Assembly: GCA_963931925.1 (NCBI GenBank) | Contig: OZ007579.1 | Location: 47,185,271-47,249,270, forward strand | DNA length: 64,000 bases | Reading direction: 5' to 3' | Source: Onchidella celtica | Lineage: Eukaryota; Mollusca; Gastropoda; Systellommatophora; Onchidiidae | Part shown: piece by piece, positions 1-64,000 of the stretch | Layout: every line of letters begins with the position of its first letter | Position numbering within the stretch: the stretch's first letter is position 1 | Translations under genes and position numbers: made by a program | The notes under the pieces: generated by a model | Told to the model about the DNA's origin: nothing | What the model saw: the letters and a program-made list of their open reading frames with translations, nothing else | Databases searched by the model: none

Positions 1-2900
1 TGGGGGAGACGGTCAAGCGATGTGTTCTTTTCTGCAGCGAAAGAACGAAAGTAAGCTTGATGGATTTTCGCCAAAGCGTGTCGACTCAGCGTGGATGGTT
101 TCTAGTCTGAGAGTTTACATTTCCGGTAAGAGGCGGAAATGACGAAATTGACGGAACACATTATCACGTTGTATACGCAATCATTAATCGATAGCTGATA
201 ATTATAACTGAATTTCTGGAAAAAATAAAGAGTTTCGGGAAAAAAAATGATTAGACCACGTACAGGCTTGATAAATACAGTATCATCAGAATGTCTATCT
301 ACGTATTCTCTCCGCTCAGGCCGGAGGGCTACCGAGAACGTCTCACAGTCAGAATGCTGAAATTGCCTGCGTCTGTTCTCACCAAGCTCCTGAGCCCAAT
401 AATGTACTAGGCCACTCTTCAGGCCGAATTTCTACGCGAGACCAATCACCCCCACTTTTCATTGGTCGGGTCATCCGAACTCAATCTGTAACCCTTATTA
501 AATTCCTACCCTTTTCATGCATTCTGCAACTCGGCAACGACATTGCAACCAAACTAACGGCCGCCCTCGAAATAGTTTTTGAATAATATTAAAATCCCAA
601 AATCTTATTGGCAAGATAAATCTGCAACAGATTTTTAATTCATTCCCCCTCTGTCTGCACGCCCTACTCAAGGTTAATCTCCAGACACAAAGCATCTCTA
701 TGAAAACAACATGTATTTGGCGTATAATGTACACGTAATAACAGGGACACCGTAGTCATTGTTTTGTCCTTTCTAATTCTCATCAGTAGTAATAAGAAAT
801 AATGCTACAAACATCATGATATGCTTATTTTTCAACTTAGTTTATTCCCAATATGTGAAAACATTGAGTTGGCCTTTTGATGTATGAAATTTTATGATTT
901 ATAAAACACAACTTTACTTAAATTACCTAGTAAATATTATCGTGTTACTGGATCCCATGGCTTCTTCGTGAGCCTTCTGTAGTGTGCAGTTGTACTATAG
1001 TGACTGTCTGCCAACACCATCAAAACATTTAATTTCAATCCCCTGATGAATACCTGCTAATCTCTATACTCTTGGGCATTGTTCTTGATTTTAACATTAT
1101 CATTAACAATAATTTACCTTTGCAAACATGCCATCTGACAAACCAGTGCTTTATGTCAAATCTGGTCTTCATGAACTTTTTGACACTGTTATAGTGGTCT
1201 GTACGTTAGTCTGAGACTTATTCTCCAATTTGGTTTACCACACCGCAACCCCTCCAACTCCATGGCACATGAGTTTGGCACTTCTGTGGCCCTGAAAATA
1301 TGTGAAAACATGAAAGATTGAAAGTCAGCTCTAATAAGTGACAGATAGATAAATTATGAGACTTCAGGTCCATTACCTACAGTATAGTTAGGATTTGGCA
1401 ACTTTAAACATCATGTTACATCTGATGGATCACACATGGCTGAACAGTCTAAGACATGTCAGTAAATTACAGATGCAGAATGAGCACTGGATGCAATAGA
1501 CATTTTTCTTGTCTTGTAAATTCAGTCAGTTTACAATCTATGAGGGCAAGGCACATCTGTAGACTTAAACAATCAGGAGTGTATCTTTATTAATATCAAT
1601 CTAAGCTGTCTCTATTATTGTTGTAGGAAATGAAAAAAAAAATCAAACATGACAATACTTTCAAACAATAATGTTACAAGATTTACAAGGGAATATAATA
1701 TGTATTTGCCACGACTGATCTACATCTCTCGTAGTAATAATATCAACTTTTATTTTCTAGATCTCTGTGTTATTTTCATGTCTAGGTTTTCTAACAGTAG
1801 TAATCGTTCTTTATATCACAACATCTAGGCCATACATTTAAGTATCCACATTACCAACACATCATGACTGGTACCAGTTTACATAACAAAAATGTTGATT
1901 GAGTAGAGTAATTTGGAGCAAGAGTGAGGAAGGTGAAAGTTTTTTCAAGAAAAAAAATTGCAGAATTCTGACATTAAATTGTACTCAACCATGACTGATT
2001 CCTGTCATGTGGCATTGTGATGGATATTCATATATTTCAGGCCTGCTTGGGCTGTCTAGGTAATTATGTACTGTATGAAAGTGGCTGAAAGAATGAAATT
2101 GTTATTTCCCCCAAATTTTCTTTCAGGCCAGTAAATTAACATTTAAATGTGCAACATGTCAGGGAATAACAAACTTTAGGTACTTTTAAAATGACCAGAT
2201 ACCAAAGACAAAAAAAACAAACAAAACAACTTGATCTAGTCTAGTAGATCTATACAGCGCATCATATCTTTTCTGGGAGAGGCTAAGATCTACAACTTAA
2301 TTAAAAAACTTTTATACCACTTTACAAAACTTTTTTCATATACAATTTTGACAGTTTCACCAATCTGATATAATTCTGGAACTATTTGAATTGCATTATG
2401 AAATTACAAAAATGTGTACGCAAAATAAATCGTGAAGGGAGAAAAATGTCTGTCGTCGCGCCGTAAAACCCAAACTCAAACTAGTACTACTAGTAGATCT
2501 ATCACTCCGTATGTTAAAAAGTTTCATGATACTTTAATTTTTCACTAAAAGTAGAAGTGAGTTCCTCAGTCCTCATTCCACATTAAACAACAGATAAAAC
2601 TGCCTAGTGGACACTAAGCTACATTACCCAACACTGTCTGAACTAACTCTTCCCACTACAGTAATGCTAGCTTTTGCATCAGTAATAATTGAGCTGAAAC
2701 TGGAAAACTTTGACAATTAGATATACCTAGAGAGTGAGGAAAGAGATTAGGGGCCAACACTTACACATACATGTATAAGGTAGCCTAGATGTAGACTTTT
2801 ATTAGAACTTTTACTAAACTATCACTGAATGATCTGACACCATGTCACTTGTCTGACTTGACTTGTGTCTAGCCTGTGTGTCCTGGACTCACCTCTTCTC
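1..2900. other. Non-coding A+T-rich stretch
   Basis: I see no convincing coding exon, RNA gene or recognisable transposon domain here. The only open frame of note (498-734, minus) has no recognisable motif and looks like chance. Simple A/T runs and scattered T-rich tracts are the main content. Confidence 0.5.
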
Positions 2901-3033
2901 TCCTTTCACAGAAACATCTCTTTTTCACGGTCAGAGGTTGAATTTCTGTCTGTTCTGTTCTGTTTGATGACTGGAAGGTGGATGGCGCAGCATCTGCTCT
3001 GATTCAACGATGTGTGGCGTTGTTGCCGATGCA

Positions 3034-3156
3034 CTAATTAGCAGACAACCACAACTCCATCGAAGTCGGAGAGGACTTTTCACAAAACAACTGCTTTCTG
3101 CGACCCGTTGTTTTCGGTGGAAGTTTTGTTCCCATATCTTCCGTAACACACACCAT
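3034..3156 (-). CDS. Possible first exon, unknown protein
   Basis: A 40-codon frame opens at the ATG at 3154-3156 (minus) and begins MVCVTEDMGTKLPPK. It is basic and Ser/Thr-containing and ends at a TAG at 3034-3036; if real it would probably splice out before that stop. The support is a more GC-balanced context than the surroundings and a consensus CRE-like site about 30 bp upstream on the same strand. No downstream exon was identified, so the case is weak. It could equally be a chance frame. Confidence 0.15.
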   Translation of the reverse strand: MVCVTEDMGTKLPPKTTGRRKQLFCEKSSPTSMELWLSAN

Positions 3157-3183
3157 TGCCTAGGGTTTTATTTACAGTCTTGG

Positions 3184-3191
3184 TGACGTCA
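3184..3191. promoter_or_regulatory. CRE-like palindrome TGACGTCA
   Basis: The full palindrome TGACGTCA is present and followed by ATTTCCG. CREB/ATF-family factors bind this consensus in animals. It lies just upstream of the possible minus-strand exon at 3034-3156, which is where a promoter would be expected. A single 8-bp match can occur by chance. Confidence 0.25.
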
Positions 3192-3199
3192 TTTCCGTC

Positions 3200-4640
3200 T
3201 CTGTGAGCACACAGGGGAAAAACTTGCATTCTCGTGACGAAATTTGACGAGCCGATAATCGTGCTTTAATCCTATTCTACACGAACAGTCGCCCATGGGT
3301 CAATGCTTTGAACGCTTTAGTGGGCATGATGGGGCATCTTCATGATTTAAAATAGCCTAAAGACATTGACGGCATTCCAACATTCACATGAACTTGAACT
3401 GTAAGAAGTAAAAGTGTCAATCAAGTTTTAGACATGTAAATGATGATTAAAAAAAAAATTAAATTAGTGTGAAACAAATTTTCGCCTCTTTCGTCGGCAA
3501 TTTAGATCTATACCTTGTTTACTGAAATATATATGTATAAAACTATTTTACTGGCTTTTGGATCAATTATGTTTTGTTTTATTTTGTACTTGTGTGTTTG
3601 TTTCTTTGGAAGTGTTGTTCGTGTTTATTTGTCCTATCTGTTTGTCGTTCTCTCTCACTTTCTACGTGTGTGTGTCTGTGTCTCGGCAGCTGATTGGTTA
3701 ATTCTTGATTTTTCTTAACTTTTATATTCTCCCAATAAGATCAATTCCATGGAAGTTATTCTAAAAAGGAAACAGTCAAACATGTACAGTGATATTGAAT
3801 TAATTGAAAGCAAATACAAGATCTGGTAGTCTGAACAAACTCCAGCAAGGAATTGCCAGTTGTGCTATCCACAAAGAGCAGCAGATACCATCACCACATC
3901 TACTCCACCTGATGCCAAAGTAGTACATGTGGTTCATTATTCATTCATCTACCTCTTCCCTTATAGCGCATTATGCACATTTCTAAAGAGATCCCATTAC
4001 TTGCAACAAATCCCCATGCCATGTAAATGATATATATTATATGTGAAGCCGCCTGACAAAATGAGGCACTTCCTGCATTACGGTGGTATGGAGATACTGA
4101 TGTCACCAAATAGGTTATTTGAAGCATTTTGGTAAAAATAAATATTGCTGTTTCTTAATTAGCAGAGAGAATATGGTATTTATAATCCACAAATATCACA
4201 ACTCTTTACCGTAACCTCCCGTAGCCAAACTCTAATCAATGATGATTGATAATGATGCCCCCTATTATTACTTTTTTTTTTTACCCCCTACTATTACACA
4301 TCCCAAGGAAATCAATGGTGCTTGGTTTTTGACTGCCAAGGCAGCAGAGAAAAGGCAACAGTTTTAAGTCTACTTCATAATTATGGAAAAAAATACATGA
4401 GTTAAATCAATGCAGCACAATCCATGATCTTACCCATTGCAAGTAACAGCTCTCAATCATCACAAATGATGCCACAAACTTCGACGAAATCGCCATTTGT
4501 GTCCATGAGATCCTGATCTGATTCGGAATCAGAATCGCTGCCAGCGGATAGTTCGGCGGCGAAATATTCATTAAATAATAATTTTAATATCTTCTTTGTT
4601 CCTTTCAAGAATGCCACAACCTCTGACATCATCCAAAAGA
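3200..4640. other. Non-coding stretch
   Basis: No recognisable gene. A minus-strand open frame at 4453-4695 ends in an acidic stretch (SAGSDSDSESDQD) that could be an exon fragment of a transposase or nuclear protein, but it has no diagnostic domain. Confidence 0.35.
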
Positions 4641-4654
4641 GAAACAATTCTGGT

Positions 4655-4970
4655 TTTCGACATGATGATTTCGACGTGGACGGCCCGAGTAGCAAGCACG
4701 ATAATGGGGAACGGACGTTTCAAGCAGTTGAAAATCGGTCACGTGACGTTTGACGGCCAATCACTTGTCTCGATTTACCTTTGTTGTTAGGAAGAAGCAG
4801 TTTGTGTTCACTCTAAAAATGACTTTCATTGGATGGAATTCAAATGTAGCGCCCTTCTGTACCAACCAGGGTGTGGAACAATGAAAGACCTTTATATCGA
4901 TACCACATATTATACTGAGGTATCGATTGGCCATATCAGCTGTTGAGAATCCCCCTATTTACAACGATTT
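4655..4970 (+). repeat. Dispersed repeat, copy 1 (pair with 61555-61885)
   Basis: This stretch aligns over about 300 bp with 61555-61885. Shared landmarks in order are a VDGP-encoding segment, GGGGAACGGACGTTTCAAGC, TTGTTGTTAGGAA, TACCAACCAG, a TATCGATACC...GGTATCGAT inverted repeat, and GGCCATATCAGCTGT followed by TCCCCCTA. A short open frame (DVDGPSSKHD) differs from the other copy by a 1-bp indel, so at least one copy is non-coding now. The element family is not recognised. It abuts the left end of the tyrosine-recombinase retroelement. Confidence 0.7.
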
Positions 4971-5064
4971 GCTATCCATTTTCGTCAATATTATTGATGG
5001 TGACAAAATTCAAAGTCAAGTCTGAGGTACTTACCGTTCTCAAAGAGCATTGCCATTTGGAAAA

Positions 5065-5150
5065 TGATCGATGTCAAGCAGTGCGTCGGAACTACTTTTC
5101 GTTCTCTCTAACACACAGGAAGTGTGTTAGAGCAACGCTTTTCCAAGTTG
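5065..5150 (+). repeat. Split direct repeat A1
   Basis: 86 bp, nearly identical to A2 at 13292-13377. It contains a perfect hairpin: CTCTAACACAC (5106-5116), a 5-nt loop AGGAA, then GTGTGTTAGAG (5122-5132). A2 carries one mismatch in that stem. The hairpin may matter for the circular-intermediate step proposed for these elements (inference). Confidence 0.9.
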
Positions 5151-5229
5151 CAAGTTCAACGGGAGGCCATGTTTTGGCTTAGTCTACAAATTTAAGTTGA
5201 AGAATTGGCTTACACGGACTGTCACAACT

Positions 5230-6068
5230 ATGTCAGGGGAAAAACAGAGCAAAGATAATCACAATGTGATAGATCTAGCTATTTCTCAACAATTGAGAAC
5301 CTTAACTGAACAACTGACACAGGTAAACCAACGTATCGAAAGACTAGAAACAAGAACAACTGAAAGTGTTACCATGCCGGTCCCCCTCCCGTGGCGTCAT
5401 CACCGTCTCCCACTGCGGAGAGGTCATCTGGACAAAGTATCCAAAGAGACTTCGGTCAGGTTCGAGAAGCTCATAACAGAGTTCAAATACCTTCTACATA
5501 TAAGGTTAATGACTCGCCAATTGGAATTGTGAAGGAAAGCAGGCCAGCTTTAAAGGTCATCACGAAGTGTGCACGCTATGCAGAGACAGGATTCAAACTC
5601 TTTGCTAATTTGGATGTGGACCTAGCCCTAGATCCGGACTCTGAAAGCGGTTTCCAGGATAACATACCTGTCTCAAGACAGAATCTTCAGTATTTGTTCA
5701 CTATCTTCAGTGCCCAGATAAACTTTATGCAAGCAGAGTATGCAAATTTAGTGGTCAAGTCCACATTTGACGATCAAACATCTAGACTATTTCGTGCTTT
5801 CGAGAATAATTCTTCTGCATTTACCGATAGATCTTTACAAAACATCCGCCTTGCTGCGGAGATTTCGAATGTCTGGCAGACTCCCACACCAAGGGGTCGT
5901 GGAAGAGGATTTCGTGGCGGATTCAGCTATACTGGCCAGCAAAATCAACAAAGAGGCAATCAACATTATGGCTCTTATGGTCGGGGGCGATACGGGAACT
6001 TTTTCAACCAGAGAGGACAGCGATATGGCAACGCCCCTTATGGCAACGATGAGGATACAACTAGTTAG
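5230..6068 (+). pseudogene. Gag-like protein of the YR retroelement, frameshifted
   Basis: The frame opens at the ATG at 5230 (MSGEKQSKDNHN...) with a heptad-like segment LRTLTEQLTQVNQRIERLE, a likely coiled coil for multimerisation. It then shifts frame near 5375-5395 in a C-rich stretch and continues to the stop at 6068. The C-terminal part is rich in RGRGRG, RGG and YGSYGRGRYG, a basic RNA-binding tail common in gag-like proteins of DIRS-order elements. There is no zinc knuckle. The RT region follows directly. A programmed shift cannot be excluded, but all later genes in this copy are also broken, so mutation is the simpler reading. Confidence 0.7.
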
Positions 6069-6082
6069 GTCGAGGATGAAGA

Positions 6083-7978
6083 ATGCATTCTGAGTTCGCA
6101 GGCTGTGTTTCGCATTCCTTGCACTATTGGGAGAAAAATATTAAAAACAAAACTGTTGTTGGTTGGATAAAAAATGGAGTACCTATTCAGAGTATGCTCT
6201 TCTCGCAGCCAGAGCCATTTGACTGTGCTAACAGAAAATTTAATACACAGGAATTCGAGTTTATCGATAAGGAAATACAAAACCTTTTCGCTGCGAAGTG
6301 TATTAAGAAGTGCAATTCATTAGATTTAGAAGTTGGGTACATTTCCCCTATCAATGTGGTGCCAAAAAAGGACTCCTATAGATAAGTTACTGATCTCCGT
6401 GTGATAAACAATCATTGCAATGCCCCGAAATTTAGATATGAAGACATGCATAGACGATGTGATTCAAACTCTTGTGCCTACAGATCATATGGTAACATTT
6501 GACATAAAAAATGTTTTTTTCCACATACCGATACAGGAATGCGATACAAAATATTTCTGTTTTAGGTGGAAAAAGGTAGTATACAGGTGGACTGGACTAC
6601 TATTTGGAGCGAATATATCACCATACTATTTCTGCAAAGTGGTAAGGGCACTTGTAGGATATTTCAGAGAAAACGACATTCGTATGGTCTCCTATGTGGA
6701 CGATTTTATAATGGGTGCCGATCCGGATAACATTGAAAATGATAGAGATTTCATCTTGAACGAACTTTCCAATTTTGGATTTAGGATCAATTTCGACAAA
6801 TCTGTGCTTGCCCCGTCTAACAGGGTCTAATACATTGGCTTTGTCATTGAGACCGATCCAGATTCAAATAGCATACGATTAAGCATACCCAAAGATCGTA
6901 TTGTAAAGGTAAAACGGGATATTCGAAGAGTGCTTAAGGCTGGTAAAGTCTCTGCAAGGTTTTTGGCAAGAATTACAGGACAACTGGTATCAATGACAAA
7001 GGCAGTGATTCCTGCCAAACTGTTTTTGAGAAATGCATAATAATATAGACTTTTAAGTCAGAAATCAGATTGGCATTGAATATTAATGTGGAAAGGGACT
7101 TAATATGGTGGCTTAGGGCATTGGATTACTGGAATGGTCGATCTTTTGAGTCAAAATGTACAGAAACTGTGACAATAGAAACGGATGCGTCTCAGGAAGG
7201 CTGGGGGGCCAAGCTTACAGAGGGTTCAGACAGTCAGAATTACGCTCAGGGTTTCTGGAGTTTATCCATGAGTCAAAGGCACTCAAACGAGAGGGAATTA
7301 ATGGCAGTATATATGAGCCTAAAAGCCTTTCTTCCTCGGTTAGAAGGGAAATCAGTGTTGCTACTAACCGACAATGTTACGACGGCAGCTTACATCAATT
7401 TTCAAGGTGGTGTAAATCAAAACTCTAACACAAACTGCAACAAATATATGGACATTAATGTTGGAACACCACATAGAAGTGAAAGCAAAACATTTGAGTG
7501 GGAAAGAAAACTATGTGGCAGACTGTCTGAGCGGCCTGTCCAGCAAATACGAGTGGAGGCTCCATCCAAAACTATACAATTATATAGACAAAATATGGGG
7601 ACCTCATACATGCGACCGTTTTGCTTCTTTCCTAACAACTCAGTGCGACAAATACAATTCTATACATGCAGACCCAATGTCCAGTGGAATAGATGCCATT
7701 TCTCAGATGGATTGGCAAAGGGAAAACAATTTGTAAATCCCTCCATCAGAATGATGAATCTGGTGGTCCAAACTATAATGCAACAAAAAGCAACAGCAAC
7801 AATAATTGCTCCAGTGTGGAGGGCAACATGGTGGTACCAGAGATTAAGACATATGTCCATGGCTCCTCCAATCAAACCTACCAAAGCAAATCAGTTCTGT
7901 GTCCAGATGGGGTTACAAACACCAGAGCCTTTAGGGAACCTAAAGTGGCAATGGTTGGCTTGGAGGATCTGTGGTTAA
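6083..7978 (+). pseudogene. Reverse transcriptase-RNase H of the YR retroelement
   Basis: RT: conserved blocks VGYISPINVVPKKDS, VTDLRVINNHC, DHMVTFDIKNVFFHIPI, TGLLFGANISPYYF and the active-site motif YVDDF (about 6690-6705). RNase H: TIETDASQEGWGAKL (about 7170-7215) and LLTDNVTTAAYIN (about 7360-7400). It continues in another frame with AKHLSGKENYVADCLSGL, then WGPHTCDRFASF and IIAPVWRATWWYQRL, a layout typical of DIRS-order RT-RH proteins. In-frame stops lie at about 6384 and 6828, more stops near 7040, and frameshifts near 6420-6460 and 7400-7460. It overlaps the recombinase frame at its 3' end, as expected. Not functional. Confidence 0.88.
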
Positions 7979-8710
7979 ACAAACTGAAAACTTTACACTG
8001 GCCTAAACCAGTATCAGAATGCTTTAAACATTTTATTGCCCAGTCCACATTGGATCAATACAATAGCTGTGTTAACAAGTACAGGCAGTTTTGTATGGAC
8101 AAATATAATTGTTTTCCGCCAGAATATGAGGTAAGACAGGCCTCTGTTGCCTCGTTTTTGCATACAACTGCTTTAACATCTCAAAGACCACAGTCATTAA
8201 TTAAAATGACTTGGGCAGCCATTGTACATTACTATGAGGCTATCAATTATGATATCAAATGTAGGGACCTATACAATTTGATGCATGCCATTGTTAAATC
8301 TCAGACAAAGATTCCCCAGGGTAGAACGCCTATTCCAGATATTGAACCTATCATAAACTTATTCAGAGAATGGGGACCGAATGAGGCGCTTACAGGGGAA
8401 AAATTGAGACAAAACTGTTTGTCTCTTTTGTGTCTGACTGCCATGTGTAGACCGTCTGAATTATCACCTAAGGTGGGTTTTCAAAGAGATCAGGTTACTT
8501 TTAACGACGATGGAAGTGTCACCATAACGTTCTTTGGACTAAAGAATGACCCGGATAGAAAGGGGTTTGAGGTCAGTTTGTCTCCCACGTCCGAGGAAAT
8601 AAATGACCCAGTAAAATGTTTGAAATCATACCTTGACAGAACCTCAACAGCTGATAGAGGTAGCGCTGGTCAGAAAACACCGGTATTTGTGTCACTTCAC
8701 CCCCCATGTA

Positions 8711-11700
8711 TGTCAGGCCAGAGTTTTCTGCTATTGTATGACAGTACACAATACAGCCTGCTACTGTCACCCCCACTGTCTTGTGGGTCATCTCGGGAGA
8801 GAGGAAGACTAGGGGAAGGTAACCCTGAATACAAATACCACACTGCCTTGTGTGTTGCTATGATAGCAAAGGCTATGGGAGTAAACCCAGACAGAAAATC
8901 AGGAGTGGAGACCCGAAGGTGGTTGTCAGGGAGAACTGCATCAAACTGGCTTCCAGCATCTCCTGCAGCCGGACTAGTTCCAAATGTATTGACCTGGTCT
9001 CTCCCTTGGGTTTAACTAGAATGGCAGAGAGAGGGGTGGTGCCTCTGGGCAAAGCACCATCTCTTAAAAATAGCCCAGGCAAGGCAGCAAAACGAGGAGG
9101 CGTTTGCTCGGGCTTGGCAAGCGTCTGTCTCTCCTCTATAAGCCCACCCATTTCCGATTTGGAGAGGACACTCCAGCCATCCGTTACGGATGGGCACAAC
9201 ACGGGAGGTGGCAGTTACCGGTGATAAGCTCAATCCATTTGGCGTACGGATGAGCGCCAGGGGTCCCCTCTGTCGGTGGGAGCGGCTTTTCAGCTGCATT
9301 GATCAACTACCGCCCGCCGTAACCTGGGCAGCCCCCAGGCAGTTGGGTGTTGTTCCGCCACGTCAGCCTGCTTCATAAGGTGGTTGGAGCTAGACCAAAA
9401 GTCAAAAAGCTGACGTAAAGTGTGCACCTGGCAAAAACAGAAAAATACTAAAACTTGGTACCTGGAACGTCAGAACAATGCGCCCAGGCTTGCAACAGCA
9501 AGATCTCACTAATATTGACTCCATCAGGAAATCCCAAATTATTGATCGAGAACTTCAGCTACTAAACATCGACATCGCTGCCCTTCAAGAAACTCGACTT
9601 CCCGACTCTGGGTCAGTCAAAGAAGAAAACTACACCTTCTTCTGGCAGGGCCTTAGCAGCGAACAGCCGAGAATCCACGGCGTGGGCTTCGCCGTAAAAA
9701 ACTCCCTTATCAATTCGATCGCAACTCCAATTGGAGTGTCAGAACGCACCATGACACTCAGACTGAACACCCGGTCTGGTTTTACCAACATTATCTGTGC
9801 CTATGCCCCAACACTTACCTCCTCTGACGAAACCAAAGACATTTTCTACGAGGCATTGCAGAGGACTCTCCACAACATCCCTCTCACCGAAGGCCTGCTA
9901 ATTCTGGGTGACTTTAACGCTCGAGTGGGAGCAGATCACTCCGCATGGCCAAAGTGCATTGGGCACTTCGGCATTGGCAACATCAACGAAAACGGGCAGC
10001 GCCTTCTGGAGCTATGCTCCGTAAACTCATTATGTGTTACAAACACGTACTTTGACCTTAAGAGATGCCAAAGAACATCATGGCGCCATCCCAGGTCTGG
10101 CCATTGGCATCAATTAGATCTTATTCTCTCAAGGAGGAAGAGTTTGGGCTGTATAAAAATAACTCGTTCCCTCCACAGTGCTGACTGTGACACCGACCAT
10201 GCACTGGTAGTCAGCAAAATCAAAATTTCGGCCAAGAAAATATACAGATCAAAAGCCCCTTCAATCCCTAAGATCAATGTAACAGCAATCAGAGATGAAT
10301 CAAATAGAAAGTCATTTGAAAAGTTATTTGCTGAAAGCATGGATAATGTCACCCAATGTGACTCGGTAGATGAAACATGGAACACTCTCAGTTCAAAAAT
10401 TCATGACTGTGCCATCAAGTCTTTTGGACAGCATAAAGTTTCAAACAACGACTGGGTAGCCCAGAACAGCGAAATTCTCCTACCTCTCATTGAGCAAAAG
10501 AAATCTGCTTTCAATGAGTATAACAAAAATTGCAATCAGAGTACAAAAACTTGTTTGAAAAATGCAAAAGCTAAACTTCAGCTGGAGGTAAGACGTTGCG
10601 CCAACAAATACTGGACAGACTTGTGTAACAGCATACAAGAGGCAAATGAAAAGGGAGATATGAAAACCGCCTTTAGTCAGATGAAAGTAGCTCTTGGGCC
10701 AATCATCACCAAGAGCGCCCCACTTAAGTCTGTAAATGGTGAACCCATCACAGATAAAAATGAACAACTGAATAGGTGGGTAGAGCATTACTCTCTGTTG
10801 TACTCAACTGAGAAAAATATTCCACCAGATTTTGAGGAACACCTCCAAAAACTGCCAATGATGGCCGAACTTGACGCTGAACCTTCCTTAGTCGAGCTTT
10901 CCAATGCAATCGACCACCTGTCTGCTGGAAAAGCCACAGGAAGTGACAACATTCCTGCAGATGTATTAAAAGACCTAAAAGGCCCACTATTACCACACCT
11001 GTATAATCTGTTACTGCAGTGTTGGAAAGAAGGCGTGATACCACATGATATGAGAGACGCCAAAATTGTCACACTTTACAAGAACAAAGGAGACAAAGGC
11101 GACTGCAACAACTATCGAGGCATATCCCTCCTCAGCATTACTGGAAAGGCTTTTGCTCGCGTCATCCTCTGCCGCCTTCAACAACTGGCGGAAAAAGTCT
11201 TACCAGAAACACAATGTGGCTTTCGAAGCAAACGATCAACTATTGACATGATATTTGCACTTCGGCAAATCCAAGAAAAATGTAAAGAACAAAACAGGCC
11301 GCTTATAACATGCTTTGTGGACCTAACAAAGGCTTTCGACACCGTAAGCCGATCTGGCCTGTATGCAGTCCTTAAATCCATAGGCTGTCCACCAACATTG
11401 CTAAAACTTATTGCATCCTTCCACACTGACATGAGGGCATGTGTCAACTTTGAGGGCTGCACATCCAATTCATTTGCTGTAAACAGCGGTGTGAAGCAGG
11501 GATGTGTTCTTGCTCCTACCTTATTTGGTATATATTTTGCAGCCCTGCTCAAGAATGCCTTTGGTCAATGTTCAGGTGGAGTACTTATTAACACCAGAGT
11601 GGACGGCTCCATTTTTAATGTTGCCAGACTAAAAGCAAAATCTCGTACAGAGCATATTATGTTACAAGAGCTCCTCTTCGCAGATGATGCTGCAATCGTG

Positions 11701-12662
11701 GCCCACGATGAAACCACGCTCCAGGCTCTCATCAATAGCCTTGCCAAAGCCTGTGACAAATTCATGCTAAAGATCAGTGTCTCAAAAACTGTAGTTTTGA
11801 CACAAGGCTTGAGAAACCCCAACCCAATCATGCTGAATGGCTCTCCTCTGGAGCAAGTGGGAAAATTCTGCTACCTAGGCTCAACCATCAGTGGTAGCAC
11901 AGACATAACAACTGAAATAAATGCCAGAATAGGAAAGGCGGCCACAGCTTTTGGCAAACTCTCAAAAAGGGTGTGGAACAATAGCAAGCTGACCATCAAA
12001 ACAAAGGTACTCGTGTACCAAACTTGCGTCCTAAGCACCCTGCTGTATGGGTCAGAGACATGGACCACCTACTCCAAACATGAAAGATCCCTCAACTCCT
12101 TCCATCTGCGCTGCCTACGCAAAATTCTCAAGATCAAGTGGCAAGACAGGATCTCAAATATCGAAGTTCTGAGCCGAGCCAACATTCCATCAACTCAGGC
12201 TCTCCTAGGCAAAAAAAGACTGCGGTGGCTTGGACATCTCCACCGTATGGAAAATGATCGCATCCCCAGACAAATTCTCTACGGGGAACTTGCTACTGGC
12301 AACCGACCCAGAGGTAGGCCACATCTGCGATTCAAAGACACTTGCAAGGTCACGATGAAAGCATTCAACATCGACCCCAATGAATGGGAGAACCTTGCAA
12401 ATGATCGAAGCAGATGGAGACAAAAATTGCGCAGTGGCACGCTCGCAATAGACTTCAAGGCAAAAGAAACATACCTGACAAAACGACAGAGGCGGAATGA
12501 AAACACCCGCCAAAGTGAACCCAAAAGACTGACCTGCAATCACTGCCATCGCACTCTCGGGTCAAACATTGGTAGAATAAGCCACGAGAGAAGCTGTCAG
12601 TCAAAGTGAAAGTGAATATTCTAGCTGCTAAGACCGTCTGTAAAGACGCTAAAGGCCATATA
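8711..12662 (+). mobile_element. LINE copy 1 (near full length)
   Basis: 3,952 bp, matching 14478-18429 (reverse strand) almost base for base from TGTCAGGCC at the 5' end to GGCCATATA at the 3' end. The 5' untranslated region is about 750 bp, followed by one long ORF and a short 3' tail without poly(A). The flanks carry an imperfect target duplication: CACCCCCCATGTA before and CACCCCCATATA after, differing by one C and one base. The element inserted into the tyrosine-recombinase gene. Two nearly identical copies 5.8 kb apart indicate recent activity of this family. Confidence 0.92.
9478..12609 (+). CDS. LINE ORF: endonuclease-reverse transcriptase
   Basis: 1,043 codons, uninterrupted. Residues about 1-260 are an apurinic-type endonuclease (DIAALQETRLPDSG, ILGDFNARVG, and DCDTDHALVV near the end with the catalytic Asp-His). 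Residues about 480-800 are reverse transcriptase (KNKGDKGDCNNYRGISLLS, CGFRSKRSTIDMIFALRQ, CFVDLTKAFDTVSR, GVKQGCVLAPTLFGIYF, and the active site FADDAA). A C-terminal RGRPHLRFKD block follows, then a zinc-finger-like CNHCHRT...ISHERSC. Such proteins carry out target-primed reverse transcription. Codons upstream of the ATG also read LGTWNVRT, the usual endonuclease N-terminus with its Asn, back to a TAG near 9390, so the true start is unclear. The clade (I/Nimb-like, RTE-like or other) is not resolved. Confidence 0.9.
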   Translation: MRPGLQQQDLTNIDSIRKSQIIDRELQLLNIDIAALQETRLPDSGSVKEENYTFFWQGLSSEQPRIHGVGFAVKNSLINSIATPIGVSERTMTLRLNTRSGFTNIICAYAPTLTSSDETKDIFYEALQRTLHNIPLTEGLLILGDFNARVGADHSAWPKCIGHFGIGNINENGQRLLELCSVNSLCVTNTYFDLKRCQRTSWRHPRSGHWHQLDLILSRRKSLGCIKITRSLHSADCDTDHALVVSKIKISAKKIYRSKAPSIPKINVTAIRDESNRKSFEKLFAESMDNVTQCDSVDETWNTLSSKIHDCAIKSFGQHKVSNNDWVAQNSEILLPLIEQKKSAFNEYNKNCNQSTKTCLKNAKAKLQLEVRRCANKYWTDLCNSIQEANEKGDMKTAFSQMKVALGPIITKSAPLKSVNGEPITDKNEQLNRWVEHYSLLYSTEKNIPPDFEEHLQKLPMMAELDAEPSLVELSNAIDHLSAGKATGSDNIPADVLKDLKGPLLPHLYNLLLQCWKEGVIPHDMRDAKIVTLYKNKGDKGDCNNYRGISLLSITGKAFARVILCRLQQLAEKVLPETQCGFRSKRSTIDMIFALRQIQEKCKEQNRPLITCFVDLTKAFDTVSRSGLYAVLKSIGCPPTLLKLIASFHTDMRACVNFEGCTSNSFAVNSGVKQGCVLAPTLFGIYFAALLKNAFGQCSGGVLINTRVDGSIFNVARLKAKSRTEHIMLQELLFADDAAIVAHDETTLQALINSLAKACDKFMLKISVSKTVVLTQGLRNPNPIMLNGSPLEQVGKFCYLGSTISGSTDITTEINARIGKAATAFGKLSKRVWNNSKLTIKTKVLVYQTCVLSTLLYGSETWTTYSKHERSLNSFHLRCLRKILKIKWQDRISNIEVLSRANIPSTQALLGKKRLRWLGHLHRMENDRIPRQILYGELATGNRPRGRPHLRFKDTCKVTMKAFNIDPNEWENLANDRSRWRQKLRSGTLAIDFKAKETYLTKRQRRNENTRQSEPKRLTCNHCHRTLGSNIGRISHERSCQSK

Positions 12663-13215
12663 TATCACCCCCATATAAGGCATTAGGGGCGTGTACTATC
12701 AGTGCGGTTCTCAGAAAAACTCTGAGAGAGGCAGGCCTAGCGGAAGAATACACCGCGCGAAGCTTTCGTGCAGCTGGTGCCACGGCAGCGGTGAGGTCAG
12801 GTTGTGACCCAGAAGTCACGAGACAGATCGGGCGATGGAAGACACGGGATGTCTTTTATGAACACTATGTGTATCCAGGGTCAACTGAATCGATATCAAA
12901 CAAAATAGTTAACTTTAAGGGTGTTTAGATTGATTATTACAATTGACTGTATGATCCTATGTTTACCAATTCGATTGGTGGGCGGACATAACTTTAATTT
13001 GCGGGATAGGTTCCTGCCCTTGTTTTGGTTTGTCGTTTGTTTTGAAATTGAATTACTTGTATGCAATGAATCATGCAGTACCCACGTAATTATTATATGA
13101 TCTTGGAGCTAAGAACAGTGTGTCTTATACTTCAGTGGGTCATGCTAATCCTTCAGTACTGGGTTAAATCATTTGAGACATTCTTACATTTTTAGCACTT
13201 TCATCTCTCCACTAA

Positions 13216-13294
13216 TGGGCATATTATTGTTTTTATTTTTAATTCAATAAAACAATTTGTGTAAGACGCACAGCTTGACTTAAGTCTTTTGTGA
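13216..13294 (+). repeat. Split direct repeat B1
   Basis: 79 bp beginning TGGGCATATTATTG and ending CTTTTGTGA. It recurs as B2 at 13459-13537 with no difference seen. Its last three bases overlap the first three of A2. Confidence 0.9.
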
Positions 13295-13377
13295 TCGATG
13301 TCAAGCAGTGCGTCGGAACTACTTTTCGTTCTCTCTAACACACAGGAAGTGTTTTAGAGCAACGCTTTTCCAAGTTG
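13292..13377 (+). repeat. Split direct repeat A2
   Basis: 86-bp copy of A1 (5065-5150), differing by a G-to-T change in the hairpin stem. It follows B1 with a 3-bp overlap (TGA), the junction expected if the element replicates through a circular intermediate. Confidence 0.9.
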
Positions 13378-13458
13378 GAATGTTGTATTTTTATGATTAT
13401 TATGATATAAATAGATGGTCATGGAGGTTATTAATGTTGGACTTGCAACTGGAAGAGT

Positions 13459-13537
13459 TGGGCATATTATTGTTTTTATTTTTAATTCAATAAAACAATT
13501 TGTGTAAGACGCACAGCTTGACTTAAGTCTTTTGTGA
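13459..13537 (+). repeat. Split direct repeat B2, right end of YR element
   Basis: 79-bp copy of B1. An 81-bp spacer (13378-13458) separates A2 from B2. I place the right end of the retroelement here. No target duplication is expected for this class and none was seen. Confidence 0.88.
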
Positions 13538-14144
13538 ATAGTAAAGAGGTTAAATTTTTCAAAAGTACAGGAAACTCAGAATCGATAAAATTGACCCAAT
13601 TTTTTAAACGATTTTTTCTCTAATCGGGTGGTGCTGAAATGCGCCTCATTCTGTCAGGCATAATCATATCTTATTTAAAAAAAAATAGTGACGGGAGTGA
13701 TCCATTTTTGGTGCAATTTTGGCCATTTTTTTTGCTCGATGCTACAGCCTAAATGACATTTTCAAAAATTCTAAAATTAATTTTCCCAAATGTCAGCTAA
13801 TCTAGCCCAATCTCTTTTGCATGGGCTGGTTTTGTTGATTCAAGTGTCAGGTATTTTAAAATAAAAAGTTGTAAAAATGTGTACAATGATCTTTGTCTTG
13901 GCTCCCTATAACATGCCCACCTCACCGAAAACATGATTAATGCGCGTTCAATTCAGCTGGCACAGTTTCCCTGAAATATGTAGTAAGACTTTAGAATACG
14001 GGAAGCTTTTTAGACCAAAAAGAGAGAGGGATAAAATAGTGGGTTCATAGGTTTATCGTGGACACCGCCGCGTAAATCATCTAGTATATTAAAAAAACAG
14101 CAACAAAACAATCAGTAGAATAACAATACCTTACCCTCCAGGTG
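13538..14144. other. Non-coding stretch between elements
   Basis: No gene or known element recognised; A/T runs and a few short T-rich tracts only. Confidence 0.4.
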
Positions 14145-14340
14145 TCTCCGAAATGAGAAATCATTGGCACTTACACGATTCTGAAAATGAAGTAAATAAA
14201 GTTCTTCTTTTCAGTTAATCCCATATGAAAAACATTCGTACCGCATTTGTGAATTGTCGCACATAATATGCACATTCATTTCTGAACTTTAACATGATGT
14301 AATTATGTACACTCGGAAGAAACATTTTATTATAGACGTT
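14145..14340 (-). other. 3' flank of broken paralogue B
   Basis: Read on the minus strand this matches the 3' flank of the gene at 23300-25585 (about 25870-26035, and again at about 27820-27870) and the right edge of the window (63900-64000). Shared blocks include ATTATGTGCGACAATTCA (with the right edge), AATGCGG and TTAACTGAAA. It continues the paralogue remnant at 20174-20710 on the other side of the solo LTR. Confidence 0.75.
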
Positions 14341-14477
14341 TGTCACAAATCCCAGACTGGGAGATGTAATAGTTTATGACAGGACAACAATCACGAACAA
14401 ACAAGTTTAACACTTAACAGAACAACCCATCAGACTCACACATTTATTAAACATAATTATACAGATAATAGCGCAAT

Positions 14478-17400
14478 TATATGGCCTTTAGCGTCTTTAC
14501 AGACGGTCTTAGCAGCTAGAATATTCACTTTCACTTTGACTGACAGCTTCTCTCGTGGCTTATTCTACCAATGTTTGACCCGAGAGTGCGATGGCAGTGA
14601 TTGCAGGTCAGTCTTTTGGGTTCACTTTGGCGAGTGTTTTCATTCCGCCTCTGTCGTTTTGTCAGGTATGTTCCTTTTGCCTTGAAGTCTATTGCGAGCG
14701 TGCCACTGCGCAATTTTTGTCTCCATCTGCTTCGATCATTTGCAAGGTTCTCCCATTCATTGGGGTCGATGTTGAATGCTTTCATCGTGACCTTGCAAGT
14801 GTCTTTGAATCGCAGATGTGGCCTACCTCTGGGTCGGTTGCCAGTAGCAAGTTCCCCGTAGAGAATTTGTCTGGGGATGCGATCATTTTCCATACGGTGG
14901 AGATGTCCAAGCCACCGCAGTCTTTTTTTGCCTAGGAGAGCCTGAGTTGATGGAATGTTGGCTCAGCTCAGAACTTCGATATTTGAGATCCTGTCTTGCC
15001 ACTTGATCTTGAGAATTTTGCGTAGGCAGCGCAGGTGGAAGGAGTTGAGGGATCTTTCATGTTTGGAGTAGGTGGTCCATATCTCTGAGCCATACAGCAG
15101 GGTGCTTAGGACGCAAGTTTGGTACACGAGTACCTTTGTTTTGATGGTCAGCTTGCTATTGTTCCACACCCTTTTTGAGAGTTTGCCAAAAGCTGTGGCC
15201 GCCTTTCCTATTCTGGCATTTATTTCAGTTGTTATGTCTGTGCTACCACTGATGGTTGAGCCTAGGTAGCAGAATTTTCCCACTTGCTCCAGAGGAGAGC
15301 CATTCAGCATGATTGGGTTGGGGTTTCTCAAGCCTTGTGTCAAAACTACAGTTTTTGAGACACTGATCTTTAGCATGAATTTGTCACAGGCTTTGGCAAG
15401 GCTATTGATGAGAGCCTGGAGCGTGGTTTCATCGTGGGCCACGATTGCAGCATCATCTGCGAAGAGGAGCTCTTGTAACATAATATGCTCTGTACGAGAT
15501 TTTGCTTTTAGTCTGGCAACATTAAAAATGGAGCCGTCCACTCTGGTGTTAATAAGTACTCCACCTGAACATTGACCAAAGGCATTCTTGAGTAGGGCTG
15601 CAAAATATATACCAAATAAGGTAGGAGCAAGAACACATCCCTGCTTCACACCGCTGTTTACAGCAAATGAATTGGATGTGCAGCCCTCAAAGTTGACACA
15701 TGCCCTCATGTCAGTGTGGAAGGATGCAATAAGTTTTAGCAATGTTGGTGGACAGCCTATGGATTTAAGGACTGCATACAGGCCAGATCGGCTTACGGTG
15801 TCGAAAGCCTTTGTTAGGTCCACAAAGCATGTTATAAGCGGCCTGTTTTGTTCTTTACATTTTTCTTGGATTTGCCGAAGTGCAAATATCATGTCAATAG
15901 TTGATCGTTTGCTTCGAAAGCCACATTGTGTTTCTGGTAAGACTTTTTCCGCCAGTTGTTGAAGGCGACAGAGGATGACGCGAGCAAAAGCCTTTCCAGT
16001 AATGCTGAGGAGGGATATGCCTCGATAGTTGTTGCAGTCGCCTTTGTCTCCTTTGTTCTTGTAAAGTGTGACAATTTTGGCGTCTCTCATATCATGTGGT
16101 ATCACGCCTTCTTTCCAACACTGCAGTAACAGATTATACAGGTGTGGTAATAGTGGGCCTTTTAGGTCTTTTAATACCTCTGCCGGAATGTTGTCACTTC
16201 CTGTGGCTTTTCCAGCAGACAGGTGGTCGATTGCATTGGAAAGCTCGACTAAGGAAGGTTCAGCGTCAAGTTCGCCCATTATTGGCAGTTTTTGGAGGTG
16301 TTCCTCAAAATCTGGTGGAATATTTTTCTCAGTTGAATACAACAGAGAGTAATGCTCTACCCACCTATTCAGTTGTTCATTTTTATCTGTGATGGGTTCA
16401 CCATTTACAGACTTAAGTGGGGCGCTTTTGGTGATGATTGGCCCAAGAGCTACTTTCATCTGACTAAAGGCGGTTTTCATATCTCCCTTTTCATTTGCCT
16501 CTTGTATGCTGTTACACAAGTCTGTCCAGTATTTGTTGGCGCAACGTCTTACCTCCAGCTGAAGTTTAGCTTTTGCATTTTTCAAACAAGTTTTTGTACT
16601 CTGATTGCAATTTTTGTTATACTCATTGAAAGCAGATTTCTTTTGCTCAATGAGAGGTAGGAGAATTTCGCTGTTCTGGGCTACCCAGTCGTTGTTTGAA
16701 ACTTTATGCTGTCCAAAAGACTTGATGGCACAGTCATGAATTTTTGAACTGAGAGTGTTCCATGTTTCATCTACCGAGTCACATTGGGTGACATTATCCA
16801 TGCTTTCAGCAAATAACTTTTCAAATGACTTTCTATTTGATTCATCTCTGATTGCTGTTACATTGATCTTAGGGATTGAAGGGGCTTTTGATCTGTATAT
16901 TTTCTTGGCCGAAATTTTGATTTTGCTGACTACCAGTGCATGGTCGGTGTCACAGTCAGCACTGTGGAGGGAACGAGTTATTTTTATACAGCCCAAACTC
17001 TTCCTCCTTGAGAGAATAAGATCTAATTGATGCCAATGGCCAGACCTGGGATGGCGCCATGATGTTCTTTGGCATCTCTTAAGGTCAAAGTACGTGTTTG
17101 TAACACATAATGAGTTTACGGAGCATAGCTCCAGAAGGCGCTGCCCGTTTTCGTTGATGTTGCCAATGCCGAAGTGCCCAATGCACTTTGGCCATGCGGA
17201 GTGATCTGCTCCCACTCGAGCGTTAAAGTCACCCAGAATTAGCAGGCCTTCGGTGAGAGGGATGTTGTGGAGAGTCCTCTGCAATGCCTCGTAGAAAATG
17301 TCTTTGGTTTCGTCAGAGGAGGTAAGTGTTGGGGCATAGACACAGATAATGTTGGTAAAACCAGACCGGGTGTTCAGTCTGAGTGTCATGACGCGTTCTG

Positions 17401-18429
17401 ACACTCCAATTGGAGTTGCGATCGAATTGATAAGGGAGTTTTTTACGGCGAAGCCCACGCCGTGGATTCTCGGCTGTTCGCTGCTAAGGCCCTGCCAGAA
17501 GAAGGTGTAGTTTTCTTCTTTGACTGACCCGGAGTCGGGAAGTCGAGTTTCTTGAAGGGCAGCGATGTCGATGTTTAGTAGCTGAAGTTCTCGATCAATA
17601 ATTTGGGATTTCCTGATGGAGTCAATATTAGTGAGATCTTGCTGTTGCAAGCCTGGGCGCATTGTTCTGACGTTCCAGGTACCAAGTTTTAGTATTTTTC
17701 TGTTTTTGCCAGGTGCACACTTTACGTCAGCTTTTTGACTTTTGGTCTAGCTCCAACCACCTTATGAAGCAGGCTGACGTGGCGGAACAACACCCAACTG
17801 CCTGGGGGCTGCCCAGGTTACGGCGGGCGGTAGTTGATCAATGCAGCTGAAAAGCCGCTCCCACCGACAGAGGGGACCCCTGGCGCTCATCCGTACGCCA
17901 AATGGATTGAGCTTATCACCGGTAACTGCCACCTCCCGTGTTGTGCCCATCCGTAACGGATGGCTGGAGTGTCCTCTCCAAATCGGAAATGGGTGGGCTT
18001 ATAGAGGAGAGACAGACGCTTGCCAAGCCCGAGCAAACGCCTCCTCGTTTTGCTGCCTTGCCTGGGCTATTTTTAAGAGATGGTGCTTTGCCCAGAGGCA
18101 CCACCCCTCTCTCTGCCATTCTAGTTAAACCCAAGGGAGAGACCAGGTCAATACATTTGGAACTAGTCCGGCTGCAGGAGATGCTGGAAGCCAGTTTGAT
18201 GCAGTTCTCCCTGACAACCACCTTCGGGTCTCCACTCCTGATTTTCTGTCTGGGTTTACTCCCATAGCCTTTGCTATCATAGCAACACACAAGGCAGTGT
18301 GGTATTTGTATTCAGGGTTACCTTCCCCTAGTCTTCCTCTCTCCCGAGATGACCCACAAGACAGTGGGGGTGACAGTAGCAGGCTGTATTGTGTACTGTC
18401 GTACAATAGCAGAAAACTCTGGCCTGACA
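14478..18429 (-). mobile_element. LINE copy 2 (near full length, reverse strand)
   Basis: Reverse-complement copy of 8711-12662, 3,952 bp, with only scattered substitutions. The 3' end is at 14478 (TATATGGCC) and the 5' end at 18429. It lies inside the solo LTR after GCGCAATTA. No clean target duplication is visible, and the 5' side is followed by 18430-19065, which does not belong to the LTR. Confidence 0.92.
14531..17662 (-). pseudogene. LINE endonuclease-RT ORF, one nonsense mutation
   Basis: Same protein as 9478-12609, with the same domains in order: apurinic endonuclease, reverse transcriptase with FADDAA, and the C-terminal RGRP block plus CNHCHRT zinc-finger-like motif. The frame opens at 17662 and stops at 14963, where copy 1 reads LSRANIPST. 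The Arg codon CGA has become TGA, a typical C-to-T change. Beyond it the frame stays open to 14531. The reverse transcriptase core is intact, but the protein lacks about 143 C-terminal residues. Confidence 0.9.
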
Positions 18430-19065
18430 AAGTTCTTAAGTAACCCCTATAAAAACGTCCATTTTTTTACTGCCAGAAATAAACATACTTTGGTATAATT
18501 TTTTTTCAAAATGTTTTTATGTTCCCACTGCTTCAAAACTGCTCCTGTATGTACCTTGTCCATTTCTGAGTACATTAAGCATCAGATTATGTCAAAAAGT
18601 ATCTGGGTCAGTGCAAAAAAGCTCCAATAGAAACATGGACAGAGGGACTGAAAAATGTACAACACACAAAGGGGAAAAGAGACACATTCTGTGACACTTT
18701 GTCCATCTTTGTTTTAGATTTTATAAGTTTTATGGCTGTAACTGTTCTTAATTTGGTGAAATAAGATGATTTTCACATGAAAATGAAACGTGTCGGACAT
18801 TACTGTGATGACAGAAAAGTAGCAATAAAGTCACTAATATGGCAAAGAATGCACATTTCACCTGTAATTGAGTGTTAAAATCATTACTGTTAGCCAAAAG
18901 TTTCAATGATGTATAAAAGAGTGCACTTAATGCACAAAAAATGCTACTCTTTTGTAGTCACAGTAACGTCCGCCACAAAAAGGCAAAATTAAAGTTTTTA
19001 CAGTGTTGTTAATGAGTGTCAAGAACAGATTTAATCCATAAATGTTTCCACTGACTAAATTTTTT
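18430..19065. other. Extra segment joined to the 5' end of LINE copy 2
   Basis: About 640 bp absent from the intact solo LTR and from LINE copy 1. No coding frame is seen. Its last 49 bp (19017-19065) match the first bases of the Gmr1-like LTR (TGTCAAGAACAGATTTAA at 44359 and 49343). It is therefore a chimeric joint: either upstream sequence carried along with the LINE, or part of an older nested insertion. Confidence 0.6.
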
Positions 19066-20173
19066 TATACATTATACATTATATTATTGCAATTAACTGC
19101 CGTACAACGGCCTTATTCTCACACACACTCTCCCTCAAATCCACAACCCGCTAGTTACTCCTAAAGGCACTTCGGCCTCAGCCTCTCCCCTCAGGGTCTT
19201 AATAGCACATTAATAATTCACTGGCACCGCAGTCTCTCAATATCACCTTCCGATTGTCATACACCTTAGCACTCCCCTAGCACCTCAGCAGGGCAATAAC
19301 ACATTATCACATTCAATAGACATTATCATTTCGATAGTACATTATTAGTTCACTAGCCCCTCAACATGGCAATAGTACATTATCACATTCACGCTCATAT
19401 CTACGTCCCTGTCCGTGGCCTGACTGCCACGACTTTATGTGCCTCTACTGTCCTGCACTGACAGCCTCACTTCTGGCCTATGTGTGGCCTCCGGCCCTAT
19501 GCTGGCCTATCCCGTGCTCATCGAGGTGGCTCTGCGGCCCGTCCTCGACACCTACAAGAATAACATTACATTGGTATAATACCCTACCATTTCTATTCAC
19601 TCCACCTCTCCTTACAACCCATGAAGCGTACACACACTAGTTCACCTTTCACTCATCACACCTCTTACGGTAACACACCTCCATCGGAGTACACACTACT
19701 CACTCGCGCTACAAATCCATGAACTCACTTTCATCTATCGCTCATGGCGCACATTGCTATATCCAATATCAAGGACTTCCACATTCCTCACATATACTTA
19801 TTTACATCATGGTAATAGACGAATATAATATAATACATCACTCATAATTATCAATCAACGTTCTACCTACCAGTCATCACTGGAAAAACTCTCTCACTGG
19901 TCTCTCGACTGCTCCCCTTATGTCCGCCCGCTGGGCTCTTACTAGCGTCCGTTCCGTAGGACCTTCTAACTTGCAGTGATAGTAATACAGCGCTTTCGCC
20001 TCATTCAGACCCCCCCCCCCTACTCATAACATGCACGCTTAACCTACTTGTCTACGTGCGTTAATTTTACTCTCCTCCTTTCACGTCTTTCCCTACCTGT
20101 CTGCCGTGAGCCCTTCTTACTCTACACCCGCTCTGTAGCAATCCCCTTAATTGCACTCACTCCACTCGTGACA

Positions 20174-20710
20174 ACGTTGTCTTAAACTATCACATTTTCC
20201 ACCATCATCCTATTAAATCATTCGTCGTTCTACGTTCTTGGATGGGGGCAGGAGATTCTGCTCTCAACTGCCACCTCTTCACCCCTTTCCAACCTCTCTG
20301 TCTAGACTGATTAGTCAATAAATCTGACATTTAAAATCATTACTGCAGCCAAATGTTTACACGTCCAGGAGACAGATATTTCCTTCAGGTTCAAACAAAC
20401 AAACGAACCAGCAGACAAGTCGCTATTAGGGAAAGAATGAGTGACCTCACAAGATAAAAACTGGACAATCTCGACCAGTTACCATAGTTGACTTGTTGGT
20501 CGAAGACGGAAAAACATTTTGACTGAGAAAATCTTTGAATTTCCCTTTCGTCTTGTTTGTAAAAGACATCTTGAGCACATCCCAGGATACACGGTTCGCC
20601 TTGTCTACTTTGTATAGCGCGTTCATATGTTTCTTTGCAGAAACATAGTGGTAGATGTGTTGTCTACGATTTCAGAGAAAGAAAAAATATCTTTGGATAC
20701 GTCTAAATTT
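20174..20710 (-). pseudogene. Partial inverted paralogue (B) of the 23300-25585 gene
   Basis: The reverse complement aligns with the last coding part and 3' UTR of the gene at 23300-25585. After a 2-bp deletion relative to that gene near LQRN, the frame runs open from TYERAIQSRQGEPC through QRFSQSKCFSVFDQQ and SFYLVRSLILSL to a stop at the same place. The conserved Cys, the GNW segment and the hydrophobic tail are kept. Upstream exons of this copy are not found. The solo LTR sits in its 3' UTR, whose continuation is at 14145-14340. It is a truncated duplicate, probably not expressed as a full protein. Confidence 0.85.
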
Positions 20711-22170
20711 CAAACTGGACAGCGTTGAGAATTCCTGTCCACACCCACAGAGGCTGCAGTAAGGAATGAGTTAAATTATCACCCTCCCATCCCCCGCCCC
20801 TGCCCCCCCCCCCCCCCAAGAATAAAATAAACCCCCAGTGGAGCAAGAATGAAGGAGCGGTGGTCGTCGAGAAAGAAAGATCCCCTTCTATCCCACAAGA
20901 TCCCATATGTACAGGAAAATATTTGCTCTAAGATTACACAATTAATTAGCGGTTACCATCCGCCGTAGGAATCAGCTATGACAAATCAAAGACTAATGGA
21001 CTTTAATTCAACCTAAAGGGTTTTTCTGACAGGGCGTAAAATATCACAACATTTTTTCAGTTGCTCTATAGTGAAATAAATCACCCTAATGCGTCTAGAC
21101 ACCAAAACTAATTAAATCTGACACTAAGTCTTACTTTTCTGTATCTTAATTTAATTTATGTAGCTGTATGTGCCAGCCAATCAGAATTGAAAACTAACTG
21201 TTTAATAAGAAGTTGCTCATGATTTTCTTGTGTCTTTTCTCCTGTTGCGTGAACCCAGGTACGTTGTTGCCAGAAGCTGTAACTCTTCGATGCAATAATT
21301 ATTATGTGAACATCGCCAAATAAATGTCGCTTAAATCGGTTTTGATTTTGTGAGCGAAACCTTTCGAAATACATCTTTGGTAGATTTGTATTATGAAGTG
21401 ACTAAAGAAACTTTCAACGCTATAAAATTTGCCTACCTGTCTGGTAATAACGCAAAGCTTTATTAAAATCCACAGATTTTGTACTATGAGATATCTTTAA
21501 TATAAAACAATATAAACGCCGTTTCCGGCTTAACTTGGTGGTAACTTTTTGACGTATTTTGTTATATCAATCCTTCTGCTGTCAGGGGAGAATTATGGTG
21601 CTCTAACAAGGATGTCTTAGCTAAATGCAGTTATCTAGAAAGGTTCAGCGGTGTGATGGGAACCGTGGAATTCGTACATATTAACACATATGATAAGGCC
21701 ATTTCATTGGCTGAGCCAGGCCGCTGCTAAAAAAAAAATCACCTGATTTAACTGACTTTTGGTAGTAGCTGTGATAAACCGATCTGGAATTTGGTTTTAC
21801 TTTTGGGGAAGTAACTCATGAAAAATTATAGTAATCAATCTTTAAAATAAAACAAAAAGAGAGAGATTTGGTCCGGTTTTTTGGCCCTTGACAGCCCCCC
21901 AAGTTGAGGGTTTAATCCTGCAAAATAAGGGTTAAATGAACTTTTACAAATATCGTAACTATTAAGCGTGATAGAGAAAGTTATTCAGTTTTTTGCTTCA
22001 CCTGCAAAATCGTTGAAAACCTATTTACGATAGTTTGCAACCCGGCCTTCAAATTAATTGTATAAAATCGTTTCTTACTTATACTATGGAAGTAAAACAC
22101 GTTTTGACGTCACACACATAATAATATACATTTCACTTGCTGATTTCCACGAGCGGGTGGGGAGTAGAGA
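20711..22170. other. Non-coding stretch with poly-C tract
   Basis: No gene seen. A run of about 15 C lies near 20803-20818. The rest is A/T-rich without recognisable domains. Confidence 0.4.
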
Positions 22171-22179
22171 CAGGAGGCT

Positions 22180-22345
22180 GATTTTAGTTTTAATGAAAGT
22201 ATTTTCGGGACAGGGTGGTTTCGATTCTCGGTTGGTGCAGGCATGTAGGAGTTTTGAGATTTGTCTCAATATTTTCTTGTCTCTGATCCTTGGGTAGGTA
22301 GGACCGAGCGCCTCGTCTTCTCGGACATCGATTTGGTTTCTTTCT
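22180..22345 (+). repeat. SINE-like repeat, copy 1
   Basis: It contains a tRNA B-box-like GGTTTCGATTCTCGG followed by GTGCAGGCATGT, then TGTCTCTGATCCTTGGG, a TAGGACCGAG segment and CGTCTTCTCGG. The same blocks in the same order occur at 55318-55570 (CAGTGCAGGCATGTTGG, CCCTGATCCTATTGGGG, TAGGATCGAGTAC, AGTCTTCTAG). This points to a tRNA-derived SINE family. The A box is weak in this copy. Confidence 0.55.
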
Positions 22346-23274
22346 GTCACATGGAACGAATGGTCATGGTGATTACTAAGTGGCCAGTATCTCAATTTGA
22401 GTTTGAGTTTGGAGAAAGGACGTCGACACACTAACGACCATATTGTGTAAGGAAGAAGCATGACAATAGATAGGATAACAGAATGATCGGATAGAAAGAC
22501 ACCCAGCTACAAGCGCCCTGCTACAAGTGCCCAACAACCATCCGCAGTTAGTATCTTTAGTAGATTTGAAATTATAACCAGGAACATTTTGGCCACATGC
22601 TTCCCTGTATGTAAGAAACCTTACTCTCACCAAGACTTTATAACGCTTTCTTGCAAAATTGATGTGAAACTTGTTGATACTACGTTGGACGGACAACGAA
22701 TTGTATTATGAAACGACGCGCAGAAACTTCAAATTGTACAAATATTTCATAAATTAATGGTCTCAGTGAAGTCACACTATCCTATAGAACACGATCTCCC
22801 TATGAAGAATCTGAGATGTTATACTGAAAAACATGTCTTTAACTATCACAACATTATTCCAGGTTTGCTTTGAGACCTAACTGGTAAAACGTGGACCGAA
22901 GGGCTCATATTTTGCCACATAGGTCCCGTTGTTTTCTGCCACGTGGAACATTTGCACCAACGTGATTACTGAGTTACATTAAAGCACATGGCGTAGTGGT
23001 GGAAACGAACCTGACAGTACATTCTTTCGGATAAAAAAAAAGATAAAAATAAAACTTCACTATGCGACTGGGGAGTCAAGGAGGTTAGTGAAATTAATAC
23101 AACTCAGGAGCCACAGTAAACGACAACAAGATAAATAGACTCAGATAGAAACTCCAATGGAAACGTATTGCTATTCTACTTAATCATATTATTATGTCAA
23201 CTTGGAGATGGGATAAACATGATATCTAGTTATTACATGATGTTTTTTTCATTATTTCACCCTTATGTATTTCA
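22346..23274. other. Upstream region of the SMB-domain gene
   Basis: No gene recognised. A splice-acceptor-like sequence (TTTCACCCTTATGTATTTCAG) ends near 23275, just before the chosen start codon of the next gene, so part of this stretch is probably a 5' UTR intron. Confidence 0.4.
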
Positions 23275-23299
23275 GATTTGCTCGGGCATATTTGATATA

Positions 23300-25585
23300 A
23301 TGGCAGTCTTAAATGCATTCCTCTGTATTCTACTGTTTTCTTCGAATATGAACATCAGTTGCAGCGATAAACTTCCTCATTCTAACTCCCCAAACGAGCA
23401 TAACAGATTACATGCAATGGTATCTGACAAAGAAGAAATTATTCCTGTACCGAATGTCATTCCCAGCAGCCCGTCGCCCAAGGACACATCCACTGATCTC
23501 ATACATGGGTCAAACACTGAGGTGTTCGGTCCGAGTACACAGACTCCAAGGACTGTCAGCAAGACGACATCTGTCACCCTTGAAATGATGATTCCTGGTG
23601 GAGAACTTGGCCACTCAAACAGTCTCAGTCCAGTCACACAATCTACAAAACACGATTTCCCTTCAACAGTATCAATGGACAGACAGCAAACTGCGGGTTT
23701 GAAGTCTGGAGACAATGACAATTCTATAACTCGAAGCTCGGGTCTCTCCACTGATGACGGAGAGTCAAATGCCAAGATAAACCTGGGGGCCTCTTGTCGT
23801 GGTAAATGTGGTCAATTGTTCCAGATGCCCTGTTCCTGTGATGTCCAATGTACAGCCTACAAAATCTGTTGTGAAGATACTGCAGATGAATGTCCCGAAG
23901 TAATGGAAGAAGGGAATACTGTTTATGGGAATATGAGGGATGTGGAGGTTGAATGTTACAAGGAAGGGATGTTATTCATTTCAAGCTGTCCTGAAAAGTC
24001 CAGATCAAACACACGTTTTCCTCAAAGTTGGACTCATCATGATGACCAATGGGTGACACACGTGGATGTCACTACACCTATGACTGTAGGCTTCACCAAG
24101 GGTCAGTTAACAGAAACTGTGTCCAGTAAATTTAATAAAAACAGAGACGATGTAGAAGATGTTTCTCCGGTGATCAGTTTTTTAGAAAACTCACCTGTTA
24201 CTGACAAGACCACTGGGTTAGTCTACAGAAACCGGCAAATCTTCTCTTGTAATGCAAAACCAGAATCCCAGGCTGTCACGTGGGACGCCAGAATCGTGAC
24301 CAAAGTAAACGTCTTCAAGATGAATTTGATGACGCAGGATATGGTAAGCGAAGATAAAGTGACCTACATTCCACCCAGCAACCAGCCTAGTAATGCTTCA
24401 TACAGACTTTGTATCCCGCAATCCATCAGCACGTGCCCAGACCAGGCACAATTACAAAATCCCTCTCTACAAGATAAATGCGAGGCTTTCATTTCTTATG
24501 TGAATTTATTGTCAGATAATTTATTTTACAGGAACAGATACTGCGCTTTGTGCAATGGAATTGAAGAGACAGACATTTATAACATTGAGTTATGGATTCA
24601 CAAACGCACTGAACCCATCTTTTCTATCATTATGAAACTTTCTCAACAGAAATTGAGCATCTCTTTGGCAGGACAAAAGATTTTACTTGGGAGAATGCCA
24701 TGGAAAAATGCAGAGTGTGACATGTCACAGAAAACTCAAAATGAAAATTTGAATGAGAATTTTGAATGTAAATTACTCGGCTGTACCAATGGCTTCATCA
24801 TGCGACCTGATGGAAATTGCAGACTTAAAATATTAAAGCGAATCGCAGTTTCAGATGATGGGGACGTTCCGTTACAATACAGTCGGTATTTCGACGTTGA
24901 AAATTTGTCTCCAGACGATCAGATAGAAGACGTCGACAGATCATCTATGAGTGACGAGGGCAATACTTTGTCAGCTTTTATTTACTGTTTTTTAGAAAGC
25001 CATTTGGATCAGGAATTAGAAGATGTTAATTTTACTCCTTTGATTCGCTACAATTCGCAACTGAACTTGTCGCTGTACGTCATGGATTTTCTTGCCTATG
25101 GCATTGCACAGAGACTGAGTCATTCTGAGTTTGAGATCCATGTTAAACAGCTCCTGCGGATGGCCATGGCACTGAAATCCTATCTGAAAACCCAGAAGAC
25201 ACACCCAAAAGTTTTCCCGTCAAGAAAACCACATGTCCAGTTGAGGACTTACAATATTTCATTTAGTTACCCATCTATTAAAGTGGGTCGTAATGTTTCT
25301 GAGATCGTAGACAACACAACTACTACTGTATGTCTGTGCTCAGGAACATATGAAATCATTATACAAGGTAGACAAAGTGAACCGTGTCTTCTGGGTTGTT
25401 TTCAAGACTCTATTTATGAGGAAGACAAAGACGACATTCAAAGATTTTCTCAGTCCAAATGTTTTTCTGTCTTCGACCAGCAAGTCAATAATGGTAACTG
25501 GTGGAGGTTGTCCAGTTTTTATCTTGCGAGGTCACTGATTCTTTCCCTAACAGCGGCTGGTCTGCTGGTTCCTTTGTTTGTTTGA
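23300..25585 (+). CDS. Secreted/surface protein with somatomedin-B-like domain
   Basis: 761 residues in one exon. I chose the ATG at 23300 because MAVLNAFLCILLFSSNMNIS is a good signal peptide and an acceptor-like TATTTCAG lies just upstream; the frame is also open back to 23168. After a Ser/Thr-rich segment, residues about 166-198 form a Cys-rich module (CRGKCGQLFQMPCSCDVQC then KICCEDTADEC) with somatomedin-B spacing. Further Cys-rich blocks include YRNRYCALCNG, a pattern I associate with ectodomains of invertebrate family-B-like GPCRs (from memory, not certain). There is no seven-helix domain. The protein ends in a hydrophobic tail SLILSLTAAGLLVPLFV preceded by NNGN, compatible with a GPI signal or short anchor. 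NxS/T sites are frequent. Partial paralogues lie on the minus strand at 20174-20710 and beyond the right edge. Confidence 0.75.
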   Translation: MAVLNAFLCILLFSSNMNISCSDKLPHSNSPNEHNRLHAMVSDKEEIIPVPNVIPSSPSPKDTSTDLIHGSNTEVFGPSTQTPRTVSKTTSVTLEMMIPGGELGHSNSLSPVTQSTKHDFPSTVSMDRQQTAGLKSGDNDNSITRSSGLSTDDGESNAKINLGASCRGKCGQLFQMPCSCDVQCTAYKICCEDTADECPEVMEEGNTVYGNMRDVEVECYKEGMLFISSCPEKSRSNTRFPQSWTHHDDQWVTHVDVTTPMTVGFTKGQLTETVSSKFNKNRDDVEDVSPVISFLENSPVTDKTTGLVYRNRQIFSCNAKPESQAVTWDARIVTKVNVFKMNLMTQDMVSEDKVTYIPPSNQPSNASYRLCIPQSISTCPDQAQLQNPSLQDKCEAFISYVNLLSDNLFYRNRYCALCNGIEETDIYNIELWIHKRTEPIFSIIMKLSQQKLSISLAGQKILLGRMPWKNAECDMSQKTQNENLNENFECKLLGCTNGFIMRPDGNCRLKILKRIAVSDDGDVPLQYSRYFDVENLSPDDQIEDVDRSSMSDEGNTLSAFIYCFLESHLDQELEDVNFTPLIRYNSQLNLSLYVMDFLAYGIAQRLSHSEFEIHVKQLLRMAMALKSYLKTQKTHPKVFPSRKPHVQLRTYNISFSYPSIKVGRNVSEIVDNTTTTVCLCSGTYEIIIQGRQSEPCLLGCFQDSIYEEDKDDIQRFSQSKCFSVFDQQVNNGNWWRLSSFYLARSLILSLTAAGLLVPLFV

Positions 25586-26036
25586 ACCTGAAGAAATGCC
25601 TGTCTCCTGGATGTGCAAACACCAGGCTGCCGTAATGATTGTAAATGTCAGAGTTATTGCTCTAGCAGGAGACAGTCTTTCTCAATCAATGTGGAAACAT
25701 TTGACAACCTTAATGAAAGTTAGCTTTGTTGACTAATCAGTCTAGATAGAATCGCTTGAAAGAGGTGAAGAGATGACAGTTGAGAGCAGAATCTCCTGCT
25801 TCCATCCAAGAACGTAAAGCGACGAATGATTTTACAGGACGATGATGGAAAATGTGGTGGTTTAAGACAATGTCTATCATAAAAGTCTGTTTCATCCGAG
25901 TATTTTATGTACATTTTGATGTTCTGTATATCATCAAATCATGTAGAAGGGCAGAAATGTGTATATTGTGTGCGTCAAACAAATGCGGCGTGAATGTTCT
26001 GCATATGGGGTTAACTGAAATAAGAACTTTAAATTA
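25586..26036 (+). other. 3' UTR/flank of the SMB-domain gene
   Basis: Homologous, in inverted orientation, to 20174-20400 plus 14200-14340, with the solo LTR removed. Conservation beyond the stop codon shows that the duplication covered the 3' flank as well as the coding exon. Confidence 0.7.
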
Positions 26037-26038
26037 TA

Positions 26039-26852
26039 TCGGGTGATCAGAAAAAAACAACAATAAACAACTGCCCCAACATTGACACCAAATATCTCGC
26101 AATCCTTTTGATGAATCCATGAGAAATTTTGGTAGAGTTATGTCCATTATGTATGTGATACTATGTTAAATTTTCATCAAGATTTAATTAATAATTTTAA
26201 AGATATTTTAGGTTAAGTGAGTGTCTGTCAAAAATTAATAACACAAATTAGCTAAGCAAGACCTATCTTAACGCCTTACTTCATAATTTTTTTCAATTAA
26301 GGTATTTCGTTCAATTTTTGTATGCATACATATTATGTATTTACCAATAAACATGTGAAATATCATTGAGATCGAATAAGCGGTTCATGATGTATACTGC
26401 TTCAAATTTGGGGCAGTTTTTTTTTCATATCATCATTAGTTGGAAAACACTCGACCTGGAGGTAATCAAAGGATCACTATTGGAAGCAAACGGCTTGGTT
26501 GCATGCCGTCTGCTAAACTTAGATCTTCAAAAAAAAAAGGTTGGATTGGAAAGGTGGACTGGATTTGATCAAAAAAACTTGGAGAAAAAATACTCAACTC
26601 TTGTGCCCTGGATAGCTGAATTTGCGTTAAAATCTTCATCGTTCTTGCTCAGCTGGCTTGTTTTATTAGTTTTTGACAGACACACATTTAATCTAAAATA
26701 TCTTTAAAAGTAATGATTAAAGCTTGATTAAATTTTAACATAGCATTACACATGTAATGGACATAACTCTATCAAAATTTCTCTGGGATTCATCAAAAGG
26801 ATTGCGAGATATTTGGTGTCAATGTTGTTGCAGTTGTTTTTTTATCACCCGA
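26039..26852. mobile_element. MITE with about 190-bp terminal inverted repeats, TA duplication
   Basis: 814 bp with ends TCGGGTGAT...ATCACCCGA, flanked by TA on both sides (26037-26038, 26853-26854). The arms (26039 to about 26240, and about 26660 to 26852) share ACATTGACACCAAATATCTC and TTGATGAATCC in inverted order. TA duplication suggests Tc1/mariner-type mobilisation. The 113-codon frame inside (26366-26707) has no recognisable transposase motif, so the element is non-autonomous. It is absent from both paralogous flanks, which act as empty sites. Confidence 0.82.
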
Positions 26853-27027
26853 TATTTTCAAAAGACTTCATCTAAAACTGCACACGAATGCTGGCAATAG
26901 GTAAACAGATATATTGCCGACGTCCAAAGGCAGAGCAGATATATACACAGGCAAACCTCTAAGTTCTTCTGTTCTCTCACCATCTCAAAAAACACTAGCT
27001 GTACAGGACAAATTTTCAACTTTCGCC

Positions 27028-27195
27028 TAGACATTGTCCATCCACTGCAGGATGTAGCCCTGCGACAATGACTTCCATTCCTTTCTGTCTGATGTCTTCC
27101 TCATCCATGTTGTTCTCCCTGTCTTTTGAATATCATCCTGCCACCTTCTTCCTCGTCGTCCTCGAGTCTTCTTTTTCCTGTCCGTGGTTGCCATT
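27028..27195 (-). pseudogene. LINE ORF 3' tail fragment
   Basis: The minus-strand frame reads RGRRGRRWQDDIQK and TTWMRKTSDRKEWKSLSQG, ending GYILQWMDNV then TAG at 27028-27030. This block (RGR, then WxDDI, then TWMR, then DRxxWK, then a final LQW) is the usual C-terminus of many animal LINE proteins. Nothing upstream on the minus strand continues it, so it is a strongly 5'-truncated copy. It belongs to a different family from the LINE at 8711. Confidence 0.8.
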
Positions 27196-27199
27196 CAAT

Positions 27200-27815
27200 G
27201 CAGAACACATTCCTACAAAATAGAAGAAAGAATACAAAACACAACCAACCAAAGCTAAACAAGGCGGTCGCTCACCATTTCATTAATTTTTTCTGTAATT
27301 TGGTCTACAGATCGACCATCCTTTTGATCGCTGTGAAGATCATGCATTTTGTTTCACATTGCGTAACACATTTCTCACTTACCGAATCCTTATCAGGACA
27401 ACGCCTTTCAAGTTTAATTCTCCCTACTATGTGACAAGAATGGCTCAGAAAAAGGCAGGAATTATGGTATTTCTAAATTCTGACACTCATGGCAATATGC
27501 GCAAGCGGAAAAACATCTGTCGTCATGTTTTCATGAATATCTGGTTCAGATTTAAAACACTTGTTTTATGTGTCAATTGTTGTGGACAATTATGAGATGG
27601 CCTGTAATACATAATGGGATATGCCAAGTTCTTGTTGATCAGCCTTTTGGCAAATGGAAGAACAATAACAGAGTTAAGTCTGAATTACACACGACATTAA
27701 TTAATTGTATTAATATGATTAAGCAGCTACTTGTGGACACCTGTGTCTCGCACATACCTTATTTCTAGTCAGTTGATGAGCTAGAGAATCCGTTTACTTC
27801 TCTACCTAAACAGAT
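27200..27815. other. Insert-specific stretch, no gene
   Basis: Together with the MITE and LINE tail this belongs to about 1.78 kb present here but absent from the paralogous flanks at 14145-14340 and 63900-64000. No domain recognised in its open frames. Confidence 0.4.
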
Positions 27816-28230
27816 TTTCATCCTTCATTTTGAGAATCCCGAAAATGCCACCGATTTCTCGTTTCGGAGAAGAAAAAGAGATTGTGTTGCAGGTTAGTGC
27901 TTTCTGTTGAACCAAAACACATCTGAAGCTGCAAACATGGGTAGACAGGAACCAGCAGATTCCTAACAGCAGCAACCCCCCTTCAAGAAACTGGTATTTC
28001 TATTGACAGTAGCCTAATGGCATACTAAGGTTTCTGCGGAAAACAAGGGACAGTGCGCAGTTCATGCCTACTCAACATGTGAGGAATTAAATCTAGACGA
28101 CCAAAATTATTATTATGGTTTGTTCACCCAAAATAACATAGGGAAAAGAAGCAGCAATATAATTATTTTTATTGAATTTTACTGGCTGCGAATGCCTTGC
28201 CTTTTCCTTTATTTTCACACCTGCTCTCTC
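27816..28230 (+). repeat. Duplicated 3' flank (matches 63600-64000 inverted)
   Basis: It aligns with the reverse complement of 63600-63930. Shared blocks include TTTCTC then TTTCGGAGAAGAAAA, CACATCTGAAGCTGCAA, ACCAGCAGATTCCTAA, GGTATTTCTATTGACAGTA, GAAAACAAGGGAC and GTTCATGCCTA. It is the distal 3' flank of the SMB-domain gene family. Confidence 0.8.
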
Positions 28231-30187
28231 AAGCGTGTCTAGACCGGTTTCCTTATAATACATTTCAATCATATATTTTTTATATACATGTACGTAGACC
28301 TAGACGTGTTTACTTGAATTTCAGCAGGTTCCTTGTCATGCAGTACAATTAATTACTCAGTGTAGATAAAGAATTCCGTACGTCCCGACCACTTCGAATT
28401 CTTACACTTCTTTTCAAAATGTTCTTGTTGTTTTCTGGTTGAAGGGAAAAGGGTAGTGATAAATAAGTCACGGGTCAGGGGCTATGGAGAGGGTTTTAGT
28501 TATTTTTATGGGTTGGGGATAGCGTGATCATGACAGGGTGGTTGGGACTGTCGGGCTTCGTTCCCACTGTATGATTGCCCATTTTATAAATTAAGTAAAA
28601 TATTACTTCAAAATCACAAGCTAAACCTCTTGGAATGAAGATTTCTTCCTATTGTTTAAATTTGTTGAGGCTGAGGTTAATAACACTACAAGCACAGCCA
28701 CAAGTGCAAAAAGATAATTTGTAAAACTCCGATGAATTATAAGAAGAAACGGGCTCCAACTCTGGATAAGCTGTAAGGTAGATCTACGTTTTAATTCTAT
28801 GACTTTTCAAAGTTCTTCGCGTGAACTACCTTTTTTTGTGTGTGTTCCTGAAATATGTTAAAGTACCGAAAGTTTAGGTCCCAGAGTACAGATTGCTTTC
28901 CCACACACAACAATAAGAAAAATAAGCCTTCACTTCCAGACTGATGTTAACTATGTTATGGCAAGGAGGACAATGGGCAAGTTCAGATTCATGTCTCTAG
29001 CACGCTATAGTAGGGGGGAGTTAGTTGATCTAACTACAACCCTTTAGAAAACGAAACTATTACAGCTGTAGAATACATAAACACGAGATCCGACGATCGA
29101 TTAAATAATACTAAAGTTTAATAACTGTATCTTAACAATAAAATACTAGGAAGGCACCAGCGAACAACTAAATATCTTACGCCACACTAGAAGGAAAACT
29201 CACCTACTCACCAACCGATCACTCACATGGGTCCATATGTATAGGTATTTCTATAGAAAGTTCCCGAAATAAACGTAACCTCTCCCCTCGCCCGAACGCC
29301 AACAATAAAATGAAAAAAGAAGTGAACACATGCTCAGTCACCAGTATAACAAGCAACGGGGAAGGGCAAGGGGTAGCTTGCAGACGCTACAAAGTCCGTA
29401 GCAACGCCGAAAGACAGATTTAGACCCATCAAATTCTTTTCTAGACTTGTCAATTTCAACTTTGCAAAATGGTTTGAGTGAACAGCTACTGCACTTTGAA
29501 ATAAATCAGCTCTTTTAATCCTACTTTAGAGACATTACATGTTATTCAGGATACATTTTTATGAAGAGGGTGATGATTTAATAAAATACAGATCTAAATC
29601 AGCATTGTTTAAAATGACATGAAAAAAAATCTACACATTTTATCATTTTTCATTTCATCTAACATTTCTACAATATTACAGATACCCTTCCCCCGCCCTC
29701 CCTCTGTGTAATTTAAACACTAATTTACACATGACACATGTGATTGTGGGGCAGGATGGTGTCTGTTGAAGTAAACAACAAAATCTATATAGCTGAACAG
29801 TGTTTTAAATTAGATCTACACACAGTTCAGCTTAGTGCTACCAGCACTGTGCTCGGAAGGACAGAGGTCATCATCATATTATGCATTACAGTATTTTAAT
29901 GTAATATTAAAGTAAGCAGTCCAGGCATCGAGAAAGCACATAGTGATTTATACAGAAAACAGCTTTTACATTCACGTAATACCTGTAGTTTTTAGCATGT
30001 GTCCCTAACCAATATGAACTTGTTTCCATCACGCGAGTGCTCTTCTGGTGAAAATTGCAGAAAACGTTTCTTGTTTAAATGAAATCACTTGAGATTGTTT
30101 TCCGTTCGTGCAATATTGAAATTTTTACCAAATAAAAAAGTCAAAATAAAGCGTCAGTCGAGCTCGACTAAGACTAAAGATATCTAA
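28231..30187. other. Non-coding stretch
   Basis: No gene, RNA or element recognised over almost 2 kb; A/T-rich with short simple repeats. Confidence 0.45.
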
Positions 30188-30325
30188 TCACAAGGGGGGG
30201 GGGGCACAGGTGGCTGATGAGTTCAATCTGCCCACGGAAGGACCTCTGGCAGTGAGGGCAGGGAATGGTGGCTGCCGGATGAGGGTCAACTGACCTGGAT
30301 TCCTCGCCTGCCGTCGCTGGAATAT
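30188..30325 (-). pseudogene. LINE C-terminal zinc-finger fragment
   Basis: The minus strand encodes TIPCPHCQRSFRG followed by QIELISHLC. This C2H2-like finger with an ISHL motif is typical of the extreme C-terminus of many animal LINE proteins and is related in pattern to CNHCHRT...ISHER in the full LINE here. It is preceded by an acidic linker and followed by a G/C homopolymer. No RT domain is attached, so it is a 5'-truncated remnant. Confidence 0.65.
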
Positions 30326-30575
30326 CATTTACATAGTGCATCACATCATAACATCAAAACTTTCTCTCTATAAAAACTTATGTTACCCATAATGATCAAA
30401 ATCTCCGGACAACTGATGACAATTTTGTCAAAAAGAAATCAGATTCGCAAAGCTTGCGAACACACCACATACAAACACACGAAATCAGACTCTTTTTGTA
30501 CAAAACATATAGAATCTTTCTCCATTTCAGTGACAAAAAAAAATTCTGCGCAAAGTCAAAGTCACCAATAACAGC
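30325..30575 (+). repeat. Divergent dispersed repeat, copy 1 (pair with 34985-35200)
   Basis: Blocks shared in order with 34985-35200 are CAT(A/C)ACATCA, AATGATCAA, AATTTTGTCAAAAAGAA (AATTCTGTCAAAAAGAA in the other), ACATACA...CACA, GAAATCA, TTGTA(C/T)AAAAC and CATTT(C/T)AGT. Divergence is high. The family is unknown. Confidence 0.5.
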
Positions 30576-31640
30576 GTGCAGTCATTTCTAAACGTACATT
30601 CACAGAAAAAATGCTGCAAAGTTACCGTATATAAAATATTATTCACTTAATAATAATTTATACGACGCAAGTTTCCTGACGTCTCAAGGGACTTTACAGT
30701 GAGAAAAACAAAATACCAATCCACTTTCATGTGCATACTGTCACGTGGTGAATTTTCGTGAACTGTTCCTAATTCATTCTCCCTTTAAAGTATCAAACCA
30801 AGCAAGCAGACCAACGACCAACGGACACATGGAGTGAATTTTCAAATGAAACACGTTATTTATTGCACGATGAGTTTCATAGTGGCTTCTATCAAATATA
30901 CCCACTCATACAAGAGGCAAAATGTACAATCAAAGAAAAAAACAAATACAGACATGCAAAAATTCCTATCGAGGACATGGCGATTTTTCCCGAACCCCTT
31001 TCTTTCTATAACTTAACTAATGATACTTAGAAAGTCTTGGTCAACAGCTGTTCTCCTCGTTGATACTTTCACGTCTCCGTGGTTCGGGAGGACTTCCGAA
31101 TGCGTTCCCTAGCTATTATAACGTTAGTGAACTTTACTCACCGTTATGCATTGTTTCGGACTTTATGACCAATTGTCACTTCATATTGACAATACATTTT
31201 TTAGCACAGATGTTCAGGGAAGAATAGTACAATCCAAAAATGAGTCTGAACTGACAGAAAATCCAAAAACAGCTGCCATTTTGAAACTGGCAGGGGAGAG
31301 GTCACGGTAACAAAATTGTCCAAAAGCGCCACCGGAAAAGTTTTGGCGAAATAAAACATGATAGGGTAAAAACGCATTTTTGGAAATTCAGTCACAAGAC
31401 ACGGTTTACGCGTGATTATTATTATGTGGATGTCTCTCTCTCTATCTCTGTCCGTCTGTCTCTCTCTCTCTATTTCTCAGATTTGTCAGATTGATATGTA
31501 ACGACGTGAGGGTCTAGTCAGTTTGTATCATCGAGGCCGTAGGCCGATGTTCGTCTGGGCAGTAGTCAGATTGACATGTCAGGGAAAGCCGCGGGGGCAG
31601 CTATGCAATCAATAGAAGTGGGCTAGGATTAGTTATGTAT
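30576..31640. other. Non-coding stretch with CT microsatellite
   Basis: No gene. A CT/GTCT-rich simple repeat lies at about 31430-31480. A short motif GTCAGATTGA(T/C)ATGT occurs twice (about 31487 and 31567) to the left of the Merlin-type transposase. Confidence 0.45.
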
Positions 31641-31651
31641 GCGCACTTACC

Positions 31652-32668
31652 TTAGGCATCGGATCCTGGATATAACTTGACAATTTCCTCCAGGAAGGGA
31701 TAGAATAACGTATGTTTATTGCGGCCACGTCGCCACAAAAATTCTGCCAAATGTTGGCCAAAATTTTTCGCCCGGGTGATGCTTGACGGTAACGCTCGCC
31801 TCACGGCCCACCAGGTCGACTCTATTTTGTTGGTGCACGCACCTGACTCTGGGTCCACAAAATTTTCGGTGTGGTTGACGGTCAGGTGCGTGTATCCACA
31901 GCTACCAAGTTTGTTATAGCTTTTAAAGCAGTCCGTGGGTATGACGGTGCCTTTCTCTACCCGTTCTTCTATAATATGAAGTAGTGTCTCTTCTGTTCTG
32001 TTTTGAACAGGCACCAGAAAACAGTCGTTGGTTTCCCGACAAATCCCCCCCAGAACCCACTGCCCTTCCACAATTCTTCCCCTATTGAACTTTCTCTTTC
32101 CGAACTTCGCTTCGTCAATTTCGACTGTCAAATTTGGCCCACCTATTTTTTAAAATTCTTTTTGGTCTAACAAAGCGTTACTGCAGACTTCCCTGCAGTA
32201 ACTGAAATAATCGGAAACAATTTCTGTCGATGTCAGATTCGACGGAGTTGAAGTTTCAACGACTGTCTGGTCGTAGTCGAATTTTTTCAAAAAACAGTAT
32301 ACTAACAGCAGTGACTTTTCGATCGAAATTTTTGCACCTTCAAACCAAGTGTTTTTTTTTAATGGCACTGAAAAATTATTTGTCTTCTTACAAGCACTTT
32401 TGGTACACTTAAATTTATATCTGGGGGGTCTGTTTGCTTGCTTCTCTGTATATACTTTATCTAAAATACACTGGCACGTCGGACACGCAGCTGACTTTGG
32501 TATAAGCCAGTGCCTTTGACAAAACTGCACACTTTTCTCATGGCTGTCAATTAACTCTAATAAAATTCGCAAATTTATGAATTCATGCACAGTTTCATCA
32601 CTTTTCTGTTTCTTTGCCGGTGGTTCCTCCTTAGAACACATGAAGAACAGTAAACTCCCCACACACAA
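31652..32668 (-). pseudogene. Merlin/IS1016-type (ISXO2-like) transposase, one in-frame stop
   Basis: A single reading frame of 339 codons interrupted only by TAA at 32150-32152. The N-terminal part has a zinc-ribbon-like region (CPTCQCIL then FKCTKSACKKTNNFSV) and NTWFEG. After the stop, the frame continues KIGGPNLTVEIDEAKFGKRK (first catalytic Asp), then GICRETNDCFLVPV, IPTDCFKSYNKLG (second Asp) and HTENFVDPESGACTNKIEST (third acidic residue, Glu). This is the DDE core of the ISXO2/IS1595 family, known in animals as Merlin. Merlin elements normally have short terminal repeats and 8-9-bp target duplications; I could not fix the ends. A splice-donor-like GTAAGT lies just after the stop codon. 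Confidence 0.88.
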
Positions 32669-32899
32669 AGTAATTCAATAAGTAATTGTCAACACATCCA
32701 ACCAAACTAAACACTCATCACTCTTATACAATTCATTACAAATGAGCCGTGAATCATGCGCGAGCCGAGAGGTGAAATGGCATTGTTTCGCTACTATCCC
32801 GATTCATAATTTTAAAAATTTATGGAAATTAGGAGGTCAGCCACTTTCCCTTATTTAGGTCAATTGTGCTGACCGTGAGTATAAGTAAATTTTTACCAG

Positions 32900-32995
32900 G
32901 TCTTAGGTAACTCAGCTGCGTGGCGCAGGGGTTTGGATGTATGATTATGGTGTGACAGTGTGTGGGTTCGAATCCCAGAATTGGCATGTTGCGAT
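32900..32995 (+). repeat. tRNA-like SINE head
   Basis: A-box-like TGGCGCAGGGG (32921) and a perfect B-box core GGGTTCGAATCCC (about 32963-32976) are spaced as in a tRNA. The acceptor ends do not pair convincingly and the region continues into A/T-rich sequence, so a tRNA-derived SINE is more likely than a functional tRNA gene. Confidence 0.55.
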
Positions 32996-33299
32996 TTTTT
33001 CCGTATCACATTATTTTCATACTTGTTGTTATGTTAATAATATCACTCACTATAACAGCTGATGATTAATAACTGATACGTACTTGCATTCTTCCAGTAG
33101 CGGTGGAGACAGACATGGGAGAGAGGAGGAAGATGAATATGAAAGCATATCTAACAGTAAAAAATTGTTTCACTTTCTTTTGTATTCTTTCTTTCTTTAA
33201 AAACCTCACAAAATACCCCGCCCCCTTTTATTTTTCAAACCCCTCAAAATAAACCCTCTTTAGAATGTTTACACTCGCATTCGGAAGTCCTTCCCATGG

Positions 33300-33545
33300 T
33301 TCAAACGACAATCTCCAGGGTTCCAATGATTCACGAGGCGCTTCACTCACGCCCTCATGAGTAGATTGTCTCGAAGGGTATCCATTCTTTCTTCAAGACA
33401 TCCAGCCTTCAAATGACATTCTTCAAACAACAAGGTTCAAGCCAGGTTTCAGGGTTCCAACGATTCATGAGGCGATTCACCCACGCCCTCACAACAAGAA
33501 AATCAACACAATGGTCCCCACGATCACACAGATCGCCACTTCTTC
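33300..33545. repeat. Degenerate direct repeats
   Basis: CAGGGTTCCAA(T/C)GATTCA and GAGGCG(C/A)TTCAC followed by CACGCCCTCA occur twice (about 33316 and 33448). The second is followed by a relative of the array at 34263 (AAGAAAATCAACACAATGG, then CACACAGATCGCCA), so these are outlying units of the same repeat. Confidence 0.6.
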
Positions 33546-33762
33546 TTCTTCTTCCCATGTAGTTGACTCGTCTATATAATCTGACGATTCCTCAACTGCA
33601 CTATGTGCGACTCGACGCCCCTGCTCTGAGGCTAAAACAGGCTAAAACAGCATATATTAAGACCATTTAAAATATATCGTTGTGTAATTTCTTTGTATAT
33701 GTATATCTCTGGTTAAAAATATCTCCTGGTACCTAGATTGTGCACAGAAATAGACCCACACT

Positions 33763-34262
33763 TTAAATACAATGGTAGCTGCAACGGATAATTATGTTCT
33801 TCAATTCATTGCCAAAAGCCGTTGCAGACGATATTTTTTGGACTTCTGCCGGGAGGTTGTTCCACATCCTGATGACACTAGGGTAAAAAGAGTAAAGATG
33901 GCTGTTAATCCGTGAGTTGGGGATGTTATATTTTATGTTATTCTTTCTGTTGCCTCTGGTGTTAATGCTGAGGTGGTTCAGTGGGATATCGGTATTTCCT
34001 TCCCTGCCCTTATAAAATAGTTTTACTTTGTTTTTTGCTCTTCTTTCTTCTAGTGGTGTCCACTCGAGGTCTCTCATCATTGTATTGACACTACTGCTTC
34101 TAGCATAATCATTTGTCACAAAGCGAGCAGCTCTCCTCTGGACCCTTTCCAGTTGTTCTATGTTTATTCGACAGTGGGGGTCCCAGACACTGCAGCCATA
34201 CTCTAGGGAGGGCCTCACGAAGGTGTTATAGCATTTTTCTTTTACTTTCCCATCACAGTTAG
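33763..34262 (-). pseudogene. LINE (CR1/jockey-like) 3' fragment
   Basis: The minus strand encodes KVKEKCYNTFVRPSLEYG, CSVWDPH, QLERVQRRAARFVTNDY, MMRDLEWTPLEERR and FYPSVIRMWNNLPAEV. This ordered block is the region after the reverse transcriptase core in CR1/L2/jockey-like LINE proteins. No upstream RT motifs remain. The upstream end merges into the tandem array at 34263, whose last unit is read through in the same frame. Confidence 0.85.
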
Positions 34263-34612
34263 AGATGCATCCCAAACTTAAAAGAAAATTAACACAATGG
34301 TTCCCCACGATCACACAGATCGCCATTTCGTGCATCCCAACCTTAAAAGAAAATTAACACAATGGTTCCCCACGATCACACAGATCGCCATTTCGTGCAG
34401 CCAAACTCTGGAGGGGGAACGAGCTTCACACTAAAAGAAAATTAACACAATGGTTCCCCACGATCACACAGATCGCCATTTCGTGCAGCCAAACTCTGGA
34501 GGGGGAACGAGCTTCACACTAAAAGAAAATTAACACAATGGCTCCCCACGACCACACAGATCGCCATTTCGTGCAGCCAAACTCTGGGGGGGGGGGGGAA
34601 CGAGCGTGATGA
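34263..34612 (+). repeat. Tandem array, about 65-89 bp period
   Basis: Four units share AAAAGAAAATTAACACAATG, CCCCACGATCACACAGATCG and CCATTTCGTGCA, starting near 34277, 34342, 34431 and 34519. The first spacing is 65 bp and the next two are 88-89 bp because of an added AGCCAAACTCTGG...GAACGAGC segment. The array ends in a run of 10 G. It abuts the truncated LINE on its left. Confidence 0.85.
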
Positions 34613-34984
34613 GCCTTTCTACCTATTTATACCCCGGAGGATTTTGCACACAGTACCACTTTTAAATCGAGTCGTGTCTATCTTTTCACACTCGTAAACA
34701 CGTTTTTTTAAATTCATGCTTTGCTTCCCCCCCCCCCCCCCCAGACCAGTGGCACACAAGACCACCGACCTTACTTATGCTCGTCAACAACTTTAAAATC
34801 CCCTCTCCCTTAATAAGTTTACCCCCTCTATACTCGTGGCGTACAAGGCCATCAACCCTACTCGTGACAATACATGCATACATACACAACTACACGAGCG
34901 CATGATCGGATTCACACCGCGCAGATACAACACACATCTCATTTACTAGATACGGCACAGACATTATTTTCATCGACAGTCAAA

Positions 34985-35205
34985 ATTCACAGTACATAAC
35001 ATCAACACTCTATAACATTCTATGTAACCAACAATGATCAAGAACTGCAAACATTTGAGGAAAATTCTGTCAAAAAGAATTCCGTTACATACACAAGAAC
35101 ATACATACACATACAGGCATGTGAAATCAAGACACATTTTGTATAAAACAAAAATAATGTGGTTTTTCTTCATTTTAGTTTACTCATTTTGCCGCCAAGT
35201 CCAAA
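34985..35205 (+). repeat. Divergent dispersed repeat, copy 2
   Basis: Partner of 30325-30575; see the shared blocks there. Both copies lie next to G/C homopolymers and LINE remnants. Confidence 0.5.
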
Positions 35206-36692
35206 ACCTCTTCCTTCTTTGGACTCCCAGAATAATGGATTGTCGGGTAGAAAGACAGCAGGAAATAGTATAGAATAGGAGTGCAAAACATACCGGTACA
35301 ATATCGGCCGATATATCGGCGCGGCAGCGTTTTAGCGTGAAAGAGTAGGGCCAATATATCGACCGTGCGGCAGTCTTCCACAACATATGACCGGCCAATA
35401 TATCTAATTTATAAATCTAAATTCTTTAAAATAATGTAGTTTTCTACGGACAAATAAAAGTATGATTGTATGTAGTAATAGTATGTGTTGATTAGAGTAT
35501 TCAGTATTTTGTATGCAGGAGTGTAGAAGAGCAAGCAGTGCTCCAATCACAGTGTGGGACTGTGAAGGACTGTTGGATTGACCCGCCCCCGAGACCGTGG
35601 GAGGATGGACAGGTAGTGGGACTGGGAAAGGGGTGTGAAACTCCGGGCCTGTCAAACACCAAGCACCGCGTCTCTTCCCACAGTCGAGAGCAGGTGTGTG
35701 CTGTGTATGGATAACTGTCTTTTGTGCCCTAATATCTCTACTCTTTGTGATCCATCGTCTTTTACAGCTTTCCATTGTCTGCGTAGTGTCGCCAAAGACA
35801 CTAGAAACAATGATGAGACAGCTATCGCGTTTGGCGTGCACACATTTTGCACGGCAACCTACCATGAATGCGCAGAAGTCATGAAAAATGTTTTTTTTTT
35901 TTTACCAAGCCAACTAGGGAAACTACTGAAGTTTGTTTACTGTTCAGCTATCGCTGTAGGCCTTGAATGGCGTCACATATTTTGTAATTTCAGCTTCAAC
36001 CGCTGTGGGAAAGCTCTGGCTATTTTTTCCTTTCTTTAGTCGCAGTAGCACTGTAACAAATCAGAATCAATAATTTATCATTATATCGTGCATTCTTGTC
36101 ATGCAATGCGCTATGGGCCCCTCCCCCGATCAGAGCGCAAACTGTGTGCACGATTTTTTTAGAGGTGCGAAGAAGGGAGTGTCTCATCTTATTGTTTCTA
36201 GTATATTTCATGTCGGAAAAACCGAATTCATCGTTGCAAGTCAAATCGTTAGTGACGGGATAACGCGGAGTGGTACTGATTTAATGAGAGTGGGAAATTT
36301 TTGCATAAGAACCGAGAAGTTATTGTTGGTGGTAAATTTCTGCAGGAAGCTTGATTCCAGTTCAGTTATAGTGTTATTACTCATCTTTATCTTAATTATT
36401 TGAACCAGCGATGAACATTGTTGTCGCTGTTTTCTTTCGCGCATTGTACGCACTTTATACTTGGTAACGTTGTCTGCAGCTTAAGTTCAGGGTGTGGCTT
36501 GGGAGTGGAGTCAACTGAATAACGTATTTCAATATTATAAGGCTTGATTGCTCGTGTGGTTTACTGAGACTTTTAATATAAAAATAGTGATGGATAGCGT
36601 CTAGAAAGATAACAATTGCAGTGGCAAAGGAAACCTTAAACCTTCAGGCTATTTTTGACTCGATTGATTTACTGACGTCTGGAAACCCCGAG
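35206..36692. other. Non-coding stretch
   Basis: No gene recognised. It includes a 14-bp perfect palindrome ATATCGGCCGATAT near 35300 and two further ATATATCG(G/A)C...GCGGCAG-type blocks down to 35400. The longest open frame (35404-35865, minus, 153 codons) has no motif and proline-rich low complexity, so I do not call it. Confidence 0.4.
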
Positions 36693-37920
36693 TGTCACGA
36701 GCAGAGTTAGGGTCTTGGGGATGTTACGACTGCACGAGAGGCAGCTAACTCACACTCGGACACAACCACACAAGAAAAGTATTAAATAACTAGAGCGTAT
36801 ATATGTCAGGCCGGTCAGGCCATAGTTTACATAAATATTAATAACAAAACAAAAGACAATAGGGGTATATATTCAAACCAAAAAAAACTCTAATTAATAA
36901 CTTAAAATATGATATTCATGTAACTATGGAGGTAATGCAATCAATAGCAAATAGGTATATTATACGAAACTAGATATCAATTTAAAGTGACAGTTGAGTC
37001 GCCACTGGCCAGTCGCCAGGCAAACTCTCCATAAATCATATGGGCTTGAATGTTAGGAGAGCCCAGTACGTTCAAAGCCTACAGAAGCACTCTTCGGCTT
37101 GTAGGTAATTTAAGCAGTTGCCAAAAGACTATATTTTATGCACAATCACTATTCAATTCATCAACAATGTGCTATATTATTCCAATCATACTATGGCAAT
37201 AGATCTATGATACAGACACTCGTGGTCGAGTGCCAGCTGGGGTTTCCTTAGTCTTCCTATGAGGCTGTAGTTCTCTCTCTATCTCCGATCTCTATTATGC
37301 TTGAACAAATAAGATATATTACCATTGGTCACGCCTACTGGTAGGCGCGAACATCAATATAGCGGAGCGTGGGCTTTCAAAGGTCAGCCCACTCAGACCT
37401 TTCTTTCTAGAGCTCAGTCAGTCCGTTAGCAAGGACTTCTTGTCTTCAAAGCACACAGTTCAGGTACTGGTCAACCGGAGATACTTCACGACACGATGCT
37501 TCTGCTCGTCTGTATTCACCAAATCTGAACGTTACACGATGTTTTATACTATCTAACTACCCAGCGTGCTAGTCCGCTGGCCCAATTAGTTCAGCTATCT
37601 CATAGGTCGAAACCTCCCACCATTTTAATTGTAGTAATACGTCTGCACTATTCTACCAGCCAGTTAACGTGCAAAAACTTGTCTAGTCATACTTAACAAT
37701 GTCAACTATCCCCACCTTGTTTCACCCCTACTCCATTACTTATTAATCACGAACATTAAAACCGACAAGCGTGAATCTAACAGTTTAACTTTACATTTAT
37801 TTACTCACCAACTATAATTCGCGAGGGCCGTTCAAGGCCACCAGCCAATTTCTCATGGCCCTGGTAAAACAACAACAACTCACTCTCTGCGTGAGTTTTA
37901 ACAATATCCGAATCATGACA
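36693..37920 (-). repeat. 3' LTR of the minus-strand Gmr1-like element
   Basis: 1,228 bp, TGTCATGATTCGG... to ...CTCTGCTCGTGACA on the minus strand. The outer 186 bp recur at 44173-44358. The five bases outside its end are CCGAG; the partner duplication is lost because the other LTR is truncated. Confidence 0.88.
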
Positions 37921-37935
37921 CATCCCCCACCCCAG
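37921..37935 (-). other. Polypurine tract
   Basis: The minus strand reads CTGGGGTGGGGGATG immediately before the LTR start TGTCA. The same tract precedes the 3' LTR at 49343. It primes plus-strand DNA synthesis in LTR elements. Confidence 0.85.
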
Positions 37936-38538
37936 TTAAACTTTGCAATTTTAACGATATGAATTATTATCGTAAGGGGAAGGCATGAGTCGAGAAATTG
38001 CTCTAAAGGTTAACTTAACTAAGAATACTAGGTAATAACTAAGACTAGTACTAAAGTTGAAAAAAACCTACAGGACGGGTATCATTGATGGACAAAACTT
38101 CATGAAAATCTTAAGGCTCCGTCCAAAAGTATATATCTCTCTGAGGATTAAATCTTACCTCTAAATACGTAGACATTAACAATCATAACTCTAAAATTTT
38201 AGAGTACAACACTGATCCTGTGCGAATGTCATCAGGAATGCATACATACAATGAATAATACTCAAGAAAAGATAACTATAGTAGCATCGATGGCATTAGT
38301 GGATCTGGACTCCTGGTCTGCCATGACTTCTCGTCCTCGACCCTGGGCAACAACGTCTGGTGTGGCCAAAATACGGGTCGACGTCAGTAAAATAGCTGTT
38401 GGATCAAAGGAAAGCAAAGGGGTAGGTGAAAAGTGTTCACAATGGGTGAACAATATGTGATACCATCCCTCGGTCTCTGAATGAGGTGCTAATCAATATC
38501 CAACGCCAATACATATGACAGACTAAAATACAACAAGA

Positions 38539-41500
38539 TTAAGGTAACCGTGATAATAGGTCGGCCTGGACATTATCTCAACCAGGAATGGCCTTTATAA
38601 TGAAGCGGTATTCCTGAAGGGCCAGACTCCATCTGGTCAAACGAGCGTTCTTGGCTCGGTTCGATTTTAAAAATAACAACGGTTTATGGTCTGTCTCGAT
38701 GACGAATTCCGTCATAAGTAGGTAGCGGGAAAACGCGTCTACGGCGTATGCAATCGCCAGGCATTCTCGCTCTATAATAGCGTATCTCTGCTCTCTCGGA
38801 AGTAATTTCCGGCTAGCGTACATACAAGGGCGCAATAAGCCATCTCTTTCCTGAAGCAAAACAGCTCCAATTCCTTGGTCCGACGCGTCAGTTCGGACGG
38901 TGAAGGTGCGCCTAATATTCGGTAGGATAAGCAGCGGCGAACTGGAGAACAGTTGCTGCACTGTCGCGAGCGCGGTGGCGCAGTGCGTATTCCAGGTAAT
39001 TTTGTTGGGTCTGTCTTTTCTAGTAAGATCGGATAACGGGGCCGTAAGGGCCGAAAAATTAGGAACGAATTTCCGATAATAGCTTAAGAAGCCTAACAGG
39101 CTACGAATCTGCTTCTTAGTATGAGGAGCCTGGAGTTTTAAAATCTTACTTATCTTACTGTCGTCCGGTGTTTGGACGCCTTTGGCGATAGTATGTCCCA
39201 GAAAGTTAATCTGCGTATAACCCAGGAAGACTTTGCTAGGCTTAGCTGTAAGCCCGGCATCTCGAAGTTTACTAAGCACTTGACGAAGTGCTTCTAAGTG
39301 GCCTTTCCAATCCGTATGGAAAGCGCAAATGTCGTCAAAGTAGCTTAGGACGCATGGTGTCTGCTGCAATAGGATGTTCATCATCCTCGCAAATGTCGCT
39401 GGTGCCGTTACGAGACCGAATGGCATGAATCTCCATTGCATGAGACCCATAGGGGTCTGAAACGCTGTGTACTGTTTACTGGCCTCTTCCATTGGGATTT
39501 GCCAGTAGCCTTTAGCCAAATCTATTTTCGAAAACACGGACGACTCGGCCAATCGCGCAAATAGATCTTCCTGATTCGGGATAGGTTCAGCATCGTAAAT
39601 GGTTAGAGCGTTAAGCTTCCTGTAATCGATACAAAATCTAACGGAACCGTCTGTTTTCTTTACTAGTACAATCGGCGAGCAGTAAGGGCTCGTCGAGCGC
39701 TCAATGACTCCTAAGCTGAGCATCTTTTCCACCTCGGACTGTATGGTGTCGTGCGCTTGCAGCGGGCGCGGGTAGGGTTTGACAAACACGGGTACGTCCG
39801 AGTGCAACCGGATGACGTGTTGAACTAAGGATGTTTTACCCGGCAAATCAGTGAATACTGGCGAAAACTCCCGAACAAGATTCATGATGTCCTGTGTCTT
39901 ACTTTGATCCAGCTCTGGATTGATATTAACGGAAGTCGCGTCCTCTGTGGCTTGCAAGGATAGGAGCGATCTAGTCATAGATAATGGCTCCCGGTCGTTG
40001 TCATCGATAGTGACCATCGCTGCGTTTGCTTGGGCCACAACATGGCATGAATAATCGTGATGAGTTTGATCATCGGTAAGATACTTTTTCAACATATTAA
40101 TATGGTACACCTTATCGTTACCACGTATGGTAATGAGATAATTAGCTCTCGAGAGTCGCTTTTTAACTAGAAAGGGGCCTTTCCAAGTGAGGAGTAGCTT
40201 GTTATTCGTTTCTGGTAGCAGCACCAATGCCCGATCTCCGACTGACAGGGTTCTTAACCGACTACCCCGATCGCGATATCCTATAAATGATCTGGTCCGT
40301 ACGCATGCAAATTGTCGAGCCAGGTCGCATGCATTAACTATTCTATGTCGGAGATCGACTATGTACTGATACGCGGATCGCGTATCAGGAACGTCGGTAT
40401 CAGAACCGGCGTATAAATCGCGTAAAATGGCCATCGGGCCACGTGGTTTTCGACCGTATAAAAGTTCAAACGGGGAAAAACCCGTTGTCGCATTTGGGAG
40501 TTCCCTATATGCGAACAAGATGGCCGGAAGTCGACGGTCCCAGTCACCAGGTCTATCGGCGGAAACGCGTGCCAGCATAGTTTTCATGGTGGCATTCCAG
40601 CGCTCGCAACAGCCATTGGACTGTGGATGGTATGGCGACGTAAGTTTCTGCCTAATGCCCGTGAGTTCCAATACTTTCCTGAAAAGGTCAGAGGTGAATT
40701 GCGGACCTCTATCGGATAATAATTCGGACGGGAATCCGACACGTGTGAATATGGTCACCAATGCCTCGGCGACGTGATCGGCCGTTATTTCCTTTAAAGG
40801 GACAGCCTCAGGCCAACGGGTGGCATAATCGATTACTGATAGAATAAACCGATGGCCTCTATCCGACTTCGGTAATGGCCCGACGATGTCGACGGCAACT
40901 CGCTGAAATGGAGTGAAAACCGGCGGCATCTCTTGTATAGGTGCCCGCGAAGTTTTTCCTTTGGGGGTTCTTTTCTGGCATGTATCGCAACGCGACACAT
41001 AGCTATTTATGTCCCCGTAAACCCCGGGCCAAAAAAACTGAGACAGGACTCTCGATTTTGTTCTCGCTTTGCCTTGGTGGCCCGCCAATGGCGTGTCGTG
41101 CGCGAGGCGGGTGATGTCTCGGCGAAATGATCTCGGTATGACCAATTGCAAAATAGTTTCGCGCTTTCCCCGAAAAACGCAATATAGGAGGTCGTCTTTA
41201 GGGCAGAACCTGGATGTATCCGGGTTGTCCGGATCAATCTTATCAAAGAGGGGCTTTAGTGATGGATCTGTGCGCTGTTCGTTACGAAAAATCTCGGGGG
41301 TTACATCCAAATCGACGACAGGCGATCGTAATGTGTCGTCACTCTGGCGACGCGATTGTTGTCTTGTCGTGACACACGCAATGTCGTTATCATCCCAAAT
41401 CCCGAGTTCGCAATCGGAGACGTCCTTTAAGTGGGGAATATTCCCAATGATTAGGTCGGCGACAGGATTTGGTAGCACGCAGGCCGTGACAACACCAGTT

Positions 41501-42534
41501 ATAAACGGTGTGTCAACATATATTTCCGCCAAACGAAAATGTTCAACTGAACCACCAAAAGTAATGCATGTCGCATCGCGATCCAGGAGTTGTGCAGGAC
41601 GGACCAGCGATTCACGTACACCGACGGTCGTACAGCCTGAATCTCGCAATACGGATGCTCGTATGGCGTTTACTCGTCCCTCATACAATGTCAGCGCGCC
41701 TCGCTCGTGGAGGGCGGACATAACTGGAATAAATTTATCTACGGTTTCGGCATTCCTAGTTCTGTAACCGCGGTTTTCGGTGAATGCTACAGAGCATGCA
41801 TTTGCCGCATCTAATCTAACTCTGCATTGTCGCGCAATGTGGCCTCCGGCGCCACATCTATAACAGTAGACTGGATTATCATCCCTTCGAGGTGTACCTC
41901 GATAAGAAGGAAATGTGGGCGCTTGATAGTAGTTGTTACGCGGTCCTCCGGTAGGGAAAGGACGTGTATATCGGGGTTCCCAGTCCCGAGAAAATTTATG
42001 GGGATTCGGTTGCCTCCTGCTAACCGGCGGCTCGGACCGTGGACGAACCTGCGGCGACTGTCGAAAGGGCTGTCTTGATTGTCTCGACGGTACCGGTGTC
42101 TTAGTAGCACCGCCGGCGTAACACGGTTCGCTTACTTTAGCTTTAGCTAACGATCGATTAGGGTGAGCCGCAGCATACCGTTCCGCTATCGATGTTATCT
42201 CGACGGTAGTTTTGGGGGCTTGTTCCTTAAAATGCGCCACCAGGTCCGTGTGGCAGGACATATATATTTGGTCTTTAATTATCAAATCATATAGTTTCTT
42301 GTAGTTTCCCTCTTCCACACCGGCCAACTCAGTCCAACGGCTGAGTAGGTGGCGGAGGCGGTCCACGTAAGTAGAGAAATTCTCAGATGCCTCCGGCTTG
42401 CAATCGCGGAAACGCTTATGAAATCCATCTTCCGTATGTTGGAAACGCTTTAATAGCGCGGTCTTTAGAATGTCATAGTCCCTAGCGTCATCAATAGTGA
42501 GGCTATGGAAAACTTCCAACGCTCTCCCTGTCAA
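38539..42534 (-). pseudogene. Gag-Pol polyprotein (Gag C-part, PR, IN, RT, RH)
   Basis: Open from 42534 to TGA at 38578-38580; beyond it 12 more codons (DNVQADLLSRLP) reach TAA at 38539-38541, so the last stretch of RNase H is cut off by one nonsense change. Order: gag with zinc knuckle CYRCGAGGHIARQC (residues about 222-236); protease-like LRDSGCTTVG (about 295); integrase zinc region HDTPLAGH...CDTCQK, DDE core (VDIVGPL, DRGPQFTSD, CCERWNATMK) and a GPY/F-type tail (LLLTWKGPFLVKKRLSR); then RT (SPIVLVKK, YFDDIC) and RNase H (RTDASDQG, ETDHKPLLFL). Integrase before RT is the Gmr1 hallmark. The N-terminal gag lies in the next frame at 42531-42986. Confidence 0.92.
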
Positions 42535-42986
42535 AAGATTGGCGAGGCAGACGTGTACTCACTACGCTGCCATCCCGCGCAAACGGCATGGAGTTCGAAG
42601 CGGTGTAGGTAGGAATCAATACGATCAACCTTATCATTAAAGGTTGGCAATTTAGGCTTCGTTTTATTATTGGAAGTAACTTCCGGAGCCCCGGTAGGTT
42701 GGGCTTGCTTCGCTTCTAACTGTTTCAAAGCGAGCTCGTACTCTCTTTGAGCCTGTTTTTCCGCGCGTTCCGCGGCTCTCTCGTCTCGTTCCGCAGCTTT
42801 TTCTTGGCGTAATATCTCCGCGGCCTTTTCTTGGCGTAATATCTCCGCGGCCTTTTCTTCTCGTAATCTCTCCGCGGCCTTTTCTTGTCGTTCTTCTTTC
42901 AGTTTCTGGTCTACCCAAGAAGCACGCTGAGCTTCCGGTATGCCAAATGATTGGGCTAGTTCCAAATATTTCTGTAGTTCGGCCAT
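42531..42986 (-). pseudogene. Gag N-terminus with EKAAE coiled-coil repeats, frameshifted
   Basis: Starts MAELQKYLELAQSFGIPEA. Residues about 30-90 are a highly charged helical segment with repeats of EKAAEILRQ and AAERDERAAERAEKQ, a likely coiled coil. It continues PKLPTFNDKVDRIDSYLHRF, the start of a retrotransposon gag core, then leaves frame at about 42555. The next frame resumes with CLANLLTGRALEVF, so a 1-bp change probably split one gag-pol frame. A programmed shift in mid-capsid would be unusual. Upstream, 42990-44172 is an untranslated leader. Confidence 0.85.
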
Positions 42987-42989
42987 AAT

Positions 42990-44172
42990 ATCGGTCGATA
43001 ATGCGATATAATAATGTCCTAATCGAGGACAGCTTCTGAAAAATCTCTAACTTTATTCTCCCTTGAAGCAATTTATCAATTGCACTCTGCGGGTGTTCGT
43101 TCCTGCAGTATGAACGAAATTAACGAAATCAACAACAAACTGTACGTCTTAGTCAACCAAGTAGTGGTTGAGCTATCTCAGTGATCACTTAACTCCACGT
43201 ATTTCTCCTAATCCTCAAGCAGTCAGTCTACTGCTTCCGTGATTGGTCGTTAACTAACGATACCAATGTAATATTCCCAGTGTATTTTCCGTACACTCCT
43301 AGCAGCGTTCCCTCTGCTATAAATCGGAATAAATCAATATTCACGATATTAACTTCCTTGGCTATACAAGCCTAACAACTCTAATATCCAGATTATCTCT
43401 CAACGTGCCCTAGACACGTGATTTATCCCAGGCAATAATATAGCAAGTATGAATACAAAATATAATAATGCAACACTATAATGGAAAAGAATTACATGGA
43501 GAGTAAGACGAGACTAACAGAAAAAACAAACGACAACAGACCTGACTAACCTGAAACTATCTACAAAAAGGTAAGAAAAAGAACAGGAGAGACGTCTTCC
43601 TAAAATACGAGGAAGATAGAACGCTAACAATCTATACGAATAACAGGTCCCTACAGAACTATTCAAGGCAAAGCATATCTCCTATCCGTTTTAAACGCCA
43701 TCTAGATCTGCTAGTCTGGCAAAAAGAGGTATGCTGAGTCTCGATCCCTTCCAACCTCCCGCGTATCTAATCTAACACAAAAGAAAAAATAATGCCTGTC
43801 AAAAGTAGGGGAGCTGGAACGACGAACCCCTCAAACGAAGACAAATACAGATGGTTCACTTAACTGGGCAAAATGGACTGGCTCTTTCCTTTGGTCCACA
43901 GCGCTGGTCTTGTCTTTTCCTGATGCTAGCTGTCAGTCCCTCGTAGTGGTCCCAGGATCAATGACGAGAGGACATGCCAGATATGTGGGGGAGAAACAAA
44001 AAAAAATTAGCAGTTTACAAAACTATAAACTACAAAAATGACATAAATAACAGTGGAGTCTAGAGTGGTAGACCTGCAGCTGTTGACGGGGTCCTCTCCA
44101 GATGATAGTAGTGTCCTCTAGATGTCAGAGGGTGACGGGTCCTCTTCAGATGTCAGTGGGGTCCCCTCCAGA
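42990..44172 (-). other. 5' leader of the Gmr1-like element with primer-binding site
   Basis: No coding frame. Next to the LTR the minus strand reads TCTGGAGGGGACCCC. The plus-strand element has CTGGAGGGGACAC at the same place, so TGGAGGGGAC is the likely primer-binding site; the tRNA is not identified. Imperfect repeats of TCCTCT(C/T)CAGATG(T)CAG lie at 44090-44172. Confidence 0.65.
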
Positions 44173-44358
44173 TGTCACGAGCAGAGTTAGGGTCTTGGGG
44201 ATGTTACGACTGCACGAGAGGCAGCTAACTCACACTCGGACACAACCACACAAGAAAAGTATTAAATAACTAGAGCGTATATATGTCAGGCCGGTCAGGC
44301 CATAGTTTACATAAATATTAATAACAAAACAAAAGACAATATGGGTATATATTCAAAC
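44173..44358 (-). repeat. 5' LTR remnant of the minus-strand element
   Basis: 186 bp nearly identical to 36693-36878 (differences such as AGGGG versus ATGGG). It is cut at ATTCAAAC where the plus-strand element starts. The continuation of this LTR is not found after 50428. Confidence 0.88.
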
Positions 44359-45598
44359 TGTCAAGAACAGATTTAATTCATAAATGTTTCCACTGACTAA
44401 ATTTTTGTGAGAGAGCAGTGAGTAATTTTTACAAACGTAATTATTGTGCGAGCCAGCATAACTTGGTCTCGTAAACAAATTGTTTTGAACAGTTTTTTTT
44501 ATAATAGATAGACAGAAGATGTGGGGAAGGATAGACGGACAGCGTAGGTGTGCATGACTGAGCACTTGTTATATCTCGTGTTTTGAACTAGGTTTAGTAA
44601 AGAGGGAAGGGGGTGAGTAGGAATTAAATGTTATTGAGACTTCTGTTGACGTACAGAAAATACCGTGATCCAGAGTAAAAGCTCGGGGTTTTGAACATGT
44701 TAAGAATTTATTGCTATAAAATTTACATTATATTGTATTGAAGTAATTCGACCTTTGATGTCGACCCAAGGTCGTTGCGTAGGGCTGTTACTTAAAATAA
44801 CTCAGTTCGGCAGCTGAGCTAGAAGTGGTTGCACCAATCACAATCCAGGAATTAGACGGTAAGCTGCAGATGCAGTCCAGTATTTAAGGCCATACAGAAC
44901 TTAGTTCTGGGCCACATGTAGACAATCCATTTACGAGGTGGTCGGCGATAGTCCTCAGCCAGATGAGAGACATAGAGACGCAGTTGAGCAGTCCATTGTG
45001 AGGAGCCTGATTTAAAGCTCCAGAGCCTAAGCTACTTGGTTTGATATAAACCCACAGCGTTTACATCCAGCGCTCTCACTCCTAGTGAGGGCCGCATGGT
45101 GAGAGTCCATACTAATTTGTAATGATGAAAGTGAACCGTTCTACTTACTTTTGAAGACAGTTTCAGAGCTACCGCCAGACAACGCATGGTTGTACAAGCA
45201 TTCTCCATGGCGTGTCTAGAAGAAATGTCCATATCATAACATGTCTCATTGAATTAATAGAATTTAAACTGTTATATCCGTCGTCACGTGCGCGGATTCT
45301 ATTTGCCATATAACTCATATGACCTGCAAGTAGTTAGATTGAATACGTTAGTCTTTATAGAAAGCGCTAGTTTCATTAGTTAGATTCAGTTGCCTTTGAA
45401 TTGATATTTATATTTATAATTATATTTGTTACATTAATTCCTGTAATTAAACTGCCCTACAGTTCTGCTAAAATTGAAAGCAATTGATTTATTTAGTTTT
45501 TAGAGTGCAAGTATTTATTTTTGTGTGTTCGTCGATTGTGGGAGCGGACCTCGAAAGAGTGTCAGTCGAAATATCCCCATGTAACCCACATCGCGACA
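44359..45598 (+). repeat. 5' LTR of the plus-strand element
   Basis: 1,240 bp, TGTCAAGAACAG...CACATCGCGACA, followed by CTGGAGGGGAC as primer-binding site. The first 1,085 bp recur at 49343-50428. Short open frames inside (for example 45032-45232, minus) are copied in both LTRs and are not genes. Confidence 0.88.
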
Positions 45599-46744
45599 CT
45601 GGAGGGGACACTACACACCATTGTTTAGTTTATAGTTTATTTAGATTAGAGTATATCGTTTTTCTCTTTGATTAACTTTTGTTTCTTTTCAGTTTCAGTG
45701 CTCACGTGGTCTCGCACGTTGAGCTAGTCTAAAATTATTTATTATTTAGTTTGTATACTGCTTTCTTCATTATTTGTTCCACATATTTCCGGCTCTCCCA
45801 TTGACCCGAGGATCGAGGCCAAGGAGACGTCAACATAATTGAACGGTGAAAGACAAAAAAGACTGACTGTGGTGTACGCAAAGGCTAAAGGAATCTCCAC
45901 CAGTTCCTTGAGTTAAGTGATTCCATCCTAAAATTTTGTCTGCGTCTGGGGAGTTGAGTGTTCCTCCTCGTGTTTTACAGGCTTTTTATACTTTTTCTCT
46001 GTGTTTAGGAACTCACGGGCGGTGGCGAGGGCGTTCTTACGTTTGCGGGTCCCCCCTGCCAAAGGGGTGGCTTGGTCGCAGACTCTGCCGTCTCGACGAC
46101 AGATTGTGCGGTCTCGCAACACCAGTGGTTATTGAAACTGTGGGAAGTCGCATTCGCGAGAACGGACTTTGATAGGGATCTGTACACTTTGTTTAGATTG
46201 TAGCGTTCCCATCTTCCTCGTTGTTTTAGGAAGACGTCTCTCTTGTCCTTTTCTCACCTATCTGTAATTATATTCAGAACTTGTAGGGTCTGTTATCGTT
46301 CGTCTTTTCTTGTTTGTCTAGCGTCGTGTTTGGTGTATTTTTTTTTTTTTTCATTAGACCTTTATCATTATGGTGTTGGTACATTCCTTTGTTTAATATA
46401 ATGCCTGTGTGAGTCATGTGTCTACATTGACGCATTGATTGAGTTATCTGGTTATTGTGACGTATAAGGCTGATACGCCAGAGTATATATTTATATATTG
46501 GGAATATTGATTCCCCATTCAAGTGCAGTTGTGCACCTGCCTTGAATATCCAGTATATAATTACTGAAGTTATTGTTCTTTAAAGAGAACTACCGGTAAT
46601 AAAATTACCTTGCAATTGCAATTATACAAGAGCTATAGAAAAATAGCTAAAAATATTAATCAACGATCTAATATTCGTTGATTCACGTGTATTTATATAT
46701 TACATCGGCAGTGAGGACACTGCGATTTCATTGAAGAAGAAACA

Positions 46745-47451
46745 TTGTTTGTATTTTGTCCGCTATTCTCTTCGCCTATAGGGAACTCCCGAACGCGTCC
46801 ACGGGTTTCTCCCCATTTGAGTTATTATACGGACGTAAACCACGTGGCCCGATGGCCATACTTAGTCAATTGTTCGCCGGTTCTGAAACCGACGATTATG
46901 ATACGCGATGCGCGTATCAATATGTTGTCGATATCCGACAACGAATTATTAATGCATGCAAAACCGCTCTGCAATTTGCATGCGCTAGAGCGAGTTCTTC
47001 AAAATTTTATCGCGATCAGGGCGCCCAAATGTGCGCCTTGTCCGTCGGAGATGTGACACTTGTTCTTTTGCCGCAAACGCAAAACAAACTCCTTCTAACT
47101 TGGAAGGGACCATACAGAGTCCTTAACAGACTCTCCAGAGTGAATTATTTGATAGATATTCGTGGGCAGAGGAAAATATTTCATATTAATATGCTGAAAA
47201 AGTACCTGCCTAGCGATGATCGTCGTAACAACTCCGTTCATGTCGTCCCAAGGGCCAACGCGGCTTTAGTTACTGTCGACGACGAGGACCCTTTGAGTAT
47301 CGACAAATCGTTGCCCATATTACAGGCCACCGAGAGTATAAACGATGTTAATATCAATGATGAGCTTGCCCGTCGCAGAAACAGGATCTTACACACCTGC
47401 TCCAAGAATTTGCCACGGTGTTCACGGATTTGCCGGGTTCTACGTCTTTAG
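46745..47451 (+). pseudogene. Integrase C-terminal part
   Basis: Opens abruptly at ILFAYRELPNASTGFSPF, corresponding to the middle of the integrase of the minus-strand element, and runs through YGRKPRGPMAIL and the GPY/F-type module LLLTWKGPYRVLNRLSR to HINMLKKYLP. The zinc-binding and DDE catalytic parts are absent. It then loses frame near 47390; the true continuation (LLQEFATVFTDLPG) is in the next frame. Confidence 0.88.
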
Positions 47452-48737
47452 TCCAACATGTAATACGACTTCAGACAGACGTACCAGTGTTTGTTAAACC
47501 GTACCCGCGCCCGCTGCACGCTCACGAAACGATAATTACAGAAGTACGTGCCATGCTACGGCTAGGCGTCATAGAGCGATCAACAAGTCCGTATTGCTCG
47601 CCGATTGTCTTGGTCAAGAAGAAAGACGATACCGTGCGTTTTTGTATTGACTATAGAAAGCTCAATGCTATAACCATCTATGATGCCGAACCCATTCCCA
47701 ATCAGGAAGACTTATTCGCGCGGTTATCCAATGCAAGTATCTTCTCGAAAATAGACTTATCCAAAGGATATTGGCAGATTCCTCTCGAAGAAGGAAGTAG
47801 ACAATATACAGCTTTTCAAACTCCTTTGGGTTTAATGCAATGGAAATATATGCCTTTTGGACTGGTTACTGCACCAGCCACGTTCGCGCGCATGATGAAC
47901 ATCTTACCAAATGAATTGCGCTGCGTTCTATCATATTTCGATGATATATGTATTTTTCAGGCTGATTGGGCTGGCCACTTAATGGCCCTTCGTGAAGTTT
48001 TTGACGCTCTTCGCCGAGCTGGCCTTACCGCGCGACCCAGTAAAGTGTTCCTAGGATATCACCATATAAACTTTTTGGGTCATACCATAACCCACGGGGT
48101 TCAGACTCCAGACGATCGCAAGATATCCAGTATTTTGAAACTGCAACCTCCTAAAACTAAAAAGCAAGTCCGCAGCTTGTTGGGACTTTTGAATTATTAC
48201 AGGAAATTTATACCAAACTTTTCCTCTCTCTCAGCCCCGTTATCTGATCTAACGAGGAAAAATGTTCCAAATAGAGTCGTCTGGAGGCCTCAGTGCGCTG
48301 ATGCCCTTCAGACTATTCAGAATTTATTTTCTACTTTCCCTCTGCTTGTTTTACCCGATATACGCCAGACATTCGTCGTCCGAACGGATGCATCAGATAA
48401 AGGAATAGGCGCCGTGTTACTCCAACAGCGTGACGGTTTCTTGCGACCGTGCTTATATGCAAGCCGGAAATTACTTGATCGAGAGACGCGCTATGCGATT
48501 GTCGAACGAGAGTGCCTCGCAATTGTTTACGCGGTAGATGCATTTTCTCGATACTTATTAATGTCCGAATTTATAATTGAAACGGATCATCGACCATTAC
48601 TGTTTCTTAAGTCGAACAGAGCCAAGAATGCTCGACTAACCAGATGGAGACTTGCGCTCCAGGAATACAAATTTACTATTCGGGCTATACCTGGGGAGGA
48701 TAATTTACAAGCTGATGTACTGTCCCGTTTGATTTAG
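47400..48737 (+). pseudogene. RT-RNase H of the plus-strand Gmr1-like element
   Basis: Open to the natural end (GEDNLQADVLSRLI then TAG). RT blocks: SPYCSPIVLVKKKDD, FCIDYRKLNAITIYDAEP, FSKIDLSKGYWQIPL, FGLVTAPATFARMM and the active site YFDDIC. RNase H blocks: RTDASDKGIGAVL, YAIVERECLAIVYAVDAF and ETDHRPLLFLKSN. Both catalytic domains look intact, but the frame has no start codon of its own and is out of frame with the integrase remnant upstream. About 80% similar by eye to the minus-strand copy. It could be mobilised only in trans. Confidence 0.9.
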
Positions 48738-49327
48738 TATTCTAAAATAGTCTGTTGAACATTGAGGTTGAGCATTTTTCACCTTTTTCGGAGACCGTGG
48801 ATGGTTTCACATTATATTGTCCTACCAATTATGGACATTCTTTCTCAAAATTTCCATGTGATTCCTTTTTCCATTAGCGTCCATCCTGACCATGACCTGA
48901 GTTTCAGACAACCTTGACGCCTTTGTCTGCGGGTCAATGAGATGAGAAAATGGCAAACCGAGCGACGAGACCTACTGCTGCCAGGATACCATTACTTTAA
49001 TTAACTATTGTTCGTTCATGTTCTATGAATGTATTAATTACGCTCAATGAAGCGATGAGCTAGTTGCTCAATATTTCAGTCTTTACAGTATGTCTGTGTG
49101 AGAGAAGTTTATCACTTTAATTCTTAAGTGCTACAATAATTATATATTATCACAGAACGTCGCATATAAATATACATATGCTATTGTCCATCGATAATGC
49201 ACGTTCTTAGAATTATTTTTTTTTTGACTTTCAGTAACGATATATTTTTTACTATATAGCCCTTTCCAAAGTACTATTACATAGCAACGTTAGTAGACAG
49301 TTATGTCGTTCAAACCCTAAGTTTTCA
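48738..49327 (+). other. 3' untranslated part of the plus-strand element
   Basis: No coding frame; A/T-rich stretch between the pol stop codon and the polypurine tract. Confidence 0.6.
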
Positions 49328-49342
49328 CTGGGGTGGGGGATG

Positions 49343-50428
49343 TGTCAAGAACAGATTTAATTCATAAATGTTTCCACTGACTAAATTTTTGTGAGAGAGC
49401 AGTGAGTAATTTTTACAAACGTAATTATTGTGCGAGCCAGCATAACTTGGTCTCGTAAACAAGTTGTTTTGAACAGTTTTTTTTTATAATAGATAGACAG
49501 AAGATGTGGGGAAGGATAGACGGACAGCGTAGGTGTGAATGACTGAGCACTTTTTATATCTCGTGTTTTGAACTAGGTTTAGTAGAGAGGGAAGGGGTGA
49601 GTAGGAATTAAATGTTATTGAGACGTCTGTTGACGTACAGAAAATACCGTGATCCAGAGTAAAAGCTCGGGGTTTTGAACACGTTAAGAATTTATTGCTA
49701 TAAAATTTACATTATATTGTATTGAAGTAATTCGACCTTTGATGTCGACCCAAGGTCGTTGCGTAGGGCTGTTACTTAAAATAACTCAGTTCGGCAGCTG
49801 AGCTAGAAGTGGTTGCACCAATCACAATCCAGGAATTAGACGGTAAGCTGCAGATGCAGTCCAGTATTTAAGGCCATACAGAACTTAGTTCTGGGCCACA
49901 TGTAGACAATCCATTTACGAGGTGGTCGGCGATAGTCCTCAGCCAGATGAGAGACATAGAGACGCAGTTGAGCAGTCCATTGTGAGGAGCCTGATTTAAA
50001 GCTCCAGAGCCTAAGCTACTTGGTTTGATATAAACCCACAGCGTTTACATCCAGCGCTCTCACTCCTAGTGAGGGCCGCATGGTGAGAGTCCATACTAAT
50101 TTGTAATGATGAAAGTGAACCGTTCTACTTACTTTTGAAGACAGTTTCAGAGCTACCGCCAGACAACGCATGGTTGTACAAGCATTCTCCATGGCGTGTC
50201 TAGAAGAAATGTCCATATCATAACATGTCTCATTGAATTAATAGAATTTAAACTGTTATATCCGTCGCCACGTGCGCGGATTCTATTTGCCATATAACTC
50301 ATATGACCTGCAAGTAGTTAGATTGAATACGTTAGTCTTTATAGAAAGCGCTAGTTTCATTAGTTAGATTCAGTTGCCTTTGAATTGATATTTATATTTA
50401 TAATTATATTTGTTACATTAATTCCTGC
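49343..50428 (+). repeat. 3' LTR of the plus-strand element, truncated
   Basis: Preceded by CTGGGGTGGGGGATG (polypurine tract, 49328-49342). Matches 44359-45443 with few changes, then stops after ATTAATTCCTG; the last about 155 bp of the LTR are missing. The next bases (CTTCGTCATG) match neither LTR. Confidence 0.88.
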
Positions 50429-51566
50429 TTCGTCATGTACGCATGAGCAATCCCCGTAACGAGCAGAGGGTAGAACTCAACGTGATTTGACAAAACGCCT
50501 TTTTCCTGAAAATGAGGTTCCGAGAAAATCGCGATTTAGTTTTGCGGTCTCTAAATTTAAATGTTGCAAACAAAATGCAGTTTTTATAGACGTAAGTAAC
50601 ACGTTATGGTGTCTTTTAATTTTGTGCAAAGTTTTATTTGAATTGGTGCTGAATTAATTAAACTGTGATGAAAAAGGCGTTTTGTCGAATCAATGCTCAA
50701 ACGTAAAATGCTTCTTTTCAGAAAAAAAGGCGTTTTGTCGCATGAGAGCTAGTCACACAAATGCCTTGTTAAAGAGTTAGGCGTTTCTCTGATAATGTTT
50801 GATACCACAAAACGCCTTTTTTGTTTAGAGAGGGTCCAATGACATGTTCAAAATATCCGTTTCAAAGGACAGCTCTTCTGTGTTTATATCATCTGTTCAC
50901 AAAATGATTTTGTAAATCTCTTTTATAATTCCAAGAATTCTGCTAAGTGTGCACAGTTCGGTCATAAGTCTGCATTGGATTGCAATATTTTTATCGGCCT
51001 GGTTGAGAGGTTTTACATGTAAAGTAAATCAATATATATGGTTTATTCTGACGTCTATAATTAATCAGTTGTCTTGAAGTAAAGACACTGCAAGTCCAAG
51101 CTGAACTTTTATCTGCCCGTTAAAGACATCACTGAGAAAAGGGTCCTGTCCTCCCAAGACTCGTGGTTAAGGCTAAGAGAAAAGGAGAAGGTTGAGGAGA
51201 TTTCGTATTTCAGAGGACATGGTTTGCTTTGACCACAATGGAACACACAGCGTCAACACTGGTGACAGAAGGAAAGGAGAGGAGACTGTTTTGTTGACTC
51301 TTCAATCGTTCAGCATAATTGTTCTCTAAAAAAAAATGATATACCCTTATCCACCAAATCTGCACACAATCACAAACATTAACAACGACCATCCAAACAA
51401 TGTTGACCAAAATAAGGAAAAAAATGATTTTTTATCACACTGTAGAAACTTGTTTTATTACAAAAATTAATAATGTTAGCAAGCACAATATCAAAATACA
51501 TATAGTAAGGCACAGAACAGGGAAGCCCAACGTACCTACATTAAAAACGTCTGAACGAATTAAAGC

Positions 51567-52858
51567 TTATTCTTTTTTTTTTCTCTCTAAGGAGAGAAAA
51601 TGAACGACTTTGATAAATGGAGGGAAATGAGGGGAAGACAATAGATCGGGTTGTGACATGTCCAAACATTCAATGGGGTGATGTTCAGGATGAATGCTGG
51701 ATGACTCCGAGCAATCAAATCGTGCCCCAGAGGGAGCAGTAGCAGCAGTAGTTGATATAGGAGTAGGAGTAAGTTCACTGTACTGTTTCTCGTTGTCCGA
51801 TGTAACGTCATCACCAGAACCATCCGAAGTAAATGGATTCTCTACACTGTCACCATCATCTGATGACAAGTCCCTTGAACTGGGACGTCACTGTCAGTAA
51901 AACTGAGTAAGCAACTCACAGGTTTGGTTGTCACAGGCCTTGCAATCCGAGGATCTGGGGGACCAACAGTGTCCTCCATACCATAGTAGGCTGGCACTTT
52001 GGGTGATTCTGCTTTCTCTTGTTCTGCCTTGTGACGCTTTACCAACGGAGCTTTATCACAGCTGCCACTTGAATCTGAGTGCGACTGAATTATTTTCCTG
52101 TTGGATTAAACAAAACAAAACAAAATTACATACCTGAATTCTTATTTTGTTTGTTTGAAAAAAATAATATGGCAAAGTGACCAGCAACAATTATTATAGG
52201 CTACAATAATTTGCAGCAATGATAAGTGCATAACGAGTGAACTCAAAGCTAAAAATGAACAAAACAAGTACTCTATAATAAGTGTAATCTCACACATCAA
52301 TGAACACAAAAACAAGCATGGTTATGGTATAATTGTGGAATTATTTTTTCCAGAAATTCTTAAACGGTTCATGAACTTTCATGCCTTTTTTGGATACAGT
52401 GAGCTAGTTGCCTGCTTCACTCCATGTCTACATGTTCAAGGCATTTGAAATATGAAAATGATGATGATTTTTCTTTTGCTGTCAACAAGAACCAGCAGAG
52501 GCTCAAAACTTCGTATGGATACATCATGTTCATTACTAGCTACAAGTCTATGCCCTGAGGTTCAGACACATGAAATGTACGATCTTAACAGGAGAAGAAG
52601 AAAAATGAACTTACTGTTTAATGAGCTCTTTGAAAAAGTCCTGAGGATTCATGGGAACAGAGTTGGTGATGATGTGAATGCAGCAGGGCAGAGAGAGAGA
52701 GAGTCTTCACCATGAAGTTCAAATCTGGAACTGTCTTTGTTTTCAAAATTCTGCTGCTTATAAAGTCTCAGGACAAAAAAAGTTGAGTAACAATTGGAAC
52801 GACTACGTCCCCGACTTTGACCGAAGATTCTGACCGTCGTTGGAACATCAAAAGTCAT
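51567..52858 (-). CDS. Hypothetical spliced gene inside the 50479-53608 element
   Basis: Best supported are two exon pieces on the minus strand: DFFKELIKQ ending at a GTAAGT donor (exon end 52615), and an exon starting at 52097 after a good acceptor (TTTAATCCAACAG). Codon phase fits across the 481-517 bp intron: ...FFKELIK-Q-KIIQSHSDSSGSC, then DKAPLVKRHKAEQEKAESPK and YYGMEDTVGPPDPR. A donor-like GTGAGT follows at 51914-51919. Further down, an acidic Ser-rich frame (DGDSVENPFTSDGSGDD, to 51567) may be the last exon. The 5' end could be the ATG at 52652 or 52858; the latter is in a CpG-rich patch. No domain recognised; basic/acidic low-complexity composition suggests a nuclear protein. Confidence 0.35.
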
Positions 52859-52879
52859 CGCGGATCACGGAACTTCCCA

Positions 52880-53320
52880 TGATGGTCAACGGATGACCTC
52901 GGTGGGGGAAAATATCGTTACATTTTCCCTCTTTAACGGGCATCGCCGCCCTGTGTGACGCAACCTCCGATAATCGGCTGTGTGTGAGCTAGCAGAGAAA
53001 GTTAGGCAATGTTAGACGTAGACAAGGTGAAGAAGACGCTCCTTGGTTTGAGTGTTACTGAAACCAATTTTTGATGATCGTTATACACAATAGCGTTAAC
53101 AGTATTATCGACACTTAATACAATACAGGTAATTATTGAGTTAAATGAAGATTTGTGAGAGAAAAAAATTGTCACAAGATAGTTTTATTGAACTAAACAG
53201 AGCCTAAAGTAATAGGATAATAAAAGGAAGCCTGGACTAAATGATTACCAGGGAGGATTCTTAATGAAAAGATATTTTGTCCCAGTAACAAATCATGTCC
53301 AAAAAAGCTTTTTCTCTACT
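52880..53320. other. Interior of the element upstream of the hypothetical gene
   Basis: CpG-containing sequence at about 52850-52990, possibly a promoter for the minus-strand gene; the rest is A/T-rich without genes. Confidence 0.35.
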
Positions 53321-53608
53321 AATATAACGACGGTTCGGCAAAGTAAAGGCGTTTTGTCATCTCACTCGGCCTCAGGCGAACGCCTTTATTTCGAAAAATA
53401 GGCGTTTTGTAAAATTAAAGGGGTTTTGTCTCGCTTCAGCAGAAAAAAGGGCGTTTTGAAAAATTGTTTTTTTAAAACAATATAAAAATGGCTAAGATTT
53501 TTCAAAACCTGATAAGCTCATAAGATGCAGATTGTTGATGAGAATCCAATAATGAAATAAAAAATTTTGGCGCCAACATGCAAAAAGGCGTATTGTCAAA
53601 TCACGTTA

Positions 53609-54270
53609 TGCACAGCGCGCTGTTGCTTGATGCATTAAAAAATAAAATGAAGCCCTGCCAATTGGAATCGGCAAAAATTAAAAGGCCTAGGCCAGGGAGA
53701 AAGATCACAGCAATGGAGATGGCACTGAACCATTAAAGTTGGGCTGGACATGGACAGGTGAGTCGAGCATTATTTTCAGTCATATGAAGGAAATCGCTTA
53801 TCTGCATACACTATGTTGATAAACATCACAAAATATTGTTCTACATAAATGTATTATTATAATGTTTTATTTTGGTAAATCCAGAATTACTTGGCATTAA
53901 CTTGTTGCCCTTGGATCTGGATCTTTTTCTCTAGTATTTTCATATATATATAAAAAAAAAAAAAGGTCTTTTGACTTGTAAACGGGAACGTCTGAGAAGA
54001 GAAATATTTAATTAGACATTGAAGCATTCTTCCAGGCACTAAGTAGTAGTTTCCACTGTTAAAGTTCTAGAGCTTCTTTTTATCAACTGCCCGAGAAGGT
54101 TTTAAAACCATAAACGGTCGCATAGGACCTTTAATCGTAATTTTAGTAAGAAGTACTACTGAAGTAGATCTAGATTGTATAGTATGCAACAGCGAACATT
54201 CTTGCGTCAATCCGACATAGATTCGTAAAAGATTTCCTTAGGATTGGCAGGATGAACGTAGGAGCAGGTC
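53609..54270. other. Non-coding stretch
   Basis: No gene or recognised element. An (AT)n/A-run tract lies at about 53940-53970. Confidence 0.45.
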
Positions 54271-54376
54271 AGCGACATCAGCCGGTGTAACAGGCCAAAA
54301 TATACCCCCCGCCCAGACAATACCCGGTGTAGCAGGCCAGATTATACCCCCGCCAGACTATACCCGGGGTTAAATT

Positions 54377-54415
54377 GGCCTAGCCCAGAATATACCGTAT
54401 ATTCTGGGCTAGGCC
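54377..54415. repeat. Perfect 18-bp palindrome arms
   Basis: GGCCTAGCCCAGAATATA, three bases CCG, then TATATTCTGGGCTAGGCC. It lies in a 200-bp stretch made almost wholly of variants of the same (C)TATACCCC/GGCCAGA units. Confidence 0.92.
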
Positions 54416-55317
54416 AGTTTATACCCCGGGGTATACTTTGGGCTAGGCCAGACTATACACCCCCCCCCCCCAGTCCAGATTATACCCCCTACTTAAAAAA
54501 AAAACAAACAAATCAAGACACAGTTTATTTCAACTTTAGTTTAAATTGTTCATTATCACTGTCATCAGGTACCATACTGAAGCATGCATTCTTGACTGTT
54601 GTAAATTATGATGCATTAAAGAGAAAATAAACATGCGGTTTTGCATATACAAAAGGTTTGAAAATCCAGTCAAATTGATATGATTAAACTTTAACACTAA
54701 TTTTGCTTGTGTCCGTTGGAATTATTTTTGTTTTTTTTTGTTTTTTTTTTATAATTGGTTGTCCATGAGATAAAGATATTATTATATTGTGTTTTTTTTT
54801 GTTTGGCACCACTGACATATACTTAGTGGCAAGGTATGAACTAATTATAAGACTCATAAATGTAAAGTTATTTTAATTTTATTTTAATTTTTGAAAATCA
54901 GAAATGTGCTTGATATGTCAGAACAATTAGATCTACATATAAAGTTACAATAATGCAGAGAGAAAAGGCCGGGAAAGAACACACAGAGAAAACAACAACA
55001 ACAACATTTTAATAACCCAACTACTGACAGATGGTGCAATTCCATCATCAAGCAGACCTTAAATACTCCACACCAAATTAAATACATACTAAATTTTTTT
55101 CACATCACGAACATAACCTGTCCTGATCCACTTGAGACATTACAGAATGCTAACCAGTAATATACAGTAATAAAAATAAGAACTCGAAATCATCTTATTT
55201 ACTCTTCAAAATAAAGAGAATATAATCAATATCAGAATCATCATCATCATCTTGGAATATTCTTAAGATAAGAAGGAATGTAAAAATTACCTACACATCA
55301 TTCTAGAAATTGGGGGA

Positions 55318-55570
55318 CAAGGTGATCTAGAGGCAAGGTGCTCGCCTCTCATGCCAAGGGTCCCCGGGCAGTGCAGGCATGTTGGAAATTGGGATTTTTC
55401 TCATATTTTCAAGTCCCTGATCCTATTGGGGCGTAGGATCGAGTACCTAGTCTTCTAGATAAGGATGAAAAATTAGGAGGGCCCGTGTGCACGTTAAAGA
55501 TATCGTGGCAGTTGGACATCGTTAAGAGCCGGCACAGAACAGGCCGCTGCCCGGGCAAAATTGAAATTAG
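55318..55570 (+). repeat. SINE-like repeat, copy 2
   Basis: A-box-like AAGGTGCTCGCCTC near 55337, then GTGCAGGCATGTTGG, CCTGATCCTATTGGGG, CCCGTGTGCACGTTAAAGAT and GGCCGCTGCCCGGGCAAAAT. It shares blocks in order with 22180-22345. The tail after 55590 is a poly-C run of about 16. Confidence 0.6.
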
Positions 55571-57664
55571 TAGATTAAAATTTATCCATATCACCCCCCC
55601 CCCCCCCCAACCAGCAACAACAAAATTTATTATTCATTATTAAATAAATATTATTATCAATAAATGTTCAAATATTATTTGAGTTGTGAGTTGTAAACTG
55701 CGCCTAACAGGCTGCGTTACAATTTGCTCTGAGATAGAGAGAGGTAGAGAGAGTGAGCGAGACAGGGAGAGAGAAAGAAGCGGTGTAGTGTGTTGAGCGC
55801 TTCGCATGCGCTCCATTCTGCTCGGTGGTTGACGTGTTGCTTCTGTAAAGCGAATGGAGAATTTTAAATGGATATGCGCTATATAAATGCCATCTATTAT
55901 TATTATTATTATTATTATCTATAAGCAGCAATGTGTGTGTACCAAGTACATGTATATGTAAAAAATGTGTTAAATCTGTTCACCTATTCAAGTAGAACTG
56001 AACAGAATGCTTTTGTAAAGTGGCTTTGATCGTCGTGAAAACTGACAGATTAAATCCACTGAGACAACAGTGCATTGTAGAAAGTAATTACAGTATGTCA
56101 TGACAAAAATTTGATGGATCATGTTGCGTTAATATTTCTTGTTAGTAAATTCTTTGATAGCTTATTTGTAGAAAGATATACATTTCATGTACCTTATGGT
56201 TTAAGACACTGATTAGTTTGCAAGGCATTTGAAAGATTGAACTTACATGTTGTAGTGAATAAGGGTTTGTCACTTGCGAGTGAAATATTAAAAAAAAAAA
56301 AAAAAGACCTTGTCCGTCTATACCTTCCTAAGCTTGACACGTCCCTTGCCAGAGAATTTGACAACAGTGTATTCGCGCACAAAAATACTCTAAAATGACT
56401 TCATTTTTATGAGTGTGTTAATTATTTCATCCATTGCGACTAAGTGTATGTCAGTGCCAAACTAACAATACAATGCAAATTTTACTCATGGGCAACCAAC
56501 TATAAAAACAACTGCAACTTGACAACGAACGTAAACGAAATGAGGGTTAAAGTTGAATCATATCAGTTTGAATGGATATTCACCCCATAGCGATAGCATA
56601 TCAATACATAGTAATTTATGTTTTTCCTCTGAATTGTATTATGATTTACTATATGGAAGTCTAGAATGTATGTATGTATGTATTATTATGGTGCCCGTTG
56701 ACAGTGATAAAAAAATGAATCAAACTATGATTGAAATAAACTGTGGTATTCAGGCCAGACTATATTCCACCAGTCCAGATTATACTCCCATAATCAGGCA
56801 AAATATTCAAGGATACAACATTAAGTTTTTAAAATTTTATTTCACCCGCAAGTGACATGCCTTTATTCACTATAACACATAATTGCAATATTCACTAACA
56901 AGAAATTCTGTTACTGTAACATGATCCATCGAATTTTGCCTTAACATGCTATAGATCTTACTTTTTGCAATACACCGCTTTTGTCTCAGTGGACTTATTC
57001 TGTCGGTCTACTCAACTGTCAAGGCTATTTCACTAAAGCTTTCTGTCCAGTTCTACATGAATAGTTAACACATTTCATATACATGTACATAGGTGATACA
57101 CACACACATTGCTGCCGTTTCTACACTCCCTCATATATCTATGTATTATTCCAAGGTGATGATGCTGATTCTTATATTTATATTTCTCTTTATTTTCAAG
57201 AGTAAATAAGACGATTTCGTGTTCTTATTGTTATTAATGTATATTACTGGCTAGCATTCTGTAACATTTCAAGTGGATCTGGACAGGTGGAATTCATCAG
57301 GGAAAAAAATGTAGTGCCTATTTAGTTTTATATGAAGTAGATGATGGACTTGCACCATCTGTCAGTGTCAGTTGGGTTACTAATTATGTTTTTATTATTT
57401 TTTTCTATGTGTATTGTTTTCCGGCCTTTTCTCTCTGCATGGTTGTAACAAAAAATACAATGTATGTTTTACTCATGGCCAACCAATTATCAAAATAATA
57501 ATAATGACAATGATATCAACAGACACGAGTGAAATTAATGCTGAGGTCTAATCATATCAGTTTTAATGGATACTCAACCCTTCTGTATATCAATGCATTT
57601 TAATGCATGTTTGTTTCCTCTAAAATGTATCATGATTAACAGGAGTCATGAATGTATGTATGTA

Positions 57665-58897
57665 TGTCACAAATCCCAGACTGGGAGATGTAATAAGTTA
57701 TGACAGGACAACAATCACGAACGAACAAGTTTAACACTTAACAGAACAACCCATCAGACTCACACATTTATTAAACATAATTATACAGATAATAGCGCAA
57801 TTACATACATTATATTATTGAATTTAACTGCCGTACAACGGCCTTATTCCCACATGCACTCTTCCTCGGATCCACAACCCGGTAGTTACTTCCTAAAGAC
57901 ACTTCGGCCTCAGCCTCTCCCCTCAGGGTCTTAATAGCACATTAATAATTCACTGGCACCGCAGTCTCTCAATATCACCTTCCTATTGCCATAACACCTT
58001 AGCATTCCACTAGCACCTCAGCAGGGCAATAGCACATTATCATTTCAATAGCCCATCAACATGGCAATAGTACATTTTCATTTCAATAGCCCATCAACGT
58101 GGCAATAGTACATTATCATTTCAATAGCCCATCAACATGGCAATAGTACATTATCATTTCGATTAGCACATTCACGCTCATATCTACGTCCCTGTCCGTG
58201 GCCAGACTGCCACGACTTTATGTGCCTCTACTGTCCTGCACCGACAGCCTCACTCTTGGCCTATGTGTGGCCCCCGGCCCTATGCTGGCCTATCCCCTGT
58301 GCTCACCGAGGTGGCTCTTCGGCCCGTCCCCGACACCTACAGAATAACATTACATTGGTATAATACCATACCATTTCTATTCACTCCACCTCTCCTTACA
58401 ACCCATGAAGCGTACACACAATAGTTCACATTTCACTCACCAAACATCTTACGGTAACACACCTCCATCGTAGTACACAATACTCACTCGTGCTACAAAT
58501 CCATGAACTCACTTTCATCTATCGCTCATGGCGCACATTGCTATATCCAGTATCAAGGACTTCCACATTCCTCACATATACTTATTTACATCATGGTCGT
58601 AGACGAATATAATACATCAATCATAATTATCAATCATCGTTTCACCTACCAGTCATCACTGGAAAAAACTCTCTCACTAGTCTTCCGACTGCTCTCCTTA
58701 TGTTCGCCCACTGGGCTTTCTCTTGCGTCCGCTCTTTAGGACGTTCTAACTTGCAGTGATAGTAATACAGCGCTCTCGCCTCATTCAGACCCCCCTACTC
58801 ACATGCACGCTTTCCCTTACCCCGTGGGCCGTGGGTTAATTTTACTCTCCTCCTTTCCCCCCGTAATTATTAACTATCGCTCACTCCACTCGTGACA
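57665..58897 (+). mobile_element. Intact solo LTR with ATGTA target duplication
   Basis: 1,233 bp, TGTCACAAATCCCAGACTGG...CCACTCGTGACA, flanked on both sides by ATGTA (57660-57664 and 58898-58902). Same family as 14341-20173. It contains a 3-4 fold tandem repeat of a CAATAGCCCATCAACATGGC unit at about 58020-58165. Open frames inside (58503-58739) are not genes. Orientation is inferred from the CTCGTGACA end, which resembles the 3' end of the Gmr1-like LTR. Confidence 0.92.
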
Positions 58898-60724
58898 ATG
58901 TACACCAATTTAAACTAAGGCTGAAATAAATTGTTATTGTTTTTCCTCTAAATTGTATTATGATTTATGGGTGTCAAGAATGTGTTCATGTATGGATTAA
59001 TATGATATCTGATGACAGTGATAAAGAACAGGCTATAAACTGTGGTCTTGACTTGTTTTCCAAATATACCCCGGGGTATATTCTGGGCTAGGCCAGTTTA
59101 ACCCCGGTGTAACAGGCCAAAATATAATTTTTATGAGCTCGTTAATTATTTCATCCATTGGGACTAAGTGTATGTCAGTGCCAAACAAACAATACAGTGC
59201 AAATTTTACTCATGGGCAACCAACTACAAAAACAACTACAATATGACAGCGAACGTGAGTGAAATGAGGGTTAAAAGTTGAATCATATCAGTTTGAATGG
59301 ATATCCAACCAATAGCATATCCATACGTCATAATAATGCACGTTGTTTCTTCTGATTTGTATTATGTTTTACGGAAGTCAAGAATGTATGTATGTATTTA
59401 TTACTGTGATGCCCGTTGACAGTGATTAAAAAACGAATTAAACTATGATTAAAATAAACTGTGGTCTTTACTTCTTTATATAAATAAAAATAGGGTATAA
59501 TCTGGACTAATGGTGTATAGTCTGGCCTAGCCTAAAGTATACCCCTGGGTATATACTGGCTTAGTCTGGCGTGATGATAATCTGGCCTGCTACACTGGGG
59601 TTAAAGAGGCTTAGTCTATTTTGTACCCCCAGGTATATTCTGGGTTAGACCAGTTTGGCTAGGCCAAACTATATTCCACCAGTCCAGATTATATTCCCAT
59701 ATTCAAGCAACATATTCAAGGATACAACATTTAAGTTTTTAAAATTTTATTTCACCCGCAAATGACATGCCTATATTCACTATAACACATTACTGCAATC
59801 CTTCAAATGCCCTGCAAACTAATCTAGTGCCTTAAACCATGAGCTACATGAAATGTATACCTTTCTACACATAAACTTTGGCAAGGTCAAACTATATTCC
59901 ACCAGTCCAGATTATACTCCCATATTCAGGTAAAATATTCAAGGATATAACATTAAGTTTTTAAAATGTTATTTCACCCGCAAGTGACATGCCTTTATTC
60001 ACTATAACATATTACTGCAATCCTTCAAATGCCCTGCAAACTAATCTAGTGCCTTAAACCATGAGCTACATGAAATGTATACCTTTCTACAAAAAAGCTA
60101 TCAAAGAATTTACTCACAAAAAATTTTAACGCAACATGATCCATCGAAATTGTGCCGTAACATATTGTAATTACTTTCTACAATGCACTGTTGTCTCAGT
60201 GGATTTAATCTGTCAGTTTAGAAGACTATCAAGGCTACTCTACTAAAGCTTTCTGTCCAGTTCTACTTGAATAGTTGAAAAGATTTAACACATTTTTTTT
60301 TACACATAGTCGGTACACACACATTGCTGCTATATAGATTCTAGAATGATGTGTAGGTCATTTTTATATTCCCTCTTATCTTTATAATATTCCAAGACGA
60401 TGATGATGATTCTGATATTGATTATTATTATCTTTATCTTCAAGAGTAAATAAGATGAGTTCGTGTTCATATTGGTTAGCATTCTGTAACGTTTCAAGTG
60501 GATCTGGACAGGTTAAGTTCACGATGTGAAAAAATGTTAGTATGTCTTTTGTTTTCTGTGAAGTATTTAATTTCTGCTGGATGATGGAATTCCACCATCT
60601 GTCAATTGGGTTATTAAAATGCTGTTGTTATTTTTTTTTTCTCTTTGTGTTCTTTCCCTGCCATTTCTCTCTGCATCATTGTAACTTTGTATATAGATCT
60701 AATTGTTCTGACATATCGTCGGTC

Positions 60725-60926
60725 CCGTCGCAAAGGGGCGAACACGTCAAAATTCCAATTTTCACTTTTTGGGCTTTTCGTTATCCTTATACTTAGATCC
60801 ACAATGTGTGTAAACAGTTTTACAAACTGTGCCTTAATTACGTAATTACGGCCCACCCTACAGGGGCGAACAGCCCAAGCCTTGCATGGCTTAGCGGCGA
60901 AGACGGTACTCGCCCCTTTGTCACGG
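60725..60926. mobile_element. Small MITE
   Basis: About 200 bp with inverted ends CCGTCGCAAAGGGGCGA (60725-60741) and TCGCCCCTTTGTCACGG (60910-60926), two mismatches. An internal ACAGGGGCGAACAG echoes the end. Much richer in CpG than its surroundings. No target duplication could be confirmed and the family is unknown. Confidence 0.6.
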
Positions 60927-61554
60927 TAGACATCTAGCCACCTGGGATGGCCGGCAGGGCGAAAAGAACAATGACTGCAGTCGACGGGTAGTCTGGGTCA
61001 CTGATAGAGACCGCTTCTCAAGACAATTTTGTTTCGTCTTCAAAGGGATTAAGAAAATACCGCCTAATGGAACAATGGTTTTGACTTTCGTGGTCCGGTA
61101 AATGTTCCCGCCCCATGTCAATTGACGTTGCATTTTGTTTCCGAGTCGTCCAATAAACTCAATGGTTCGATGTGATTCCAACTTTGTCGTCCTGGCTGTC
61201 CCCGCGCCTTTTTCCTTTTTTGGAAGTTTTACGTGCGAAACTTTGACGATGCAATTTGTATCCGAACTACCCAATTACATATACTTACTGCAATTTATTT
61301 TCGGGAACATCATCCTGCAAGTTATCGGAATAGACCAGTGAGAGAGGTGCCATTTTTTGAATGTCGAATTTAGAGAGGATGTAATAGCTGATCATTTGGA
61401 TGTTTGCTTTTCTATATGATGGATCATCTCCAGTTTTCAAGAAGAAGGTGCATGGTTGAATTGTTATGGGCAATAAATGCAAAGAACGAGCACAGTGCTG
61501 TCCCAGCAAACAGTGTGAATAATACAGAGACCAACACATCAGTAAGCGCTGGAT
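60927..61554. other. Non-coding or undetermined stretch
   Basis: CpG-containing. Open frames on both strands (for example 60921-61274 minus and 61404-61721 plus) have no recognised domain. The plus frame at 61404 continues into the shared repeat and includes SVNNTETNTSV and DVSVDGPRSEHE, so it may be a remnant of that element's own protein. Confidence 0.35.
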
Positions 61555-61885
61555 TTCCATCGGATCTACAAGACGTTTCTGTGGACGGTCCGAGAAGCGA
61601 GCACGAGATGGGGAACGGACGTTTCAAGCAGTTGAAAATCAGCCACATGAATTTGCCGCCCAATCACCTGTCTTTATTCTCTTTTGTTGTTAGGAATAAG
61701 CAGAGTGTGCGTACACTCTAAAAGTGACTTCCACTGGGTAAAATTGAAAATGCGAGCGCTTTCTTTACCAACCAGAATGTAGAAAAATGAAAGACGTATA
61801 TATCGATACCAAATATACTAAGGTATCGATTGAATAGTTGGCCATATCAGCTGTCGAACATCCCCCTAGTTACGACGATTAATTG
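61555..61885 (+). repeat. Dispersed repeat, copy 2 (pair with 4655-4970)
   Basis: See copy 1 for shared landmarks. The inverted repeat here is ATATCGATACC AAATATACTAA GGTATCGAT. It ends in CATATCAGCTGTCGAACATC then CCCCTAGTTACGACGATT. Confidence 0.7.
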
Positions 61886-61982
61886 CAACCAACTTCACAG
61901 CAACGACCAGTCATCTCTGAAACACATTCTTCTTGAGGTGACGCTGACAGGCTAATTAAACTGATCCACAAAGCCAAACAAT

Positions 61983-62210
61983 ATGGCGGAAGATCCAAAC
62001 AAATCTTACTGTGTCATACGCATTCCATGTATTGAGCTATTTCGGAGTGGGCAACTACCAACTACTCATCTAAGAGGTTGTAATCGTTCTGTTACGATAA
62101 TATTAACTCTTGGCACTGTTTGTCTTCAGACCAAATCATCCCCTTTGACGGGCTCATGTTTTGATGAAAATTTCAGCTGTCAGAACTGGTTCATGTACGC
62201 AACTGGGTAA
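61983..62210 (+). CDS. Possible first exon, unknown protein
   Basis: ATG in a good context (ACAATATGGCGGAAGATCC), encoding MAEDPNKSYCVIRIPCIELF and then RSGQLPTTHLRGCNRSV. It begins about 100 bp after the repeat ends. A donor-like AGAGGTTGTAA occurs within the frame near 62073. No domain and no downstream exon identified; could be chance. Confidence 0.18.
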   Translation: MAEDPNKSYCVIRIPCIELFRSGQLPTTHLRGCNRSVTIILTLGTVCLQTKSSPLTGSCFDENFSCQNWFMYATG

Positions 62211-63600
62211 GAGAGTCCAACATGTTTTTCTGCGTACGATACCAAGTTTCGTCAGAGAAGAAAGGGAAATTTGCTGTAACTTTGAAATGATTTTATTTGT
62301 TAAAAACGTTAATCCTTCAGACAAGCAAATGTTGACCTTCAAAAGACAGTTATGAAAAATAAATGTTTTTCCGAAATACGATCCAACATCAAATATTTTT
62401 CCGCCTTAATTAAATCAATAACTCCCTGGAGTACGTCACGTTTATATTATTTACAGAGAAATTTCGGGAATGCACCACTGATAACATGCCAGCAGAATGC
62501 TTACCAATCTCAGCATTGAATATGTCGGATTGAAGGTTTAAAAAAAAAGCACATCTACGATTTGGCATTTAACAAGAGCAATGGAGTTGTTGTAATTGTT
62601 TTACCAATTCAGTGTGCCGGCGATTCAGAGTTGAATTGGTACAGCATTTGCAAGTGGTACACTGCATTGAAATATATCACCAAACCTTTATAATAATAAT
62701 GTGTAGTCAAAATTTAAAGGAAGCTGTTGTCACAAAATTACCACAGATAAAATGCTTGAATTCTCCTTTTTCAATATTTTGTAATGATGTCTGTTTATTG
62801 TTTCCTATAGGTCAAACAATTGATTTGATAACCCACCTGTGCCCCGAAACGAACGCAATTTTCACCGGAAACAGTCGAAGATAATTTAGAAATCACACCA
62901 TTATTTATCATCGTACATTTTTTTCTTTTTTTACTTTGGGACATCTAATCAAGGTGATAAATTTCATAGTAATCATAGACTAGTTTATGGCCTAAATCAC
63001 TGTCGTATTGGATAAACGAAATACGATCCTAAAGTTCAGGTTGGAATGTACATTACCGCACACTTTGTGTAAGTCTTCTCAAATTGGTTCTATTTGTACT
63101 TCCAAGTTAGAACTACATCGAGAAGGACTCGATTCAAAGAAGAATTATTTTTCCATACATTGTTAAAACGTTTCATCACGGAAAACAATATCAAGAAACA
63201 GAGTAATTCAGCAACTTCATCCATTTTTTTTTAATATGCTCCTCCAAGCACGTACTACATGGTACATGACACGACTAAGAGGAAAAAAAACAACCTATCC
63301 CATGTTTCAGAGTTAAATTTTCAATTTAGGCTAGTTCTATTTGATTCAAAAACGACTATCCATTTCTAAGCGCTTAAAAGTTTAACATGGGACAGGATAA
63401 TTCTGTCACTTTATCTTCTCTCTGTCTCTCTCTTTGCATTTATAAATAGGCTACACCATAATTGTAGACTGCTGATCCAAGCACATGTATGATGTACTAC
63501 TTGTCTAAGTAAACAAAATTATTCTATGGTCAAAGGATATTTATACATACGGGAAGAGTAGACGTGAAAGTAAAGGAAAAGAAAAGAGCACAATGATTGG
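62211..63600. other. Non-coding stretch
   Basis: No gene or element recognised; A/T-rich with a CTCT simple repeat at about 63417-63435. Confidence 0.45.
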
Positions 63601-64000
63601 CAGCCAATAAATTTCAATAAAAAATGTTGCTGCATCTTTTCCCGATATTATGTGGGTGCAGAAGTCACATAACAATTTGTGTTGTTTATATTATTTACTT
63701 CCTCGCTAATAGGATAGGCATGAACTTCAGACCGTCCCTTGTTTTCTGTAGAAGGCCGCCTTTACTGTCAATAGAAATACCATTATCTTTATGGTGGATG
63801 CGGCATTTAGGAATCTGCTGGTTTCCGCCTATTGAAGCTTGCAGCTTCAGATGTGCTTTAGCTCAGCAGAAAACTGACCCCCAACAAAATCCCATTTTCT
63901 TCTCCGAAATGAGAAATGAAGTAAAAAAAAAGTCCTTCTTTTCAGTTAATCTCACATGAAGAATATTCATGCCGCATTTATGAATTGTCGCACATAATAT
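63600..64000 (-). other. 3' flank of a third SMB-gene family member (C)
   Basis: The reverse complement matches the distal 3' flank of the 23300-25585 gene (27816-28230) and the 3' flank of paralogue B (14145-14340). It lacks the MITE and LINE tail found in the first copy. The coding part, if present, lies beyond the right edge. Open frames here (63624-63959) are in non-coding homologous sequence. Confidence 0.75.

Follow-up and report, generated by a model that had tools for sequence, protein, structure and literature searches.

The window analysed here is a 64-kb stretch of the Onchidella celtica genome (C13:47185271-47249270), and the assembly searched comprises 1.14 Gb in 43 contigs. Positions 50477-53609 of the window are occupied by a 3,133 bp transposon-like element, whose boundaries were set with the help of other copies and which contains a spliced gene on the minus strand. 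The inverted ends of about 26 bp that the original prediction placed around 3.1 kb are present as two 26-nt arms, 50479-50504 and 53582-53607, that are 96% complementary, and comparison with other copies shows that the element extends two bases beyond each of them. The features are as follows.

50473-50476, no strand: left target-site duplication GAAC, equal to its right counterpart GCAC at three of four bases
50477-50504, plus strand: left terminal inverted repeat (TIR), with tip TC where most other copies in the end-pair comparison have CT
50489-50816, no strand: left subterminal GGCGTTTTGTC array, four sites with at most one mismatch, in both orientations
50884-51628, no strand: about 745 bp private to the window copy, between the left end and the gene
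51645-52097, minus strand: exon 2, most likely the Ser-rich N-terminal segment of a decayed transposase 5' region
52098-52614, minus strand: GT-AG intron, running from the donor GT at 52614 to an acceptor whose AG ends at 52098
52615-52652, minus strand: exon 1, from its ATG
53322-53327, minus strand: TATA-like TTATAT, adjoining the right array
53348-53597, no strand: right subterminal GGCGTTTTGTC array, five sites with at most two mismatches
53582-53609, minus strand: right TIR, with tip AT where most other end-scored copies have AG
53610-53613, no strand: right target-site duplication GCAC

Subterminal arrays and a private segment

A cluster of short motifs at both ends had been described from the sequence, and nine of the eleven listed sites are recovered when up to two mismatches are allowed, the sites near 50776 and 53378 being weaker. 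The total of 22 GGCGTTTTGTC matches (up to two mismatches) in the 64-kb window is unremarkable, as the shuffle mean is 14.9 and 22 or more were reached in seven of 100 shuffles. The end zones 50489-50816 and 53348-53597 hold nine of these 22 matches, and eight of the ten matches with no mismatch or one fall within them. The arrays are likely transposase-binding sites. The right array of some other copies has grown into a 72-bp tandem repeat, with approximately ten units in L040, and more generally the subterminal motif unit (59-73 bp) is seen to multiply into tandem arrays within the transposon end (L049, L040). At the position of the window's TTATAT, 12 of 16 other copies have TTATATAAG and the other four TTATAAAG; we infer that this right-end sequence is a putative promoter.

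The segment at 50884-51628 is unmatched in the other fetched loci, except for a weak match in L043 that extends to about 50906, and a genome search with 50870-51630 found it a single time. Five open reading frames taken from it or crossing its edge gave no match in Pfam. The segment is unaccounted for by simple deletion of a master element, and it may be filler DNA from repair, a capture, or a stretch lost by the other copies.

A dispersed family with a decayed spliced gene

The original prediction had named the lack of a second copy with these ends as the observation that would speak against a transposon-like unit, and many copies sharing them were found genome-wide. A 21-nt TIR pattern with up to two mismatches has 162 genome matches (79 forward and 83 reverse), compared to one forward and no reverse match for the reversed control pattern; the left end, the right end and the interior are each multicopy in genome searches, and the copies are dispersed over C1-C18. 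Searching the whole genome with the exon-2 protein gave 83 matches at E<=1, corresponding to 58 loci, of which 57 (including the window) are close matches and one, L051, is a diverged transposase-like relative. The 57 close loci were taken as family copies, and part of them were fetched. Sixteen aligned copies (L025-L040, the L040 row being about 0.4 kb short at the left end) are 93-99% alike mutually and 82-83% alike to the window copy, and L026, L035, L036 and L039 form a subgroup that is 99% alike.

Of 19 end pairs (the window and 18 others), 15 have an exact 4-bp target-site duplication; the window and L033 match at three of four bases, and L031 and L048 at one of four. L027 yielded no end pair because its left end has more than three mismatches, and none was obtained from L041-L043, L047 or L050. 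A further pair on C6, split over L044 and L045, has ATGA on both sides as read by eye. Two copies, L048 (530 bp) and L049 (1,073 bp), have matched ends and arrays and lack the gene altogether, and L049 is flanked by TACT/TACT.

Several copies are longer than the window element (L044/L045, L046, L047 and L050), and these were rejected as autonomous elements because the extra length consists of nested insertions. The insertion at L044:1645-4092 carries an 815-aa frame, partly made up of copy sequence, that appears reverse transcriptase-like by eye. Those at L046:1694-2892 and L047:149-1319 are apparently one element of about 1.2 kb inserted in two different family copies; one of its ends is marked by GTCACGAGTGGAGTGAG, and GTCACAAATCCCAGACTGGGAGATG lies at the opposite end or close to it. 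At L050:152-6439 a 6.3-kb insertion with an apparent 4-bp border repeat splits the copy near exon 2, and all of its frames are shorter than 150 aa. L052 (C14:38507200-38514200) is a family copy with approximately 5 kb of N in its middle, and a 1,751-aa frame at this place was discarded as a run of N.

The intron had been predicted at exactly 52098-52614, and its GT and AG dinucleotides are kept in all 17 aligned copies, the window included. The reading frame has fared less well. In all 16 other aligned copies exon 1 lacks one base relative to the window, shifting the frame, and L034 additionally lacks four bases just past the donor GT. The window's own exon 2 shifts frame near 51875-51878, and stops are present in 28 of the 35 exon-2 matches that are complete to within one residue. 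The dN/dS values for exon 2 range from 0.35 to 1.46 (12 pairs chosen from 23 rows), and for a segment that is short and probably disordered they give no clear signal either way and may hint at most at an absence of strong constraint. The retained exon-2 protein has no match in Pfam at E<=1. The spliced gene is decayed, and we infer that the remaining exons are relics without a maintained protein.

L051 and the DUF7869 transposons of the same genome

L051 (C8:34096504-34096840) is the sole diverged relative of the exon-2 protein in this genome at E<=1, with 44% identity and an E value of 6.2e-5 in the whole-genome search; a second adjacent piece matches at 53%, but is short (E 0.31) and would not count alone. 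A local comparison of exon 2 and L051 scores 52.4 bits, whereas the best of 300 shuffles reaches 26.6, although the retained part of the protein is only 37% identical to L051. Read by eye, the L051 exon starts at an AG acceptor in the same phase, with one base completing the split codon, and KHPILEICNCHNHCLEKI (from L025) and YSYNEQRNWLFSH (from L034) match KHPVLEACRCTAKCILRI and YSYNERGNWLFSH of L051 with their order kept. Beyond this lies a region of L051 in which Cys, ADMQKV and DDCSSQNKNW stretches are conserved. We read the region of its pieces P3 and P4 as the catalytic part of a transposase, of which the window family would keep the front, and the supposed captured gene is thus most probably what is left, in decayed form, of a transposase's front end. 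P3 and P4 gave no match at E 0.01 in L001-L050, L052 or the window, many of these loci being partial and L052 being interrupted by its N, and the four L051 pieces gave no match to the Pfam DUF7869 model.

Searching the genome with P3 gave 43 matches, which include open frames of 671 aa (L053) and 630 aa (L054). These lie within elements of 4,517 bp and 4,448 bp that are flanked by AACT/AACT and AACA/AACA respectively, and both have TIRs of about 30 bp beginning CTGCCGT. L054 scores over the cut-off for DUF7869 (37 bits versus 26) and L053 falls under it (23.4 versus 26). DUF7869 (PF25273) has at least 150 matches over the cut-off in this genome, with 150 of 306 candidates scored, and is found in none of 14 control genomes. 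L053 and L054 are related to a third frame, in L057, at 25% over 485 residues (E 3e-36) and 27% over 437 residues (E 1e-32), respectively. L057 and L058 are 99.94% alike over 5,255 bp, carry a 1,014-aa frame, and are flanked by AAAT/AAAT and ATTT/ATTT within different flanking sequences; this family has probably been active very recently. The 1,014-aa DUF7869 transposon family is found at 14 or more listed places. L059 and L060 carry a 491-aa frame and have the duplications ATTT/ATTT and ATAT/ATAT, as read by eye from their flanks.

Among the nine relative loci that were read (L051 and L053-L060) seven have a TIR pair, the exceptions being L051 and L055. Six of these seven have an exact 4-bp duplication, although the inverted repeats of L053, L056 and L057 run at least one base past the chosen tips, and the boundaries are therefore partly duplication-based. 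The seventh, L056, spans 4,019 bp with the TIR CTGCCGTGCTCCGACAAAACAC and the imperfect duplication TATG/TATA (three of four bases), and it repeats a GACAAAACRC motif near both ends. It is approximately 80% identical to L051 in P3, and has in common with the window family both its TIR pattern and the GCGTTTTGTC motif. When compared with the window-family TIR, the score of the L056 right arm was equalled by one of 2,000 shuffles and that of the left arm by seven, whereas the TIRs of L053 and L054 show no significant similarity to it (412 and 948 of 2,000 shuffles were as good). The genes in L051, L055 and L056 are all broken: that of L051 lies in separate frames, and there are stops within the L055 P4 and the L056 P3 matches.

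Six Asp residues are invariant in L053, L054 and L057 (D307, D329, D480, D495, D578 and D623 of the L053 frame), and from these we chose D495, D578 and D623 as a candidate DDD triad; the Glu near the third Asp varies among the three proteins. A comparison of L053 with solved structures returned one chance-level match (E 0.48), and L053 and L054 have no match in NCBIfam.

Origin and classification of the window element

We conclude, with a probability of about 0.86, that the unit in the window belongs to the DUF7869 lineage of cut-and-paste DNA transposons, as an internally deleted and non-autonomous member. The TIRs, the 4-bp duplications, the many copies and the two gene-less siblings bear out the original prediction of a transposon-like unit and non-autonomous derivative. 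The placement in the DUF7869 lineage is based on the N-terminal and TIR homology to the relatives; the retained part gave no match to the DUF7869 domain and stops before it. In contrast to the DUF7869 transposons, the window family keeps the N-terminal part only. It resembles a relative that bears the catalytic region, L056, in 4-bp duplication, TIR and subterminal motif, although among the three relatives compared (L053, L054 and L056) this is the only one to which its TIR is clearly alike. In the proposed mechanism an autonomous relative would provide the transposase in trans. This enzyme would bind the subterminal GGCGTTTTGTC sites as well as the TIRs, cut at the CT..AG tips, and insert the element with a stagger of 4 bp. 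Through incomplete repair after excision the transposase gene would have lost its middle, leaving the promoter, exon 1, the intron and exon 2 as relics. The searches turned up no autonomous copy that combines window-type ends with a catalytic region: among the 43 P3 matches, the closest lies 44 kb from any of the 100 listed TIR places (of 162).

Known internally deleted DNA transposons include the P-element KP, Ds and MITE families. The window family resembles these in sharing the ends of larger relatives, in its deleted transposase, in the trans mobilisation proposed for it, and in having short gene-less forms, but differs from them in its transposase, its duplication length and its end sequences.

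The presence of a spliced gene between the ends had also been read as a captured host gene carried as cargo. This is improbable, although the gene is indeed spliced and Ser-rich and has no Pfam match, and although the ends recur in two short copies devoid of the gene, a pattern named beforehand as support for capture. No separate host locus or other non-transposon source for the exon-2 protein was found in this genome at E<=1, and host-gene capture was discarded on the grounds that the one diverged relative, L051, resembles a transposase; the homology to its N-terminus is colinear and shares the intron phase. The decay of the gene speaks against a maintained cargo as well, both in the stops and the shortened exon 1 and in the dN/dS range. 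Still less probable is a self-sufficient new family in which the short protein is itself a transposase or recombinase. The same exon region is kept in the 16 aligned copies and lacks a Pfam match, but it encodes a Ser-rich segment in decay, which the majority of full-length copies are unable to translate. Since subgroups are nonetheless 99% alike, the short protein was not required for amplification; the gene-less L049 has likewise acquired its duplication. The new family with an unrecognised protein that had been proposed holds for the retained part, which no Pfam model recognises, but the homology puts the protein with the DUF7869 transposases, so that the family, though new, is of a kind already known and not something undescribed in principle.

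Least probable of all, and very unlikely, is a chance juxtaposition of a unique gene with a palindromic repeat or an ordinary satellite. Growth of the right array by 72-bp units would suit it, but the array sits inside dispersed elements, and a tandem satellite was rejected on account of the precise ends and the predominance of exact duplications. A more serious alternative, which concerns the same kind of element and is compatible with the preferred explanation, is that the family is mobilised by a diverged L056-type transposase rather than by its own lost master. The likeness of the TIRs and the motif core favours this, as does the failure to find the family's own master at the listed TIR places; however, the TIR identity is partial only and the L051, L055 and L056 genes that were read are broken. 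We regard it as possible, but unlikely.

Returning to the internally deleted DUF7869-type transposon, its superfamily is probably Sola-like, a reading that draws on the 4-bp duplications, the putative DDD-type transposase and the AT-rich duplications of the related families. The available text of the Sola literature describes a superfamily consisting of Sola1, Sola2 and Sola3, with reported TIR lengths of 11-1124 bp (PMC10741241, PMC4455052, PMC3627910, PMC10294476), and gives a 4-bp target-site duplication and a DDD transposase as its features (PMC10741241). The duplications of L057-L060 (AAAT, ATTT, ATTT and ATAT) are of the three kinds printed in the available text of PMC3627910 for Polysphondylium Sola2 (AWWT; ATAT, AAAT, ATTT), whereas those of the window family are not confined to this AT-rich pattern. 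By comparison with published descriptions of Sola, the window family is like it in its 4-bp duplications and TIR length. The candidate Asp triad of L053, L054 and L057 may be a further likeness to Sola, but the window family lacks the catalytic region. Among molluscs, the available text of PMC10294476 places Sola in bivalves only within its sample. A more speculative and rather unlikely reading is that the DUF7869 transposases of this genome constitute a superfamily or major lineage with 4-bp duplications, not yet tied to the Pfam domain, in which some families have tandem-expanding subterminal arrays; the window family would be an array-rich branch that has outlived its own master and is cross-mobilised.

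These analyses remove a candidate case of gene capture and define the anatomy of a transposon family, with its TIR, 4-bp duplication, subterminal arrays and decayed transposase front. They also link DUF7869, an uncharacterised Pfam domain for which a limited literature search (DUF7869 and PF25273) found no mention, to transposons of this genome that have TIRs and are flanked by 4-bp duplications. This connection between DUF7869 and transposons would aid the annotation of proteins that are named solely by DUF7869.
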